From assembly GCF_003315615.1 (NCBI RefSeq), contig NZ_PDCH01000012.1, positions 1 through 60,808 on the forward strand: 60,808 nt of DNA, in the 5' to 3' direction. The number at the start of each line of letters is the position of its first letter. Within the stretch, counting starts at the first letter, position 1. Origin of the DNA: Bifidobacterium xylocopae (GTDB lineage: Bacteria; Actinomycetota; Actinomycetes; Actinomycetales; Bifidobacteriaceae). The position numbers were made by a program, and so were the translations under genes. Below the pieces are notes generated by a model that worked only from the letters and a program-made list of their open reading frames with translations, was not told the origin of the DNA and did not search any database. Below are positions 1 to 60,808 of the stretch, in pieces.

Positions 1-879
1 TTCACTCGGTGGTAGGAGTGCGCCATGGTGGTTATGTGTTAGTCGCGGGTGGTAGTAGTGTGTCTCGCTGCGCAGCTGCTCTCGGTGTTAGTCGGTGCGG
101 GGTGGGTGGGGTGCGTCGTGCGATGTGTAGGGGTGGTGGGCGAGTCGTGTGCTTTGCGGGGTCGGTAGTGGCCGAAGGTGGGTGCTGGTCGGCGGAGTGG
201 GCGGGCTAGAACGTTGACATCACCGCTTGCAGTGCTTCCTGGGGCGTGGGTCACTGATAGGTGCTTTCGTTACAATTGCTTCCTTTTGCGCGTCTTTGTG
301 GTGTACAGTCCGCTAGCTCGAAGCGGCCGCTGTTAATCAGTCAGAGAAGGCCTTCTGCGGGATGACGCTACCAATCGGTGCGGGCTTATGCGGCAGATTG
401 CCTTCCGCCGTCATGCACCTTTGCTTGACAATCTTTAATACTGATTTATGCAGGACTGGAACCAGGCTAAAGCAACTTTTTATTTCCAGGGCCAGTAGGG
501 CCGGTCAAGTGGTTTCTGTCTGGGCTAGGGGGGGGGGGATTTGGATTCATGGTTAACTTCTGAAGCAGGGGAACCCGGGTTCTGTTCTGATGTCTGAGGG
601 GTTGGTCATCGGATATGAACTTCTATATTCCATAACGTTCCTGCTGTGTAAGTGAGTGGATTGCGGTATATTCACATAGGAACTGCATCCCTTGGGATTT
701 ACAAAGCCCGATTACTGATACCCTCATTTAGGGAAGTACAGTAATAATGGGGTGATTGAATTGTAAAAGAACAAACTTTGAGCTTATACTCCAAACGAAC
801 ATCTAGTTTTTCCTGAGCGTTTAGCATTGTTCAAAAACGATTCTATAGTGAGTATTATTCAACGTCGGAAGTGGTAACT
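1..879. other. Left-edge region without a recognisable gene
   Basis: The first ~210 bases are strongly G/T-rich on the + strand and carry short open frames on both strands with low-complexity products, which I do not accept as genes. From about 600 onward the DNA is AT-rich and full of stops. I see no conserved protein, tRNA or insertion sequence. The stretch from about 650 to 870 probably holds the promoter of the glycosyltransferase that follows, but no clear -35/-10 pair stands out. A run of 11 G (528-538) lies inside. Confidence 0.5.
528..538. repeat. Poly-G tract (G11)
   Basis: Eleven consecutive G in non-coding DNA about 340 bases upstream of the first glycosyltransferase. It is one of six G:C homopolymers of 11 or more bases in the window. 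Too far from the start codon to sit in the core promoter. Confidence 0.9.
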
Positions 880-1755
880 ATGTCATCTGTTTCCATTGTG
901 ATTCCAACCCTCAATGCAGGGCCTACAATAGGGCGGTTAGTGGATTCCCTTGCCGCACAGACCCTTGTTCCTGACAAGATTGTTGTCATCGACTCCAGTT
1001 CAGACGACGAGACAGTTCAAATTGCTGGTAATCATGGAGCTTCTGTTTTAACTATCTCTAGGAATGAGTTTGATCACGGCGCAACTCGACATGAGGCGTT
1101 TATGTCTACGTCGTCCACCTATGTGCTGTTTATGACCCAAGACGCAAAACCGGTAAACCAATCGTACATAGAGAATTTGACACAGCCTTTTTGCGATCCT
1201 GCTGTGGCAATGGTGTCGGGCCGACAAATACCTAGGTCAAACGCACGCAAGTTTGAAAAGCTAGTTCGACAGTATAACTACCCAAACCACTCTTTTACAA
1301 GAGATGTGTCTGATATTAAACAGTTGGGGATTAAAACTTTTTTTGTCTCGGATGTCTGTAGCGCGTATCGGCGAGAGGCATATTTATCATGTGGAGGGTT
1401 TGCGCGTCCTTGTAATACCAATGAGGATATGCTGATGGCAGCCAAATTTCTTAGGAATGGATATAAAATTGCTTATGCAGGCAATGCTGCAGTTATACAT
1501 TCGCACAATTTGTCACTCGGTGAAGAGTATTCGAGGAATAAGGCAATCGGAGTGTTCCTGGCTTCTCATAGAGATGAGTTGTACGGAGCATCTGCCGTAG
1601 GAGAAGGAGGGAAGATGGTCTTTAGGGTAATGAAACAACTGCTGGCTCAAAAGGATTTTTCGGAACTAAGTGCATTTGTGGCCGATTGTGCCGCCAGATA
1701 TCTGGGAAATCGGATGGGCGGAATCGAAGCAAACAGAAAGACTATTGGATACTAG
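880..1755 (+). CDS. Glycosyltransferase family 2 (rhamnosyltransferase-like)
   Basis: A 291-residue GT-A fold glycosyltransferase, probably adding a sugar to a lipid-linked surface-polysaccharide intermediate at the inner face of the membrane. The N-terminus has the family start SIVIPTLNAG (residues 4-13), then IDSSSDDET for nucleotide binding, the GATRHEA segment seen in RfbF-type rhamnosyltransferases, and a late NEDMLMA that fits the catalytic ED region. The ATG at 880 is chosen over an in-frame GTG at 871 because GGAAGTGG lies at proper distance and the family start follows directly. The gene is AT-rich compared with the core genes, which suggests transfer. A run of 11 C begins right after the stop codon. 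Donor and acceptor cannot be told from sequence; if it uses dTDP-rhamnose, the local rml genes can no longer supply it. Confidence 0.85.
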   Translation: MSSVSIVIPTLNAGPTIGRLVDSLAAQTLVPDKIVVIDSSSDDETVQIAGNHGASVLTISRNEFDHGATRHEAFMSTSSTYVLFMTQDAKPVNQSYIENLTQPFCDPAVAMVSGRQIPRSNARKFEKLVRQYNYPNHSFTRDVSDIKQLGIKTFFVSDVCSAYRREAYLSCGGFARPCNTNEDMLMAAKFLRNGYKIAYAGNAAVIHSHNLSLGEEYSRNKAIGVFLASHRDELYGASAVGEGGKMVFRVMKQLLAQKDFSELSAFVADCAARYLGNRMGGIEANRKTIGY

Positions 1756-1766
1756 CCCCCCCCCCC
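1756..1766. repeat. Poly-C tract (C11) abutting a stop codon
   Basis: Eleven C directly follow the TAG stop (1753-1755) of the glycosyltransferase, then a T and more C. Length change here would not alter the protein but could change the 3' end of the message. Confidence 0.9.
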
Positions 1767-3171
1767 TCCCCTCTAGCAATGCTGGAGGAATGAGTTAGAT
1801 TCCCTGCCGAGATTAGTGGTGCCTAACGAAATGATGCCCAATCTCGGGCATTGGAACGTGGTTTGGATTGGGCAAAAAATGTGAGCGCGGCATGAACGAT
1901 TGATAACGCCTTATCTGTGGTCACTTAGCAAAGCAGTCGCTGACTTAGCCCGGCAATGTCTGCATCCAGTAGCGACATAACCAAGCTGATCTGATGGCTT
2001 ATGCCGCACGTTTTCTCAGGTTCCAGAGCGATTAGAATGTGGCATGGCTGAAGAAACCTGGCTGAACCGCGGTGGTTGTGGCCCTGGTCGAAGACCACGC
2101 GGTGGGCTGGTAGGTGCGCAGGTCAAGATATATCTGAACTCAGGACCGCCGTTAGGTAGCATCGCCGCCTCTAGAGCGTGACGTGGGACAGGTCCGAGAA
2201 CATCGATAAGGGATTAAAGCGGATTGGGTAGAACAACTTCATGCAATGCCATATGTCTTATCTTGGCATGAAGCTGGCTGCACTGTCTGCATGGAATTTC
2301 AGACTGAAAAACTCTGGCGAATCCCTGTTCTCCTATGACATGGAAGAGCGAAGTCTGCCAGATGGTTTGGTTGCTGGCCTGCAGCGTTTGCGATGATTGG
2401 TGGAAGTGGCTCAAGGGGTGTGTCGTGTTACAGCAATACCCGCGGGGTCCGTAATTTGCCAACAGCAGGATATATGCAAGCGCCCATAGTCGCGTACGGC
2501 ATCTTTGCTGGCCGATGCAACGAGCTTGCCCCCCCCCCCCCCGCTATCAACGAGTTGTTCGAATCTTTGCACGTGTAGCTTCTAGCATGCCAAAACCATA
2601 ACGAGCTGGGTTTGAAATGCAGAACCAGGATGATTTCATCGGCTTATCGACAATGCGCACTGAAATCGGCACGTGATGTTTGACTGATCGCTCATGCATG
2701 CAGTGTTTAGGACTTCGACCCACTGAACAATCTTACTGTGCTGCGTAGGGAACAGAAGTGCTATGCAGTCACCAGCATAATGGGGCATATGGTTCAGACA
2801 CTGATTGGTAAGGCCACAGTCACCAAGACCGGCACCGCGACAGAGTAGATTAGTGGCAGTGGATAACCATTTAGCTATCTTCTGCCTCCGTTGTATCCAT
2901 ATAAGTCGTTTAACATTGTAAATGCTATAAATGGTTCAACAACTTGTATATCGGCCATTTACCTCCACATAGATTATGCCTTGCTATCGTTTTTTAAAAA
3001 AACTAGCGCTGTGTTAAGTTAATCGGTCATTAGTCACTATGCAGCTGAGGTGTTATTCAAGAGTTTCGTATGTTTACGACCAATTAGAACGAGCTTATGA
3101 ATTTTTGTCCATCAATTAACGAATACTTCGATTCTATAGATAGAGTATGTCAAATGGAGGAGGCAGAAGTC
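1767..3171. other. Decayed intergenic region, no intact gene
   Basis: About 1.4 kb with no intact gene. Around 2216-2396 two overlapping + frames give protein-like stretches of 40 to 50 residues (for example one starting MSYLGMKLAAL at about 2258), interrupted by stops, which suggests the wreck of a former gene. I could not match it to a family. A run of 14 C lies at 2529-2542. The last 150 bases before 3172 are AT-rich and likely hold the promoter of the next glycosyltransferase. Confidence 0.5.
2529..2542. repeat. Poly-C tract (C14)
   Basis: Fourteen C, the longest homopolymer in the window, inside decayed non-coding DNA between the two glycosyltransferase genes. Confidence 0.9.
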
Positions 3172-3882
3172 ATGAGAATCAGCGTGGTGATGGCTACATA
3201 TAATGGTGAGAAATATTTAAAAGAACAGATTTATTCGATACTGTCGAACCTGCGTATTCAAGATGAACTCATCATAGCAGATGATGGATCAAAGGATCAG
3301 ACCCAATCAATTGTATTGGAAATAGCCGAGAGTGATTGCAGGGTTCGTCTACTGCGCGACCATTCCCACAAAGGGGTTATACGAAATTTCTCTTACGGTT
3401 TGACATGCAGTAAGGGTGAAATTATTTATTTGGCTGACCAAGATGATATCTGGCTAAAGACAAAAGTATCGGAAGTGATGGAGATTTTTAAAGAGCATCC
3501 AGAAGTCTCATGTATTCTGCATGATGTCGCAATAGTCGATAAAAATTTGCAGATAGTTGAGCCGTCCTTCTTCCACCTTCGAGGCTCCCAGGCCGGCTTT
3601 GTCCGAAACATATTGAAAAATTCCTATATGGGTAATGCAATGGCTTTCCGCAGGAATATGCTGACCAAGATATTGCCGATACCATATAGTGTGCCTATGC
3701 ATGACCAATGGATAGGATTGATAAATGATAGGTATGGCAAGGTTCTACTCTATCCTCAAGTTCTAGGGCTCTATAGAAGGCATGACGACAATGTCACTGA
3801 GCTTACGCATGGATCTATTAAAGATATGCTGAAGAAACGTATTCAATTATTGCAGTGTTTGTTTTCAAGGTCGAGGTTTTAA
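3172..3882 (+). CDS. Glycosyltransferase family 2
   Basis: A 236-residue GT-A glycosyltransferase. It opens with ISVVMATYNGEKYLKEQI, followed by the nucleotide-binding IADDGSKDQT and a DXD-like LADQDDIW (about residues 85-92), the pattern of WcaA/RfbG-like enzymes of O-antigen and capsule assembly. No transmembrane anchor is visible, so it is probably a peripheral cytoplasmic enzyme. I chose the ATG at 3172 because GGAGGAGG lies 9 to 16 bases upstream; the frame stays open to 3097 and longer forms are possible. It ends with a basic tail. Codon use is AT-rich, unlike the core genome, and it stands alone between decayed stretches, so its partners in the original locus may be lost. Confidence 0.85.
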   Translation: MRISVVMATYNGEKYLKEQIYSILSNLRIQDELIIADDGSKDQTQSIVLEIAESDCRVRLLRDHSHKGVIRNFSYGLTCSKGEIIYLADQDDIWLKTKVSEVMEIFKEHPEVSCILHDVAIVDKNLQIVEPSFFHLRGSQAGFVRNILKNSYMGNAMAFRRNMLTKILPIPYSVPMHDQWIGLINDRYGKVLLYPQVLGLYRRHDDNVTELTHGSIKDMLKKRIQLLQCLFSRSRF

Positions 3883-4776
3883 CCGAACCATACTCCGTAT
3901 TGCTCAGTATGCCGGATGTGCTCGATAACGATTTAGCCAACTGTTTGCGATTTGCCAGAAATAAGTGTGTTGGTGGTTGTGGCTCAAGTTTGTGGAAGCC
4001 TGTTATCTAATGGAGAGTCGCCCCCCTCCTACTATATTAGTCAATATCAGTCAGTCTAGAACAATCGGAGATAACGATGTTCTACTATGGGCCAGTCACA
4101 CCCGCAATAGCGGCATAGCACCATCTGATCGATGTCAATATAGCCCGTCTGAGTGACGCGATCGGCAATCATAATGGGTGCGTCCGCCGCTGGCTTAGCA
4201 ATCGTCCCGGATTGCGGAACTGTTTTTTGGCCCTCGTAGCTCATGTGGCTGCTACATCAGTGGGACAATAACGGCATCAAATTTTCCTGTTATCTCCCCC
4301 CAGGCATCATCCGCGACAGAATCGCACCGACGCTATGGTAGGATTTAACCTACCCGGATATCAATGGCACATCTCCTGAGGGTCTCGGAGGACACTGCTC
4401 AAACCAGGTGTTAGGGGATCGGCTACCTACCGGGAATCGATAGTAGTGTGGCACTCGCATGTAGGTAGCAGGAAGTACCCGTCTAGAGGCATCATATTGT
4501 AATATGAACGTGCGGTCACGGAATATGTTTAAAAGAGAGCAATATTGGAATGCTAATTATGGAAAGGCTATTAGTGTTTAGCTTTCGAATTGCGTGAGTG
4601 CTTTCGTGGTTGAATAAGATGTCTTAGAAGTTGGTAGTATTCTCCCTTGGGGTTTCGCCAGCCTTTTCCTTGGGACCGCGATAATTGTTTTCTGGGGGTC
4701 AGCGTTATTGTTGAGTTTGGCATAGTCGTGAGAAGAGGAATGAAGTGATAGCCCCTATAAATATTCTCGGGTTCCT
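3883..4776. other. Intergenic region without a supported gene
   Basis: About 0.9 kb between a glycosyltransferase and the flippase gene. Short open frames on both strands (for example a − strand one at 4056-4244 with a CRYCGC cysteine pair) have no recognisable family. The lower half, about 4500-4776, is AT-rich and probably holds the promoter of the flippase-lic operon. No insertion-sequence ends were seen. Confidence 0.45.
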
Positions 4777-6162
4777 ATGAACCGCAAATCTCTTCTTTCG
4801 AATATGTCTATTGCCTTCTTCTCGCAAGGCATCAGCATGTGCATGAGTGCGTTGCTGACCTTGGTTATACCTAAGATGCTCCCCATTGAACAGTACGGAT
4901 ACTGGCAACTTTATCTATTTTATGTTTCTTATGTGGGTTTCTTCCATTTAGGGTTGAGCTCCGGAATATACCTGAAGATGGGTGGAATTTCGAGAGACAA
5001 GATGGATAAAGCCTCAGTCAAGGCGCAGTTCATATTTGGAGTAGGCTACCAATCCATCATTGCTTTGATTATCGTGGCTCTGGGTTTTATCCTGCAACCA
5101 GGCCCAAGTAGGTTTTTCGTCATCGCGCAAACTGGAATTTATTTAGTTTTACAGAACGCTGCAACCTATATGTCAAACGTTCTGCAATGCATGAACGAAA
5201 CGAAGAAATCCTCTTACTCTATAGTGATAGAGCATGCGGCATTTTTTATACCCTGCGTTATATTTATAGTTACTGATGTTCGTTCGTTCCGACCGTATGT
5301 ATTCGCCAATACAGTTTCGACTCTCATCCAACTAATCTATTGCATATGGCACCTCCGCGAATTCGTCGGCGCGCCTTGGCTTGGCATCAATACTGCGGCT
5401 CGGCAAGGGGTAGACAGCATCAAAGTTGGCATCAATTTGATGTTGGCTAATGTAGCGAGCATGCTTATCTTAGGCGTCGCCCGATTCTTTATAGATTTGA
5501 ACTGGGGTATTGAAAAGTTTGGGAAGCTTTCATTAATCTTCTCTTTGGTGAATTTCTTTCTTGTTTTTGTAGAGCAGGCCAGTATTGTGTTGTTTCCTGC
5601 GCTGAGGCAGAGTGGCGAGCAAAGTGTGAGAACATTTTTTGCCAAGGCTCGTAATGCCATGAGTCTGCTGTTCCCGCTCGTGTACTTGATGTACTTCCCG
5701 ATGGTGTGGGTGCTGGGGCTGTGGCTGCCTGGTTATGAGGATAGCTTTCACTATCTCATCCTTTTACTTCCTGTGTGTGTGTTTGATAGCAAAATGAGCA
5801 TTCTTTGCGTCACTATTTTCAATGTGATCAGACGCGAAAGAAGCATGCTAGGGATTAATGCATCAGCCACATTCTTGAGTTTCTTGTTAACCATGTTCGG
5901 CATCTATTTGTTGCATTCCATCAGCTCTGTACTTTGTGGTGTGATGATTGTCATTGTTTTGCGGAGCATATTTTCAGAAGTTTATATAGCGCATCTATTC
6001 GGGATGAAGAAGAGCGCTATTGCGTTTGGCGAGTTAGTGCTTACAATTGTTTTTATCGTTGCTGCCTATCTTCTTTCAGCTTGGAGTGCTTTGCTGGTCT
6101 ATGGTGCCACTTACCTTGTATTTGTAAGCTGTTTCCGTAAAAGTATCAAAGCCTCGGTTTGA
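4777..6162 (+). CDS. Wzx-type polysaccharide flippase (MATE/MOP superfamily)
   Basis: A 461-residue integral membrane protein with about 12 to 14 hydrophobic segments spread along its whole length, which fits the polysaccharide transporter branch of the MOP superfamily. Members flip lipid-linked repeat units or teichoic precursors across the cytoplasmic membrane. The N-terminal pattern (LLSNMSIAFFSQGISM, then LLTLVIPKMLPIEQYGYW) is typical: the PxxLxxxxYGxW segment recurs in Wzx/RfbX proteins. The gene is followed after 49 bases by licD, then by licC-licA and licB in the same direction, so it may move a glycan that carries phosphocholine. AT-rich relative to the core. The substrate is inferred only from context. 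Confidence 0.85.
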   Translation: MNRKSLLSNMSIAFFSQGISMCMSALLTLVIPKMLPIEQYGYWQLYLFYVSYVGFFHLGLSSGIYLKMGGISRDKMDKASVKAQFIFGVGYQSIIALIIVALGFILQPGPSRFFVIAQTGIYLVLQNAATYMSNVLQCMNETKKSSYSIVIEHAAFFIPCVIFIVTDVRSFRPYVFANTVSTLIQLIYCIWHLREFVGAPWLGINTAARQGVDSIKVGINLMLANVASMLILGVARFFIDLNWGIEKFGKLSLIFSLVNFFLVFVEQASIVLFPALRQSGEQSVRTFFAKARNAMSLLFPLVYLMYFPMVWVLGLWLPGYEDSFHYLILLLPVCVFDSKMSILCVTIFNVIRRERSMLGINASATFLSFLLTMFGIYLLHSISSVLCGVMIVIVLRSIFSEVYIAHLFGMKKSAIAFGELVLTIVFIVAAYLLSAWSALLVYGATYLVFVSCFRKSIKASV

Positions 6163-6211
6163 TACTTATCCTAAGTCAAGCCAGCAACTGACAGTGGAGG
6201 GTCATTTGAAG

Positions 6212-7051
6212 ATGTCGGGTAAAAAGCGAGAGTTAACAACAAGGGAAATTCAGCTTGCAACGTTAGAGATACTAAAGCAGTTCATCGAAATCTGTGAGGA
6301 TAATGATTTATGCTATTACCTCGCATATGGTTCATTAATCGGCGCGATACGTCATCAAGGTTTTATTCCTTGGGATGATGATTTGGATGTCTACATGCCT
6401 CGACCAGATTATAATAAATTGCTCGACTTCTTTGACGATCCGCAGCATGATACTGGTTCTCTTCTGGCAATTCATACGACAGAGAATAAGTTGATTCCCT
6501 TCCTTATTACACGCATCAGCGATACGCACTATAAACAGGTAGGAGAATATGACGACGAAATACCGCAAATGGGCACCTTTATCGACATCTATCCACTAGA
6601 TGGACTCTATGGCAGCAGCAAAGAGGCTCATAGAGAGAGCAGGAAAGTGCACACCATTTCATCAAATTATATGCGAGCAGGCAAATTCTCGACTCCCTAT
6701 AAACTTGCAAACCCACTTATGCGTGTGGTTAAGAGTATTTGGCCGCTCATACTGAAGGATGCTCGTACTTACTGGGAAGAACTCTCTCTCTACACTACTG
6801 TAGAAGAGTATGAACAAGCCGACTATGTTGCTTGCAAGATTTGGAACGACACCAAAGGTTCGCTGATAGTCGATGAGAAAAGCGATTACGGCGAAGGCAA
6901 GCAGGCAATTTTTGAAGGCCTGAAAGTGCGCATTCCTGATAACGCTGATGCGATTCTACGTCGCATCTACGGTGATTATATGCAGCTTCCGCCGGTAAAA
7001 GAACGAATAGGGCATCATTATTATTCAATAGTACCTAGAGATGACAACTAG
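6212..7051 (+). CDS. licD: LicD-family phosphocholine transferase
   Basis: A 279-residue LicD/nucleotidyltransferase-fold protein. LicD enzymes move phosphocholine from CDP-choline onto cell-surface glycans such as teichoic acid or lipooligosaccharide. The family signature is clear at the N-terminus: LAYGSLIGAIRHQGFIPWDD followed by DLDVYMPR, which carries the metal-binding acidic residues. Start ATG 6212 has GGAGGG in front; a GTG at 6194 is a less likely alternative. It lies between the flippase and the fused licC-licA gene, whose product would make CDP-choline, and licB, which would import choline, so all steps of the route are present. LicD relatives may also move other phospho-groups, so the phosphocholine assignment rests partly on the neighbours. 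Confidence 0.85.
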   Translation: MSGKKRELTTREIQLATLEILKQFIEICEDNDLCYYLAYGSLIGAIRHQGFIPWDDDLDVYMPRPDYNKLLDFFDDPQHDTGSLLAIHTTENKLIPFLITRISDTHYKQVGEYDDEIPQMGTFIDIYPLDGLYGSSKEAHRESRKVHTISSNYMRAGKFSTPYKLANPLMRVVKSIWPLILKDARTYWEELSLYTTVEEYEQADYVACKIWNDTKGSLIVDEKSDYGEGKQAIFEGLKVRIPDNADAILRRIYGDYMQLPPVKERIGHHYYSIVPRDDN

Positions 7052-7222
7052 TCATTACGTTTCCTGCGAGAGTAGATCGCTTCGCGATGTCTCAGAGAGG
7101 CAAGCGATGATGAACGAAGTGGGTGGTCCTAAAAGCGTGCACTCAAGGATGGCATTGGTCAGATTCGCGAGATTTGCTTCTTTGGCATAATATGTTCAGA
7201 TGTTGGGGTAAAAGAGAAGTAA

Positions 7223-9010
7223 ATGAACATAATCGAGGTGGCCTTGCTAGTAAAGAAGCAATTTCTTACGCTTAAAGCTCTATACAATAACTCGAACAGT
7301 ACTCAGCGGGAATTAGCAAGTATCACGGGTCTTTCTCTGGGAAGCGTGAATTCGGCCGTGAGGAGTTTGCGCGCTTGCCATTACATCGCTGATGGAACGG
7401 TGACGGAGGAAGGCGTTGAGGCTCTACAGCCGTACAAGGTCTGCAATGCGGTTATTCTGGCGGCTGGTCTTTCGTCCAGGTTTGCGCCTATATCGTACGA
7501 GAAGCCGAAAGGTCTGCTTTGTGTGCGAGGCGATGTGCTCATCGAGCGTCAAATTGAACAGTTGCAACGTGCCGGCATTAAGGATATCACTGTCGTGGTC
7601 GGCTATAAGAAAGAACAGTTTTTCTATCTCCAGAAGAAATACGGCGTTAGCATCGTTGTCAATGATGAATACGTGCTACGCAACAACAACAGCTCTCTGT
7701 GGGCAGTCCGTGACAGGCTGAGCAATACATATGTTTGCTCCAGTGACGATTATTTCGCTAGTAATCCTTTTGAAAAGTATGTGTGGAAGGCATATTATGC
7801 TGCTCAATATGCAGCCGGTCCGACAAAAGAGTGGTGTCTCACAGCAGATTCCGAAGGCAGGATTACCGATGTGAATATTGGCGGGTCAGACAGCTGGTAC
7901 ATGCTAGGTCATGCGTATTTTGACCGTGCTTTTTCGCGGAGTTTTATTCATATTTTGGCCGATGAATACGATTCACCGGAGACCGCGGACGAGCTCTGGG
8001 AAGGTATCTATAAAAAGCATCTGAATGTGCTAGATATGGATTTGAAGCCATACCAGGACGGAATAATCAATGAGTTTGATTCTCTAGATGAGCTTGAAGG
8101 GTTTGATCCGCATTTTCTGCAGAATGTAGATTCCGAGATCTTTGACAATATCATGAGTGTATTGGGATGTGGGAAGGATGAAATCCGTGAAATGTATCCT
8201 CTTAAGCAAGGGCTCACGAATCTTTCTTGCCACTTTGCGACAGATAAAGGCGAGTTCGTCTATCGACATCCAGGCGATGGAACTGACAGAATAATTGATC
8301 GAGCAGAAGAAGTTAAGGTGCAGAAAATTGCCAGTAAACTCCACCTTGATAAGACATTTATATATGAGGATCCATTAAAAGGTTGGAAGATTTCTGCTTT
8401 TATTCCGAATTGTAAAAATCTTGACCCGCACAACGAGGCGCAAATCCAGGAAGCCATGAAAATGGCAAGAAAGTTGCACGATTCAGGTGAAAGCATCAAC
8501 CGCGTTTTCAACTTTTACGATGAGGCCAAGAATTACGAACGACTGTTACGCGAGTGTGGCCCCATTGAAATAAAGGGCTACGGTGGGATGGCTCAGAAGG
8601 TGGAACGGCTTGAGCAATTTGTTGAGCGGGATAATGCGCCGCACTGTCTGTGCCATGTTGATTTTCTCGGAGCCAATTTCTTAGTTGGCAAAAATGACGA
8701 TATTTCACTGATTGATTGGGAGTATGCCGGAATGGGAGATTATGCGATTGATTTCGGCACTTTCTGCGTGTGCTGCCAGCTTGATGATGAACAGATTGAA
8801 TTCGCACTGGAAGCTTACTTCGGGAGGACGCCAACTGATGAGGAACGGCGTCATAATCTTGCTCATATTCAGTTGGCAGGTTGGTGTTGGTATCTTTGGG
8901 GCTTGTATATGGAGTCAGTCGACTCGCCCATTGGGGAATGGCTGTATATCTATTATAAATATGCGCAGGGTTTCTTGGACCGTACGCTGAAGATGTATGA
9001 GGAGGCCTGA
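7223..9010 (+). CDS. Fused winged-helix / CTP:phosphocholine cytidylyltransferase (LicC) / choline kinase (LicA)
   Basis: A 595-residue three-domain protein. Residues ~10-70 form a helix-turn-helix of winged type (STQRELASITGLSLGSVNSA). Residues ~75-300 are a nucleotidyltransferase with LAAGLSSRFAP, the conserved lysine in EKPKGLL and an acidic SSDDYF metal site, as in LicC. Residues ~320-595 are a choline/ethanolamine kinase domain with the Brenner-type loop CHVDFLGANFLV (H478, D480) and the metal-binding DWEYAG (D498). It would phosphorylate choline and then activate it with CTP to CDP-choline in the cytoplasm for LicD. No strong ribosome site precedes the ATG at 7223 (the frame's first Met), though GAGAAG is close. 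The licB start follows directly after the stop. The DNA-binding domain may mean autoregulation or a structural role; not testable here. Confidence 0.88.
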   Translation: MNIIEVALLVKKQFLTLKALYNNSNSTQRELASITGLSLGSVNSAVRSLRACHYIADGTVTEEGVEALQPYKVCNAVILAAGLSSRFAPISYEKPKGLLCVRGDVLIERQIEQLQRAGIKDITVVVGYKKEQFFYLQKKYGVSIVVNDEYVLRNNNSSLWAVRDRLSNTYVCSSDDYFASNPFEKYVWKAYYAAQYAAGPTKEWCLTADSEGRITDVNIGGSDSWYMLGHAYFDRAFSRSFIHILADEYDSPETADELWEGIYKKHLNVLDMDLKPYQDGIINEFDSLDELEGFDPHFLQNVDSEIFDNIMSVLGCGKDEIREMYPLKQGLTNLSCHFATDKGEFVYRHPGDGTDRIIDRAEEVKVQKIASKLHLDKTFIYEDPLKGWKISAFIPNCKNLDPHNEAQIQEAMKMARKLHDSGESINRVFNFYDEAKNYERLLRECGPIEIKGYGGMAQKVERLEQFVERDNAPHCLCHVDFLGANFLVGKNDDISLIDWEYAGMGDYAIDFGTFCVCCQLDDEQIEFALEAYFGRTPTDEERRHNLAHIQLAGWCWYLWGLYMESVDSPIGEWLYIYYKYAQGFLDRTLKMYEEA

Positions 9011-9011
9011 C

Positions 9012-9959
9012 GTGAAGGTTGGGAGTCTAGCTGGTGCCCTGTGGGGCTTGGATACGGTTGTTCTAGGTATGGCAATGTTATTGAGCCCATACTCTTCGTT
9101 GTCGCAGTCTTTTGCATTTGCGGCTTTAGTAGCAGCCTTTGTGCATGATGCGGCCTGTGCAATCTGGCTTTTCCTGTATATGGGCCTTAAGAGGCGTCTT
9201 TCAGAAACATGGAAAGGACTCAGAACACGGAGTGGTCTTGTAGTCGTGTTCGGAGCGTTGTTAGGTGGGCCGATTGGCATGACGGGCTACGTTATCGCCA
9301 TAAACAATATCGGAGCCGGTTATACAGCCATCATATCATCACTGTTCCCTGCTTTCGGGGCATTGTTGGCTTATATCTTGCTCAAAGAACGTATGAGCAT
9401 ACCTCAACTTGGTGCTTTGGTAGTAGCAGTGCTTGCCGTCATGGCTATGGGGTGGTTTTCGGCACCAATCACGCAGCACGGCAATACGGTTTTGGGAATG
9501 ATTGGTGCTTTGCTGACGGTGTTGGGCTGGGGTGCGGAAGGTGTGCTTGGCGACTGGGGAATGACCGCAGGAGCTGTAGACAATGAAACTGCCATACAGA
9601 TTCGCGAAACAGTGTCCGCGCTCGCTTATGCAGCAATAGTGTTGCCTTTGTTCAAGGCCTGGCCCGTCGCTTTGGATGTTTTGCCGTCAAAGGCGACCCT
9701 GGTAGTAGTGCTTGCCGGGCTGGCTGGAGCAGCTTCATACTTGACATACTATAAGGCTATTGATCTTATTGGTGCGGCTCCATCGATGGCACTGAATATC
9801 TCATATTCAGCTTGGGCTGTACTCTTTGCGTTTGTTCTGCAGGGTACTGTACCCAGCGTAATAACAATAGTGTGTTGTGTTGTTGTACTGGGCGGATCGG
9901 TATTTGCCTCTTGTGATTGGAAGGATATCTTCCGTCATCCCTCGGTGTCGCAGGAATAG
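9012..9959 (+). CDS. licB: LicB-type choline permease (DMT/EamA superfamily)
   Basis: A 315-residue membrane protein with about 10 hydrophobic helices in two EamA halves. The N-terminus (GALWGLDTVVLGMAML) and mid-region GYTAIISSLFPAFGALLAY-type segment match LicB, the choline importer of lic loci. I prefer the GTG at 9012, one base past the licC-licA stop, because GAGGAGG sits 8 to 9 bases upstream; an ATG at 8997 would overlap the previous gene. Tight coupling to the licC-licA gene supports an operon: import, phosphorylation, activation and transfer of choline. DMT proteins transport many solutes, so the substrate rests on context. Confidence 0.85.
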   Translation: MKVGSLAGALWGLDTVVLGMAMLLSPYSSLSQSFAFAALVAAFVHDAACAIWLFLYMGLKRRLSETWKGLRTRSGLVVVFGALLGGPIGMTGYVIAINNIGAGYTAIISSLFPAFGALLAYILLKERMSIPQLGALVVAVLAVMAMGWFSAPITQHGNTVLGMIGALLTVLGWGAEGVLGDWGMTAGAVDNETAIQIRETVSALAYAAIVLPLFKAWPVALDVLPSKATLVVVLAGLAGAASYLTYYKAIDLIGAAPSMALNISYSAWAVLFAFVLQGTVPSVITIVCCVVVLGGSVFASCDWKDIFRHPSVSQE

Positions 9960-10403
9960 CGAGTGAATGAGATCCATAGCGCTGTAGTTTTTATTGAGTT
10001 CCTGATCGGTGATTTGTGCTGAACAGAAAAGAGTTCCAACAGCGGGGCAAGGTTCCCCAGTGGCCTACGAGCTACCTATCCGTGGCTGGTTGAATTAACC
10101 GTGGCAGAAAATTTTAAACGCGGGTTAGGATTTTACGCGAATTGGCTTATGGCAATTCAAATATCGGGCTTTCGACTTTGTCGACAGCATGCGTGAAGAC
10201 CAACCGGCGAACCAAGTCAACAAGCCAGCAAATTATGTAGATAGCAACAGACAAACGATGTGTGTCGGCACCACCGGGCTCCCTTGGCTTCCAAGCAGCT
10301 GTATAGCATCAGCGCCTATAGGTTTATTGCGCGAACGATTCTTGCTACCGAATATGGAGGTGCGTCGCGGCTATGTATAGGATTTGCGGTTACGATATGA
10401 GTT
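9960..10403. other. Intergenic region, no gene seen
   Basis: About 440 bases between licB and the rmlB remnant. I see no conserved frame, tRNA or clear terminator. The change from AT-rich to GC-rich DNA begins here. Confidence 0.5.
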
Positions 10404-12184
<1,781 letters not shown>

Positions 12185-12280
12185 AAGAACGTCGAGTGTG
12201 TGTACGGGCTCAGTGTGGCGTTAGGCTGCCAGTGCTGGACAGGTCGATAGTTAAGCGACAACAATGAGAGACGATCGCAT

Positions 12281-13147
12281 ATGAAGGGGATAATTCTCGC
12301 CGGTGGGTAGGATACGCGGCTGTATCCATTGACGACGGTGACCTCGAAACAGCAGCTGTCGGTCTACGATAAACCGGTGCTCTATTCCCCGCTGGGTGTC
12401 CTAATGATGGTTGGCAGCCGCAACATACTGATCATTGTGACTTCACTGTGCTTGCCGAATTTTGAGCGCCTTTTAGGGAGTGGAGAGCTATTCGGAGTCC
12501 GATTCTCATACAAAGTTAAGCCTAGCCCTGACTGTCTGACGCAGGCCTTCATCCTGGGAGAGAATTTTATTGTCGGAGAGCCCTGTGCGCTGGCCTTTGG
12601 TGACACCACATTCTACATTCTACGGTAACGGTCTGGGGTGCACCCTGCGCTCGGCCGCCGACATATCTCATGGGGGTACGGTTGTCGGCTATTATGTGGA
12701 TGATCCCGAGCGTTACGGTGTTGTTGAATTGGACGAAGACCACCGGGTGGGGAGTATCATTGGAAAATCAAAACGCCCAGCAAGCAACTATGTGATCACC
12801 GGACTCTATTTCTATGACGGCAGGGTGACCGAGTTTGCCGAGCAGGTCCAGCCCTCTGCCAGGGGCGAGCTGGAGATCACCAATTTGAATCGGATGTATT
12901 TGGAAGACGGATTGCTCACAGTGTGCACCTTAGGCCGTGGCTACGTTTGGCTGGATACAGGTCCACAGATCTTTCTTATGCAGCTGTTGAAATCGTGCGT
13001 ATCGTGCAACATGTTCAGGGTCCGCCCATAGCTATTGTCGAGGGAATGGCCTATGAGGATGGATGGATTTCCCATAGGCCAATTGTTGAAAGCCGCGGAG
13101 TAATACGGGAAGTCTCCGTATGGCAGGCACTTTATGGATGTGGCTGA
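12281..13147 (+). pseudogene. rmlA: rmlA remnant (glucose-1-phosphate thymidylyltransferase)
   Basis: Starts MKGIILAGG with an in-frame TAG at the codon that should complete the GGxGTR nucleotide loop, then DTRLYPLTTVTSKQ, VYDKPVLYSPLGVLM, LPNFERLLGSGELFG, AFILGENFI and FGDTTFY. A frame change at about 12,620 leads to NGLGCTLRSAADISHG and a long well-preserved stretch (YYVDDPERYGVVELD, SNYVITGLYFYD, ARGELEITNLNRMYLEDG, LGRGYVWLDTG). Two more frame changes give the tail YGKSPYGRHFMDVADK near 13,147. It would have activated glucose-1-phosphate with dTTP. Substitutions at otherwise fixed residues show it has been drifting without selection for some time. Confidence 0.9.
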
Positions 13148-13522
13148 TAAGAGATATAGGTGCTGTAGCAGCGGTTCTTGTACCGGATTGGTCGATGAGG
13201 ATACGGCGGCCACAAGTGGTCTTCTGAGTCAGGCGACCAGTGAATCGTGCGTGTCAGGTCATTGTTCTTTGCCTGGGATGCTCTCTTGGTTTCACCCAAG
13301 TCTCAGAGATTGGCCCGTTTATCAGGCTTTGGCTAGGGCCAGCCGCAGCCCACGTAGATCGGTTCGAATTCGGACCGTGGCATTTCAGTTGAGCGTGGCC
13401 AAACCTTTGGCTGAGTGAAGGATAAACGCACTACCGAGCACAGGTGCGCACGATGGTAGTTGGTAAGTTGGTCCGTTCCTGTGGAAGCTGACCTCCGCGC
13501 AGGGGGCACGGGAGACAGACGG
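13148..13522. other. Intergenic region after rmlA
   Basis: About 375 bases between the rmlA remnant and the 3' end of dcd. Short open frames occur on both strands but none resembles a known protein. It marks the boundary between the decayed polysaccharide locus and stable core genes. Confidence 0.5.
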
Positions 13523-14104
13523 TCACCCCTCCACGTCGGCCTTGTAGAAGTTGATGTAGGACCTTGACGGCGTCGGCCCTCGTTGGCCTTGGTAGTGGGA
13601 ACCGGTGCCTTGGGACCCATAGGGGTGCTGGGCGGGGGAGCTGAGCTGGAAGAAGCACATTTGGCCGATTTTCATGCCGGGCCAGAGCTTGACAGGCAGG
13701 GTGCTCACGTTGGAGAGCTCCAGGGTGATGTGGCCTTCGAAGCCGGGGTCGATGAATCCGGCGGTCGAGTGGGTCAGGATGCCCAGCCGGCCCAAGGAGG
13801 ACTTGCCCTCCAGGCGGGCGGCGATGGTCGCGTCGAGCTTGACATACTCCCAGGTTGATCCGAGCACGAACTCACCGGGATGGAGAATCCAGGGGTCCCC
13901 GGCGGGCACTTCGAACTGCTCGGTCAGGCTGCCTTGGTCCTCGGCCGGGTCTACATAGGTGTATTCGTGGTTGTTGAACAGGCGGAAGAACCGATCCAAA
14001 CGTACGTCGACGCTGGCGGGCTGCACCATCTCGGGCGTCCACGGTTCGAGGGAGATGCTCCCTGATGCGTGGGCAGCCTCTATGTCGTGGTCGCTGAGCA
14101 GCAT
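13523..14104 (-). CDS. dcd: dCTP deaminase
   Basis: A 193-residue trimeric dCTP deaminase/dUTPase-fold protein, which converts dCTP to dUTP (or directly to dUMP in bifunctional forms) for thymidylate synthesis in the cytoplasm. The core is well kept: [11 protein letters not shown] start, [18 protein letters not shown], then [20 protein letters not shown] with the catalytic glutamate-containing LEGKSSL and [13 protein letters not shown] region. Length is normal for the family. The ATG at 14,104 is preferred over an upstream in-frame ATG at 14,134 because AAGGAG lies 7 bases before it and the family begins MLLSDxDI. It is the first core gene after the decayed locus, on the opposite strand. Confidence 0.95.
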
Positions 14105-14350
14105 GCGTATTCTCCTTACCATCGCCGTTCTCATCTGGTTCCCAGTCTACTTCCATAGGAGACTCCTTGGGTCCGGCCTCTAGCTGGTTTCAGTGGTGTT
14201 TGGTGCCCCTTTCCCAGGGGATTCACAGGATAAACATGTCATCTTCCAAGTCTGGCCTGTTTCACTGTACTAAGTCGGCATGGTGCAGGCCGTGTCGGTT
14301 GAGTTGCATTGGAAGGACTCGAGAGGTTGAATATCCCCACCTCATCTCTG

Positions 14351-14384
14351 CCCGGCGGTCTCTCTTCTCCCGCCGGGTTCTTTT
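14351..14384. terminator. Hairpin with T-rich tail (terminator-like), copy 1
   Basis: An 8-bp perfect stem CCCGGCGG / CCGCCGGG (14,351-14,358 and 14,370-14,377) followed by TTCTTTTC. It resembles a Rho-independent terminator on the + strand. A near copy lies 249 bases downstream. Confidence 0.6.
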
Positions 14385-14451
14385 CTGAGGGGAGATTCCG
14401 AGGGCTAGGTACCAGCAAGCTAGATATTTACAAAAATATTACAAAGTTCCC

Positions 14452-14568
14452 ATGAAACTCTCAGACAACTTCACAGCTTCGCTGAGAAATGCCTGCTTTA
14501 CTGTAGTTGTTGGCAGGAAAGAGGCCGACGGAGTGATTACTGATGTGATTGAGTTCGGCGGTCACTGA
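14452..14568 (+). CDS. Possible 38-residue peptide between two terminator-like hairpins
   Basis: A short open frame ATG 14,452 to TGA 14,568 encodes a 38-residue peptide starting MKLSDNFTASLRNACF and ending IEFGGH. It starts downstream of an AT-rich stretch (TAGATATTTACAAAAATATT) that could be a promoter and lies between two similar hairpin terminators. No good ribosome site is visible and I do not recognise the peptide. It could be a chance frame within a small RNA or leader. Confidence 0.25.
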   Translation: MKLSDNFTASLRNACFTVVVGRKEADGVITDVIEFGGH

Positions 14569-14598
14569 CAACTTAAGTTTCTTTTCTCTTCCTCTCTC

Positions 14599-14632
14599 GG
14601 CCCGGCGGCCCCCATCCGCCGGGCTTTCTATA
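14599..14632. terminator. Hairpin with T-rich tail (terminator-like), copy 2
   Basis: A 9-bp perfect stem GCCCGGCGG / CCGCCGGGC (14,600-14,608 and 14,616-14,624) followed by TTTCTATATT. It shares the CCCGGCGG core and the pyrimidine-rich TCTCTTCCTCTC flank with the hairpin at 14,351. Confidence 0.6.
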
Positions 14633-14714
14633 TTGCACAGGCGGCCTTTGCCGTCGGCTGCCCAGATGGTCCCATCCCAGGGGCTTTATCGGTGGTAACG
14701 ACGATAATGAAAGC

Positions 14715-15788
14715 ATGACTGTAGCGACCCCCGAGCGATACGCGCTCATGCTGGACTCGGCCAGGCGCGGCGGTTACGCCTACCCGGCCATCAATGTAAC
14801 CTCCACCCAGACCCTCAACGCGGCCCTGCAAGGCTTTGCGGATGCTGGGTCGGATGGCATCATCCAGGTGTCGGTCGGCGGTGCCGCCTACCTGTCGGGG
14901 CGGCGGGTGCAGGACCGGGTGGCTGGTTCAATCGCCTTCGCCCGCTTCGCCCATGAAATGATCGCCCACTACCCGAGCATCACGGTGGCACTCCACACCG
15001 ACCACTGCGCTCCGCAATACTTGGATGAGTGGGTGCGTCCCCTTCTGGCCTATGAGAAGGGGCAGGCGGCGCGGGGGGAGGGGCCGCTCTTCCAGTCTCA
15101 CATGTGGGACGGCTCCACCCTGCCCTTGGATGAGAACCTGCGTGTGGCCCGTGAGCTCCTGGATGCTTCCTTGGCCGCCCATACGGTGCTGGAGATTGAA
15201 GTGGGCGCGGTCGGCGGTGAGGAGGACGGCCATTCGGCAGCCATCGACGAGCGTCTCTACTCCAGCCCGGCGGATGGCGTCGCCGTCGCGCGGGCCCTGG
15301 GTCTGGGTGAGGAGGGTCGTTACATGGCCGCCTTCACTTTCGGCAACGTCCATGGTTCCTACAAGCCGGGTGTGGTCAAGCTCAGGCCGGATCTTCTGGG
15401 GCGGATTCAGCGGGCGACGGCCGATGCGGCTGCCCAGGGGAAACTCCCGGATTGCACGGTGAGGCAGGCGGACGCCGCACCGGGCGGCAAGCCCTTCCTT
15501 TTGGTCTTCCACGGCGGCTCCGGTTCCCGCCCGGAGGAGATCGCCCAGGCTGTGAGCCACGGGGTGGTCAAGATGAATGTGGACACCGACACCCAATATG
15601 CCTTCACGCGGGGTGTGGCCGGCCACATGTTCGTCAACTATGACAAGGTCCTGAAGGTTGATGGCGAAGTCGGCGCCAAGAGCGAGTATGACCCCCGCTC
15701 CTGGGGCCGCGAGGCCGAGGACTCCATGGCCGCACGTGTGGTCGAGGCTTGCCGGCGGCTGGGATCAGCGGGCCGCGCCCTCAAGTAG
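14715..15788 (+). CDS. fba: Class II fructose-bisphosphate aldolase
   Basis: A 357-residue class II, zinc-dependent aldolase that splits fructose 1,6-bisphosphate to dihydroxyacetone phosphate and glyceraldehyde 3-phosphate. Seen: YAYPAINVTSTQT near the N-terminus, the zinc-ligand segment ALHTDHCAP, EIEVGAVGGEEDG, TFGNVHGSYKPG, LVFHGGSGS (phosphate binding and zinc His) and KMNVDTDTQYAFTRG. Length is normal for the longer (type A) class II enzymes. The ribosome site is weak (GAAAG). In bifidobacteria, which lack phosphofructokinase and use the fructose-6-phosphate shunt, it likely serves mainly in the reverse or anabolic sense. It is followed 98 bases later by purA in the same direction. Confidence 0.95.
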   Translation: MTVATPERYALMLDSARRGGYAYPAINVTSTQTLNAALQGFADAGSDGIIQVSVGGAAYLSGRRVQDRVAGSIAFARFAHEMIAHYPSITVALHTDHCAPQYLDEWVRPLLAYEKGQAARGEGPLFQSHMWDGSTLPLDENLRVARELLDASLAAHTVLEIEVGAVGGEEDGHSAAIDERLYSSPADGVAVARALGLGEEGRYMAAFTFGNVHGSYKPGVVKLRPDLLGRIQRATADAAAQGKLPDCTVRQADAAPGGKPFLLVFHGGSGSRPEEIAQAVSHGVVKMNVDTDTQYAFTRGVAGHMFVNYDKVLKVDGEVGAKSEYDPRSWGREAEDSMAARVVEACRRLGSAGRALK

Positions 15789-15886
15789 GGCTTAGGGGTG
15801 TAGCTTTCTAGGCTCCGGGGTAGGCTGCTCATGGCGGCCGATTCGGTGCGAGGCGCGGAAGACCGCTTGGAGCGGAGGAGGAGCTC

Positions 15887-17188
15887 ATGCCTGGAATCGT
15901 GATCGTCGGCGCGCAATGGGGTGATGAAGGCAAAGGCAAGGCCACCGATCTGATCGGCAGCAAAATGGATTATGTCGCCCGCTTCAACGGGGGCAACAAC
16001 GCCGGGCATACGGTGGTCGTGGGCGATCAGACCTATGCCCTCCACCTCCTGCCTTCCGGCATCATTCATCCCGACCTCACCCCGGTCATCGGCAATGGCG
16101 TGGTCATAGACCCCGAAGCCCTTTTGTCCGAGATCGACGGCCTCCAGGAGCGCGGTGTCGACTGCTCCAGACTCAGGATCTCCGAGGCGGCGCACATCAT
16201 CGCCCCCTTCCACCGCACGCTCGACAGGGTCTCGGAGCGCTTTCTGGGTTCCCACAAAATAGGTACCACCGGTCGCGGTATAGGTCCGACATATGTGGAT
16301 AAGGTCAACCGGGTGGGCATCCGTGTGCATGACCTGTTCAACGAGGCACATCTGCGAGACAAGGTACAGGCGTCTCTTCACCAGAAGAACCTGATGCTGG
16401 AAAAAATTTACGACCTGCCTGCGGTTGATGTGGGCGAGACTGTGGATGAGCTCCTGAAGGCCGCGGAGCGAATCAGGCCCTATGTGGCCAACACCTCCCT
16501 CCTGCTCAACCAGGCGTTGGACTCAGGCAAGTCGGTCCTCTTCGAGGGAGGGCAGGCCACGATGCTGGATGTGGACCATGGCACCTATCCTTTTGTGACC
16601 TCCTCCAACTGCACCGCCGGTGGCGCCTGCACGGGTACTGGCGTGGGCCCCACTAAGATCGACCGCGTTATCGGCGTGGCCAAAGCCTACGTCACCCGTG
16701 TGGGCGAAGGTCCTTTCCCTACCGAGCTGAATGACGATTCCGGTGAGTGGTTGCGCCAGCAGGGTCACGAGTTCGGCGTCACGACAGGCCGCCCCCGTCG
16801 TTGTGGCTGGTTCGATTCCCTTGTGTCGCGCTATGCGACCCAGGTCAATGGCTTGACCGACATCGTGCTGACCAAGCTCGACGTGCTGACCGGCCTGGAG
16901 ACCATACCGGTCTGTGTGGCCTACGACGTGAAACTGGCCGACGGCTCCACTGCACGCGTGGAGCACATGCCGACTGACCAGGCCGAGTTCGTTTCCGCCC
17001 GCCCGGTCTACCGGGAGTTCCCGGGATGGTCCGAGGATATCTCTGGCGCTCGTTCCTTCGAGGAATTCCCCGACAAGGCCAAGGACTACGTGCACCGGCT
17101 GGAGGACCTGTCCGGTTGCCGGATCTCGGCCATCGGTTCCGGGGCCGGACGCGACCAAATCGTCTCATTGCGCTCTCTGGTAGACTGA
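15887..17188 (+). CDS. purA: Adenylosuccinate synthetase
   Basis: A 433-residue adenylosuccinate synthetase, the GTP-dependent first committed step from IMP to AMP. Seen: [19 protein letters not shown] (N-terminal P-loop-like GTP site with the catalytic Asp), [13 protein letters not shown] with the catalytic His, [14 protein letters not shown] (IMP site), [20 protein letters not shown], and [13 protein letters not shown]. Length and motifs are normal. The ATG has an excellent ribosome site GGAGGAGG. Its product is central and the gene is expected to be essential. It ends 54 bases before the start of the LacI regulator. Confidence 0.97.
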
Positions 17189-17196
17189 GTCCAGTC

Positions 17197-17216
17197 GGTA
17201 TCGAACGTTCGATACC
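17197..17216. promoter_or_regulatory. Perfect 20-base palindrome, LacI-type operator
   Basis: GGTATCGAACGTTCGATACC is fully self-complementary with the central CG typical of LacI/GalR operators. It lies 26 bases upstream of the LacI-family start codon and 8 bases after the purA stop, so autoregulation is the simplest reading. Confidence 0.75.
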
Positions 17217-17242
17217 GCTCCGATTCGGCGGAAGGTGCCCTG

Positions 17243-18364
17243 ATGGTCGGTATGCGCGACGTGGCCCGTGAGGCGGGCGTGTCCACCAGCACGGTCTCCC
17301 TGGTCGTCAACGGCAACGGCTATGTCTCGCCGGCGATGGCCGAGCGTGTCCAGGCGGCCATGGACCGGCTCAACTACGTGCCCAACGAACTGGCCCGCAA
17401 CCTTTCCCGTAACCGGACCAATCTGGTCGGGGTCATCATTCCGACCATCCGGCATCCGTTCTTCGCCACATTGACCGCCTCCCTCCAGCGAGCCCTTTAC
17501 GAGCAGGGACTGCGTACGGCCCTGTGCTCCACCGCCGACGTGGACCAGGATGTGAGCCAATATGTGGACATGTTGCGCCGGCGGGCCATGGATGGCATCA
17601 TCATGGGTGCCCACGCGGTCTATCCTGCCGACTACTGGTCCTCCATCGACCGTCCAATCGTGGCCTTCGACCGTTTTCTGGGCGGATCCATCCCCTCGGT
17701 CGGATCGGACCATTCCCAGGGCGGCCGGTTGGCGGCCGAACTGTTCGTGCGGACCGGCGCAAGGCGGGTGGTGGAGATAGGTGGCCCCCGTACCCACTAC
17801 CAGACTGCTGCCGGTCTCAACTCCGAGCCGTTGGGTTCAATCACGATCGCGGGCCAGCCCACATTTCCGCCGATTCGCTATCACCTGGCGTTCGAGCGCA
17901 CACTGCTGGCCAAGCGCATTCGCTACGAGTACATGGAGATCGAGTCGGTGGCCCGAATGGAGGAGTTCAAGGATGCGGCCCATCTGGCGTTTGAGCGGCA
18001 TCCGGACCTGGATGCCATAGTGGCACCCGATCTGGCCGCTGCTTTCTGTGCGCAGGAGGCCTTACGCCGGGGTCGGTCGATTCCCGGGGATGTGCAGATC
18101 ATCGCATACGACGGCACGTATGTGTCTGACTTGGCCGGAGTCAGATTGACGAGTGTCCTCCAGGATTTCGACGGCCTGGCGAACGCTTTGGTGCGGCGCC
18201 TGGTCCAGGTCATTCCAGGGAAGGCTTACCAAGGCGCAGGGGCCGCTGATCAACCAGGTGCAGGTGAGGGTGATCAGGCTGTGTCCGAGCTTATTTCCAT
18301 GTCGCTCAAGCCAGGGGAATCCACCCGATGGACGGGTTCCGTTCAAGAACTGCTCAGCCGCTGA
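17243..18364 (+). CDS. LacI/GalR-family transcriptional regulator
   Basis: A 373-residue repressor-type protein. Residues 1-60 carry the LacI helix-turn-helix (MRDVAREAGVSTSTVSLVVNG) and hinge helix (YVPNELARNLSRNRTN), followed by a periplasmic-binding-like ligand domain (LVGVIIPTIRHPFFATL, then VAFDRFLGGSIPSVGSDHSQGG). ATG 17,243 has GGAAGG in front. A perfect palindrome just upstream suggests self-control. Near the C-terminus (~residues 330-350) the in-frame sequence is Gly/Ala-rich and unlike the family, while the +1 frame reads GPLINQVQVRV, which resembles the usual strand there, so two compensating frameshifts are possible. Its stop overlaps the stop of the convergent permease gene. Effector unknown. 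Confidence 0.9.
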   Translation: MVGMRDVAREAGVSTSTVSLVVNGNGYVSPAMAERVQAAMDRLNYVPNELARNLSRNRTNLVGVIIPTIRHPFFATLTASLQRALYEQGLRTALCSTADVDQDVSQYVDMLRRRAMDGIIMGAHAVYPADYWSSIDRPIVAFDRFLGGSIPSVGSDHSQGGRLAAELFVRTGARRVVEIGGPRTHYQTAAGLNSEPLGSITIAGQPTFPPIRYHLAFERTLLAKRIRYEYMEIESVARMEEFKDAAHLAFERHPDLDAIVAPDLAAAFCAQEALRRGRSIPGDVQIIAYDGTYVSDLAGVRLTSVLQDFDGLANALVRRLVQVIPGKAYQGAGAADQPGAGEGDQAVSELISMSLKPGESTRWTGSVQELLSR

Positions 18365-19862
18365 CTGCAGTGGGTCCAGGTTCCAGGTCGATGTCCTCCA
18401 AGGGCACGATTGTCGTGTGATGGGTGAACTTGTAGCCCAAGTACAACCCTGCAACCAGGATTACGCTGAAGTAGGTCATTACGATCTCCCGCCAGTCGCC
18501 GGACGTGAACGCCGGGAGGTCCTGACCGGCGATGACGATGACGCACACGACCATGGCCAGAATCGGGCCAAGTGGGAAGAGTCTGGTGCGGTATTTAAGC
18601 TCCTTCAGGCTGCGCCCTTGCCTGTGGAAGGCACGGCGGAAGCGGTAGTGGCTCAGGGCTATGCCGATCCAGGCGATGAAGCCGGTCAGGCCGGTCGCTG
18701 TCACGAGCCACATATAGAAGGACTGCCCGAAGATGGAAGTGGCGAAAGTGGCCAGTTCCATACCCAGTGTGGAGAGCAGCGCCGCCATCGGAATGCCTCG
18801 CTTGGTGGTGGTGGCGAGGAATCGAGGGGCATAGTGGTCCTTCGCCAGACCATAAAGCATGCGTGAAGAGGCGTATGCACCGGTGTTGACGGCCGACAGG
18901 ATGGATGTGAGCACCACCGCGTTCATCACGGAGGCCGCACCTGCCAGTCCTGCGCGCTGGAAGACGAGTGTGAACGGTGACATCGCGATGTTGCTGTCGG
19001 AGGCACCCAGCAGATTGGGTGAGGTGTAGGGGATCAGCGCGGCTATCACGAAGATGGAGAGCACATAGAAGAGCAGAATCCGCCAGAACACATCATTGAT
19101 CGCTTTGGGCACCGCCTTGCCTGGGTCCTCGGACTCGCCCGCGGTCACACCGACCACCTCGGTGCCTTGGAAGGAATAGCCCGCGATGAGGAATACGGAC
19201 ATGATGGCCGGCAGCCCGCCTACGAACGGGGCGTCCTTGTAAGCGAAGTTCCTGAGACCCACGGCCGGATGGAACATGATGCCGCAGACCATGGCGAAGC
19301 CGACCACCAGGAAGACGATGATGGTCACGACCTTGATCAGCGCCAGCCAGAACTCGGTCTCGCCGAAAGCCGAGACGACCAGGGCGTTGATCAGGAAGAC
19401 GACCACCAGGACGAGCAGGCTCCAGACCCAACCTGGCGTGTCGGGCAGCCAGTATTGTACGAGCAGTGCAGCTGTGGAGATGTCGACTGCGCCCGAAATG
19501 GTCCAATTCAGCCAGTAATCCCAGCCCATGGCGAAGCCCAGCGCCGGATCAACGTACTTGGAGCTGTATACGGCGAAGGAGCCGGAGACCGGCATATGCG
19601 TGGCCAGCTCACCCAGGCTGGTCATCAGGAAGTAGACCATGATGCCCATGGCGGCGTAGGCCACCAGGCCACCACCCGGGCCTGCCTTGGCTATGGTGGA
19701 TCCCGAGGTCATGAACAGGCCGGTGCCGATGCACCCGCCCAGGGCGATCATGGAGATATGGCGGGTCTTGAGGTTGCGTTGCACGCCGCCGTGCCCATCG
19801 CCACCCTTCTGGTTGCCGACGGTGCCGGTGGCGGCTCGTGTGTCCGCTGGTGTGTTCGTCAT
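18354..19862 (-). CDS. Amino-acid permease (AAT family, LysP/GabP-like)
   Basis: A 502-residue, 12-helix APC-superfamily amino-acid:proton symporter of the AAT family. The signature is clear: RHISMIALGGCIGTGLFMTSG (helix 1 with the GxGLF-type unwound segment), GELATHMPVSGSFAVY, and GYSFQGTEVVGVTAGESEDPGKAVPKAI. Start ATG 19,862 has GGAAGGAGGGAG directly upstream; the open frame continues 57 codons further but without conserved sequence. It is about 75-80% alike by eye to the next permease at 20,144-21,619, a tandem duplication. A cationic amino acid such as lysine is a fair guess for the substrate but is not proven by sequence. Confidence 0.9.
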   Translation of the reverse strand: MTNTPADTRAATGTVGNQKGGDGHGGVQRNLKTRHISMIALGGCIGTGLFMTSGSTIAKAGPGGGLVAYAAMGIMVYFLMTSLGELATHMPVSGSFAVYSSKYVDPALGFAMGWDYWLNWTISGAVDISTAALLVQYWLPDTPGWVWSLLVLVVVFLINALVVSAFGETEFWLALIKVVTIIVFLVVGFAMVCGIMFHPAVGLRNFAYKDAPFVGGLPAIMSVFLIAGYSFQGTEVVGVTAGESEDPGKAVPKAINDVFWRILLFYVLSIFVIAALIPYTSPNLLGASDSNIAMSPFTLVFQRAGLAGAASVMNAVVLTSILSAVNTGAYASSRMLYGLAKDHYAPRFLATTTKRGIPMAALLSTLGMELATFATSIFGQSFYMWLVTATGLTGFIAWIGIALSHYRFRRAFHRQGRSLKELKYRTRLFPLGPILAMVVCVIVIAGQDLPAFTSGDWREIVMTYFSVILVAGLYLGYKFTHHTTIVPLEDIDLEPGPTAVSG

Positions 19863-20143
19863 ATCTCCCTCCTTCCGGGATCGCTCGTGCGGTTGCTTGT
19901 CGCGCTCTGCTGTTGCGGCTTCCGGGGCCTGGACGCGGTCGCGGGAAGTCCTCAGTTCCGATGTCATGCCGGCATTCGTCGCGCTGGTGGAGACCCGTGC
20001 GTGCCAGCCATTCCTCGAGGAACTGGCCCGCACGACGGCCGGCCCGCCATCGGCTGATGGTGGGCCAGTCTAGCTCCTGTAGAAGTCAGGCAGATGTCGC
20101 GTTCGGCAGGAAGGTGTGGGCGTCCGCCTGGTTTCGCGGCGGT

Positions 20144-21619
20144 TCAGCGGGTGTCGTCAGCGGCCGACACGTCGATGTCCTTGAGGGGGATGAGGTGGGT
20201 GTGGTGCTTGATCTTGTAGCCGAAGAAGAGGATCAGCACCAGAGGCACTGACATGTATGTCACGCCGATTTCCTGCCAATTCCACTGGATGAATGCCTCG
20301 ATGTTCTGCCCGCCGATCACGACCAGGCATAGGATAAGCGCCAGGATGGGGCCCAGCGGGAAGAGCTTGGCATGGTATTTGAGTTCGCTGAGGTCATGCC
20401 CTTGCAGGACGAACGCCCGGCGGAAGCGGTAGTGGCTCAGGGCTATGCCGATCCAGGCGATGAAGCCGGTCAGGCCCGAGGCGGCCACCAGCCACATGTA
20501 GACCTGCTGTCCGAAAATCGAGGAGGCGAAGGTGGCCAGCGCCACGACCGTGGTGGCTATCAGGGAGGCCATCGGAATGCCATGCTTGGTGGTGCGTGCG
20601 AAAATCTGCGGGGCGTAGTGGTCCTTGGCCAGGGCGTAGAGCATGCGAGTGGAGGCATACGAGCCTGAATTCGCGGCTGAGAGCACGGAGGTCAACACAA
20701 TCGCGTTCATCACTGATGCGGCGCTCGCCAGACCGGCCCTCTTGAAGACCAGGGTGAAGGGGGAGACTGCGATGTCGCCGTCCGCGGCGGACAGCAGGTT
20801 GGGAGAGGTGTAGGGAATCAGTGCGGCGATGACGAAAATGGACAGGATATAGAAGAGCAGGATCCGCCAGAACACCTCGTTGATGGCCTTGGGCACGGCC
20901 TTGGACGGGTTGTCGGACTCGCCGGCGGTAACGCCCACCAGCTCGGTGCCCTGGAAGGAGAACCCCGCAATCAGGAACACCGAGAGGATGGCCGGGAATC
21001 CGCCCACGAACGGGCCACCCTTGTAGGTGAAGTTCTTCAGACCCACTGCGGGCTGGAACATGATGCCGAAGATCATGGCGAAGCCGATCAGCAGGAATAC
21101 GATGACCGTCAGGACCTTGATAAGGGAGAGCCAGAACTCTGTCTCGCCGAAGGTGGAGACGGTGAGGGCGTTGATCAGGAAGATCACGACCATGACTAAC
21201 AGGCTCCAGACCCACCCGGGTGAATCAGGTAGCCAGTACTGGATGAGCAAGGCGGCGGTTGAGATGTCGACCGCCACGGTGATGGCCCAGTTGAACCAGT
21301 AATTCCAGCCCATGGCGAAGCCGAGCGCCGGATCCACATACTTGGCGTTGTAGGTGGCGAAAGAACCGGAGACCGGCATGTGGGTGGCCAGCTCGCCAAG
21401 GGAGGTCATCAGGAAGTAGACCATGATGCCCATGGCGGCGTAGGCTACAAGGCCACCACCCGGGCCCGCCTTGGAAATCGTCGACCCGGAGGTCATGAAC
21501 AGGCCGGTGCCGATGCACCCGCCCAGGGCGATCATCGAGACGTGCCGTGCCTTGAGATTGCGCTGCACCCCTCCCGAATCGCCGCTGCCGCTGGTAGTTG
21601 CCGAACCCGTCTGGGTCAT
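20144..21619 (-). CDS. Amino-acid permease (AAT family), tandem paralogue
   Basis: A 491-residue AAT-family permease with the same helix-1 segment RHVSMIALGGCIGTGLFMTSG, GELATHMPVSGSFATYN and FSFQGTELVGVTAGESDNP. It is a close paralogue of its downstream neighbour, from which it is separated by about 280 bases. I chose the ATG at 21,619 because AGGAGG is 6 bases upstream; an in-frame ATG two codons earlier would abut the ribosome site. The long spacing between the copies suggests separate promoters. Differences gather in the N- and C-terminal tails and in some helices, so the two may differ in substrate or affinity. Confidence 0.9.
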   Translation of the reverse strand: MTQTGSATTSGSGDSGGVQRNLKARHVSMIALGGCIGTGLFMTSGSTISKAGPGGGLVAYAAMGIMVYFLMTSLGELATHMPVSGSFATYNAKYVDPALGFAMGWNYWFNWAITVAVDISTAALLIQYWLPDSPGWVWSLLVMVVIFLINALTVSTFGETEFWLSLIKVLTVIVFLLIGFAMIFGIMFQPAVGLKNFTYKGGPFVGGFPAILSVFLIAGFSFQGTELVGVTAGESDNPSKAVPKAINEVFWRILLFYILSIFVIAALIPYTSPNLLSAADGDIAVSPFTLVFKRAGLASAASVMNAIVLTSVLSAANSGSYASTRMLYALAKDHYAPQIFARTTKHGIPMASLIATTVVALATFASSIFGQQVYMWLVAASGLTGFIAWIGIALSHYRFRRAFVLQGHDLSELKYHAKLFPLGPILALILCLVVIGGQNIEAFIQWNWQEIGVTYMSVPLVLILFFGYKIKHHTHLIPLKDIDVSAADDTR

Positions 21620-22042
21620 GGCCATCCTCCTTGCAATACGTAAGAAGGAGCGTAAAAACGACGGAAGCCGTTGGCCGCTTTGTCTGGAAGCCATGCAGCT
21701 CCGGGCATCGTCGACCGAGGCTAACGCTTGAATCGTCCATAGCGCTCCGCAGCGAACAACCGCTGCGACAGTCCTGGATTTGTTGAACCCAGTCCCAACC
21801 TCCAGGCCCGACGGTGCCTGAACGTTTCGGCTGACCACCCTTTCGCCGGACCTCCCAGGCGCCGTTGCGCCTCTGTCCGGTTACTGATGAGCTCAGCGAC
21901 CTCTTCTGTGACTAATGTTGTGCCACACACTATAGCGCATGTTTGGCCTCCGGGTGTTTCCGTCCCACATCCTGGACCTCCCGATATACTGGGGCCGCGG
22001 GCGTTCGACGGCCGAGCGCCGGACAGTGAAGGGGTGGACGCC

Positions 22043-22993
22043 ATGGCAGTGGACGACATCAAGCGTATCGGTAATCTCGGTGCAGGAACGATGGGGCATG
22101 CGACGGCTCTTCAGTTCGCGATGAAGGGCTATCCGGTGGTCCTGGTCGACAGCAGCCAGGAGGCCTTGGAGCGTGGACGGACCTTGATTGAAAACGATTT
22201 GAATACCTTCATCGAGTCCGGCTTGGTCCCGGCCGACGAGCGTCAGGACATCTTGGACCGGATCGATCCGACCAGCGACTACCAGGCCCTGGCGGATGTG
22301 GACTTCATCATCGAATCGGTCCTGGAGAACCTGGACGTCAAGCATTCGGTCTGGTCGCAGGTGGAGGCCATCGTCTCCGAGAGCACTATCCTGGCCACGA
22401 ACACCTCGGGCCTGAGCCCCAGCGAGATCGCCTCGGTCCTGTCCCATCCCGAGCGTTTCGTCGTGGCCCATTTCTGGAACCCGGCCCAGCTCATGCCCCT
22501 GGTCGAGGTGGTTCCGGGCAAGGAGACCAGCCAGGAGACGGTCGAGGCGACCGTGGCCCTGATGAACCGGGTTGGCAAGCATGCGGTACCGCTCAAGACG
22601 GAGTCCCTGGGGTTCGTCGGCAACCGCATCCAGGCCGCGGTCATCCGCGAATGCCTGAACATCGTGCAGCGTGGCATCGCCTCGCCAGAGGCGGTGGATG
22701 ACATCGTCAAGTATTCGCTCGGCCGCCGCTGGGCCATCCTGGGCCCGATCGCCAGCGCCGACCTGGGCGGTCTGGACATCTTCGACAACATTTCCAAGTA
22801 CCTCTACGACGATCTGGCGGGTGAGGGTGGCGAGGATCAGGTGCTCAAGGCCAAGGTCGCGGCCGGAGAGCTTGGCGCCAAGACCGGTCGCGGCTTCTAC
22901 CCCTGGCAGGGCACCCAGGCCCGTCGTCGGATCGCCTACCGGGACCGCCGACTCCTGTCCGCCCTCCAGCGTGATGCCCGCGACCATGAGTAG
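22043..22993 (+). CDS. 3-hydroxyacyl-CoA dehydrogenase (3-hydroxybutyryl-CoA dehydrogenase-like)
   Basis: A 316-residue NAD-dependent dehydrogenase of the HCDH family. The N-terminal Rossmann loop reads NLGAGTMGHATALQFAMKG, followed by VDFIIESVLENLDVK, NTSGLSPSEIAS, the catalytic-region VVAHFWNPAQLMPLVEVVPG and the C-terminal domain start GFVGNRIQAAVIRE. Enzymes of this group oxidise or reduce short 3-hydroxyacyl-CoAs, and some relatives act on other hydroxy acids such as L-gulonate. Bifidobacteria lack beta-oxidation, so the true substrate is open. ATG 22,043 is preceded by AAGGGG; an upstream in-frame start (21,887) would add unconserved residues. It stands alone between two opposing permeases. 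A second family member lies at 44,620. Confidence 0.88.
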   Translation: MAVDDIKRIGNLGAGTMGHATALQFAMKGYPVVLVDSSQEALERGRTLIENDLNTFIESGLVPADERQDILDRIDPTSDYQALADVDFIIESVLENLDVKHSVWSQVEAIVSESTILATNTSGLSPSEIASVLSHPERFVVAHFWNPAQLMPLVEVVPGKETSQETVEATVALMNRVGKHAVPLKTESLGFVGNRIQAAVIRECLNIVQRGIASPEAVDDIVKYSLGRRWAILGPIASADLGGLDIFDNISKYLYDDLAGEGGEDQVLKAKVAAGELGAKTGRGFYPWQGTQARRRIAYRDRRLLSALQRDARDHE

Positions 22994-23052
22994 TCTTCCG
23001 GGCATCGTCCCATAGGGGGGAATCCCCGACGTGGATTTTCACTCAAAAATGG

Positions 23053-24555
23053 CTAGCCTTTCCCGCGAGCGGTGAGCTGATAGGCGAGTAGCAGGAGGGC
23101 CAGCCAGATGGGACCTATGATGACGGCGACCCGGTAGGAGGGGGAGAGGCACATCAGGATTACCACCAGGGCCATGAAAGCCAGCAGGACCCATGGGGTG
23201 ACGCGCGCGAAGGGGAGCTTGAAGGCGATGGCGTCCAAGGCCGCGCCCCCGCTCTTGCGAGCCAGGGCATTGGGTCCGTGCCCGGCGGCGACCGTCCGGC
23301 GGAACCTCATCTCGGTGACCATGATGATGGCCCAGTTGATCAGGGCCGCGACCGTCGCCACGCTCATGAGGTAGTTGAAGGCAAACTGCGGCCACAGGAA
23401 GACCACCACCACGGCGATGACGGTGATGCCGGCCGAGGTGAGCACACCCGCGTAGGGCACGCCACCGCGCGAAACCCGGCCCAGGTAGGCGGGCGCGTTG
23501 CCCTGCTTCGCCAGCGAGTAAAGCATGCGCGAGTTGGAGTAGAGGGCCGAGTTGTAGACGCTCATGACGGCGGTCAGGCAGACGAAGTTGAGGATGCCGG
23601 CGGCCGCGTGCACGCCCACCGAGTCGAAGATCTGCACGAAGGGGCTGGACACGTTGCCATTGGTGTCCGGCCGCCCGATCGAGCGCCAGGGCACCACGGC
23701 CATGATGATGCCCAGGGCGGCGATGTAGAAGACCAGGATCCGCCAGATGATGTCGTTGGTGGCGCGCGGTATGGTCTTGCGTGGCTCGGCCGTCTCACCG
23801 GCTGTGATGCCGATCAGCTCAGTGCCGCCGAAGGAGAACATCACCACGGTCAGTGCCATCAGCAGGCCGGTCCAGTGTCCGTCCGGGCACCGCCGGATTA
23901 GCCCGGTGGGAAGGAACCCGCCGTCATTGAACCAGTTGGCGAACGACGCGCGCATCCCAGCGGCGGACGGCAGGGCCATGGCCACGACCGCCGCGCCACC
24001 AAGGATCATGGCGATGATGGCCACGATTTTGATTATCGCGAACCAGAATTCGAATTCGCCGAACCGCGACACCCCCATCAGGTTGGCGGCGGTGATCGCG
24101 ACCAGGAACACGGCCGCCGAGACCCAGGCAGGGATGGCTGGGAACCAGTAATTAACGAACGACCCCACGACCGAAAGCTCCACCATGGAGACCAGAATGT
24201 AGTTGAACCAGTAGTTCCAGCCGGACACGAACCCGGCCCGCTTGGACCAGTAGCGAGTGGCATAGTAGGAGAAGGCGCCGGCCTGGGGGTCCTCCACGCT
24301 CATCTCACTGAGTGCGCGCACGATCAGGAAGATGGCAGTCCCGCCGATCAGATACGCGAGCAGGATCGCCGGGCCCGCCAGTGCAATCGACTCGCTGGAT
24401 CCGTAGAAGAGTCCGGTTCCGATTGCGCCGCCCAGGGAGATCAGTTGAATATGCCGGTTCTTGAGTGTGCGCCGCAAACTGCCGGCCCCGCCTGGGTCTC
24501 CTCCCGACCGCTCCGCCGTTCGTTCGCTGTCCTGCAGGACATTCTGCCGACCCAT
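23053..24555 (-). CDS. Amino-acid permease (AAT family)
   Basis: A 500-residue AAT-family permease with about 12 helices. Seen: RHIQLISLGGAIGTGLFYGSS, SVEDPQAGAFSYYATRYW, and MFSFGGTELIGITAGETAEP. The helix-1 and GGTE motifs differ from the pair at 18-21 kb, and the pattern is closer to AnsP/ProY/CycA-type carriers. Start ATG 24,555 has GGGAG nine bases upstream; an in-frame TTG six bases earlier is less likely. It is divergent from the cycA-like gene at 24,777 with a shared ~220-base promoter region. Substrate not assigned. Confidence 0.9.
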   Translation of the reverse strand: MGRQNVLQDSERTAERSGGDPGGAGSLRRTLKNRHIQLISLGGAIGTGLFYGSSESIALAGPAILLAYLIGGTAIFLIVRALSEMSVEDPQAGAFSYYATRYWSKRAGFVSGWNYWFNYILVSMVELSVVGSFVNYWFPAIPAWVSAAVFLVAITAANLMGVSRFGEFEFWFAIIKIVAIIAMILGGAAVVAMALPSAAGMRASFANWFNDGGFLPTGLIRRCPDGHWTGLLMALTVVMFSFGGTELIGITAGETAEPRKTIPRATNDIIWRILVFYIAALGIIMAVVPWRSIGRPDTNGNVSSPFVQIFDSVGVHAAAGILNFVCLTAVMSVYNSALYSNSRMLYSLAKQGNAPAYLGRVSRGGVPYAGVLTSAGITVIAVVVVFLWPQFAFNYLMSVATVAALINWAIIMVTEMRFRRTVAAGHGPNALARKSGGAALDAIAFKLPFARVTPWVLLAFMALVVILMCLSPSYRVAVIIGPIWLALLLLAYQLTARGKG

Positions 24556-24776
24556 GCTCAAGTGCTCCCTATCCCTATCCGCTCGCTGGTCCTGTCCCGG
24601 GGAGGCCGGGCCCTTGCCCGGTCGGTACCGGAGGCTCCAGTCCGCCGCGCCTTGTGGGCCTTGGCTTTTGAAAGTCCATGCACCAGTCTAGCCAGCAGGT
24701 CGTCCCCGGCGTCCAACCGTCTCGCTGTGTGGAAGCGCCCGGCTCGTCCCGGATGGGGAGTTACGATGGGTGCCCT

Positions 24777-26297
24777 ATGCGACATTCAGATGAAGACAGC
24801 CAGCAGACGACCGCACCCGGATCAGCCCTGGGGAGGACTTCCAGCGGCGGGGACAGGGAGCGGGAAGGCTCATCCAACCGGATGGAACGCGGTCTGAGCA
24901 AGCGCCACGTACAATTCATCGCCATCGGCGGCACCATCGGCACTGGTCTCTTTCTTGGCTCGGGCAAGTCGATCGCACTGACCGGGCCGTCGATCGTGTT
25001 CGTCTATATCGCGGTCGGCGTCATCATGTTCCTGCTCATGCGCGCCATCGGTGAGCTCATGTACTCCGATCCCGACCAGCACACCTTCATCGCGTTCATC
25101 AGCCGCTACCTGGGCGCCGGCTGGGGTTCCTTCGCCGGTTGGTCATACTGGATCGTGCTGATTCTGATTGGCATGTCCGAGCTCACAGCCGTGGGCACCT
25201 ACTTCGTCACCTTCTTCAACACCTTCGGGATCGACCTGTCCGCCTGGCGTTTTCCGATCGAGGTGGCTTTCCTCCTGGCCATGGTCTGCATCAACCTGAT
25301 AGCGGTCAAGGTCTTCGGCGAGGCCGAATTCTGGTTCTCCATGATCAAGATCACGCTTATAGTGGCCATGATCGCCACTGCCGTGGTCATGGTGGCCATC
25401 GACTTCCACTACCCTGCAGTCCACATGTCCGGTTCGGAACCAGCCTCTCCGGCCGGTCACGCGGGCTTCGACAACATCCTCCAGGGCTTCTCCCTGGCGC
25501 CCAACGGCTGGATGGCTTTTTTCATGAGCTTCCAGATGGTCTTCTTCGCATATGAGATGATCGAGTTCGTGGGCGTTACGGTATCGGAGACCCAGGACCC
25601 CCGTCAGGTGCTGCCCAAGGCCATCAACGAGATCATAGCGCGTGTGCTTATCTTCTACGTCGGAGCCCTGCTGGCCATCATGCTGATCGTGCCTTGGCGC
25701 ACCTTCCATCCCAAGGCGGACGGCAGTTTCGCCTCCCCGTTTGTGATGGTCTTCCGCTACGCAGGTCTGGACTGGGCCGCGGCCCTTGTGTTCTTCGTGG
25801 TGATCACGGCGGCCTCCTCAGCCCTGAACTCCCTGCTCTACTCGGCCGGCCGCAACCTCTTCCAGCTGGCTGGATCCGCCAAGTCCCCGGCCATGCGCTC
25901 GCTGGCGGCCATCTCCAACCGGGGCCATGTACCCGCCCGTGCCATCCTCGTGTCCGGTCTGTTGATCCTGCTCTCGCCGCTGCTGCGTTTCCTGCCGGGC
26001 TTCTCATCGGCTTTCGTTTTGTTCGCGTCGGCTTCCAGCGCTGTGATTATTTTCATATATGTGCTCCTGGTCCTGGCCCACCGCCGCTACCGTTCGTCGC
26101 AGGATTTCCTGCCCGACGGCTTCCTGATGCCCGCTTACCGGTGGACAGGTGGCTTAGCAATCGTGTTCTTCGTCTTCGTCTACGCATCGTTGTTCCTAGC
26201 CGAGGATACGCGCGCTTCCGCCATTTGTGGCCTGCTCTGGCTATTGGTCTTCGGCGGTGCCTGCCTCTGGCGGCACCGGCGTGATTCCCTGGGCTGA
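24777..26297 (+). CDS. Amino-acid permease (CycA-like, D-serine/D-alanine/glycine type)
   Basis: A 506-residue AAT permease. After a hydrophilic N-terminal tail of ~40 residues comes LSKRHVQFIAIGGTIGTGLFLGSG, then MRAIGELMYSDPDQHTFIAFI, IDLSAWRF, and FAYEMIEFVGVTVSETQDP, a pattern close to CycA carriers of D-alanine, D-serine and glycine. The start is uncertain: ATG 24,777 begins the tail (MRHSDEDSQQ) and is my choice, with only a weak ribosome site; an internal ATG at MERGLSKRH (24,882) is possible. Divergent from the permease at 23,053. No operator palindrome seen in the shared promoter region. Confidence 0.87.
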   Translation: MRHSDEDSQQTTAPGSALGRTSSGGDREREGSSNRMERGLSKRHVQFIAIGGTIGTGLFLGSGKSIALTGPSIVFVYIAVGVIMFLLMRAIGELMYSDPDQHTFIAFISRYLGAGWGSFAGWSYWIVLILIGMSELTAVGTYFVTFFNTFGIDLSAWRFPIEVAFLLAMVCINLIAVKVFGEAEFWFSMIKITLIVAMIATAVVMVAIDFHYPAVHMSGSEPASPAGHAGFDNILQGFSLAPNGWMAFFMSFQMVFFAYEMIEFVGVTVSETQDPRQVLPKAINEIIARVLIFYVGALLAIMLIVPWRTFHPKADGSFASPFVMVFRYAGLDWAAALVFFVVITAASSALNSLLYSAGRNLFQLAGSAKSPAMRSLAAISNRGHVPARAILVSGLLILLSPLLRFLPGFSSAFVLFASASSAVIIFIYVLLVLAHRRYRSSQDFLPDGFLMPAYRWTGGLAIVFFVFVYASLFLAEDTRASAICGLLWLLVFGGACLWRHRRDSLG

Positions 26298-26570
26298 GGG
26301 TGTTTCCCCGTTCCCCGCGGATGCGCAGGTTTTCCCTCTATGGCCTGGGCCTGCGGCCATGAACGACAGCGATGTAGTTACAAACTCATTACGCGAGTAG
26401 GTCTGGCACAGTCCGTATATTTGCTCTTTCTCGCAGGCGGTGCGTATAATGACCTTCGTGCGGAGTCTGACTGACGCTGTCTGCGGTCTTACATCGCTGC
26501 GGTGAAAGATGGGGGATGAATCAGCCAAGGCCCGCGCTATAGATAAGGTAAGAGAAAAGGAGCGCATTCA

Positions 26571-28616
26571 ATGCGTATTCATAACGAGAACGCCGAGGGG
26601 CGTAGTCTGTCGACCAGACTGCTTGGCCTCTCAGTGGCGGCGCTCACCACGGTGGCAGCCTTCCTGGTTGCCGCACCTGGTGCCCACGCTGCTCCCGACA
26701 CTATTTCAGCCGACGATGAGTTTTCTACCGCCATTAACCCGGTTGCGAATCATAATAACAAGGTCACTTTAACCAAGTACCTGGCCAACGCTGCTGGCAC
26801 TGCTGCTACCGGTTCTTCCTTGGATGCCAGGCCTGGCTCCACTCCGGGACAAGGTGTGGTCTTCAAGCTGCAGGAGATAACGCCAAGCGGGACACACACT
26901 CCTGGCGAGATGAGCGCTCATCCGCTAGGCACCAATTATGATGCAGTGTCTGGGAAGACTTGGTACGGTGTCACTGACGTCAACGGCCAGATCATCAACA
27001 GGAACAGTGACGGTGAAGCCGGTGCGCATCACGATATTGGCATCTGGATGAAGGAGCCAAGCGGTGGCACTTTGCCCGGTAATGCAGATGAGTGGGCGAA
27101 GTGGGCCAAGGGCACCAACCCTACTGGAGTTGGAGTTACCAACCCCATTGCGAACGCACAAGACTCCGACGTGGTTCCTCTTGAAAGCAACGGTATGCAC
27201 TACTATGAGCTTTCTGAGGTTGCACATCCTGATAATCTGAGCCGTTACTCTGTTGCTGAAGCCACGATTTTCAGCCTTCCATATATGACCTCCGGTCTTA
27301 TGACCGATGGTGGTGGGCAGCACAGAGTGACAGGATATATCCATCACCTGCATATCTTCCCCAAGAACGTCAGCAATCAGCAAATCTCCAAGACGATTTC
27401 AGAGTATGATGGACATTCCTATACCCCTGGTAATGACATTGCTCAGGTCGGTAAGGATGTCACCTGGAAGATTACGCAAAGCATCAATACTGGCACAGCG
27501 CAGCCTAACAACAACAATGTGTACTGGAGCCATGTGCATGATACAGCGGTCACTGGTGAGTATTTGAAAGTTGTTGATCGAGTCTCCAGCGCATTGGAAG
27601 TCGATCCCACGGTCAGTGGAAATGTGACCGTAGAATTCGTTTATACTGATGCTAGCAACAGTGAGCAAACTCATGCTCTCGGTCCTGACGATGTGAATGT
27701 GGACTCTTCTTACACCACCACCGCCCCGAAGTCTCTTGACAATTCGAGAAACATGTTTGCGAGTGACGGTCAATCCAAGTTCCTCATCGTGCACTTCAAG
27801 CATGCTAGCGCCTCATACCTCACTGGTCTGACTGGCACTGTCAACAATCCGCACTTCGTCATCACTGTTAAGTCCAAGATATCCGCGAATGGAGCTTCTG
27901 ATGCTTCTCAGCCCGGGCGTCTGGCCAATTCTGTTGCAACAGATACTGACAATGATGATACGAGTGGCCAAAATGCAGGGCAGGCGGATGCTTCGATGCC
28001 TTCCGCTGGTTTCCAGTTTGCCAAGGTGGATACCCATGGTCACGGTCTTGCTGGTGCGGAGTTCGCACTCCAGAAGAACGATGGTTCCGGTGATTTCCTT
28101 CTTGCTGATGGTACCTTTGGTTCCGGCACAGCAGCAAACCCGAAGGTGACCGCCACTTCTAACGCACAGGGTGTCGTCACCTTCACCGGCATTGTCCTGC
28201 CGGTGGGCGTGAGCAGGAACCAGGGTGAGTTTAAGCTTATCGAGACCCAAGCGCCTCACAACTACCAGCAGGCCGCAAGTGCCTTCGATACTGTCGATTT
28301 CGGTAACATCGTGTCTCAACCAAGTGCTGCTGCAGCTATTCTCGCCAACCCTGCAGGATTGCGGGCGGACATTAATAGCCTGAACTTCGGTAGGTTTGAG
28401 GCGACAAACATCGATAGCAATATCAAAGATGCAGATAATAACCACATTACCAAGGGCATGATGAACTGGGCAGACGGTGAAGCTGGTGCGCCCATCAGCC
28501 TGCCTTTGACTGGTGGTAAGGGCATTGTCCTGCTGCTGGTTGTCGGCCTGGCCATCATGGGTGGCGTGCTGGTTGTTCGCAACCGGAAGTCTGCTTCCGT
28601 CGGTCGTCACATCTGA
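26571..28616 (+). CDS. Major pilin subunit with LPXTG anchor (FimA/SpaA-type)
   Basis: A 681-residue secreted, wall-anchored pilin. It has a long signal peptide (about residues 1-43, hydrophobic core LLGLSVAALTTVAAFLVAA, cut near AHA), a pilin motif HIFPKN with Lys265 as the likely cross-linking residue, an E-box FKLIETQAPHNY (Glu558) typical of isopeptide-bonded CnaB domains, the sorting motif LPLTG at 644-648, a hydrophobic helix and a basic tail. These mark a sortase-polymerised pilus backbone. AAAAGGAG precedes ATG 26,571. It is followed by a second pilin-like gene, but no class C sortase gene lies nearby, so polymerisation must rely on a sortase elsewhere. Pili of this type serve in adhesion and are surface-exposed. 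Confidence 0.92.
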   Translation: MRIHNENAEGRSLSTRLLGLSVAALTTVAAFLVAAPGAHAAPDTISADDEFSTAINPVANHNNKVTLTKYLANAAGTAATGSSLDARPGSTPGQGVVFKLQEITPSGTHTPGEMSAHPLGTNYDAVSGKTWYGVTDVNGQIINRNSDGEAGAHHDIGIWMKEPSGGTLPGNADEWAKWAKGTNPTGVGVTNPIANAQDSDVVPLESNGMHYYELSEVAHPDNLSRYSVAEATIFSLPYMTSGLMTDGGGQHRVTGYIHHLHIFPKNVSNQQISKTISEYDGHSYTPGNDIAQVGKDVTWKITQSINTGTAQPNNNNVYWSHVHDTAVTGEYLKVVDRVSSALEVDPTVSGNVTVEFVYTDASNSEQTHALGPDDVNVDSSYTTTAPKSLDNSRNMFASDGQSKFLIVHFKHASASYLTGLTGTVNNPHFVITVKSKISANGASDASQPGRLANSVATDTDNDDTSGQNAGQADASMPSAGFQFAKVDTHGHGLAGAEFALQKNDGSGDFLLADGTFGSGTAANPKVTATSNAQGVVTFTGIVLPVGVSRNQGEFKLIETQAPHNYQQAASAFDTVDFGNIVSQPSAAAAILANPAGLRADINSLNFGRFEATNIDSNIKDADNNHITKGMMNWADGEAGAPISLPLTGGKGIVLLLVVGLAIMGGVLVVRNRKSASVGRHI

Positions 28617-28672
28617 TTGCTGAATCAGATCCGGTCACCGTCCACTAGCCAGCGGTGACCAGCGGTATCCAT

Positions 28673-28694
28673 CCGTCCGCCTTTGGGCGGGCGG
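28673..28694. terminator. Strong hairpin between the two pilin genes
   Basis: A 9-bp stem with one G-U pair, CCGTCCGCC / GGCGGGCGG, loop TTTG, about 56 bases after the backbone pilin stop and without a following T-run. It could be a partial terminator or a stabilising stem that sets the ratio of the two pilins. Confidence 0.45.
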
Positions 28695-28886
28695 TGGATG
28701 TCCGCCCAGCAGTTTGGCTCAGCATGGACCTGTAAGGGTCCGTTTCCTAGGGTCTCCGCTATCTGCGGGGCCCCAGGAACCCACTGAAAGAGAGAGCAGT
28801 GGGGTGAATACGGTTCTCGGCATTGAGAAGAGCAGACACCCGAGTAAGAGTCCGGGGCCGAAAGTAGCTTTGATGGGGAGTTTCAA

Positions 28887-29720
28887 ATGGGCCTGAAGAA
28901 GACGCTCAGAGCAGTGGGGGTCGGCATATTGGCCTGTACACTGCTGCTGGCCATGATAGTGGGCTTGCGCCCCGTGCGTGCCTGGGCCGGTAACGGCCAG
29001 CCTCAAGACGGTATTCTGACCGTGCAGGTTAAGCTTAACGGCGATGGCGAGAATATCATCCCCCAGACCCCGCAACCAGCGGGCAGCGGTTACATCTATT
29101 CCGCGACCAAACTGGATTACAACGCGATGCAGCGGATCATAAACGGTGTTTCCGGCAACGATGAACATGCTCGCACGAAAGCCATTACAGACCAGGTCAT
29201 GGGGCAGATGTCCTCGACAATTGACCGGACCAATGGCAACACAACCATATACTTCGGTACAACGGATGGTGATGGGCAGATAACCGTCGGTAACGGCGTA
29301 CGCGAGGGTGTCTGGCTGCAGGGAGCGAACTACGATCAGTCACAGAACAAGGTAACCGGCGGAACCCCGGCGACATTTCTTGTAAGCACCGGTACATATT
29401 GGGCCATACAGCTTGTTTCGGGCCCCACCGGGAAGATAGCGAGAGGCGATCCCATGGTTCTGCGAGTGCCTACGAAGGATAGTGACGGCACATTGCATTT
29501 CGATGTGAAGTATGAGCCCAAAATCACGGTAAAAGATGTGCCTGCAGAGCCGGCACCCGCGGAACCAGCTGAGCCTGCCGTCCCGGCTGGATGCCCTGAA
29601 TGCATACCATCAGGCAATCTCGCCGCAACGGGTTCCTCAATCGTTTCCCCGCTTGTTGCGGTTACGCTGCTGCTTGCGGTCGCTATTCCGATGACGTACA
29701 TGTCAAGGAACCGTCGCTGA
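28887..29720 (+). CDS. Minor pilin / wall-anchored protein with LAATG sorting motif
   Basis: A 277-residue secreted protein: basic N-terminus, hydrophobic signal helix (VGILACTLLLAMIVGL), cleavage near RAWA, an extracellular domain, then a Pro/Ala/Glu-rich stalk (PAEPAPAEPAEPA), a CPEC cysteine pair, a sorting-like motif LAATG at 245-249, a hydrophobic helix and the basic tail SRNRR. The motif departs from LPxTG, having Ala for Pro. Position after the backbone pilin suggests a basal or accessory subunit. A 270-base leader separates the two genes. The ATG at 28,887 lacks a near-perfect ribosome site (GGGGAG is 11 bases upstream). Function as pilus component is inferred from context. Confidence 0.8.
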   Translation: MGLKKTLRAVGVGILACTLLLAMIVGLRPVRAWAGNGQPQDGILTVQVKLNGDGENIIPQTPQPAGSGYIYSATKLDYNAMQRIINGVSGNDEHARTKAITDQVMGQMSSTIDRTNGNTTIYFGTTDGDGQITVGNGVREGVWLQGANYDQSQNKVTGGTPATFLVSTGTYWAIQLVSGPTGKIARGDPMVLRVPTKDSDGTLHFDVKYEPKITVKDVPAEPAPAEPAEPAVPAGCPECIPSGNLAATGSSIVSPLVAVTLLLAVAIPMTYMSRNRR

Positions 29721-29737
29721 AAACGTTTATCAACCTT

Positions 29738-29771
29738 TAGTAACAGCCCCTCCGCGGAGGGGCTGTTACTA
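29738..29771. terminator. Perfect 34-base palindrome after the pilus operon
   Basis: The 34 bases (TAGTAACAGCCCCTCCG and its exact complement) form a 17-bp perfect palindrome 17 bases after the second pilin stop. A very strong hairpin, probably a transcript end or RNA-stability stem; there is no T-run after it on the + strand. Confidence 0.7.
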
Positions 29772-29782
29772 TACTCAAAGTA

Positions 29783-29807
29783 ATTCCTGGAAGACGATAC
29801 CAGGAAT
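29783..29807. repeat. Inverted repeat ATTCCTGG / CCAGGAAT
   Basis: An 8-bp perfect inverted repeat with a 9-base loop, the middle of three successive hairpins between the pilus operon and cfa. Confidence 0.45.
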
Positions 29808-29821
29808 GCTGGGCGTATACG

Positions 29822-29855
29822 AAACCCCCACCGGTAGTCAGGTGGGGGTTTATAT
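29822..29855. terminator. Bidirectional Rho-independent terminator
   Basis: An 11-bp perfect stem AAACCCCCACC / GGTGGGGGTTT with an 8-base loop, with A- and T-rich ends on both sides, between the convergent pilus operon and cfa. It can end transcripts from both directions. Confidence 0.85.
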
Positions 29856-29876
29856 TCTTGTGACAGCGTGCAGGGT

Positions 29877-31166
29877 TCAGCGTTCCCACCAGGGGCGGAG
29901 GGGGTAGGTGCTGGTGCCCGTCGCAGGATCCGGTTTGACGCACTGGAACTGATGCACCTGAATGGTGTTGATTTCGAAGTTCAGGCGTGATCCGGCCATG
30001 TACAGACCCCACAGCCGTGCCTTCGGTTCACCGACCATGTCCTTAGCCTGTTCCCAGTTGGCCTGCAGATTCTCGGTCCAGTGCTTGAGCGTCAAGGCAT
30101 AATGCTGGCGCAGGTTCTCCTGGGTCATAACCTCGAATCCGCTGTCCTGTATGGTCATCTCGATTTCGGCAGGGCTGGCGAGCTCACCATCAGGGAAGAT
30201 GTAACGATCGATGAAGCCGCCGGCACGTTTGCCGTCATGCGAATTGGTCCGTGTGATCTGATGGTTCAGCAGGATGCCGCCAGGACGGAGCTTGTCCATC
30301 ATCTCGCGGAAGTATGCCGGATACTGCTTGAAGCCCACATGCTCCATCATGCCGATGGAGCAGATGCCATCGAAACCGGACTCGGGCACGTCCCGGTAGT
30401 CCATCAGGCGAATCTCGGCCAGGTCCTCCAAGCCTTCGCGCCTGATCCAATCCTGGCCCCACTCAACCTGCTCATCCGCCAGGGTGACGCCGATGACGTG
30501 GATGCCGCGCTTGGCGGCCGCAATCTCCATGGAACCCCAGCCGCAGCCGATGTCCAGCAAGCGGTCGCCGGCCTTCAGGTTCATCTTATCCAGCACCATG
30601 TCGAGCTTGTGCCACTGTGCATCCTCCAGTGATGTGTCCGGTTTGTCGAACACGGCACAGGTGTAGGTCATTGAGGAGCCAAGGAACAGACGGTAGAAAT
30701 CGTTGGACTGGTCGTAATGGTAACTGACCGTGGCTGCATCGCCCTTGCGGGTGTGGGGCCGGATGCCATCGCGCAGACGCATCAACAGCGATGGGCCTTC
30801 GATGGCCGGTGGGTCCGGCACGTGGACACCGTGGGAGAAGACACCGGCGGCGATGCGGGCCAGTTCCGGCTTGCTCGGCTTGCGCATGTACGCCTTCAGA
30901 CCGGTCAGCTGCTTGAACACACCATAAGGGTTGCCGGGCAGCAGCTCAGGCGAGTCAAGATCTCCTTGGAGATAAGCGCGGGCCAGGCCCAGGTCGTTGG
31001 GATGCTCTGCAATATAATACACAGCGCGCGAGCTCTTGACCTCCAAGTGGAGGGGCGCATCGTCTGCGCCGAAGCGGGAGCCATCGAAGGCCCTCACCTG
31101 CACCGGGGCATCAGGCTCCAGGAAGGCCTCGACCATCTGCGCGACCGTCATATTTCGTGCGTTCAT
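29877..31166 (-). CDS. cfa: Cyclopropane-fatty-acyl-phospholipid synthase family protein
   Basis: A 429-residue S-adenosylmethionine-dependent methyltransferase of the CFA synthase family, which adds a methylene bridge to unsaturated acyl chains of membrane phospholipids. Seen: DAPVQVRAFDGSRFG in the N-terminal domain, VSYHYDQSNDFYRLFLGSSMTYTCAVF, the SAM-binding LLDIGCGWGSMEI, and SIGMMEHVGFKQYPAYF. Length is normal. Start ATG 31,166 has GGAGAAAGAGG upstream; the frame extends 20 codons further without conserved residues. Likely gives acid and stress tolerance. Divergent from the DUF4186 gene. Confidence 0.93.
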   Translation of the reverse strand: MNARNMTVAQMVEAFLEPDAPVQVRAFDGSRFGADDAPLHLEVKSSRAVYYIAEHPNDLGLARAYLQGDLDSPELLPGNPYGVFKQLTGLKAYMRKPSKPELARIAAGVFSHGVHVPDPPAIEGPSLLMRLRDGIRPHTRKGDAATVSYHYDQSNDFYRLFLGSSMTYTCAVFDKPDTSLEDAQWHKLDMVLDKMNLKAGDRLLDIGCGWGSMEIAAAKRGIHVIGVTLADEQVEWGQDWIRREGLEDLAEIRLMDYRDVPESGFDGICSIGMMEHVGFKQYPAYFREMMDKLRPGGILLNHQITRTNSHDGKRAGGFIDRYIFPDGELASPAEIEMTIQDSGFEVMTQENLRQHYALTLKHWTENLQANWEQAKDMVGEPKARLWGLYMAGSRLNFEINTIQVHQFQCVKPDPATGTSTYPLRPWWER

Positions 31167-31346
31167 ACAGCCTCTTTCTCCTGCGAACCCCGCACACCTC
31201 AGATGCGGTGAACGGGGCGTAATCACTGCTACTTCCTAATGACAACCCTACTCCCCGGGGGGGGCTCTTTCGTGGGGCAGGCGCGCATAGCGAAGTCCGT
31301 GCATATATTGGACATAGCAGCGAACGACGAAGGAAGGCACGAACGG

Positions 31347-31760
31347 ATGGCGCAAGAGGGGCAGACGCAGGATCATGGCGATGCGAAGTCACGGGAATGG
31401 GTACGGGAAACGATGGATCGGCTTGGAACATCCAAGTTCCGTGCCTCATTCGCGCTAAGTCCCGGCGACCGCGCTTATGCCCGCGCCAAGGGTAAAGCGA
31501 CAATCGACCGGCATGCACGTGACCTCCTGCGGCGTCGTGTGGGTGCCGCGTACCCGGCCAAGGACGGCAAGCAGACCCCCTACCGAGGGCATCCGGTCTT
31601 TACCGCCCAGCACGCCACAGCCACCTGCTGCAGGGGCTGCATCGAACGCTGGCACCACATTCCCAAGGGCCGCCCACTGACGGATGGGGAGGTCAATCAC
31701 CTGTCCGCACTCGTCATGGCTTGGATTGAGCGGGACCTTGTCGCCCATCCGAATGTCTGA
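31347..31760 (+). CDS. DUF4186 family protein
   Basis: A 137-residue protein of the DUF4186 family, function unknown. The family blocks are clear: LGTSKFRASFALSPGDRAYA, KATIDRHARDLLRRRV, then KQTPYRGHPVFTAQHATATC followed by CRGCIERWHHIPKGRPL. The adjacent CC..C and His residues suggest metal binding, and the basic residues may bind nucleic acid, both inferred. Start ATG 31,347 has AGGAAGG nine bases upstream; the frame is open to 31,239 and includes a G8 run, but that part is unconserved. Divergent from cfa and convergent with the LacI gene that follows. Confidence 0.85.
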   Translation: MAQEGQTQDHGDAKSREWVRETMDRLGTSKFRASFALSPGDRAYARAKGKATIDRHARDLLRRRVGAAYPAKDGKQTPYRGHPVFTAQHATATCCRGCIERWHHIPKGRPLTDGEVNHLSALVMAWIERDLVAHPNV

Positions 31761-31802
31761 TCCCCTGCTTTTTCCACGTTGGCGGAGTGCCCGATTCGGT
31801 GG

Positions 31803-32891
31803 TCATGTCGTTCGGTTAATTTTCCGAATGTCGGACTGCGACCCCACGAAGGTGGATGCCCGCGGAACGAGTGTGGGTTTGATGAGCACTGTGCCGTGAA
31901 CGTGCCGGCGGTTGCCGATTTCGTCCAGAAGAAGGGCGGCCGCTTTGCGGCCCATGTCGATGCCGGGGGCCGCCACCGTTGACAAGGGCACGGGAGGGTA
32001 GGAATCCAAACGGACTCCTTCAGTGCCGATGACTTTGATGTCCTTGGGAACCCTGTAACGGCCGCCATCGCGCAAAGCCGTTATGATGCCGATGCCGAGG
32101 TTGTCGGTTCCGGCCACGATGCCGTCCGGGACCTCTTGGGGCCCTAGCTTGTTGATGGTCGCCCCCACGGCAGTTCCGTCCTCTTCCATAATGCCATGCG
32201 AGTCGATGACGGACAGGTTGATTCCGCTGCGTCCAAGGAGCGCGCGTTCGACCCCCCGGTAGCGGTCATAGATGCTCTGGTAATCGAATGAATGTGCCAC
32301 GAACGCGATTCGTTTACAGCCAGCGGCGAGCAGGTGGTCGGCTGCCATGACGCCCACGGAATCGTTGTCCTCCAATACGCTGCAGGCCTGCGGCCCGCCG
32401 GACGGCGGGGCATGGTCGACTAGGACCACATTCAGTCCCACGGAGCGAGCCCATTCCATATCGGCTTCGCAATCCACGACGCTGCACAGGATGACGCCTT
32501 TGACACCTAATGAATAGAAGAGCTTGAGCAGGCTGGATTGGCGTCGCGAATCCGAGAATGCGTTGGCGCCTATCAGCTGCAGGTCATCGTCCTCGCAGAC
32601 TTCTTGCGCGCCCTCGAAGACGGCCGTGAACAGTGAATGCTCGATGTCCGTCATGATGATGCCGATCGTCGATTGACCGGTCAGGGCAGCGGCGCCGCGG
32701 GCGGGACGGGGGACGTATCCCAGTTCGTCGATCGCCGCTTTGATGCGTTCCTTAAGGGTTTGCGAAACGCGGTTGGGATAGTTGAGGTAGTTGGAGACCG
32801 TGCCAAGGGACACACCGGCCTTCTGCGCGATGTCGGCGACTCCGACCTTGCCGCCCCCCTGAGTGGATGAGGAATCTCCTGCTGACGGCAT
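31803..32891 (-). CDS. LacI-family repressor of the rhamnoside island
   Basis: A 362-residue LacI-family regulator. The helix-turn-helix VGVADIAQKAGVSLGTVSNYL lies at about residues 18-38, the hinge GYVPRPARGAAAL follows, and the ligand-binding domain carries TIGIIMTDIEHSLFTAVFEGA, VLVDHAPPSG and DGIVAGTDNLGIG. ATG 32,891 has GGAAGGAAGG upstream; an ATG-type start 20 codons earlier is less likely. It is divergent from the MFS-GH78-MFS genes, with LacI-like operator sequence between them (32,988-33,014), so it most likely represses these genes until a rhamnose-containing sugar is present. Effector inferred from neighbours. Confidence 0.9.
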   Translation of the reverse strand: MPSAGDSSSTQGGGKVGVADIAQKAGVSLGTVSNYLNYPNRVSQTLKERIKAAIDELGYVPRPARGAAALTGQSTIGIIMTDIEHSLFTAVFEGAQEVCEDDDLQLIGANAFSDSRRQSSLLKLFYSLGVKGVILCSVVDCEADMEWARSVGLNVVLVDHAPPSGGPQACSVLEDNDSVGVMAADHLLAAGCKRIAFVAHSFDYQSIYDRYRGVERALLGRSGINLSVIDSHGIMEEDGTAVGATINKLGPQEVPDGIVAGTDNLGIGIITALRDGGRYRVPKDIKVIGTEGVRLDSYPPVPLSTVAAPGIDMGRKAAALLLDEIGNRRHVHGTVLIKPTLVPRASTFVGSQSDIRKINRTT

Positions 32892-32987
32892 TGCCTTCCT
32901 TCCCTGTGCGCACACAAGTGGCCCCCGCGACAGTGGAGCTGATAACAACAAGATTAGCCTAGAGCCACGTCGGCCGCGCGAGTCAGC

Positions 32988-33014
32988 ATTTGAAACGGTT
33001 TGAAATTTTCAAAA
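32988..33014. promoter_or_regulatory. LacI-type operator region
   Basis: The stretch holds TTTGAAACGGTTTGAAA, with the AAACGGTTT core typical of LacI operators, overlapping the near-palindrome TTTGAAATTTTCAAA (only the central base unpaired). It lies between the divergent LacI repressor and the transporter/GH78 genes. Confidence 0.55.
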
Positions 33015-33157
33015 TGTGGGTTTATAGTTGGCGGTGACAACGTAGTCGTAAGGCTCGTTGAGCGGATGAAAAATCTAATTCATGACCGCATTTTGGTGTT
33101 TTCGCGTATGGGCGGATTTGTATTCGATGCGGTCTTTGCGACAAAGGAGAGCAACCC

Positions 33158-34471
33158 ATGGGTACGGGGAATGCAGTGTCTGACAAAGGGCTGGGGGGTT
33201 ATGGCTCCCTCGCTGTGGCAGCTGGCATCGGCTCCATGCTGGGATCCGGAATCATCGTCGGCTTATCCTCCACCATTACGGTCTGGCAGCAAGGTCTGGG
33301 GCTGAGCAATGGCCAGGTCGGTATACTCTCAGGCGCGCTCACCTTTGCAATCGCCTTCGGCTCCCTGGCCGGCGGCCGAATAGCCGATGCAGTGGGGCGG
33401 GTGCGCTTCTTCAACTGGATCAACCTGCTCTACGCGGTGGGTGCGGCCGTAGTGGTCTTCTCCGGTTCTTACACCATGCTCCTGGTCGGTGTCGTCATCG
33501 CCGGCGCGGCTTCCGGTGCGGATCTGCCGGTCTCGATGACCGTGGTCTCGCACGATGCCCCCAACGACGTTCTGGCGGCACGACTTGTTTCGACTACACA
33601 GGTCTACTGGCAGGTGGGCGTCTTCATCTCCTTCATCTGCGCTTTCCTGGTCTCCCGTATGCAGGGTGCGGCCGGTGGCCGTGTCGTCTTCGTGATTCTG
33701 ACCGTCTTTGCGCTGATTGCCTGGCTGTGGCGTACGCTGTCTCCAACCTTCCGCGCCTTCCATGAGGCGGCGGACCAGCGTGACGCGGCCGAGCCCGGGG
33801 TCAACACGGGCGAGAAGGTCTCTGTCGTCAAAATCATGATGGGCGCCGACAAGAAAATGTACTTGGGTTTCTTTGCCTCCATCCTGATTTTCTATGTGGG
33901 TTGGAACCTGCTGGCCAATACCTGGGGTCAGTTCCAGACCTTTATGCTGGTTAACGCCCACGCTTCACAAACCCTGGCCACCGGTATGGGGATCATTCTC
34001 AACTTCGTGACCTTGGTTCTCAATATCCTCTTCGCTTCGATCGCAGGGGGTAAATATCGCAACAAGGCGTTTGTGGCGGGCATCATCATCACTTTCATAG
34101 CCATGGTCGCCCTATCCCTCGGCGGGACCAACCTGTGGGTCATCGTCGGAGCGACGGCTTTCATGAACCTGGGCAGTCCCCTGGCCGGTGAGGCGCTGTA
34201 CAAGGTGTGGACGCAGGAATCCTTCCCCATTGAGATTCGGGCCTCGATACAAGGGTTCATCAATGGATTCTCCCGTCTGTGCTGCGGTCTGTTCGCTCTG
34301 GTCACGCCTGCCCTGGTCGTGCCATCGGCCATCCGTACCACAATGTGGGGGTTCGCCGTGGTTGTCGTCGTCGAAGCCGTAGCCGGTTCGATAATGATCA
34401 AGCTCCAGTCCCGGTATGGCACTGACGAGGATCGTCGCGAGCGGGTCCAGCGGGACCAAGTCGAAGGCTGA
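33158..34471 (+). CDS. MFS transporter (sugar porter-like) of the rhamnoside island
   Basis: A 437-residue MFS protein with 12 predicted helices. Seen: the loop 2-3 motif GSLAGGRIADAVGRVRFF and GVVIAGAASGADLPVSMTVV, a pattern of the sugar porter group and its metabolite:proton symporters. ATG 33,158 has AAAGGAGAG upstream. It starts the operon with the GH78 rhamnosidase 55 bases downstream, so it probably imports a rhamnose-containing glycoside or free rhamnose. A LacI-like operator lies upstream. Substrate inferred. Confidence 0.88.
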   Translation: MGTGNAVSDKGLGGYGSLAVAAGIGSMLGSGIIVGLSSTITVWQQGLGLSNGQVGILSGALTFAIAFGSLAGGRIADAVGRVRFFNWINLLYAVGAAVVVFSGSYTMLLVGVVIAGAASGADLPVSMTVVSHDAPNDVLAARLVSTTQVYWQVGVFISFICAFLVSRMQGAAGGRVVFVILTVFALIAWLWRTLSPTFRAFHEAADQRDAAEPGVNTGEKVSVVKIMMGADKKMYLGFFASILIFYVGWNLLANTWGQFQTFMLVNAHASQTLATGMGIILNFVTLVLNILFASIAGGKYRNKAFVAGIIITFIAMVALSLGGTNLWVIVGATAFMNLGSPLAGEALYKVWTQESFPIEIRASIQGFINGFSRLCCGLFALVTPALVVPSAIRTTMWGFAVVVVVEAVAGSIMIKLQSRYGTDEDRRERVQRDQVEG

Positions 34472-34526
34472 TCCCCACCGGGGATAAGCGTCAGATATAA
34501 CTGATAAGGCAAAGAGGTCGAGCGAG

Positions 34527-37190
34527 ATGGACAGTGGGTACACGGCGGTAATCAGCGCACCTGAGGTGGAGCACTTTCACGGGGATGTATTGGGAATAGG
34601 TGATCATAGGCCCAGGCTCTCCTGGACCTATGCCAGCCAACCACCGGAGGGCGCGCGGGTGACGGTCTCTGTGACGAGGCGGATGCCAGGTGGGGATCCG
34701 GTGAGGCAGGAGGCTGAGGTCGATGCGGGTGATAACCTGCTTCTGGCCTGGCCTTTCGCCCCCCTGTCCTCACGGGAGGAAGCCGTCGTGACCTTGCTGT
34801 TGCAGGATTGCGATGGCAGGGATCTGGGGCGCTCGCTTGAGCGGCGTTTCGAGTCGGGGCTCGATGTGACCGATCGAATCGCCGACTTTGTGGGCCCATC
34901 CTGGTCTGAAGTCGAGACCGACCATCGCCATCTGCCTTTGGTGCGTACTGAGTTCGGCCTGCCGTCCCGGCCCAAAGCCGCAAGACTCTATCTATCCGCT
35001 CTGGGTGTAGTGCAGGCGGAGGTGAATGGCGGCCGCGTGGGATCGGATGAGCTTACGCCCGGCTGGACCGTATATCGCGACCGGTTGGAGTGCTGGGCCT
35101 ACGATGTCACTGATCAGCTCAACAAGGGCGCAAACGCCTTGGGCTTCTGGCTGGGTGACGGCTGGTACCGGGGGCGGCTCGGGTTCGATGGCGGCATGGC
35201 AAACTTCTATGGAGACCGGATTGGGGTGTTCGCCCAACTCGAGGTGGAAGGCGAGGACGGTTCAATCACCCATATCTATTCCAATTCCTGGGACCGCAGA
35301 TGGAAAACCTCTATGGGGCCGATTGTGTGCTCGGACCTGTACGAGGGGGAGACATACGATGCCCGTCTGGAGGAACCGGGCTGGTCACGCCCCGGTTTCG
35401 ACGATTCGGCCTGGGCGCCTGTGGCTGAGGTGCCTTACGATCCGTCCAAGATCGAGAATCCGAAGCTGCAGGCCGTCCGTGACCAGGGTAAGAGCGAACC
35501 GGTCTCCATCACCCGCATTGGTGGTGAGGGTGGTTGTGGTTCCTATTTGCTGGACTTCGGCCAGAATCGTACCCAGCGCATGCGACTGCACATGCATGGT
35601 CTGCGAAAGGGTGCCCAGGTTTCCATCCGCCATGCGGAGGTGCTGGAGCAGGACGGTACGCTGGCGACCCGCACCTTACGACGTGGGCAGGAGCATGACC
35701 TGTATACGTCGGACGGTTCTGATGCGTGGTGGGAGCCCCGTTTCACAATGCACGCCTTCCGCTATGCCAGCATCGAAGGATGGCCCGGCGAGCTGACCAC
35801 CGACGACATCGACTGCCGGATTTACTATTCCGATATGGAGCGTACCGGATGGTTCTCGAGCTCGAACGAGATGTTGGACAAACTCCATCGTAACGTCCTA
35901 TGGTCCATGCGTTCCAACTTCGTCTCCATACCAACCGACTGCCCCCAGCGTGACGAACGGATGGGCTGGACGGGGGACATCGACCTGTTCGCACCGACGG
36001 CCGCCTACCTGTACGACGTGCAGGGCTTCCTGTCCTCTTGGCTCAAGGATGTACGCATCGAACAGGAGAAATATGGCACAGTTCCGTTCTTTGCTCCCTT
36101 CGTGCCGCTCGGTGTGTGGGCAAAACCGTGCGCCATCGCCATCTGGGGCGATGCTGCTGTGGCGGTGCCTTGGACCTTGTATATGGCCGGAGGCGACGAA
36201 CGGGTGCTGGCCGAGTCCTGGGATCTGGTCAGCGGCTGGGTCGAGGAGGTCCGTGGCTACTTGTCACCGGATGGCGTCTGGGACCGTCGGCCGGATTATC
36301 CATTGGGGCAACTGGGCGACTGGCTCGACCCGACCGCCCCGCCTGACGATCCCACCCAGGCGGTCACCCAAAAGGAGCTGGTGGCGAGCGCTTATTTTGC
36401 ACGTTCCGTAGACTATGCCTCCCGTATGGCCCAGGTCCTGGGGATGGAAGACAAGTGCAGCGACTACAAAAAACTGTACGAGCGGATCGTCGCCGGATAC
36501 CATGCCAGGTTCGTGGACGTTTCCGGCTCCGCTGTGCGCATGACCTCCGACACCCAGTGTGCGTATGCGATCTCGGTTGCTTTCGGCTTATTCGATGGAA
36601 ATCCCCGACTCAAGCAGGGCGCGGGCGATCGACTGGCCGAACTGGTTCGCGAATCGGGAGGTAAGGTGGCTACCGGTTTCGCCGGCACACCGTTTGTGCT
36701 GCCCGCCTTGAGCGAGACGAGCCATGACAGTGAGGCGTACTCCCTTCTGTTGTCCACCGATTGCCCCTCCTGGCTTTACCAAGTTCGGATGGGTGCGACA
36801 ACAACATGGGAGCGCTGGGATTCCATGCGCCCTGATGGGTCCATCAATCCTGGCGGCATGACCTCATTCAACCACTATGCCTTGGGTTCGGTGGCTCAGT
36901 GGATGCACGAGCGGATCGGGGGTCTTAAGGCTCTGGAACCGGGTTGGCGAACCTTCGAAGTGGACCCCCGGACTGGCGGTGGTCTGACCGAGGGCTCCAC
37001 CAGTCATCTGACCCCACGGGGCTTGGCTGAGTCCTCATGGAAGCTTGTAGATGGCGAACTGCATCTCCATCTTGTGGTTCCCGCTGGTTCAACAGCCCGC
37101 GTGATGGTCGGGGCCGTGACCTCCGGTGTGGACCGGAAGGCTGAGGACTATGGACCCGGAACACATGACCTGCTGATTAAGCGGAGATGA
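34527..37190 (+). CDS. Alpha-L-rhamnosidase, GH78
   Basis: An 887-residue GH78 enzyme that removes terminal alpha-L-rhamnose from plant glycosides (such as flavonoid rutinosides) or polysaccharides by inversion. The family's marks are present: the N-terminal beta-sandwich domains with LSWTYASQPP and SALGVVQAEVNGGRVG, then the (alpha/alpha)6 core with IPTDCPQRDERMGWTGDID, which carries the key acidic residues, VPWTLYMAGGDERVL, MGATTTWERWDSM, and GGMTSFNHYALGSVAQWM, ending in a beta domain. No signal peptide, so it acts in the cytoplasm on imported substrate. AAGAGG is 12 bases before the ATG. Lies in one unit with two MFS carriers and a LacI repressor. Confidence 0.94.
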   Translation: MDSGYTAVISAPEVEHFHGDVLGIGDHRPRLSWTYASQPPEGARVTVSVTRRMPGGDPVRQEAEVDAGDNLLLAWPFAPLSSREEAVVTLLLQDCDGRDLGRSLERRFESGLDVTDRIADFVGPSWSEVETDHRHLPLVRTEFGLPSRPKAARLYLSALGVVQAEVNGGRVGSDELTPGWTVYRDRLECWAYDVTDQLNKGANALGFWLGDGWYRGRLGFDGGMANFYGDRIGVFAQLEVEGEDGSITHIYSNSWDRRWKTSMGPIVCSDLYEGETYDARLEEPGWSRPGFDDSAWAPVAEVPYDPSKIENPKLQAVRDQGKSEPVSITRIGGEGGCGSYLLDFGQNRTQRMRLHMHGLRKGAQVSIRHAEVLEQDGTLATRTLRRGQEHDLYTSDGSDAWWEPRFTMHAFRYASIEGWPGELTTDDIDCRIYYSDMERTGWFSSSNEMLDKLHRNVLWSMRSNFVSIPTDCPQRDERMGWTGDIDLFAPTAAYLYDVQGFLSSWLKDVRIEQEKYGTVPFFAPFVPLGVWAKPCAIAIWGDAAVAVPWTLYMAGGDERVLAESWDLVSGWVEEVRGYLSPDGVWDRRPDYPLGQLGDWLDPTAPPDDPTQAVTQKELVASAYFARSVDYASRMAQVLGMEDKCSDYKKLYERIVAGYHARFVDVSGSAVRMTSDTQCAYAISVAFGLFDGNPRLKQGAGDRLAELVRESGGKVATGFAGTPFVLPALSETSHDSEAYSLLLSTDCPSWLYQVRMGATTTWERWDSMRPDGSINPGGMTSFNHYALGSVAQWMHERIGGLKALEPGWRTFEVDPRTGGGLTEGSTSHLTPRGLAESSWKLVDGELHLHLVVPAGSTARVMVGAVTSGVDRKAEDYGPGTHDLLIKRR

Positions 37191-37349
37191 GCGCCGTGCC
37201 GGTCTGTCCCCTCTCATGGGAGGCTTGCCGGTGTGACGCCCCTGGAGGCGACCGCGTCGTATCAGCGGACGGCCGCCTCAATATCGGTGAATGAGCAAAG
37301 CGGCTCAGGCGGGACATGGTTGCCCCGCTATACATGATTGGATGCGACT

Positions 37350-38675
37350 ATGAGCACTGCAGTCGAACAAAAACCACCTGAGACACCACTTCCGGATACG
37401 ATTGCACCTGACTCGGGCAGACCACTCACTGGAGTGGAGAAAGTCCGTTTCGGTCTCGGATTTGCTCTTTTTTCGATAATCTGGATGACTGCGGGCACTT
37501 CCGGCTCGCAGGTGCTCTTGCCCCAGCGTTTCACCGATCTGGGGGTCGGCGTGCCTGAAGCCATACTTGGCACGATGAACTCGGTCGGTTGCGTCTTCGC
37601 CTTGCTGTCCAACGTGATCTTCGGTGCTCTATCCGACATGTCGCGCTCGCGGTTGGGTAAGCGAACCCCTTGGATAGTGGCGGGAGGTGTCGTGACCGCA
37701 GCCGGTTACCTCTATACGGCGCATGCGATTACGATCGTGACCATCGTCATCGGTTGGTGCATGGTCCAGGTCGGCGTCAATATGATGATCGCGCCTGCGG
37801 TGGCCGTGTTGTCCGATCGTATCCCCGAAGCGACGCGTGGTACGTTTTCGGCTCTATACGGTGGTGGTAATATTGTGGGCCAGTCCTTGGGGACTTTGAT
37901 TGGTGCCCAATTCATCCAGAGTATTCAGCCGGGTTTCATCGTAGGCGTATGCCTCTTTGCAGTAACCGGCATCGTTACGGTCATCATCTGGCCACGAGAG
38001 CGTTCAGCCTTCGACAATCCCGCTTCGATGGCGGCCCGCGCCGGCCAAGGTGCCCAAGCGCAGAGCGTATGGCATAGGCTGCGGGTGTCCTTCACGCCCC
38101 CCACCAGAGGCAGCCGGGACTTTTATCTGGCCTTGGGCGGCCGGCTGTTCATGATGGTGGGAACCTCCATGGTGGCCACCTACCAGCTCTACATCCTGCA
38201 GAAATACTGCGGGCTGTCCGTCAAAGCTTCGGCGGCTGCTATTTCGACCATGTCGGTCATCTCCATGATTGTGACCTTCTGCTCGTCAATCATCGCCGGG
38301 CCGATCTCCGATAAGCTTCGTCGGCGTAAGATCATCGTCGTCATCAGCTCCTGCATCCTGGCCTTGGGCATAGCAATTCCCTGGGTTCTACCCACTGCCC
38401 TGGGCATGATGCTGTACGCGGGGGTGGCCGGGGTCGGCAGTGGCATCTATACCTCGGTGGACCAGGCCCTGAACGTGGACGTGCTGCCCAGCAAAGAAGA
38501 GGCGGGCAAGGACCTGGGAATCCTGAATCTGGCGAATACCCTGGGCCAGGTCATTGCGCCGGTGCTGGTGTCTCTCATTGTGATCAGGTTAGGTTACTCG
38601 GTGATTTTTCCCGTCGCGATCGCGGCGGTCCTGCTCGGCGCAGCCATCATCATGCTTATCCGCTCTGTCAGATGA
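37350..38675 (+). CDS. MFS transporter (GPH/sucrose-transporter-like)
   Basis: A 441-residue, 12-helix MFS protein. Seen: the loop 2-3 motif GALSDMSRSRLGKRTPW and its repeat in the second half, GPISDKLRRRKIIVV. The RSRLGKRTPW form is typical of glycoside-pentoside-hexuronide and plant-SUT-like sugar carriers. The ATG at 37,350 follows a TTG four codons earlier in the same frame; no strong ribosome site is visible. It lies 159 bases after the rhamnosidase and probably belongs to the same regulon, importing oligosaccharides or glycosides. The 3' side has a C13 tract. Confidence 0.87.
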   Translation: MSTAVEQKPPETPLPDTIAPDSGRPLTGVEKVRFGLGFALFSIIWMTAGTSGSQVLLPQRFTDLGVGVPEAILGTMNSVGCVFALLSNVIFGALSDMSRSRLGKRTPWIVAGGVVTAAGYLYTAHAITIVTIVIGWCMVQVGVNMMIAPAVAVLSDRIPEATRGTFSALYGGGNIVGQSLGTLIGAQFIQSIQPGFIVGVCLFAVTGIVTVIIWPRERSAFDNPASMAARAGQGAQAQSVWHRLRVSFTPPTRGSRDFYLALGGRLFMMVGTSMVATYQLYILQKYCGLSVKASAAAISTMSVISMIVTFCSSIIAGPISDKLRRRKIIVVISSCILALGIAIPWVLPTALGMMLYAGVAGVGSGIYTSVDQALNVDVLPSKEEAGKDLGILNLANTLGQVIAPVLVSLIVIRLGYSVIFPVAIAAVLLGAAIIMLIRSVR

Positions 38676-38728
38676 ACACCATGCTTCAGGCCGCAACCTT
38701 TCTTGGGGCAGCATGAACGCACTGTAGT

Positions 38729-38741
38729 CCCCCCCCCCCCC
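38729..38741. repeat. Poly-C tract (C13), followed by a G7 run
   Basis: Thirteen C at 38,729-38,741, then GGG and after 17 bases seven G (38,761-38,767), between the convergent MFS gene and feoC-like gene. The C and G runs could pair in the transcript as a hairpin and might act as a terminator. Confidence 0.9.
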
Positions 38742-38819
38742 GGGTTAGAAGCATCCCGTAGGGGGGGCAGCGATGGCCGGTTCACTCTGTGGGCAGGGAG
38801 CGCAGGGCTCTGATCGCCG

Positions 38820-39182
38820 TCAATGCCTGGTTTTCAGGTTCAGCAGGCGGCCGAGGATGGACTGCCGACGGCGGACGGCGGCGGGAAGGATGGGGCAGGA
38901 GGCGCAGACCAGGGAATCGGGATCGGGGTTGCAGCCGGGGCCCGAACCGCAGTTGCCTGTGGCCAGATCGTAGTAGTCCAACTTGCCGGAGCGCCGGGCC
39001 TGTTCGGTGACCAGGGAGACGAAGTCAAGAGGCACGCCGAGGCTGGCGGCCACACGTCGGGGCGGCCGACCGGCGGAGAGTGCCGCGAGGATGCGCTCGG
39101 AGATCGGGGCCTGCGCATCAGATGCCGTCGGGTCGGACCGGGGGGAGGCGGTCCGGCGGAAGCCTTCGTTGGCGGCACTCAT
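38820..39182 (-). CDS. FeoC-like small protein at the end of the feo operon
   Basis: A 120-residue protein whose ATG overlaps the feoB stop by four bases (ATGA), a sign of translational coupling. It holds a winged-helix-like segment (ERILAALSAGRPPRRVAASLGV, split here: ERILAALSAG, then RRVAASLGVPLDFVSLV) and a cysteine cluster CGSGPGC...CASC that could hold an iron-sulphur cluster, as in FeoC proteins. These small partners are thought to regulate FeoB. Sequence match to classical FeoC is weak, so the name rests on position, length and cysteines. Confidence 0.75.
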   Translation of the reverse strand: MSAANEGFRRTASPRSDPTASDAQAPISERILAALSAGRPPRRVAASLGVPLDFVSLVTEQARRSGKLDYYDLATGNCGSGPGCNPDPDSLVCASCPILPAAVRRRQSILGRLLNLKTRH

Positions 39183-41314
39183 AGGAGCCGTCCCACTTGG
39201 AAGACGATGACGGCCAGGATATAGGCGATGACCAGGCCCGCACCCACCGACCGGGCCGCGATCTTGCCCCCGTACTGCCGTCGCATCTCCGCGACCGTGG
39301 CCAGACAGGGGGTGTAGGCGAGCACGAAAATCATGAAAGCGGCAGCGGCCGCCGCCCCGTGGCCGTGGCTTGAGGCTATGAAGGATTTGCGGACCGCTTG
39401 CCCCAGTGTGCCCTGTCCCTGCTCCTGACCGGAAGCGTCGTCCGAGGTGTGGATCTGGTAGGACTGAGACATGGAGCCCACCACGACCTCCTTGGCCACG
39501 AAACCGGTGATCAGGGCCGCCGAGGCATGCCAGTCATTGAAGCCGGCGGGGGTGAAGATCGGAGCCACCGAGGTGGCGACGGCCCCATAGAGGGAATCAT
39601 GGACGTCGTCCACATGGCCGAAGGAATTCGTTCCGGCAGCGCCCGCCGAGACGGGAATGGCCGAGAGGAACCACATGATGACAATCATGGTGATGATGAT
39701 GGAGCTGGCACCGGTCAGGAAGGCCCACAGGCGCATGGCCACCGATTTGCCCAGCTGAAGGAGGCGGGGCATCTGATAGGGCGGCAGGCCGATCGCGAAC
39801 GGTTGGGTCGTGAGGTCGCGGAAGCGGGTCCTGCGCAGCAGGAGTCCCACGCCCAGGATGATCAGGATGGACGCCACATACATCAGGAAAATAGCCAGGC
39901 CCGCGTAGTGCCCGAAGAAGGCGTAGGCCAGCACGATATACACACTCAGCCGTGCAGAGCAGGAAGTGAAGGGGATAAGCAGGCCGGTCATGAGCCTCTG
40001 TCGGGAATCGGGCAGCGTGCGCGTGGAGGCAAGGGCAGGCAGGTTGCAGCCGAAACCGACTACGAGCGGCAGGAAGGCCCGGCCGTCCAGGCCAATCACG
40101 CGCATGGCTTTGTCCATGACGAAGGCGGCGCGGGCCAGATACCCCGAATCCTCCAGCAGGGACAGAGTGATGAAGATGATGCCCATGGGGGCGATGAAGG
40201 TCAGAACCGTGATGCAACCGTCCAAGAGGCCGTTCACAAGGAGCGAGTGAGGCCATGTGGACAGGGAACCGGGTCCGGCCAAACCGGCGAAGATCCAGTC
40301 GATGGCTGTGGCGGCCCATCCGCGCACGGTGACATCGAACCAGTCGTTGATGGGGGCGGCAATGGCCGTTGTGGCCTCGAACACCAGGTACATGACGGCC
40401 AGAAAGATGGCGATGCCGGCCACCGGATGGAGCAGAACCCGGTCCAGGCGGTCGGAGAAGGTGGGTGCAGGATTCGCTGCGTCCGGGGTGCAAGGGTTCA
40501 GGTCCGCCACAATGCGTGCAGTCCATTCGAAGCGCTGGTCGGCGGTGGCGCGCACCCAGGACGAGACCTCCTCCTGGCTGGCGGCTCGTCCCGGTGCCGG
40601 CACGGCTGAGATGCGGGGCGGTTGCCGCAGGGCCGTGGCTGCGTCGGCCTGCTCCTTGGCGGCGAGCCGGGCGCCGATGGCCTCCAGCAGGTCGTCCGTA
40701 CCCTTGCCGTCGCGCCCGTCCACAGCAACGAAATCAAGGCCCGGCACCAGGCGGCTCAGGGTTGCTACCGAGATGGGGGACCCCTGCCTGGAGGCCAGGT
40801 CGAGCATGGTTACGGCCGCCACGATGGGGCGTCCCAGGTCGATCAGCTGGCTCAGCAGATATAAGGATTTCGAGGGGGAAGTAGCGTCGAAGACCGCTAC
40901 GATCACATCCGGCTGCGGGTTGCCTGCCCGACCCATGGCGGCCTCGGAGGCCACCCGCTCGTCCGGGCTCAGGGCATCCAGGGACGCGGTGCCTGGTGTG
41001 TCGACGAAGTCCCAGGTGGCGTTGACGCGCCTGAGCCGGCCGCGTTCCACCAGGACCGTAGTCCCAGGGGCGTTCATGACCGATGCGGAGGCGCCGAGGA
41101 TGGCATTGAAAAGCGTGGATTTGCCGACGTTCGGGTTGCCCACGAAAGCGACAGTTGGAACCGCTTCCTCCTGATGATGCATGTGTTGGCGGGCAATGGG
41201 CAGGAGGACGGACAGACCCCTGCGGTGATGGTGGCCGTGATGGTTGCCCATATCGTGCTCCATGCCTGCGGTGCCGACGCCCATGGTCCCACCGCCGGCC
41301 AGATCGTCAGCCAT
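39179..41314 (-). CDS. feoB: Ferrous iron transporter FeoB
   Basis: A 711-residue FeoB with an N-terminal G domain and a C-terminal membrane domain that imports Fe(II). Seen: His-rich N-terminus (H25-H30 cluster: HHGHHH), G1 GNPNVGKST at 59-67, G2-like NAPGTT at 81-86, G3 DTPG at 105-108, and a G4 that reads TMLD (169-172) where NxxD is usual. The membrane part has GFGCNLPALASTR (the conserved cysteine gate motif) and SCSARLSVYI, and Nramp-like Gate repeats. AAGGAGGGAAGG precedes ATG 41,314. Operon feoA-feoB-feoC on the − strand, with 54 bases between feoA and feoB. The G4 change may alter nucleotide specificity. Confidence 0.95.
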   Translation of the reverse strand: MADDLAGGGTMGVGTAGMEHDMGNHHGHHHRRGLSVLLPIARQHMHHQEEAVPTVAFVGNPNVGKSTLFNAILGASASVMNAPGTTVLVERGRLRRVNATWDFVDTPGTASLDALSPDERVASEAAMGRAGNPQPDVIVAVFDATSPSKSLYLLSQLIDLGRPIVAAVTMLDLASRQGSPISVATLSRLVPGLDFVAVDGRDGKGTDDLLEAIGARLAAKEQADAATALRQPPRISAVPAPGRAASQEEVSSWVRATADQRFEWTARIVADLNPCTPDAANPAPTFSDRLDRVLLHPVAGIAIFLAVMYLVFEATTAIAAPINDWFDVTVRGWAATAIDWIFAGLAGPGSLSTWPHSLLVNGLLDGCITVLTFIAPMGIIFITLSLLEDSGYLARAAFVMDKAMRVIGLDGRAFLPLVVGFGCNLPALASTRTLPDSRQRLMTGLLIPFTSCSARLSVYIVLAYAFFGHYAGLAIFLMYVASILIILGVGLLLRRTRFRDLTTQPFAIGLPPYQMPRLLQLGKSVAMRLWAFLTGASSIIITMIVIMWFLSAIPVSAGAAGTNSFGHVDDVHDSLYGAVATSVAPIFTPAGFNDWHASAALITGFVAKEVVVGSMSQSYQIHTSDDASGQEQGQGTLGQAVRKSFIASSHGHGAAAAAAFMIFVLAYTPCLATVAEMRRQYGGKIAARSVGAGLVIAYILAVIVFQVGRLL

Positions 41315-41368
41315 GATGATCCTTCCCTCCTTGGTCAGCCTTGTGCCTGGAGGCGATGCCCAGCCGGC

Positions 41369-41596
41369 CTAGTGTAATTGGACGAGGATATGCCTGGCTG
41401 TGGCTCCGTCCACGGCGATCCGTTCCGTGCCGTGGGCGACGACCCTGCCGCCGAAATTGGCTTTTTGGATAACCCGTATGCGCTCGTGCTCGCGAAAGCC
41501 CAACTCCCGCAGTCGGAAACGGTAGGCGCTGCTGAGGTCGATGCGACATATCTCCATGTCGACACCCAGCGGGCAGGTTCGCAGTGACTCGGTCAT
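41369..41596 (-). CDS. feoA: Ferrous iron transport protein A
   Basis: A 75-residue SH3-like FeoA-domain protein. It reads LRELGFREHERIRVIQKAN and GGRVVAHGTERIAVDGATA, the two family blocks. FeoA is a small cytoplasmic protein needed for FeoB-dependent Fe(II) uptake. It is the first gene of the feo operon. The ATG at 41,596 lacks a clear ribosome site, so it may be leaderless or start a little further in; an ATG at 41,557 would cut into the domain. Confidence 0.9.
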   Translation of the reverse strand: MTESLRTCPLGVDMEICRIDLSSAYRFRLRELGFREHERIRVIQKANFGGRVVAHGTERIAVDGATARHILVQLH

Positions 41597-41727
41597 ACTT
41601 GTGACAGTAGACCTTGGAGGGTGGCTTGTAAAGATTTATCAGCCGTTTTCTCACATGGCGCGGCCCGGCGAGTCCGACCCGGCCGGGAGGGTTGACCTGG
41701 TGGCTGATTCGCGCTACCAACAGGTGT

Positions 41728-42507
41728 ATGACCGCCATGCTATCGAATGGAAGCGCAGTGAAAAAGAGACATCCTGATACGTCCGTGACCAGGGAACCGG
41801 CTCGACGGAAGGCGCCGGATGGGGCGCAGGGGCCGAAAGCGGGTATGGGCGCCCGTGACTTGTATGAGGCCCTGGTCCGTGCGATTGGCCGGGTGAACTG
41901 GTGGCCGGCTGAAAGCGACTTCGAGATGATGGTGGGTGCCATCCTGGTGCAGCACACCGCCTGGGGGAATGTGGATACCTCGCTGGCAGTCCTGCGCCAG
42001 GCCGGCTTGTTGGAACCGGTGGCCATGGCCGAGGTGGGGTATGACCGGCTGAGAGCCCTGATTAGCCCCAGCGGTTTCATGAAAGCCAAGGCCCGTACCT
42101 GTATTGGCCTGGCCCAATGGATGTTGGGACGGGGGCTGCGCCGGCCCGATGTAGGGCCATCCGCCGATCGGAGACTGCGCGAAAGCCTGCTGGCCGTTCC
42201 TGGCGTGGGTCCGGAGACCGCAGACGTAATCCGCCTCTATGCCTTCGACCAGCCATGTTTCATCTGGGACGCCTACGCCCGCCGTCTACTCCCCGCCGTG
42301 GGCTGGCCGGAGTGGGGCAGTTATGAGACGGCCCGCATCCAGGGGGCCGCCTTCATGGACCCGGCTGGTTTCGGATTGGACGAGCTCAAGGAATACCACG
42401 GTCTGATTGTCGAAGCCGGCAAGTGCGCCCGTCAGACGGGGGATTGGTCCTTCCTGGCAGAGGGGCCGAGCGGGTTTGACGGTGGGACGCCCGGCAGGCC
42501 CTCGTAG
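41728..42507 (+). CDS. Endonuclease III-like DNA glycosylase (HhH-GPD superfamily)
   Basis: A 259-residue HhH-GPD protein of the MagIII/endonuclease III-like branch. Seen: AILVQHTAWGNVDTSL (the Q/N-rich helix), SGFMKAKARTCIGLAQWM, and the hairpin LLAVPGVGPETADVI followed by FIWDAYARRLL, where the Asp is the conserved catalytic residue. The Lys of bifunctional enzymes is replaced by Glu (PGVGPETA) and the four-cysteine iron-sulphur loop is missing, so it is likely a monofunctional base glycosylase, for alkylated or other damaged bases. Start is uncertain: ATG 41,728 or the next ATG at 41,737. Confidence 0.85.
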   Translation: MTAMLSNGSAVKKRHPDTSVTREPARRKAPDGAQGPKAGMGARDLYEALVRAIGRVNWWPAESDFEMMVGAILVQHTAWGNVDTSLAVLRQAGLLEPVAMAEVGYDRLRALISPSGFMKAKARTCIGLAQWMLGRGLRRPDVGPSADRRLRESLLAVPGVGPETADVIRLYAFDQPCFIWDAYARRLLPAVGWPEWGSYETARIQGAAFMDPAGFGLDELKEYHGLIVEAGKCARQTGDWSFLAEGPSGFDGGTPGRPS

Positions 42508-42543
42508 GCCTATCCGGCGTCCCACTGCCGTATGAGGGTTGTC

Positions 42544-44292
42544 CTATTCGGTTTGCGAATGGATTTGCTGGACGGTCTTGGCCGCTACCTTGACTGCTTT
42601 GGGGACCTGACGGGTGCCGTTGGCCTCGGCATCGTGGATGATGGTCCTGACGTCCAGGTCTGGGTTCTTGTCCTGGGTGGCGACCAGGTCGCGTGCCTCC
42701 TGCTGGCTGGAGACCGTGGGAAGGGTGCCCGGCATGGGCTTTCGTGCCGATTCCTCCAGGAAGAGCACGGTAACGAGACCGCAGGCGGACGTGAACATGA
42801 TCCAGTAGGCAGGAGCCTGATCCTGCCCGGTCGCCGCGACCAGTGCTTCCATGATCAGCGGTGCGGTGCCGCCGAAGACTGCCACCGCCAGGTTGTAGGA
42901 CAAGCCCATGCCGCCGTACCGGGAGGCGGTCGGGAACAGGGCCGGCAAGGAAGAAGCCAGGTTGGCCACGAAGAAGGTGACCGGTATGGCAATCAGGAAC
43001 AGACCGAGGAAGGTGCTGGCCGAATCGCCGCGGGCCATGAGCTGGAAGGCGGGCAGCACGAGTACCAGGCCGGTCAGGGCCCCCATGAACAGGACCTTTT
43101 TGCGCCCGAACTTGTCGGAGATGAGCCCGGTGATGGGGATGCAGGCCGCCACGATCAGCAGGATCGGCAGGGTCAGCAGGTTGGACTGGGCCATGTTCTG
43201 GTGGAGGGTGGTGGTCAGATAGGTCGGCATGTAGGTGGTGAGGGTGTAGCTGAGCGTGTTCGCCGCCGAGACGAGCACGAACGCCATCAGCAGTTCCTTC
43301 CAGTAGCCGCGAATCAGGCTGATCACACCCTTGTGCTCCGCTTCGGATTTCTTGGCGGTGGCGTTCTGTGCCTGCTGGAAGGCCGGGGTGTCCTCCACCT
43401 TGGTGCGGAAGTAGACCGCAATCGCGGCCAGGGGCAGGGCCAGGATGAAGGGGATGCGCCAGCCCCAGGCCTGCATGGCCTCCGGGGTCAGCTGGAACTC
43501 GATCAAGGAAACCAGGCCGGCGCCGAAAGCGAAGCCCAGGTAGGAGCCGACATCCAGCAAGGAGGCGAAGAACCCGCGGTGGCGGTCAGGTGCGTATTCG
43601 GTGACCATGGTGGAAGCGCCGGCGTATTCGCCGCCTGTCGAGAATCCTTGGACCAGTTTCAGGAAAATCAGGGCCACGGGTGCCCAGAAGCCGATTGTTT
43701 CATAGCCGGGCAACAAGCCGATCAGGAGCGTCGCTCCCGACATGGACAAGAGGGTGAAGGCCAGGATGCGCTGGCGGCCGATTCTGTCGCCCAGCTGCCC
43801 CAGCACGATGCCCCCGAGTGGCCGTGCGATGAAAGTGACGGCGAAGACGCCCAGGGAGAAGAGGCGTTGGATGGCGGGCGAAGCATCCGAGAGGAAGACC
43901 ACGCCGATGGTGACGGCCAAGTAGCCGTAGACGCCGACATCGTACCATTCCATGAAATTGCCGACCACGGTGCCGGCTATGGCCCGCTTCAGCGTGGAGG
44001 ATTCCACTACGGTCACATCGCTCATGTGAAGGCGCCGCCGCCAGGTGTGGAAGCTGTACGGGTTCTGCTTCCCGGTCTTGTTCGCCTTGTTGGCTTTTCT
44101 GGCTTTTGCCTGTGCCTTGGCCTGTTCTTTTCGTGCCTTGCGTTCGGCCCGTTCCCTGGTCTTGTCCTGCGCCCCGCTGCGCCTACTGTCGGACTCCCCG
44201 TCCGCATGCGCCAGCGGATTCGTCCTCTTCGCGCCGTTCTTGTCGCGGCCCTGTTTCTTCATTCCTGCGGTTGTCTGATTCTCGACTGTCAT
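42544..44292 (-). CDS. MHS-family MFS symporter with long charged N-terminus
   Basis: A 582-residue MFS protein of the metabolite:H+ symporter type (ProP, ShiA, KgtP relatives). The membrane part begins at about residue 103 with AGTVVGNFMEWYDVGVYGYL, then GGIVLGQLGDRIGRQRIL and GFSTGGEYAGASTMVTEYAP. These carriers import osmolytes, shikimate, citrate or similar compounds. Residues 1-90 are an unusual soluble extension rich in Lys, Arg and Ala (for example KARKEQAKAQAKARKANKAN) with a predicted helix. GGAAGGG precedes ATG 44,292, but an internal ATG at MSDVTVVESS (44,025) would give the normal MHS length, so the extension may not be translated. Confidence 0.88.
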   Translation of the reverse strand: MTVENQTTAGMKKQGRDKNGAKRTNPLAHADGESDSRRSGAQDKTRERAERKARKEQAKAQAKARKANKANKTGKQNPYSFHTWRRRLHMSDVTVVESSTLKRAIAGTVVGNFMEWYDVGVYGYLAVTIGVVFLSDASPAIQRLFSLGVFAVTFIARPLGGIVLGQLGDRIGRQRILAFTLLSMSGATLLIGLLPGYETIGFWAPVALIFLKLVQGFSTGGEYAGASTMVTEYAPDRHRGFFASLLDVGSYLGFAFGAGLVSLIEFQLTPEAMQAWGWRIPFILALPLAAIAVYFRTKVEDTPAFQQAQNATAKKSEAEHKGVISLIRGYWKELLMAFVLVSAANTLSYTLTTYMPTYLTTTLHQNMAQSNLLTLPILLIVAACIPITGLISDKFGRKKVLFMGALTGLVLVLPAFQLMARGDSASTFLGLFLIAIPVTFFVANLASSLPALFPTASRYGGMGLSYNLAVAVFGGTAPLIMEALVAATGQDQAPAYWIMFTSACGLVTVLFLEESARKPMPGTLPTVSSQQEARDLVATQDKNPDLDVRTIIHDAEANGTRQVPKAVKVAAKTVQQIHSQTE

Positions 44293-44619
44293 ATACCCTT
44301 CCCCGGCCCGCCTGGCCGTGGTTCTGGTCTTGTCCGATTCGCTCTGTTCCTGGGCTGCCGTCCTTCTTCACAAAAATGTCATAATAATGCAGTTTATCAC
44401 CGTTGGACCGCCTGGCCGCGGGGGAGGGGAGTCCCGTTTCGGGTATTGGTCGCTGTCTGAGTCGCGTATATGGCCGATTGCCGCCCCTCCGAGCATGCTT
44501 CAGCCCGGCGCTGGTCTGCCGGTGGTTTCGCCCACTGAGAGAACCTGGCGTCGGGCTGCATGCGGATTGGAAGGGTCACGTCCGGTGCGTCTGCCTGCTG
44601 CCTTGCGCGGCGGCTGGCG
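44293..44619. other. Intergenic region between MHS symporter and hydroxyacyl-CoA dehydrogenase
   Basis: About 330 bases. The AT-rich stretch near 44,370-44,400 (CAAAAATGTCATAATAATGCAG on the + strand) fits a promoter for the MHS gene on the − strand. The rest holds no supported gene. Confidence 0.4.
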
Positions 44620-45510
44620 TCAGGACTTGAGGAAGCCCGGGTCGGCGAATTCGGGGTTCGGATAGTGGTAGAAGCCCTCCCCCGACTCACGGCCGAGCTT
44701 GCCTTCATCCAGCATTTCCTTCACCTTCGCAAGGAAGGGCTGGGCCTGCGGGTTGTCGCCCGACTGGTCCTTGGTGATGTTGTAGCAGGTGCGCAGGCCC
44801 ACCACGTCCAAGATTCCGAAAGGACCCATGGGGGCGCCGGTGCCGACCATCCAGGTCTTGTCGATGGTGTGGGGGTCGGCGATGTCGTTGCCCCACAAGT
44901 AGCCGCCCGCGTTCAAGAGCGGGATCAGCAGGGTGTTGAGCACGTATCCCGGCTGTTCCTTCTTCAGCTCGATTGGGACCATGCCGATCTCCCGCGCGAA
45001 CCGGACGATCTGCGCAAAGACATCCGGGTCGGTCTTCGGGGAGCCCATGATTTCCGCGGTGTTGTTCATCCAGATCTGATTGGCGAAGTGCATGTTCAGG
45101 AAACGATCCGGGCGGCCGGTGTCCTCCATATAAACGGAGGGCACGAAAGTGGAGGAGTTGCTGGCGAAGATGGTGCGCTCGGGCGCCATGGCTGACAGGT
45201 TGTGGTACAGGTCATGCTTGATCGAGGGGCTCTCGGGCACCGCTTCGATCACCAGGTCCGCGTCGGCGACCGCGCTGGCCAGGTCAGTGGTGAAAGACAA
45301 GCGGGACAGGCCATCGTCAAACTGCTCGTCGGTGGCCTGGATGTCATGCTTGTACTGATCCCGCAAGGCGTTTACGCGCTTCTTGACCTGTTCGATCGCT
45401 TCGTCGTTGATGTCATAGATGATGACGGTCTTGCCTTTGAAGGCCGATTGATAGGCGATCTGGCTGCCCAGCACCCCGCCGCCTGCTACAGTCACACGTT
45501 CCAAGTTCAT
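44620..45510 (-). CDS. 3-hydroxyacyl-CoA dehydrogenase (second family member)
   Basis: A 296-residue HCDH-family dehydrogenase. Seen: VTVAGGGVLGSQIAYQSAFKG (Rossmann loop), DADLVIEAVPESPSIK, NSSTFVPSVY, the conserved His in FLNMHFANQIWMNN, and PGYVLNTLLIPLLNAG opening the C-terminal dimerisation domain. AAAGGAAG precedes ATG 45,510. Alone on its strand, with the VOC-family gene upstream in the same direction about 240 bases away. As bifidobacteria have no fatty-acid beta-oxidation, this and the member at 22,043 may act on a non-classical substrate. Confidence 0.88.
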   Translation of the reverse strand: MNLERVTVAGGGVLGSQIAYQSAFKGKTVIIYDINDEAIEQVKKRVNALRDQYKHDIQATDEQFDDGLSRLSFTTDLASAVADADLVIEAVPESPSIKHDLYHNLSAMAPERTIFASNSSTFVPSVYMEDTGRPDRFLNMHFANQIWMNNTAEIMGSPKTDPDVFAQIVRFAREIGMVPIELKKEQPGYVLNTLLIPLLNAGGYLWGNDIADPHTIDKTWMVGTGAPMGPFGILDVVGLRTCYNITKDQSGDNPQAQPFLAKVKEMLDEGKLGRESGEGFYHYPNPEFADPGFLKS

Positions 45511-45753
45511 CTGCGAACTTCCTTTCCTGGGCCTACCCGTCTTTGGGTCGGCTGGTTAAACACCTCATTACTTAATCTAATCTCGCGCGGTCAGGAAAGC
45601 CACCCGCATATTTCCCCGATGTTGTGGGGAATCGCACATCCTCGGTAGAGAGGGGGCTGGCGGAATGGGGCATGGGCATACCCCGACAGGGCGGTATGCA
45701 CCTGGCCGATATCCATGTGGTGGTGGTCGAAATCGTACGGCGCACCATCGGGA

Positions 45754-46149
45754 TCACAGGATCTGGCAGAATTCGATCGTCTCCTTGTTAGGGCCCCAGA
45801 TGTTGAAATAGCGGATGCCATGCTTCCAGAAGGAGGGAATGGACTGGATCCCCTTCTCCTTGATGTTCAGCTTGAGTGTCTTGGCGTTGGCCCAGGCGGC
45901 TTCGATGTCCGGGGTGTCCAGGGCCCAGTGGTTGATGGCTCCGGTGGTCATGGGCGCCGTTTCGCCCTCCCAGGTCTCGATTGTGAGGTGCCCGTAGCGC
46001 AGGAAGGCGCAGCGGTTTCCGCCGTTGAGGAAGGTGCCCACCAGCTCGAAGCCCAGTTTTTCGGTGTAGAACTTGATCGTCTCGTCCAAATCCCAGGCGA
46101 TCATCCCCGAATGCTGCAAATCCGTAGTAAAAGCCGTCATCGGTTTCAT
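45754..46149 (-). CDS. VOC-superfamily protein (glyoxalase/bleomycin-resistance fold)
   Basis: A 131-residue vicinal oxygen chelate protein with two beta-alpha-beta-beta-beta halves: LQHSGMIAWDLDETIKFYTEKLGFEL in the first (read in part: HSGMIAWDLDETIKFY), and AINHWALDTPDIEAAW with HGIRYFNIWGPNKETIEFCQ in the second. Metal ligands would be the His of HSG, Glu of the first half, His of NHWA and the final Glu. Function (glyoxalase, dioxygenase, resistance or isomerase) is open. AAGGAGCAGGAC precedes ATG 46,149. Confidence 0.85.
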   Translation of the reverse strand: MKPMTAFTTDLQHSGMIAWDLDETIKFYTEKLGFELVGTFLNGGNRCAFLRYGHLTIETWEGETAPMTTGAINHWALDTPDIEAAWANAKTLKLNIKEKGIQSIPSFWKHGIRYFNIWGPNKETIEFCQIL

Positions 46150-46338
46150 GTCCTGCTCCTTGTTTCATGGGTCAGCTCTGACCGTTTCGCTTTTTCCACC
46201 ATTCTATCCGTCCCCATGTCGCTACGTCGCGCTTGCCGGAATTGGACGGGGTCTTCGGAATGGGTACTCACCCTGGCTTCATATTATTTTATGCTTTAAT
46301 GACCGAGGGCATTCAGTGTGGGGTATGGGAGGATACTG

Positions 46339-46659
46339 ATGAAAGCGCTCACGAATGTGTTGAGGCTGCTGACGGTTGTGTATGCGGTGCTCATGGCTGG
46401 GTCGGCGGTCGCCGCGGTGCACACCGAACCTCTGTGGTGCCTGCTGATGACCATCGTGTTCGCCGCTTGCCTGCTGGGCAGCCTGCGCTGGGATTGGTTA
46501 CTGCCTGTGGGTTTGCTGGGTCTGATCGCTGCTGCCATCGCCAACGGGTTGAGCATGTACGGGCGGATACATGAGCATCACTTGATCATCCGCATCCTCT
46601 TCTCCCTGATCCTCCTGGCGCTCTGGTTGGCCTGTCGGCCAAGCATTCGTCGTCGGTAG
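46339..46659 (+). CDS. Small hypothetical membrane protein
   Basis: A 106-residue protein with four hydrophobic segments (LLTVVYAVLMAGSAVAAV, then CLLMTIVFAACLLG, LLPVGLLGLIAAAIANGL, and ILFSLILLALWLAC) and a basic tail RPSIRRR. No known family recognised. GGGAGG lies 6 bases before ATG 46,339. Convergent with the YhgE pair and divergent from the VOC gene. Confidence 0.7.
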   Translation: MKALTNVLRLLTVVYAVLMAGSAVAAVHTEPLWCLLMTIVFAACLLGSLRWDWLLPVGLLGLIAAAIANGLSMYGRIHEHHLIIRILFSLILLALWLACRPSIRRR

Positions 46660-46738
46660 TGCCGACGGCGATGGTCGTTACGGATGGGGTGCCTTGCACG
46701 GTGGTATTGCCGCGGGACTGGATGTGGAGTGTGGGCGT

Positions 46739-48901
46739 TCAGCCAATGAGCTTAGTGGTTTCCACTTTGGCCACGTACCACTGGTTGAATTTGACCAGGG
46801 GTTTGCGCAGGAGCAGACCCAGCAGGAGCATAGGCGGCACGAACAGGAGGAGTTTGCCGATCTCGATCCAGTAGTCGTTCATGTAGATGCCGGCGATGGC
46901 TGCGCGCATGGCCTGCACTGAGTGGGAGACCGGCAGATAGGGATTGACCGCTGAGACGAAGCCGGGGAGCACCTGCAAGGGGTAGGCACCCCCAGAGCCG
47001 GAGATCTGCATGACCAGGAAGATCACGCCGATGGCCTTACCCACGTTGCCGAAGGAGGCCACCAATGCGTAGATGAAGAAGGCGTAAACCAGTCCGCTGA
47101 TCCATCCCGTGGCCATGAACAGCCATAGGTGTACTGCGTGCACCCGCAGGAAGAGGAGGGTGCCTGCGCAGGAGAAGGAGGACTGGAGGAGGGAGATGAC
47201 CGCGAAGACACCGAAGTGTCCCAGGAAGAGCTGGTGTGGTTTGGGATTGCCCAGGGATTCCCGGGTCCGGCGGGAGACTGTGATTTTTAGTGTGACCGCC
47301 AGCAGCAGCGAGCCGACCCACAGGGGGATGAGGGTGTAGAAGGGGGTTAGGGCGGCGCCGAAGGACTCCACTGGGTATAGGACCCTTCGGTTGAGCTTGA
47401 CCGGGGCCGCCAGGGTGGCCGCCAAGGTTTCGGGGTCGTTGGATCCAAGGATGTGGCGCACCTGGTCCATGTCGCCGGAGGACAGGGCGCTGTCGAGCTT
47501 ACGGGTGAAGTCGGTCAGCCGCCCGCTGGTCCTGTCCATGAGGGAGGCCATTGAATCCAGCAGTTCACGTACGCCGGCCATGTCTTTGGTGACCGCAGAG
47601 TTGTCGGTTCCCAGACCGCTCAAAGTGCCCTTGAGCTGGCTGCCGGTTGCGTCGAGTGTGGCCGTAGTGGCGTTGACCGAGGAGGCGACCTGGTTGATCT
47701 GAGGCTTGAGTGTGCGGTTGAAATCAGAGGAAACGGCGTTGATCGATCCTTTGGCTTGCGCCGCCAGATCCTTGATTTGTTGCCGTTGCTGTTTGGATTC
47801 GGTTGTTTTGTGGGTCAGGTTTGCGGACGAGGCGGTCAGGGAGGCGCTCAGCTGGCGTAGTTGGGCGATGATCGAATCGAGACGGTGGGAGACGGAATTC
47901 TCGCCCGTGATGCCGACAAGTGAATCTCGAATCCGCTGATACTGGTCGGCTTGCTGGCCGATCTGCCCGGCCTGGCGGTCCAGCCCGGCGGACACGTCGG
48001 CCACCGACCGGTCGGCTGAGTCGAAGGTGTTGTCGATGCTCCCGCCCACCGCCTCGTAGGAGGAGGCGGACTCGGCCAGGGCGTCGGACAGGTTCTTTGC
48101 CGTAGCGTCGAGGGCGCCGGTCACGTCCGTCACACTGCCCTTGGCCTTGCGCAGCTCGGCCCCGGCTTTGCCGGCACCGTCCGACAGTGAGGCGACCATC
48201 TGGGTGGAGGAGTTCAGCAGGCCTTGTGCCCCGTCATTCAGGGAAGCGAAACTGGTCAGCGTGGATGAGGCCTGGTTGAGGTCCTTGGCGAAGTCGTCCA
48301 CATTCGCGGTGAACCGGGCCAGCATGTCCTTGGACTCGGGGCGGTCCATTTGTTTGGCGAGCTGGGAGGCGATCGACAGGGCGGTCCCGGTGATGGTCTT
48401 GGCGAACATCTCGTTGATCTGCCCGGACACCTGGTCGGCGCCCTGGCCTGTGACCTTGGGGGCCAGTGCGTTCGTTTTCTCGTTGGTGTAATAGGTCAGT
48501 TTGGCGTGTTGGACGTCCGCCGAGAAGAAGGTCATCATATCGCGGCTGAAATCCTCGGGAATGATGACCGAAGCATAGTACTTGCCCGACTTGGTGCCAT
48601 CGATCGCGTCTTCCTTGGTTGTGAAGGTCCAGTCCAGCTGGCTGTTGGCGCGCAGTTCGTTGACCACCTGGTCGCCCACCGCTATCCTGATCGGAATCAG
48701 ATTAGACTTATAGCCTTTGTCAACATTCGCTACGGCGAATTTGAGGTTCTTGGTGTTGGAGAAAGGATCCCAGGAGGCCGCTACATTGAACCAGGTGAAC
48801 AGGCCGGGGATGACGATCAGCCCGATTACGATGATGATCGAGACGATGTTGGAGGTGATCCGTTTGAGGTCACCGGTGAACAGTTTCCACATGGCGCTCA
48901 T
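46739..48901 (-). CDS. YhgE/Pip family membrane protein
   Basis: A 720-residue protein of the YhgE/Pip (phage infection protein) family, related to ABC-2 type permeases. An N-terminal helix (SNIVSIIIVIGLIVIPGLFTWFN, in part) precedes NVAASWDPFSNTKNLKFAVANVDKG, the family start. A long extracytoplasmic coiled region with repeated LD/AS-rich heptads follows, then five to six C-terminal helices ending MLLLGLLLRKPLV. Overlaps the upstream homologue by four bases (ATGA). Relatives take part in export of or resistance to small molecules, or serve as phage receptors and ESX-like secretion parts. Confidence 0.88.
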   Translation of the reverse strand: MSAMWKLFTGDLKRITSNIVSIIIVIGLIVIPGLFTWFNVAASWDPFSNTKNLKFAVANVDKGYKSNLIPIRIAVGDQVVNELRANSQLDWTFTTKEDAIDGTKSGKYYASVIIPEDFSRDMMTFFSADVQHAKLTYYTNEKTNALAPKVTGQGADQVSGQINEMFAKTITGTALSIASQLAKQMDRPESKDMLARFTANVDDFAKDLNQASSTLTSFASLNDGAQGLLNSSTQMVASLSDGAGKAGAELRKAKGSVTDVTGALDATAKNLSDALAESASSYEAVGGSIDNTFDSADRSVADVSAGLDRQAGQIGQQADQYQRIRDSLVGITGENSVSHRLDSIIAQLRQLSASLTASSANLTHKTTESKQQRQQIKDLAAQAKGSINAVSSDFNRTLKPQINQVASSVNATTATLDATGSQLKGTLSGLGTDNSAVTKDMAGVRELLDSMASLMDRTSGRLTDFTRKLDSALSSGDMDQVRHILGSNDPETLAATLAAPVKLNRRVLYPVESFGAALTPFYTLIPLWVGSLLLAVTLKITVSRRTRESLGNPKPHQLFLGHFGVFAVISLLQSSFSCAGTLLFLRVHAVHLWLFMATGWISGLVYAFFIYALVASFGNVGKAIGVIFLVMQISGSGGAYPLQVLPGFVSAVNPYLPVSHSVQAMRAAIAGIYMNDYWIEIGKLLLFVPPMLLLGLLLRKPLVKFNQWYVAKVETTKLIG

Positions 48902-51630
48902 GCTCGTTGGTCCCCCGTTCGTCTGCCGTCGTGGTCTTGGCGGGCCGTTTCGTCACCCATCTCCCTGCCGGTGGGCAGGCTGATCGTATCGGCTGCGTCG
49001 GCTTCATCTCGGTCGTTGCTTCCGTCGTCCGGGTTTGTTGCGGCAGGGGCTGGGACGGCAGGGGGCACAGGCAATGGTGCGGTGGCCGCCCTCCTGGCCC
49101 TGCCGCCCCTGCGGCGGGGCCGGTCGTAGCCATAGACCATGCCGCGGATGTCCTGGTCAGACAGGGTGCCCAGCCTGATTTGGCGCACCACGCTGTCGCG
49201 CATCATCTCAATCGTCATCAGGAAGGCGATAATGATCAGGATCCAGATGATCCAGGCGGCCAGGGCCGTGACCATCGTGCCGGATGTGAAGGAGAAGGTG
49301 ACCGCAAGGATCGCGGGCACGGCGATGCCGGCGACCAGGGCACCGCGCTTCAAACGCGGATAGAGCCGGGCGAAGCGGGTGGCGCGGGCCACAATCGCCT
49401 GCCGGTACTCGTCCTTGTTGGCCAGCACGGCCAGGGCCTGTGCCAGGGGGAACTCGTTGCTGATGCGCTCGACCGGTTCCCCGACGAGCATGTCCGAGCT
49501 GTCGATTTCTCGGGCGAAGAGGCGGTTGAGATTGTTCAGCCGTGGCCGGCCGAACAGGCCCAGCAGGAAGAAGAGGAGGGCGAAGACCCCGAGCTTGGCC
49601 AGATCGACACCCCAGTCATTGTGATAGAAGCCGCCGATGGTCTCGCGTAGGGCGTTGATCGAATAGGTGAATGGGAAGAATGGGTAGAGGCGGCGGAAGA
49701 AGGAAGGCATCATCTCGATCGGGTACAGGCCCGAGGCACCGGGAATCTGCAGGATGACCAGGACGATGCATAGACCTTTGCCCACATGCATGAAGGTCGT
49801 GGACAGGGCGTAGGTGATCGATAGATAGACCAGGGAGGCAATCACACCGGTCAGCACGAACAGGGGCGCCGAAGCGGTCTGCACACCGATCGCCATGGTG
49901 CCGATGGTGGTGGCCAGGCCCTGAAGGGCCGCCAGCGGAGCCAAGAGGAGCCATCGACCCCAGTATCGTTCGCCGGGAGTGGGGTCATCCAGTCCTTCGT
50001 CGTCCACCTCCAGCTTGACGATGACCATGAGCACGAAGGCTCCCACCCAAAGGGAAAGGTTAACGAAAAGCGGAGCCATGCCGGTACCGTAAGAAGCCAC
50101 GGGGTAGACCACCTTGGTGTCCAGGACGGTGGGGGAAAGCATGAAGTCGGCCACCTTGCCCACATCCAGTCTCCCGTTCCGGCCGAAGACCTGAGCGAGG
50201 GCGTTGGAGGAGCCCAAGGCGCCGATATCGGTGGAGAGGGTCGTCAACTTGCCTTGCAGGCCGGAAAGATAGGAGTCTGTGGAGGACAGGGACTGGCGGG
50301 TGGAGGCAGCGGCCCGGTCCAGTTGATCCAGGATGGCCTTGGCTTGTGTGACCGTTGTCCCTTGGGCGTTCAGGCCCGCCCCCAGACCCCCGGATGCCGA
50401 GGACAGGCCTGTCAGACCGTTGTTGAGCTGAGGCAGGGCGCCGGAGATGATGTTCTTGCGGGCGGCGCCGTTGGCGGACAAGGTGGTTTGCGTGGCATGG
50501 TTGAGCGTGTCCGCCAGGGATGCGGTGGAGGATACCGTCGCCCCGGTGTCCTTGTTGAACCGGTCCAGGCCGGCGATGGACTGCCCCAGGGACTGATTCT
50601 GCGCTTTGAGGTTGTTGATTATGCCGGTCGTACCGGGTAGGCCGAGGTCCTCCAGGTCACTGATGATCTGGGCATTGGATTGGTTGATCTGCCTGGCCTG
50701 GCCAAGTGCGGAGCCCACTTCGCCGTTTGCTTCGGTCAGGATCCCCGTCACTGTGGAGACTGAGACGTTGGCCTGGCCGCTGGCCTGGCTGAGCAGCGAT
50801 GACGCCTGGTCCAGATTGGTGGTGGAGGAGGTGATGAAACCGTTCAGTCCGCCCTGTGTCTGCCCCAGCAGGGAGGAGGCTGAGGACAGCCCCTGTGATG
50901 TCTCGTCCTGCAGCTTGCTCACCTGGTCGAGGGCCGTGCGGGCCGTCCGGGTCTTATTGGGGACCTGGTCCAGCTGGCCGCTTACGTCGCTTATCGTGGA
51001 GCGTGCCTTGCCAATGCTGGACTGCACTGCCGCGAGGTCGCCCATGGCCTGGTTGCTGGCGGAGCGGCCGGCTTGGTCCAGTTTGTCGCCGGTGGTGTTC
51101 ACGGCATTGGAGACCACGCTCGAAACGGTCGAGACGAAAGTGTTGTTGACCTGCTTGTCCACAGTGGCGGCACCGGTGTCGGTCACCTTCGTGGCGATCG
51201 CGTTCGCCTTCTCGTTCACGTAGTACTTGAGCTGGGGCCGGGCCGAGCCGTCGGTCACAACCCCGGAAAGCTGGCGGCTGAAGTCCTTGGGGATCACGAT
51301 GGCCGCATAGCTTTCGCCCGACCTGACCTGGTCCATGGCCTTGTCGTGGTCCACGAACTGCCAGCCCAGCTGCTTGTTGTCCTTGAGCTGGGAGACGATC
51401 TGCCCGCCCAGGTTGACCTTGCCCATGATGTCGCTGTCAGCGCCCCGGTCCTCGTTCACCACGGCCACGCGTATGTTGAGCGTATTGCCGTAGGGGTCCC
51501 AGAAGCCGCGAACATTGAACCAGGCGTACAGCGGGGGGATGAAGACGAGCCCGAACATGATCACCCAGGCCGCGGGCACGCGAAGCAGACGCAGTGCGTC
51601 GCGTTTGACGATGGCAAGCACGTTCCTCAT
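48898..51630 (-). CDS. YhgE/Pip family membrane protein, larger paralogue
   Basis: A 910-residue YhgE/Pip protein with the same layout: PAAWVIMFGLVFIPPLYAWFN at the N-terminus, FWDPYGNTLNIRVAVVNEDRG, a long Ser/Thr/Gln-rich coiled extracytoplasmic region, and C-terminal ABC-2-like helices. It then carries ~200 more residues, including two further helices, an Arg-rich stretch (YGYDRPRRRGGRARRA) and an acidic Pro/Ala tail. Start ATG 51,630 (MRNVLAIVKRDALRLL) is chosen because the family begins there, although the ribosome site is weak and the frame stays open to 52,557. Coupled by a 4-base overlap to the smaller copy. Divergent from the ArsR-type regulator. Confidence 0.88.
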   Translation of the reverse strand: MRNVLAIVKRDALRLLRVPAAWVIMFGLVFIPPLYAWFNVRGFWDPYGNTLNIRVAVVNEDRGADSDIMGKVNLGGQIVSQLKDNKQLGWQFVDHDKAMDQVRSGESYAAIVIPKDFSRQLSGVVTDGSARPQLKYYVNEKANAIATKVTDTGAATVDKQVNNTFVSTVSSVVSNAVNTTGDKLDQAGRSASNQAMGDLAAVQSSIGKARSTISDVSGQLDQVPNKTRTARTALDQVSKLQDETSQGLSSASSLLGQTQGGLNGFITSSTTNLDQASSLLSQASGQANVSVSTVTGILTEANGEVGSALGQARQINQSNAQIISDLEDLGLPGTTGIINNLKAQNQSLGQSIAGLDRFNKDTGATVSSTASLADTLNHATQTTLSANGAARKNIISGALPQLNNGLTGLSSASGGLGAGLNAQGTTVTQAKAILDQLDRAAASTRQSLSSTDSYLSGLQGKLTTLSTDIGALGSSNALAQVFGRNGRLDVGKVADFMLSPTVLDTKVVYPVASYGTGMAPLFVNLSLWVGAFVLMVIVKLEVDDEGLDDPTPGERYWGRWLLLAPLAALQGLATTIGTMAIGVQTASAPLFVLTGVIASLVYLSITYALSTTFMHVGKGLCIVLVILQIPGASGLYPIEMMPSFFRRLYPFFPFTYSINALRETIGGFYHNDWGVDLAKLGVFALLFFLLGLFGRPRLNNLNRLFAREIDSSDMLVGEPVERISNEFPLAQALAVLANKDEYRQAIVARATRFARLYPRLKRGALVAGIAVPAILAVTFSFTSGTMVTALAAWIIWILIIIAFLMTIEMMRDSVVRQIRLGTLSDQDIRGMVYGYDRPRRRGGRARRAATAPLPVPPAVPAPAATNPDDGSNDRDEADAADTISLPTGREMGDETARQDHDGRRTGDQRA

Positions 51631-51955
51631 GGTCCTGTATCGTCTTCCCTTCGGATTCGTCTCGGGTTCGGCCGCTGAGACCGTGCGCCAGGTATGGCGA
51701 CCTGACGAGCATACTAAAAGTCTTATGGTAGTAGCGCGGAGATACAAAAATATGGGGAGGCGCTCCGCTGTTCCGGGCTTACTCCCGCAAGCCTTCCGTT
51801 TCCTCTGCCGTTTTTTCTGCCGGCGTAGCGCTCCATTCCGTTCTTGTGTGATTGCACCTTCTGCTGGAGGGGCGGCATTGATGGATCGGCGTCCGGTTGA
51901 ACGGAAGCTGGCAGGAGCGCAAGCGCGGGAATCGTTTGGAAGATACCATATTTGT
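51631..51955. other. Divergent promoter region between YhgE pair and ArsR-type regulator
   Basis: About 325 bases. An AT-richer stretch at 51,712-51,755 may hold promoters in both directions. The frame of the regulator is open through this region; an ATG at 51,881 with GGAGGGG in front would give a 25-residue longer form of that protein. Confidence 0.4.
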
Positions 51956-52270
51956 ATGAGTATTGAAACGGTAAACAAAGGCGTCGGGTTGGCTGCGGCC
52001 GATGATGCGGATCGGGTCAAAGCGCTCAAGGCGCTCGCGGATCCGACCCGTCTGCAGATTGTGCGATACCTCAACCGTGTAAACCGGGGCGTGACCTGCG
52101 GCGAGATAGCACAGGCGGTGCGGATGAGCCCCTCTGCGGGCTCATACCACTTCAGGGCCCTGCGTGAGGCCGGTCTCACGCTGGATGAGCGTCGCTCCAG
52201 GGAGAAATACGTTTCGCTGGATAAGACGACTTTCCGGCGATATGTTCCGGGCTTTCTGTCTTCTTTGTAA
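51956..52270 (+). CDS. ArsR-family winged-helix regulator
   Basis: A 104-residue regulator with an ArsR-type winged helix: RVKALKALADPTRLQIVRYL, then TCGEIAQAVRMSPSAGSYHF (recognition helix with SYHF in place of the usual SHHL) and LREAGLTLDERRSREKYVSL (wing). No metal-binding cysteine motif in the recognition helix. Two starts fit: ATG 51,956 (domain start) and ATG 51,881 with a better ribosome site. It lies 130 bases upstream of an MFS multidrug exporter, whose promoter carries a palindrome, so it likely represses that gene. Confidence 0.88.
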   Translation: MSIETVNKGVGLAAADDADRVKALKALADPTRLQIVRYLNRVNRGVTCGEIAQAVRMSPSAGSYHFRALREAGLTLDERRSREKYVSLDKTTFRRYVPGFLSSL

Positions 52271-52302
52271 CCAACGGCCCACCGTCTCCGCGGTCCTTCT
52301 CC

Positions 52303-52315
52303 GGGGGGGGGGGGG
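52303..52315. repeat. Poly-G tract (G13) in the exporter's promoter region
   Basis: Thirteen G just upstream of the likely -35 of the MFS exporter gene. A change in length would move sequences upstream of the promoter but not the -35/-10 spacing. Confidence 0.9.
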
Positions 52316-52318
52316 CAG

Positions 52319-52372
52319 TTTTGCGGGAAATGCCATGTGATATTATTCAACAGTTCATGAACAGTTGAATAA
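52319..52372 (+). promoter_or_regulatory. Promoter and near-perfect 30-base palindromic operator
   Basis: A likely -10 TATTAT (52,341-52,346) with a weak -35 TTTTGC (52,319-52,324), 16 bases apart. Over and after the -10 lies a 30-base palindrome at 52,343-52,372: TTATTCAACAGTTCATGA, then ACAGTTGAATAA, with only two mismatched positions. It also contains AACAGTT as a direct repeat. The size and position fit an ArsR-type dimer site that blocks RNA polymerase; the start codon of the exporter is 28 bases downstream. Confidence 0.7.
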
Positions 52373-52399
52373 ACATGTCGCACAAAGGAACGCTTCATC

Positions 52400-53777
52400 A
52401 TGCGTAAACAACCGCCACCCAGTCCGTCCTGGATCCTGATCCTGACCTCGCTGGGCTTTTTCATGTCGATGATGGATTCGATGATCGTCAGCACCGCCTC
52501 CACGGCCATCCGCCGTGACTTTGGCATAACTGTAGCCTCCCTGCAATGGGCGCTCAACGCCTATAACGTGGCGATCGCGGCTGTCCTCCTGGTCGGTGTG
52601 GCCCTGGGCAACCGCTTCGGCCATCGCACTGTGTATATGGCGGGCATGGCTGTGTTCGTCCTCGGATCCCTCCTGTCCGCCCTCTCCGGCGGCATAGCCA
52701 TGCTCATCGCCGCCCGTGTGGTGCAGGGGGTGGGTGCGTCGGTGCTCACGCCCATGTCGATGACCATCCTCGCTTCCGCTACCCCGCCCGAGCGGCGGGG
52801 ACGGGCACTCGGTGTCTATTCCGGCATAGGGGGGCTTGGTCTGATCGTCGGTCCGGCTTTGGGCGGCCTGATTGTATCCCAGCTGGCCTGGCAGTGGATT
52901 TTCTGGATCAACATTCCCATCGGTCTGGCCGGGATCTGGCTCAGTCGCAAGCATCTGCCCGCAGACAGGCCCAGCCTTGCCCGTATCAGTATGGCCGACG
53001 GGGTACTTGTCGTGGTCGCCTCGGCGGCTCTTATCGTCGGATTGTCCGACAGGAGCTGGCGTGCTTCATCGATTGCGACCGGTCTGGCAGGAGTGGCCCT
53101 GTGGGGCGTGCTCATCGTCCGCCAGCGTGGTCGGACCGAACCGATGATTCCGTTGCATCTGTTCCACTCGCCCTCCTTCGACGGTGGTAATCTGGCGACT
53201 TTCCTCTTGTATGCCTCCATGTATGGCGTGGTGTTCTTCCTGCCGCAGCAGCTGCAGGTGGTGGGTGGGGCCGGCGCCCTGGTCTCCGGCCTTGAGCTCC
53301 TGCCCTGGACGGGGACGCTGGTGCTTATAGCCCCATTGGCGGGTGATTGGGTGGATCGGTTCGGGGAACGGATGGTCGCCGCCGCAGGCCTGTTGCTGCA
53401 AGGCCTGGGTTACCTCTGGATTGCGCTGGTGTCGGGAACCCGGACCTCCTATCTGGCCTTGGTCGTACCGCTGGTCATGTCCGGCGCCGGTTTGTCCATG
53501 GGCGGCCCGGCTTTGCAGAAAGCCGTCCTGGGTGCAGTGGCGCCAGCCGACAGCGGAAAGGCCTCGGGTATATACAACATGTCCCGTCTTTTCGGTGGTG
53601 CGGTGGGGGGTCGCTGTCTCGGTGCTGGTCTTTTACTCCCGGGGCAGCGCGTCTTCGGCGGGTGCTTTCGCCTCCGGCTTCCGGGCGGCGATGCTGGTCG
53701 CCGCCCTGTTATCCCTGCTGGGTTTGCCTGCCGCCATGGCCATCGGACGCGTGAAGGCTCCGATGGACGGCAGGTGA
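52400..53777 (+). CDS. MFS multidrug exporter (DHA2/EmrB-like), frameshifted near the 3' end
   Basis: A drug:proton antiporter of the DHA2 type. Seen: MSMMDSMIVSTASTAIRRDF (helix 1 motif D1), GVALGNRFGHRTVYMAG (loop 2-3), RVVQGVGASVLTPMSM (helix 4), and GVYSGIGGLGLIVGPALGGLI (motif C). At 53,605-53,610 a run of six G puts the frame out: after GGAVGG the read frame turns into Arg/Gly-rich sequence and stops at 53,785, while one fewer G restores VAVSVLVFYSRGSASS and a proper last helix ending at 53,777. The gene is otherwise intact, so the change is recent, a sequencing error, or a slippage switch. ATG 52,400; AAAGGAA is about 10 bases upstream. Confidence 0.87.
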
Positions 53778-53945
53778 AGGCATAAGCCGTTCCTTGTACG
53801 GTCCATGGGCAGGCTGCCGCATGCTAGTTTCCCAGGCCCATAGGGCTCGCCATCCCCCGGTCCGTGGCTCCCAAGCCATGACGGGGCATTCCGCTCGGTT
53901 CACCTCGGGCACGTTCGCCGTTCTTGATCCTCGGTCGAATATGCG

Positions 53946-53983
53946 AAGCCCCTCCCGGCTGAGGCAGGGAGGGGCTTCTGCTT
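53946..53983. terminator. Bidirectional Rho-independent terminator
   Basis: An 11-bp perfect stem AAGCCCCTCCC / GGGAGGGGCTT (53,946-53,956 and 53,967-53,977) with a 10-base loop and T-rich sequence after it, between the convergent exporter and the nucleoside-operon transporter. Confidence 0.85.
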
Positions 53984-54002
53984 TGCGGCCAGCCGGGCGG
54001 TG

Positions 54003-55424
54003 TTACTCGGCGGTCTGCACCTTGTCGGAAATGCTGCGACGTACGGCTAGGACGATGAGCAGGGCCAGGACGGCGGCCGCGCCCATGACCAGGAACATGT
54101 TCGAGGCCTGGGCTTCGGCACCGGGCTGGATGCCCAGGAAGCCCTTGGATCCGAAACCGTCGTTGGCCATCAGGCCGCTGTAGGCAGCCATGCCGATGGA
54201 GGCAGAGGTGTTCATCATCAAATCGCCGATACCAACGCCACGGCCGTTCTCGTCCTGGGGCAGTGTGACCGAGAAGGAGTCATAGAGCGGCGTGTAGGAC
54301 ATGGTGATGCCGGCGATGAAGACACAGGCCATGATGGTCAGCAGCCAGAAACCCTTGGTGATCAGGAGGGCGGAACCGAATGCACCGACGGCCATGAGCG
54401 CCGCCGAGAGCAGCAGCATGGGGACCCGGCCCATCGCGGCGATGATCGCGCCGGACACGCAGCCCACCAAGGTGGCCACGATGTAGACGATCGTCAGGCA
54501 CAGGGACACCTGGCTGAGGGAGATGTGGTAGATCTGGTCGCCGATTACGTTGTAGATCGGTACACAGGCGAAGTTGAAGAAGTAGAAGACGAACAGTGCC
54601 AGCAGAACGGCCATGTAGCCCTTGTTGGCCAGGAAGCGCTTGCTGAGGAAGGGGTTGCTGGCCTTCCAGACGTATCCGGCGAAGGTCAGGATGAACAGTG
54701 CCAGCATGAGCAGGATCCAGGGGGAGGGGAAGGAGAAGTAGATGGCGATCAGGCCGGCGATGACCGCGAAGAGCACGATGCCGAGGACATCGATGCGCTC
54801 GCCTGTACCGCTGATATCAGGCGTGTTCTTGATGATCTGTGGGATCAGGAAGACGGACAGCAGGGGCACCAGCAACAGGTACCTCCAATCAATGGAGGCA
54901 ATGAGGCCGCCCGCGAGGACTCCGACCGCGGAGGATGCGTAGTAGACCGCATTGAACATGCCCAGGTAGAAGGCGCGTTCCTTGTTGTTCAGGTACTTCA
55001 TGGCCATCACGAGGAACACGGAGCCGGCCACCTGACCACCTGCGGTTTGGATGATGCGTGCCAGGACGACCACCCAGAAGTTGAAGGAGCCGAAGAAACC
55101 GAGCAGACTGCCGAAAATCAGGGCGGCGACGCCGAATATGGTCATCTTCTTGGGGGAGATGTAGTCGCACAGGGTGCCATAGAGCATGCAGACCACGCCC
55201 AGAACGATGCCGGGCAGGGTGGAGACAAGAGCTGCGTTGGCCGACATTCCCAGGGAGTCGCCCACGTTTTGGAAGACCAGGTTGAAGGCCTGGATCATAA
55301 GTGTGCCGAGCAGGAAGATGGTGAGCAGGGCCGGCAGCGACTTCTTGGTCTTGGCACGGTTGATCTCGGCCTCGCTGGGGGTGCCCGGCTGTGCGGTGGC
55401 CTCCGGACTGGTGTTTGCAGTCAT
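54003..55424 (-). CDS. MFS transporter paired with nucleoside hydrolase
   Basis: A 473-residue MFS protein of about 14 helices. Seen: GVVCMLYGTLCDYISPKKMTI (loop 2-3), ARIIQTAGGQVAGSVFLVMAM (helix 4 RxxQGxG-like), YYASSAVGVLAGGLIASIDWR (motif C-like). The pattern resembles DHA2-type proteins, but it lies 36 bases downstream of a nucleoside hydrolase gene on the same strand, so import of nucleosides or export of bases is a fair inference. AAGGAAC precedes ATG 55,424. Ends before a strong bidirectional terminator. Confidence 0.87.
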   Translation of the reverse strand: MTANTSPEATAQPGTPSEAEINRAKTKKSLPALLTIFLLGTLMIQAFNLVFQNVGDSLGMSANAALVSTLPGIVLGVVCMLYGTLCDYISPKKMTIFGVAALIFGSLLGFFGSFNFWVVVLARIIQTAGGQVAGSVFLVMAMKYLNNKERAFYLGMFNAVYYASSAVGVLAGGLIASIDWRYLLLVPLLSVFLIPQIIKNTPDISGTGERIDVLGIVLFAVIAGLIAIYFSFPSPWILLMLALFILTFAGYVWKASNPFLSKRFLANKGYMAVLLALFVFYFFNFACVPIYNVIGDQIYHISLSQVSLCLTIVYIVATLVGCVSGAIIAAMGRVPMLLLSAALMAVGAFGSALLITKGFWLLTIMACVFIAGITMSYTPLYDSFSVTLPQDENGRGVGIGDLMMNTSASIGMAAYSGLMANDGFGSKGFLGIQPGAEAQASNMFLVMGAAAVLALLIVLAVRRSISDKVQTAE

Positions 55425-55460
55425 GTGAAGATGTTCCTTATCGATTGGTTGTTGTATCGC

Positions 55461-56438
55461 TTACTTGCTGGCCTTGGCCAGGTTCAGCAGGCGGTCCATG
55501 AACTGGGTGTGGAAGCGTTGCGCTTCCACGGTCAGGGCGACCTTGGTGGTTTTGGGCTCTTGGAGGATGCGGCTGGGGTCTCCGATGGTGCGTCCACGCT
55601 GGGGGCCTTCGGTCTCGACCATCAGATTGGTGGCCAGGGTGGTGACCAGAGTCGGGTCGATGGCCACGGCAGCAGCCAGCGGGTCGTGCAGGTTGCAGCC
55701 GCCTTGGTAGTTGTCTCCGTCCTCCTGCTCCGAAATTCCGATGTAATAGTCGGTCATGTCGGCCAGGAACTTACCCACGGGAGTGCCGGTCTCGCGCAGG
55801 GCTTTGGTGTCGTCCTTGGTCATCAGCACCTGGGTTGTGACATCAAGGCCGACCATGGTGATGTCGGCGCCACTGGCGAAGACCGCGTTGGCGGCTTCGG
55901 GGTCCTGGTTGATGTTGGCTTCGGCGAAGGGGCCGACGTTGCCGGGCTGGGTGAGGCTGCCGCCCATAAGGACGATGCGGATTTTGTCGACGATGTCGGG
56001 TGCCTGCTCAAGAACGGCTGCGATGGTGGTCAAGGCACCGGTGGGGACGATGGTCAGCTCACCCTTGGGGTACTTGCGGACGGATTCGATGATGAAATCC
56101 ACCGAACTCCGGCTCTCGGCCTGCCGGTCGGTCTGTGCGGGGATTTCGGCGTTGCCGGTGCCATTGGCGCCGTGGAAAATCTCGGAGTCCGGCGGCACCG
56201 CGAAGCTTTCGGCCGTGGAGGGGTGGTCGATACCTTTGAAGACGGGGATGTCCTCGCGGCCGTACATGGCGAGCAGACGCAGGTCGTTGGATACGCCGTG
56301 GTCCACGACTACGTTGCCGTAAGTGCCGGTGATCCCGATGAGTTCCGCGTCCGGCGACGCGAGCACGTAGGAGAGCGCCAGGGTATCGTCGATGCCCGTA
56401 TCGAGGTCCAGGATGATTTTGGCGGTGTCTGTCAGCAT
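55461..56438 (-). CDS. Inosine-uridine preferring nucleoside hydrolase
   Basis: A 325-residue IU-NH family N-ribohydrolase, which splits nucleosides into base and ribose. Seen: ILDLDTGIDDTLAL, where the calcium-binding Asp cluster normally reads DTDPGIDD, GITGTYGNVVVDHGVSN, MGGSLTQPGNVGPFAEANI (ribose and metal contacts), TMVGLDVTTQVLM, and NLHDPLAAAVAIDP with the leaving-group His-Asp. AATGGAGCGAAG precedes ATG 56,438. First gene of a two-gene unit with the MFS carrier, with a 12-base palindromic operator upstream. Supplies ribose and bases in the cytoplasm. Confidence 0.93.
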   Translation of the reverse strand: MLTDTAKIILDLDTGIDDTLALSYVLASPDAELIGITGTYGNVVVDHGVSNDLRLLAMYGREDIPVFKGIDHPSTAESFAVPPDSEIFHGANGTGNAEIPAQTDRQAESRSSVDFIIESVRKYPKGELTIVPTGALTTIAAVLEQAPDIVDKIRIVLMGGSLTQPGNVGPFAEANINQDPEAANAVFASGADITMVGLDVTTQVLMTKDDTKALRETGTPVGKFLADMTDYYIGISEQEDGDNYQGGCNLHDPLAAAVAIDPTLVTTLATNLMVETEGPQRGRTIGDPSRILQEPKTTKVALTVEAQRFHTQFMDRLLNLAKASK

Positions 56439-56542
56439 CTTCGCTCCATTCTTGCTTCCTCTGTCGAGGCTGGCGGCATTCTTCCTGGTCGTTCGAACCG
56501 GAGGAGCCGTCTGGTTGCTGCGGACCTGCGCACAGCTGCTGA

Positions 56543-56554
56543 TAAAACGTTTTA
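56543..56554. promoter_or_regulatory. Palindromic operator TAAAACGTTTTA
   Basis: A perfect 12-base palindrome with central CG, about 105 bases upstream of the nucleoside hydrolase start. It fits a LacI-family (RbsR/PurR-like) operator; the regulator gene is not adjacent. Confidence 0.65.
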
Positions 56555-56766
56555 CTGTACGAGGCAGAGACCAAACTTAATTGCTGGAAAGCATGTTGTC
56601 AATTTGCCGGGGCCGACTTCGCTCTCCGTGTCGTCTGGGCGAACCGCCCTCGGATAGGTGCCGCCAGTCACCGAAGGCGGGCTACGCGGGGTTGGCGGTT
56701 GCAGGAAAACGCATAGAGGAAAGAAGCCTGAGAATCAGGCTCCGGGCGGGCTTCCTGCCGGCCAAG

Positions 56767-56808
56767 TGCCCCCCCTCGGATTCGAACCGAGAACCCACGA
56801 CTTAAAAG
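56767..56808 (-). other. 3' fragment of a tRNA gene, fits tRNA-Lys(UUU); attachment site
   Basis: On the − strand the 42 bases read as anticodon loop CTTTTAA (anticodon TTT), 3' anticodon stem GTCGT, a 5-base variable loop, T-stem and loop CTCGG-TTCGAAT-CCGAG, acceptor strand GGGGGGC and discriminator A. The 5' half is absent: bases to the right do not form the matching anticodon stem. Such a 3' fragment next to an integrase gene is the usual scar of site-specific integration at a tRNA. The element would run rightward, with the whole tRNA at its far end, outside the window. Confidence 0.75.
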
Positions 56809-57006
56809 TATGGCGGAATTATTAGCCATAATTGACGTGTCTGTTCAATTACAATTAAATCTATGCTTCATTCCTTCTGCGAACGGTGTCACTAAAGCAG
56901 AACCTGATCAGTATCAACAACCTATGCTAGACACTATTCGGGCATGGGTTGTCTTTTTTTGTCTGGTTTCTCGGAATTATTAGTCTTGAAAGACGTAGTT
57001 GTTCAC

Positions 57007-57033
57007 AGCCGGTACTTGTAGCCGGCTTTTTTT
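57007..57033 (+). terminator. Rho-independent terminator in front of the integrase gene
   Basis: A 6-bp stem AGCCGG / CCGGCT with a 9-base loop and seven T, between the tRNA fragment and the integrase start at 57,056, only 22 bases upstream of the start codon. It may shield the integrase gene from chromosomal transcription or act as an attenuator. Confidence 0.75.
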
Positions 57034-57055
57034 GTGTCTGGGGGAGGTTGCAGGC

Positions 57056-58018
57056 ATGGAGTATGCGTCGCATCGACAGCCGTCGCAGGAGTGGGTTAAG
57101 TGGCTGGATCAGTGGGTCATGGAGCTTCGGGTGCACGGCGATACCGGTAATACGATTGAGCATTGGTGGTACATCATTTCTCAATTTGCACGTGAGACGA
57201 ACCTGCCCCCTGCCGGTGTCTCCTCGGAGGCAGTCTTGACTTGGGTGGGTAAGGGCGTCGGCGACAGCGCATTGCGGTCACGTGTAAACGCGCTGAGGTC
57301 GTTCTTCCGTTGGGCGGTCGTCCATGGGCGAATTGATTCTAATCCAATGGATATTATTCCAGCTATAAAACGAAGGAAAAAGAAACAGCTGCCTGCGCCG
57401 GCCGAGGCGGTAGTCAAGGGTCTGTACCATTCGGATGGCCGTGTACGACTTCTTGTCAGGCTTTTCAGTGATGCCGGATTGCGCCGCAATGAGGCGGCTA
57501 TTGTGAGGACGGACGATCTGGTAGGAGACCTCACCGGCAAAAGCCTGGTGGTGCACGGCAAAGGTGACAAGGATCGAGTGGTGCCATTAACCGACCGTTT
57601 GGTTCGTGACCTTGAGTGCAGACCGGAGGGTTGGGTATTCCCTGGTGGCCATGGGGGTCATATATGTAATGACACGGCATACCGCCTGGTCAAGGATGCC
57701 ACCGGATGGCCGCCCCATGCGTTCCGTCGGCGTTTCGCCACCGATGTCTGGCGGGCGACCGGAGATGTGGTCAAGGTGCAGTCGCTTTTGGGGCATGAGT
57801 CATTGGCGACCACGCAATCCTATATCTATGACACAGCCGACGATCTGAGGCAGGCGGTAAAGAGCATGCAGACTTACCGGCATCAGGATGGAGTACGCAT
57901 AGTCAATCCTGAGCGCATTTTGTCTGCGTACGGGGTGCCACGGGCTCTGGCGTGTCAAATCCTTGATGCAGTAGAGCAATCACCCGAAGATGAGTACACG
58001 CAGAATTCGCTCTTTTAG
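57056..58018 (+). CDS. Tyrosine recombinase/integrase
   Basis: A 320-residue phage-type integrase (XerC/D-like) that would cut and join DNA at the tRNA attachment site. Residues ~1-95 form the SAM-like core-binding domain. The catalytic domain shows SDAGLRRNEAAIV (Arg I), VVHGKGDKDRVVPL (Lys), PHAFRRRFATDVW (His-x-x-Arg), LLGHESLATTQSYIY (His and the nucleophilic Tyr). All catalytic residues are present, so it is likely active. ATG 57,056 has GGGGAGG upstream. A ~50-residue C-terminal extension follows the Tyr. Its place next to the tRNA fragment and its rightward direction define the left end of the element. Confidence 0.93.
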   Translation: MEYASHRQPSQEWVKWLDQWVMELRVHGDTGNTIEHWWYIISQFARETNLPPAGVSSEAVLTWVGKGVGDSALRSRVNALRSFFRWAVVHGRIDSNPMDIIPAIKRRKKKQLPAPAEAVVKGLYHSDGRVRLLVRLFSDAGLRRNEAAIVRTDDLVGDLTGKSLVVHGKGDKDRVVPLTDRLVRDLECRPEGWVFPGGHGGHICNDTAYRLVKDATGWPPHAFRRRFATDVWRATGDVVKVQSLLGHESLATTQSYIYDTADDLRQAVKSMQTYRHQDGVRIVNPERILSAYGVPRALACQILDAVEQSPEDEYTQNSLF

Positions 58019-58034
58019 GGGCAAAATGTTGTTA

Positions 58035-58070
58035 TGCTACATTTTTAATGCTACACTTTTGTGCTATAAT
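58035..58070 (+). promoter_or_regulatory. Promoter with three direct repeats before the toxin-antitoxin-like pair
   Basis: A perfect -10 TATAAT at 58,065-58,070, seven bases before the first ATG. Across the promoter lie three repeats TGCTACA, TGCTACA and TGCTATA at 58,035, 58,049 and 58,062 (about one helical turn plus 3 to 4 bases apart). The third overlaps the -10. This is the layout expected for self-repression by a ribbon-helix-helix antitoxin. Confidence 0.7.
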
Positions 58071-58076
58071 AAGCAT

Positions 58077-58349
58077 ATGGGAATGAGATTTGCGCCGTCA
58101 GCTTTCAGGCACGGCTATACGCGGCAAGAGGCGATTTATGCCATAGCGCACTCTGTTGGCGACGACCAGCAGGGTGACGATCCGGAGGTGAGAATCTACG
58201 TAGGGCACCCCCGCGCAGGCTCACTGGATGACGACTGGCTGGAAGTCGGGTGCAGGGAGCGGACTCATGAAGTGGTGATATTCCACGTCATGCGCCTGAG
58301 TGACAACTGGAGCTACTTGCTATGCCAAGATAGAGAGGAGAAATCATGA
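58077..58349 (+). CDS. Putative toxin of a toxin-antitoxin-like pair
   Basis: A 90-residue protein, start MGMRFAPSAFRHGYTRQEAI, with VRIYVGHPRAG and EVVIFHVMRLSDNWSYLL. Pattern and length fit small RNase-type toxins of the BrnT/RelE-like kind (HG.T..EA at the start, a strand reading VIFHxMxL near the end), but I cannot name a family with certainty. Its stop overlaps the next gene's start by four bases. ATG 58,077 or ATG 58,083; the message would be almost leaderless, as the TATAAT box is seven bases upstream. Toxin role is inferred from size, order and partner. Confidence 0.65.
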   Translation: MGMRFAPSAFRHGYTRQEAIYAIAHSVGDDQQGDDPEVRIYVGHPRAGSLDDDWLEVGCRERTHEVVIFHVMRLSDNWSYLLCQDREEKS

Positions 58350-58690
58350 CAGGATTCACCGCAAAGGAGATCGCGGAGTTTGACGAGATGGAGCGCAAGG
58401 TCGCCTCCGGCGAGGTGGCCGGGAGCGGTCATCCCAACCGCTGCCCCGGCGGCGGCGCGCGCCTCCTGATGCAGGCCACGGGCGCGGGTTCGCTTGAAGA
58501 GGCGGAGCGCATCGCTCTTGGAAGGCCCCGCGTGGGTGAGGAAAAGCACGGCAGGTCGCCGGTGGTGCGCTTCGTGGCGCCCGAGCGCGTAAAAGAAGGC
58601 GTGGAGCAGCAGGCGCGTCGCCGGGGGATCAACGCCTCTGAGATGTGGCGCCAGATTGCAGAACAATTCCTGGCCGCGAACAAGGCGTAA
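58346..58690 (+). CDS. Putative antitoxin with ribbon-helix-helix-like C-terminus
   Basis: A 114-residue protein. The C-terminal ~45 residues (PVVRFVAPERVKEGVEQQAR, then RRGINASEMWRQIAEQFLA) match the strand-helix-helix of RHH/CopG-type DNA-binding proteins. The N-terminal part is acidic (FTAKEIAEFDEMERKVASGE) and could be the toxin-binding segment. GAGAGGAG precedes the ATG and the gene is coupled to the toxin by an ATGA overlap. The RHH part is at the C-terminus, reversed from the commonest order, and the gene follows the toxin. It probably binds the three repeats upstream of the pair. Confidence 0.7.
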   Translation: MTGFTAKEIAEFDEMERKVASGEVAGSGHPNRCPGGGARLLMQATGAGSLEEAERIALGRPRVGEEKHGRSPVVRFVAPERVKEGVEQQARRRGINASEMWRQIAEQFLAANKA

Positions 58691-58711
58691 GCAGTAACTG
58701 GCGATACGGGA

Positions 58712-59701
58712 GTGTCTGACATTGGATGGTGGCTGTTCACCTTGTTGTTCACGCAAGTTGTATTGGGCACCTTCGAACTGGTGGTTAAATTGAGATTCCC
58801 GTTCCCCGACGATCCTACGGAGCAGACGGAGCAGACGGAGCAGAATGGCGAGTCTTCCACTCCACAACCCTCCAGTCTGGCATCTCAGATCAAACATCTG
58901 CGAATGAAGGCTGGCCTCTCACAGGACCAACATGCCTGCCGTCTGGGGGTGACTAGGGCGGTCGTAAGGGCATGGGAGCAAGGAGGCAGACGGCCGGATG
59001 CGGGCAACCTCCAGGCTCTGCTCGACGTCAGTGCCTGCCCGATGGCACAAAACCGGACGAGAGTGCGGCCGACTGACGGTGTGTATGGGCAAGCGGGGCC
59101 GCCGCCCCGCGCCCTGCCGAGCTGGATCAGCTCGACCATCGCTGCTGCCGCGTGTATTGGGCGCACTGCGCGCGCTCAATGCACTTGCCTCACAATGCGG
59201 ATTTGCCTGGTAATGGGTGCCTGGCTGTTCCTGTTGCCTTGCTGGGGTGCTAAAAGGACGCAATGCTCCGACCCGAGATTTCCCTGGATTGTGGTCGGAT
59301 CAGCGGTATCTGGAGTGCAGGGCCTGGAATGCACTGTCGCTGCCGCCGGCGCGTACCGAGGCTATGTCGGCCTTGACCTCCTCCTTGAGCTCTTCCAGGC
59401 GATGCCGGTCCGCTGGGGTGAGAGAGGGGTCCTGGAGCAGGTCGATCAGGTGGTCCTTCCGCCGTTCCATGAGGGCCTTGATATGAAGGTGGCGGTCCCT
59501 TACCTCGTCGTGGTCCTCGAAGCCGTAGCCCCTGGGACGCATGCTCACGTCCTGGGCGTCGTCGTAGTGGGTCATGCGCTTGAGGATAGCAGGGGCCGAT
59601 CCGGTCGGACGCCGGCGGATTCTCCGACCGGAATCTCGAGTACGAGGGTATGCGGTTTGTTGGAAGATCAACGAGGAACAAGGGAAGGGAACATGCGATG
59701 A
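58712..59701 (+). CDS. Membrane-linked XRE-type HTH protein (3' end uncertain)
   Basis: Begins with GTG at 58,712 (MSDIGWWLFTLLF, a membrane helix of ~20 residues), then a hydrophilic linker with three TEQ repeats encoded by three perfect 9-base units (ACGGAGCAG, 58,817-58,843), and an XRE helix-turn-helix (IKHLRMKAGLSQDQHACRLG, VTRAVVRAWEQGGRRPDAG) at about residues 55-105. The frame stays open to 59,701, but past ~59,045 the sequence does not look protein-like and the last 400 bases run against a more convincing − strand gene. A frameshift or early end near 59,050-59,210 is likely. Start codon weakly supported. Confidence 0.55.
   Translation: MSDIGWWLFTLLFTQVVLGTFELVVKLRFPFPDDPTEQTEQTEQNGESSTPQPSSLASQIKHLRMKAGLSQDQHACRLGVTRAVVRAWEQGGRRPDAGNLQALLDVSACPMAQNRTRVRPTDGVYGQAGPPPRALPSWISSTIAAAACIGRTARAQCTCLTMRICLVMGAWLFLLPCWGAKRTQCSDPRFPWIVVGSAVSGVQGLECTVAAAGAYRGYVGLDLLLELFQAMPVRWGERGVLEQVDQVVLPPFHEGLDMKVAVPYLVVVLEAVAPGTHAHVLGVVVVGHALEDSRGRSGRTPADSPTGISSTRVCGLLEDQRGTREGNMR
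59300..59575 (-). CDS. Small hypothetical helical protein
   Basis: A 91-residue, charged, mostly helical protein starting MTHYDDAQDVSMRPRG, with HLHIKALMERRKDHLIDLLQ and LTPADRHRLEELKEEVKADI. Codon pattern and helical heptads look real, whereas the overlapping + frame looks like its shadow. No known family. Ribosome site weak. Likely an accessory protein of the integrated element. Confidence 0.55.
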   Translation of the reverse strand: MTHYDDAQDVSMRPRGYGFEDHDEVRDRHLHIKALMERRKDHLIDLLQDPSLTPADRHRLEELKEEVKADIASVRAGGSDSAFQALHSRYR

Positions 59702-60483
59702 GAGAGCAACTGTCCAGGCTGGGGTCGGCCGGCGCACGAGGGTTAAGGAGAATTATGAATCGGCTGATTCGTTTCTCCGATTGGTGCGATAAGAACCCGG
59801 GAAAATTGGCCGGGTTGCTTGGTGTCCTTTTGGCTTTCGGTTACGGGTGGTTAGCCATATTGTGCTTATTCGGCCTAGTAAGAGTGGGCTTTGCGCTCGG
59901 GACGGTGTGGCTCATTGACTCCGTGGTCTGGTTCGTGGGGCTTTTACTTTGTTTGATTGCCTTGTATATCGTTTTAATGTGGTACAGCAGGCTAACGACG
60001 CTGTTGGATTGGGTGGCATTTTTTTCCCATGTAGCGTATACTTTCATCCTCCTATGGCTTTTTCCCGCCACCATCACCGATTTGCGGTGGGTCCATACAT
60101 TCGTGGTGACGATGCCGGCAGTGATCGTGGAGTGTTTGGCTTTGGCCAAATTCGCTTGGGACATCATAAAAGACCGGGTCGATCAAGATTGGTTGGGGCA
60201 TACCATACCCTTCGCCGTGTGTGGCATTCTCTGCGGCGTAATGACGTCTCTCCAGCAGTACTTTTCTGAACCGACTCTCGTGCGGGTGATTCCTCCGTGT
60301 GCGCCGCCTTCGCTGTATTCTCGGATTCTGGCGCCGCCGCGGACGGATGGGGCAGGATCCTGGATGAGCCTTTCCTCGATTCTCCCGGCTCTTTTCGCCT
60401 TCATCACCATCACCTATGGAAAGCAACTGTGCGACGACTGGGTGGCCAAGCTAAAAAGCCAAGATCATAATGACCATAATTGA
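59698..60483 (+). CDS. Hypothetical multi-spanning membrane protein
   Basis: A 261-residue protein with a basic N-terminus and about six to seven hydrophobic helices (for example GVLLAFGYGWLAILCLFGLV, IDSVVWFVGLLLCLIALYIV, TYGKQLC near the end). The pattern is not one I can assign. AAGGGA lies 8 bases before ATG 59,698; an internal ATG at 59,755 with AAGGAG four bases upstream is a possible start. AT-richer than the core. As cargo of an integrated element it could be a defence or immunity protein, but there is no motif to show this. Confidence 0.7.
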   Translation: MREQLSRLGSAGARGLRRIMNRLIRFSDWCDKNPGKLAGLLGVLLAFGYGWLAILCLFGLVRVGFALGTVWLIDSVVWFVGLLLCLIALYIVLMWYSRLTTLLDWVAFFSHVAYTFILLWLFPATITDLRWVHTFVVTMPAVIVECLALAKFAWDIIKDRVDQDWLGHTIPFAVCGILCGVMTSLQQYFSEPTLVRVIPPCAPPSLYSRILAPPRTDGAGSWMSLSSILPALFAFITITYGKQLCDDWVAKLKSQDHNDHN

Positions 60484-60808
60484 AGAACCTGCCTTAAGTG
60501 AGATGGGGTGAGAGGCTGATCAGGGCCCTTCTTGTCGTTTCGGGCCGCTACAGCATCAGGTGAGCTGGATCTTGCTGGCTGGCGGTGGTGTCGGTCTGGG
60601 AATCGAGGCCATCGCTTCCGCCGCCCCGGGTGGGCGGCACTCACGACGGCCGCGCGCCGGCACGCCGGCGCCGCTTGGATTCGGACGGAGGGGCCCTATG
60701 GTCCCCTCCGGCTGTTTCCCGCCGGCCCACACCCCATCCGGGGTGTGGGCCTCGAAGGGTTGGTTGTCGGACCCCGTGACCATGCCACCAGGCCGCTGCG
60801 CGTCAAGC
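60484..60808. other. Right-edge region with hairpins, no supported gene
   Basis: GC-rich stretch without a convincing gene. A − strand frame (60,556-60,783) has low-complexity sequence. An inverted repeat GGAGGGG / CCCCTCC lies around 60,688-60,710, and a perfect 11-bp stem GCCCACACCCC / GGGGTGTGGGC with a 4-base loop at 60,725-60,750. They look like strong RNA hairpins without a T-run. Confidence 0.5.
60725..60750. repeat. Perfect 11-bp inverted repeat
   Basis: GCCCACACCCC-ATCC-GGGGTGTGGGC, a complete hairpin at the right edge, possibly a structured RNA or protein-binding site in the element. Confidence 0.7.

Follow-up and report, generated by a model that had tools for sequence, protein, structure and literature searches.

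Gene content of the locus

The window analysed here, that is, the whole stretch of 60,808 nucleotides of Bifidobacterium xylocopae contig NZ_PDCH01000012.1, carries between positions 4777 and 9959 the genes of a flippase, a LicD protein, a LicC-LicA fusion and LicB. This confirms what the first-pass annotation had observed: the open frames (4777-6162, 6194-7051, 7223-9010 and 8997-9959) form a row in a single direction, all on the + strand. The phosphoketolase of the genome has its best matches in 3ahc and 3ai7, both Bifidobacterium enzymes. Two glycosyltransferase genes are found upstream, and the glycan locus is incomplete because the contig starts at window position 1. The features are:

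871..1755, + strand: family-2 glycosyltransferase, upstream surface-glycan gene (PF00535, 79.1 bits)
3097..3882, + strand: family-2 glycosyltransferase, upstream surface-glycan gene (PF00535, 92.1 bits)
4777..6162, + strand: MOP-superfamily flippase of Wzx/MurJ fold (predicted model and Foldseek)
6212..7051, + strand: LicD-family phosphotransferase, frame open from GTG 6194 (PF04991, 134.3 bits, full model)
7193..7229, + strand: candidate operator TGTTCA-N25-TGAACA, a conserved inverted repeat with arms at 7193-7198 and 7224-7229
7244..9010, + strand: HTH-LicC-LicA fusion (licCA), likely TTG start, listed as an open frame from ATG 7223 (domain matches, models and alignment with family genome G002)
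7253..7438, + strand: winged helix-turn-helix (HTH) domain, residues 11-72 (PF13412, 30.4 bits)
7445..8098, + strand: LicC cytidylyltransferase domain, residues 75-292 (1jyk, E 3.7e-38)
8135..9007, + strand: LicA choline kinase domain, about residues 305-595 (4r77, E 2.8e-19 over 308-578)
8997..9959, + strand: LicB choline transporter of EamA/DMT fold (7b0k, E 3.5e-27 over 6-301; PF00892)

The true start of the fusion gene is probably TTG 7244, since the homologue in G002 has its ATG start at the aligned position. A stop had been flagged in that homologue, and the possibility of a broken LicCA in G002 was rejected: a 588-aa frame is open from the ATG and the stop precedes that start. LicD probably starts at ATG 6212 rather than at GTG 6194, because the GTG falls, as judged by eye, within a purine-rich stretch.

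The start of licB overlaps the end of licCA by 14 nt. Within 3800-10700, 15 consensus promoters were found against 11.9 expected, and four terminators against 6.3, neither count being informative. It seems probable that licCA-licB is a transcription unit of its own and that the four genes make up two units, because a conserved operator-like site precedes licCA and because G002 separates the two gene pairs, three genes lying there between flippase-licD and licCA-licB. Positions 1-15000 contain three short tandem-repeat arrays, none of them within 4777-9959; phase variation via tandem repeats was rejected, as the lic genes hold no repeat array.

Both enzymatic domains of the fusion had been recognized at first pass, but the winged-helix domain at its N-terminus had been overlooked. 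This domain is modelled with a pLDDT of 92-95 by blocks and is found in 110 of the 112 rows of our homologue alignment with an HMM built from those same rows. The LicC domain matches LicC of Streptococcus pneumoniae (1jyk), its model reaches a TM-score of 0.90 to 1jyl and that of the LicA domain 0.83 to 4r77 (both by target length). With the reference residues of LicA (PMC4364537), catalytic D176, N181, D194 and E196 are kept as D480, N485, D498 and E500, and three of the four aromatics of the choline box are kept (Y197, W251 and W254 as Y501, W556 and W559), the fourth, Y268, being W573; E213 at the rim is replaced by C517. In LicC, W136 and E216 are kept while D192, D105 and Y190 are replaced by E260, S173 and L258, respectively. 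None of the NCBIfam models reached its threshold; for the fusion, a guanitoxin kinase came nearest with 86 of 357 bits. Altogether, the claim of choline import, choline kinase and CTP activation is well supported by sequence and fold (matches to 7b0k, 4r77 and 1jyk), and LicA, LicC and LicB by their sequences, together with the linked LicD-family transferase, would belong to the Lic-1 pathway.

A conserved inverted repeat before licCA

The inverted repeat ahead of the fusion gene had gone unnoticed at first pass. The motif TGTTCA-N24-26-TGAACA occurs in 74 of 105 held-out upstream regions of LicCA genes, where its spacing is restricted to 24-26, as compared with a mean of 0.17 per 105 (largest count, 1) in Markov-resampled upstream regions and 9/105 for the next-best permutation of the hexamer. 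In the window, TGTTCA-N25-TGAACA has one exact match only, for 0.01 expected. The stretch between the arms is AT-rich and shares no sequence across homologues, and no clear -10 was seen there in the window. Among the loci fetched, the majority of licD genes lack a TGTTCA/TGAACA site of their own.

We read the repeat, by analogy with NadR, as the candidate operator of an enzyme-repressor made of HTH, cytidylyltransferase and kinase. The putative link between HTH and operator is one of co-conservation. Thirty-one of the 112 rows have no site even when one mismatch is allowed, and the association of HTH absence with site absence (p 0.07) is uninformative because only two of the 112 rows lack an HTH match. 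With just two HTH-less rows, and with binding of the HTH to the repeat a prediction, one may argue that another regulator binds before licCA and that the fused HTH is purely structural. We consider this improbable: the repeat precedes HTH-fusion genes in many families that do not share their other lic neighbours, and HTH proteins often bind their own promoter.

Occurrence, ancestry and the nature of the decoration

A near-full LicC-LicA fusion is encoded by 15 of 189 Bifidobacteriaceae genomes and, within the genus, by 2 of 27, B. xylocopae included in both counts. The view that the module is unexpected in Bifidobacterium therefore holds as far as rarity goes, but Gardnerella and others possess the fusion: full-length HTH-LicC-LicA homologues, 44-61% identical and often with LicB downstream, were found in Coriobacteriia, Actinomyces, Gardnerella and Streptococcus oralis, so that, judging from these sequences, the pathway appears patchy and not unique to bifidobacteria, extending to Gardnerella, Coriobacteriia, Actinomyces and oral streptococci. 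In the phylogenetic tree the bifidobacterial clade is nested among Coriobacteriia. Horizontal transfer, first proposed from the AT-rich DNA, is supported by this tree more than by AT content, which is weak evidence because bifidobacterial homologues span 45-60% GC (51-60% in four related genomes). Viral carriage was rejected, IMG/VR giving only three distant matches.

Within the family, LicB (E 1e-20 or better) is present in 14/15 LicCA genomes and 0/174 genomes without LicCA, and LicD in 15/15 and 30/174, respectively, the p values of these associations being uncorrected for relatedness. The flippase had no Pfam match and no PDB sequence match; its AF2 model (pLDDT 86.6) resembles MurJ 7wax (E 2.2e-7) and WzxE 9g9p (TM 0.67/0.74) in Foldseek searches. 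Since only 3 of the 15 family genomes with a relative of it carry LicCA, it looks like a general glycan flippase. Checked against the gatekeeper flippase TacF, it shows the MOP fold only, with a resemblance to the TM2/TM8 motifs (PMC13385700) in an alignment judged by eye.

Flippase and LicD might serve a different phospho-polymer, licCA-licB having come separately beside them. Such a history would fit the lack of a clear association between flippase and LicCA occurrence (p 0.10) and the 47% identical flippase relative that lies beside a LicD in family genome G164, where LicCA is absent. We nevertheless regard it as unlikely, as the LicD at 6212..7051 is the sole LicD-family match found in the genome and its full-length relatives of 62-63% identity occur, among the 189 genomes, only in G002 and G125, both LicCA-positive.

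CDP-choline might serve lipid synthesis, with LicD placing phosphocholine on diacylglycerol or on a glycolipid in the manner of Mycoplasma fermentans Mf1, and not on a polysaccharide: in NCBIfam, LicD indeed matches only the diacylglycerol cholinephosphotransferase Mf1 (NF045866). Its 98.9 bits are nonetheless far under the cut-off of 225, licD follows the glycan flippase gene within 49 nt or less, and the G002 locus holds, in addition to the same genes, polysaccharide genes for a priming sugar transferase and glycosyltransferases, so that a lipid acceptor has in our opinion a small chance of being correct. We infer phosphocholine as the product and a glycan as its acceptor. For choline-binding surface proteins of the pneumococcal type, Choline_bind_1 repeats gave no match in the genome and likewise none in control genomes.

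As to the group transferred, LicC is nearer to its pneumococcal namesake (E 3.7e-38) than to PntC (E 3.4e-7). The aromatic-box residues cannot separate LicC from PntC because Ari-PntC has them, and the phosphonate-specific Tde-PntC has Glu at the position of LicC D192 (PMC6697681). PEP mutase (PF13714), detected in 11 of 14 control genomes, has no match in this genome, which makes a phosphonate route unlikely, and tailoring by a PntC was rejected on this ground. Phosphoethanolamine or aminoethylphosphonate in place of phosphocholine, to which the Glu shared with Tde-PntC, the loss of LicA E213 and the Pfam name of the kinase family (choline/ethanolamine) could point, is very doubtful given the stronger LicC match, the lack of any PEP mutase match, the match of LicB to the pneumococcal choline importer and the still aromatic choline box of LicA.

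The predicted pathway and its relatives

We consider it likely that the locus encodes a Lic-type phosphocholine pathway with a self-regulating central enzyme. Choline would be imported by LicB, phosphorylated by the LicA domain and converted from phosphocholine to CDP-choline by the LicC domain; LicD would then attach phosphocholine to a sugar within a lipid-linked surface-glycan repeat, the decorated unit being exported by the Wzx-type flippase. The fused winged-helix domain may bind TGTTCA-N25-TGAACA directly before licCA-licB and, like NadR, adjust transcription to the level of choline, phosphocholine or CDP-choline; we infer the binding as well as its direction and signal. Weighing against the pathway are the changed residues of LicA and LicC, the capacity of LicD-family proteins for transferring other phospho-groups and the absence of LicCA from 30 of the 45 LicD-bearing family genomes. 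We lean, with somewhat less assurance, towards HTH-LicC-LicA being an enzyme-repressor with three functions: it would sense choline or CDP-choline and, by way of one operator kept in bacteria ranging from bifidobacteria to oral streptococci, couple surface phosphocholine decoration to choline supply, in which case bifidobacteria would display phosphocholine only when choline is available.

Host C-reactive protein and the PAF receptor are reported binding targets of pneumococcal phosphocholine (PMC4364537), and an effect on IL-22 has been attributed to a phosphocholine-modified exopolysaccharide that a gut commensal, Clostridium immunis, makes (PMC12355684). Bifidobacterial phosphocholine, if true, would be an additional commensal test case, and the conserved repeat offers a short testable DNA site for possible control of the pathway in many commensal and oral bacteria. 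In the literature searched, in which subscription journals are thinly covered, we found no report of phosphocholine decoration in Bifidobacterium or of an HTH-LicC-LicA regulator. The pathway itself is already known, and what is new is the variant, HTH-LicC-LicA with a candidate operator.

A LicC-LicA fusion has been described in Treponema denticola. The PntC phosphonate cytidylyltransferases have a related LicC-like fold (Tde-PntC, 6pd1/6pd2), the sequence match being here much weaker. For Actinomyces gerencseriae, Lic-1 enzymes have been reported (PMC10434233, in whose main text neither "bifidobacter" nor "fusion" was found), and Gardnerella vaginalis 409-05 is reported to have a LicD protein (PMC2928729); the HTH-LicC-LicA proteins known from Coriobacteriia, Actinomyces, Gardnerella and S. 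oralis have LicD partners that differ from the one seen here. With Lic-1 (licA, licB, licC and licD of Haemophilus influenzae; lic1/lic2 and tacF of S. pneumoniae, whose lic2 groups licD1, licD2 and the flippase gene tacF, PMC4364537) the locus has four activities in common. It departs from Lic-1 in that LicC and LicA are fused behind an N-terminal HTH, in that a conserved inverted repeat precedes the fusion gene, and in that its lic genes are free of repeat arrays hinting at phase variation.

A likeness in layout, not in homology, is to a different salvage system. NadR of enterobacteria joins an HTH repressor, a nucleotidyltransferase and a kinase in one protein for NAD salvage; here too an HTH, a nucleotidyltransferase and a small-molecule kinase follow one another and are tied to a salvage importer, but the substrates are others, the kinase being LicA, the transferase LicC and the regulation a predicted one.

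The lic genes and their predicted product

Four open frames on the same strand at 4777-9959 encode, in order, a flippase, LicD, a fusion of a helix-turn-helix (HTH) domain with LicC and LicA (gene licCA) and LicB, the last two genes overlapping by 14 nt. The complete phosphocholine module proposed by the first-pass annotation is real at the level of its genes: the second protein is LicD by Pfam, the third carries Pfam HTH, NTP-transferase and choline-kinase domains, and a search of solved structures matched its LicC part to pneumococcal LicC 1jyk (E 3.7e-38), its LicA part to LicA 4r77 (E 2.8e-19) and the fourth protein to LicB 7b0k (E 3.5e-27). No NCBIfam model exceeded its own cut-off for the six proteins scanned. 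The flippase sequence had no match in Pfam or the PDB; its predicted model (pLDDT 86.6, built from a seven-row alignment) was grouped by Foldseek with MurJ and WzxE. By the features open to testing the module is of the Lic-1 kind; the proposed chemistry is plausible, and phosphocholine is its predicted product.

LicA residues named in PMC4364537 were transferred to the fusion through the structure-search alignment to 4r77. D176, N181, D194 and E196 are identical (D480, N485, D498 and E500), as are Y197, W251 and W254 (Y501, W556 and W559); Y268 is replaced by W573, V178 by L482 and the rim residue E213 by C517. On the LicC side W136 and E216 are conserved, and D105, D192 and Y190 are substituted by S173, E260 and L258; W136 and Y190 are choline-box residues. 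PMC6697681 links the space available to choline with D105 and D192, places Glu at both positions in Tde-PntC, a phosphonate cytidylyltransferase of LicC-like fold, and describes the aromatic box in Ari-PntC as well, so that the box cannot separate LicC from PntC. Since one of the two sites is larger and the other smaller in the fusion, residue size alone is not decisive. PEP mutase, the marker of the phosphonate route, was not found in the source genome (1.85 Mb in 98 contigs, one of which is the whole window) and was detected in 11 of 14 control genomes, which argues against a phosphonate. The phosphoketolase of this genome has its best matches in 3ahc and 3ai7, which are Bifidobacterium enzymes.

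Genome G002 is the nearest relative (71% identity); there licCA-licB and flippase-licD share one locus with three genes between the pairs, and the pairs are thus able to part. Glycosyltransferases, acyltransferases, a priming sugar transferase and a DUF6056 protein are encoded in that locus too, a setting that supports a polysaccharide acceptor. In the window, two glycosyltransferases precede the flippase and are followed upstream by the contig end; the stretches between them and the flippase (1756-3096 and 3883-4776) have no long frames and look decayed. On the other side of the lic genes, 10706-13028 is probably a decayed dTDP-rhamnose set, whose short frames match a GDP-mannose dehydratase-like (RmlB-type) gene, an RmlA-type nucleotidyl transferase and, weakly (E 0.027), an RmlD-like gene. 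At 2859-5116 of locus L124 (genome G125) the flippase and one LicD copy are each split over two frames, and a second, full-length LicD lies beside licB.

Distribution and descent of the fusion

The fusion was matched in 3 of 27 genomes of the genus sample, nearly complete in two (the source genome and G002) and kinase-only in G017, and in 20 of 189 of the family sample (15 nearly full length, 5 kinase-only). In the phylum sample it was matched in 24 of 396, over most of its length in 18, including the source genome, and kinase-only in 6. Kinase-only LicA relatives, 22-28% identical, occur in family members without the fusion (loci L003, in G017, and L017-L020). With genomes counted regardless of relatedness, LicB (E 1e-20) was present in 14 of 189 family genomes, all among the 15 with LicCA (Fisher p 2.9e-20), and LicD (PF04991) in 45, including all 15 (Fisher p 5.7e-11); in 14 of these 15 a LicD is no farther than about 8 kb from LicCA, the exception being G126. 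Flippase relatives occur in 15 family genomes, only 3 of them with LicCA (p 0.10). Among the matches listed, the best 80 of at least 531 confirmed from at least 593 candidate stretches, the named relatives include Adlercreutzia, Collinsella, Olsenella, Atopobium, Actinomyces, Schaalia, Gardnerella, Streptococcus oralis and Parvimonas. Loci L046, L047, L051, L076, L086 and L125 each hold two LicCA-type copies. Two IMG/VR contigs (L120, L121) carry LicA-like then LicC-like genes (27-46% identical segments), L120 also a LicD-like gene; these may be lic genes, the contigs being either viral or misassigned.

We gathered 118 fusion rows, leaving out matches shorter than 480 residues and repeat retrievals of a gene already included; three further duplicates were removed and a tree of 115 rows was built with FastTree without bootstrap. 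Seven sequences from six genomes form a bifidobacterial clade (98), enclosed in a group (96) that also includes Olsenella, Collinsella aerofaciens and a further Coriobacteriaceae row. A separate clade (100) is made up of nine Gardnerella-type sequences, of which two are named. This topology fits exchange with Coriobacteriia, in keeping with the transfer that had been proposed from the AT-rich DNA. AT-richness as a trait of the module did not hold: GC is 41-50% in the lic region (3-10 kb) and 50-67%, mostly above 57%, beyond 14 kb, and licCA has 46% GC in G002, 60% in G126 and 51-54% in G125, G131 and G122, so that low GC belongs to the window locus and G002.

A candidate operator before licCA

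The sequence upstream of licCA, compared between the window and bifidobacterial relatives, revealed TGTTCA and TGAACA 25 nt apart.

Candidate operator and operator-like sites
7193-7229 (window, before licCA, + strand): candidate operator; no other exact match in the 60.8-kb window (expected number 0.01)
7203-7239 (locus L105): operator-like site before a second LicC-like protein (609-638 aa)
2942-2978 (locus L115): operator-like site before a second LicC-like protein (609-638 aa)

At a spacing of 24-26 with at most one mismatch, the pair occurs in 81 of 112 distinct upstream segments; 15 of the remaining 31 have it with two mismatches. Several rows without an operator-like site (L046, L051, L076, L086) come from loci with two LicCA-type copies. 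When the seven bifidobacterial rows were excluded, the pair was found in 74 of 105 segments (38 exact), which are related rows rather than independent cases and span Bifidobacteriaceae, Coriobacteriia, Actinomycetaceae and several Bacillota. Spacings of 24, 25 and 26 were counted 23, 43 and 10 times, and 21-23 and 27-30 never. On the same 105, Markov-resampled segments gave a mean of 0.17 (largest 1), reversed arms 3 and direct repeats 1 and 1; the best of 119 other hexamer permutations reached 9 and amounts to the site shifted by one base. In random segments drawn from the loci themselves the rate was 2.6% at the looser spacing of 20-32, true sites included. The core GTTCA is nearly invariant, partly through row selection, and the middle is AT-rich without common sequence; a TATAAT-like hexamer lies inside or just after the site in 47 of 81 (an uncontrolled count).

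The listed start of licCA, ATG 7223, overlaps the right arm. In G002, licCA is an open gene of 588 aa whose ATG start corresponds in the alignment to the window's TTG 7244, both lying 14 nt past the right arm; for these reasons TTG 7244 is the likelier start.

With at most one mismatch, the site precedes 4 of the 46 LicD matches that are distant and none of the 6 closer ones; for LicB the counts are 2 of 7 (distant) and 1 of 46 (closer), and for the flippase 0 of 5. Random segments, for comparison, gave 143 of 8900. As licD and licCA share a divergent promoter in the LicD cases (L061, L126, L047, L052) and sites before other lic genes are few, the site is chiefly a feature of the HTH-LicCA gene. 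Eight exact sites were picked from homologue loci because they do not precede such a gene: a LicB-like transporter follows one of them (L043), the second LicC-like protein follows two (L105, L115), and the other five lie ahead of or within other genes; the L105 and L115 sites hint at a larger regulon, and a reach beyond the HTH-LicCA gene is only hinted at.

Comparison with NadR and Lic-1

NadR unites HTH, nucleotidyltransferase and kinase in one chain and has an inverted repeat before its own gene. The fusion likewise joins HTH, cytidylyltransferase and kinase, with a conserved inverted repeat before licCA. Given this likeness, the fusion would most likely repress or tune its own transcription unit according to choline or choline products. 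We make no allosteric claim, since in the predicted model the domains are good (pLDDT 85.4), their relative placement is poor (pTM 0.54) and confidence is low in the LicC loop formed by residues 83-93. In the literature searched we found no description of an HTH fusion with a candidate operator, and it is this widely shared combination that is new with respect to the Lic-1 kind.
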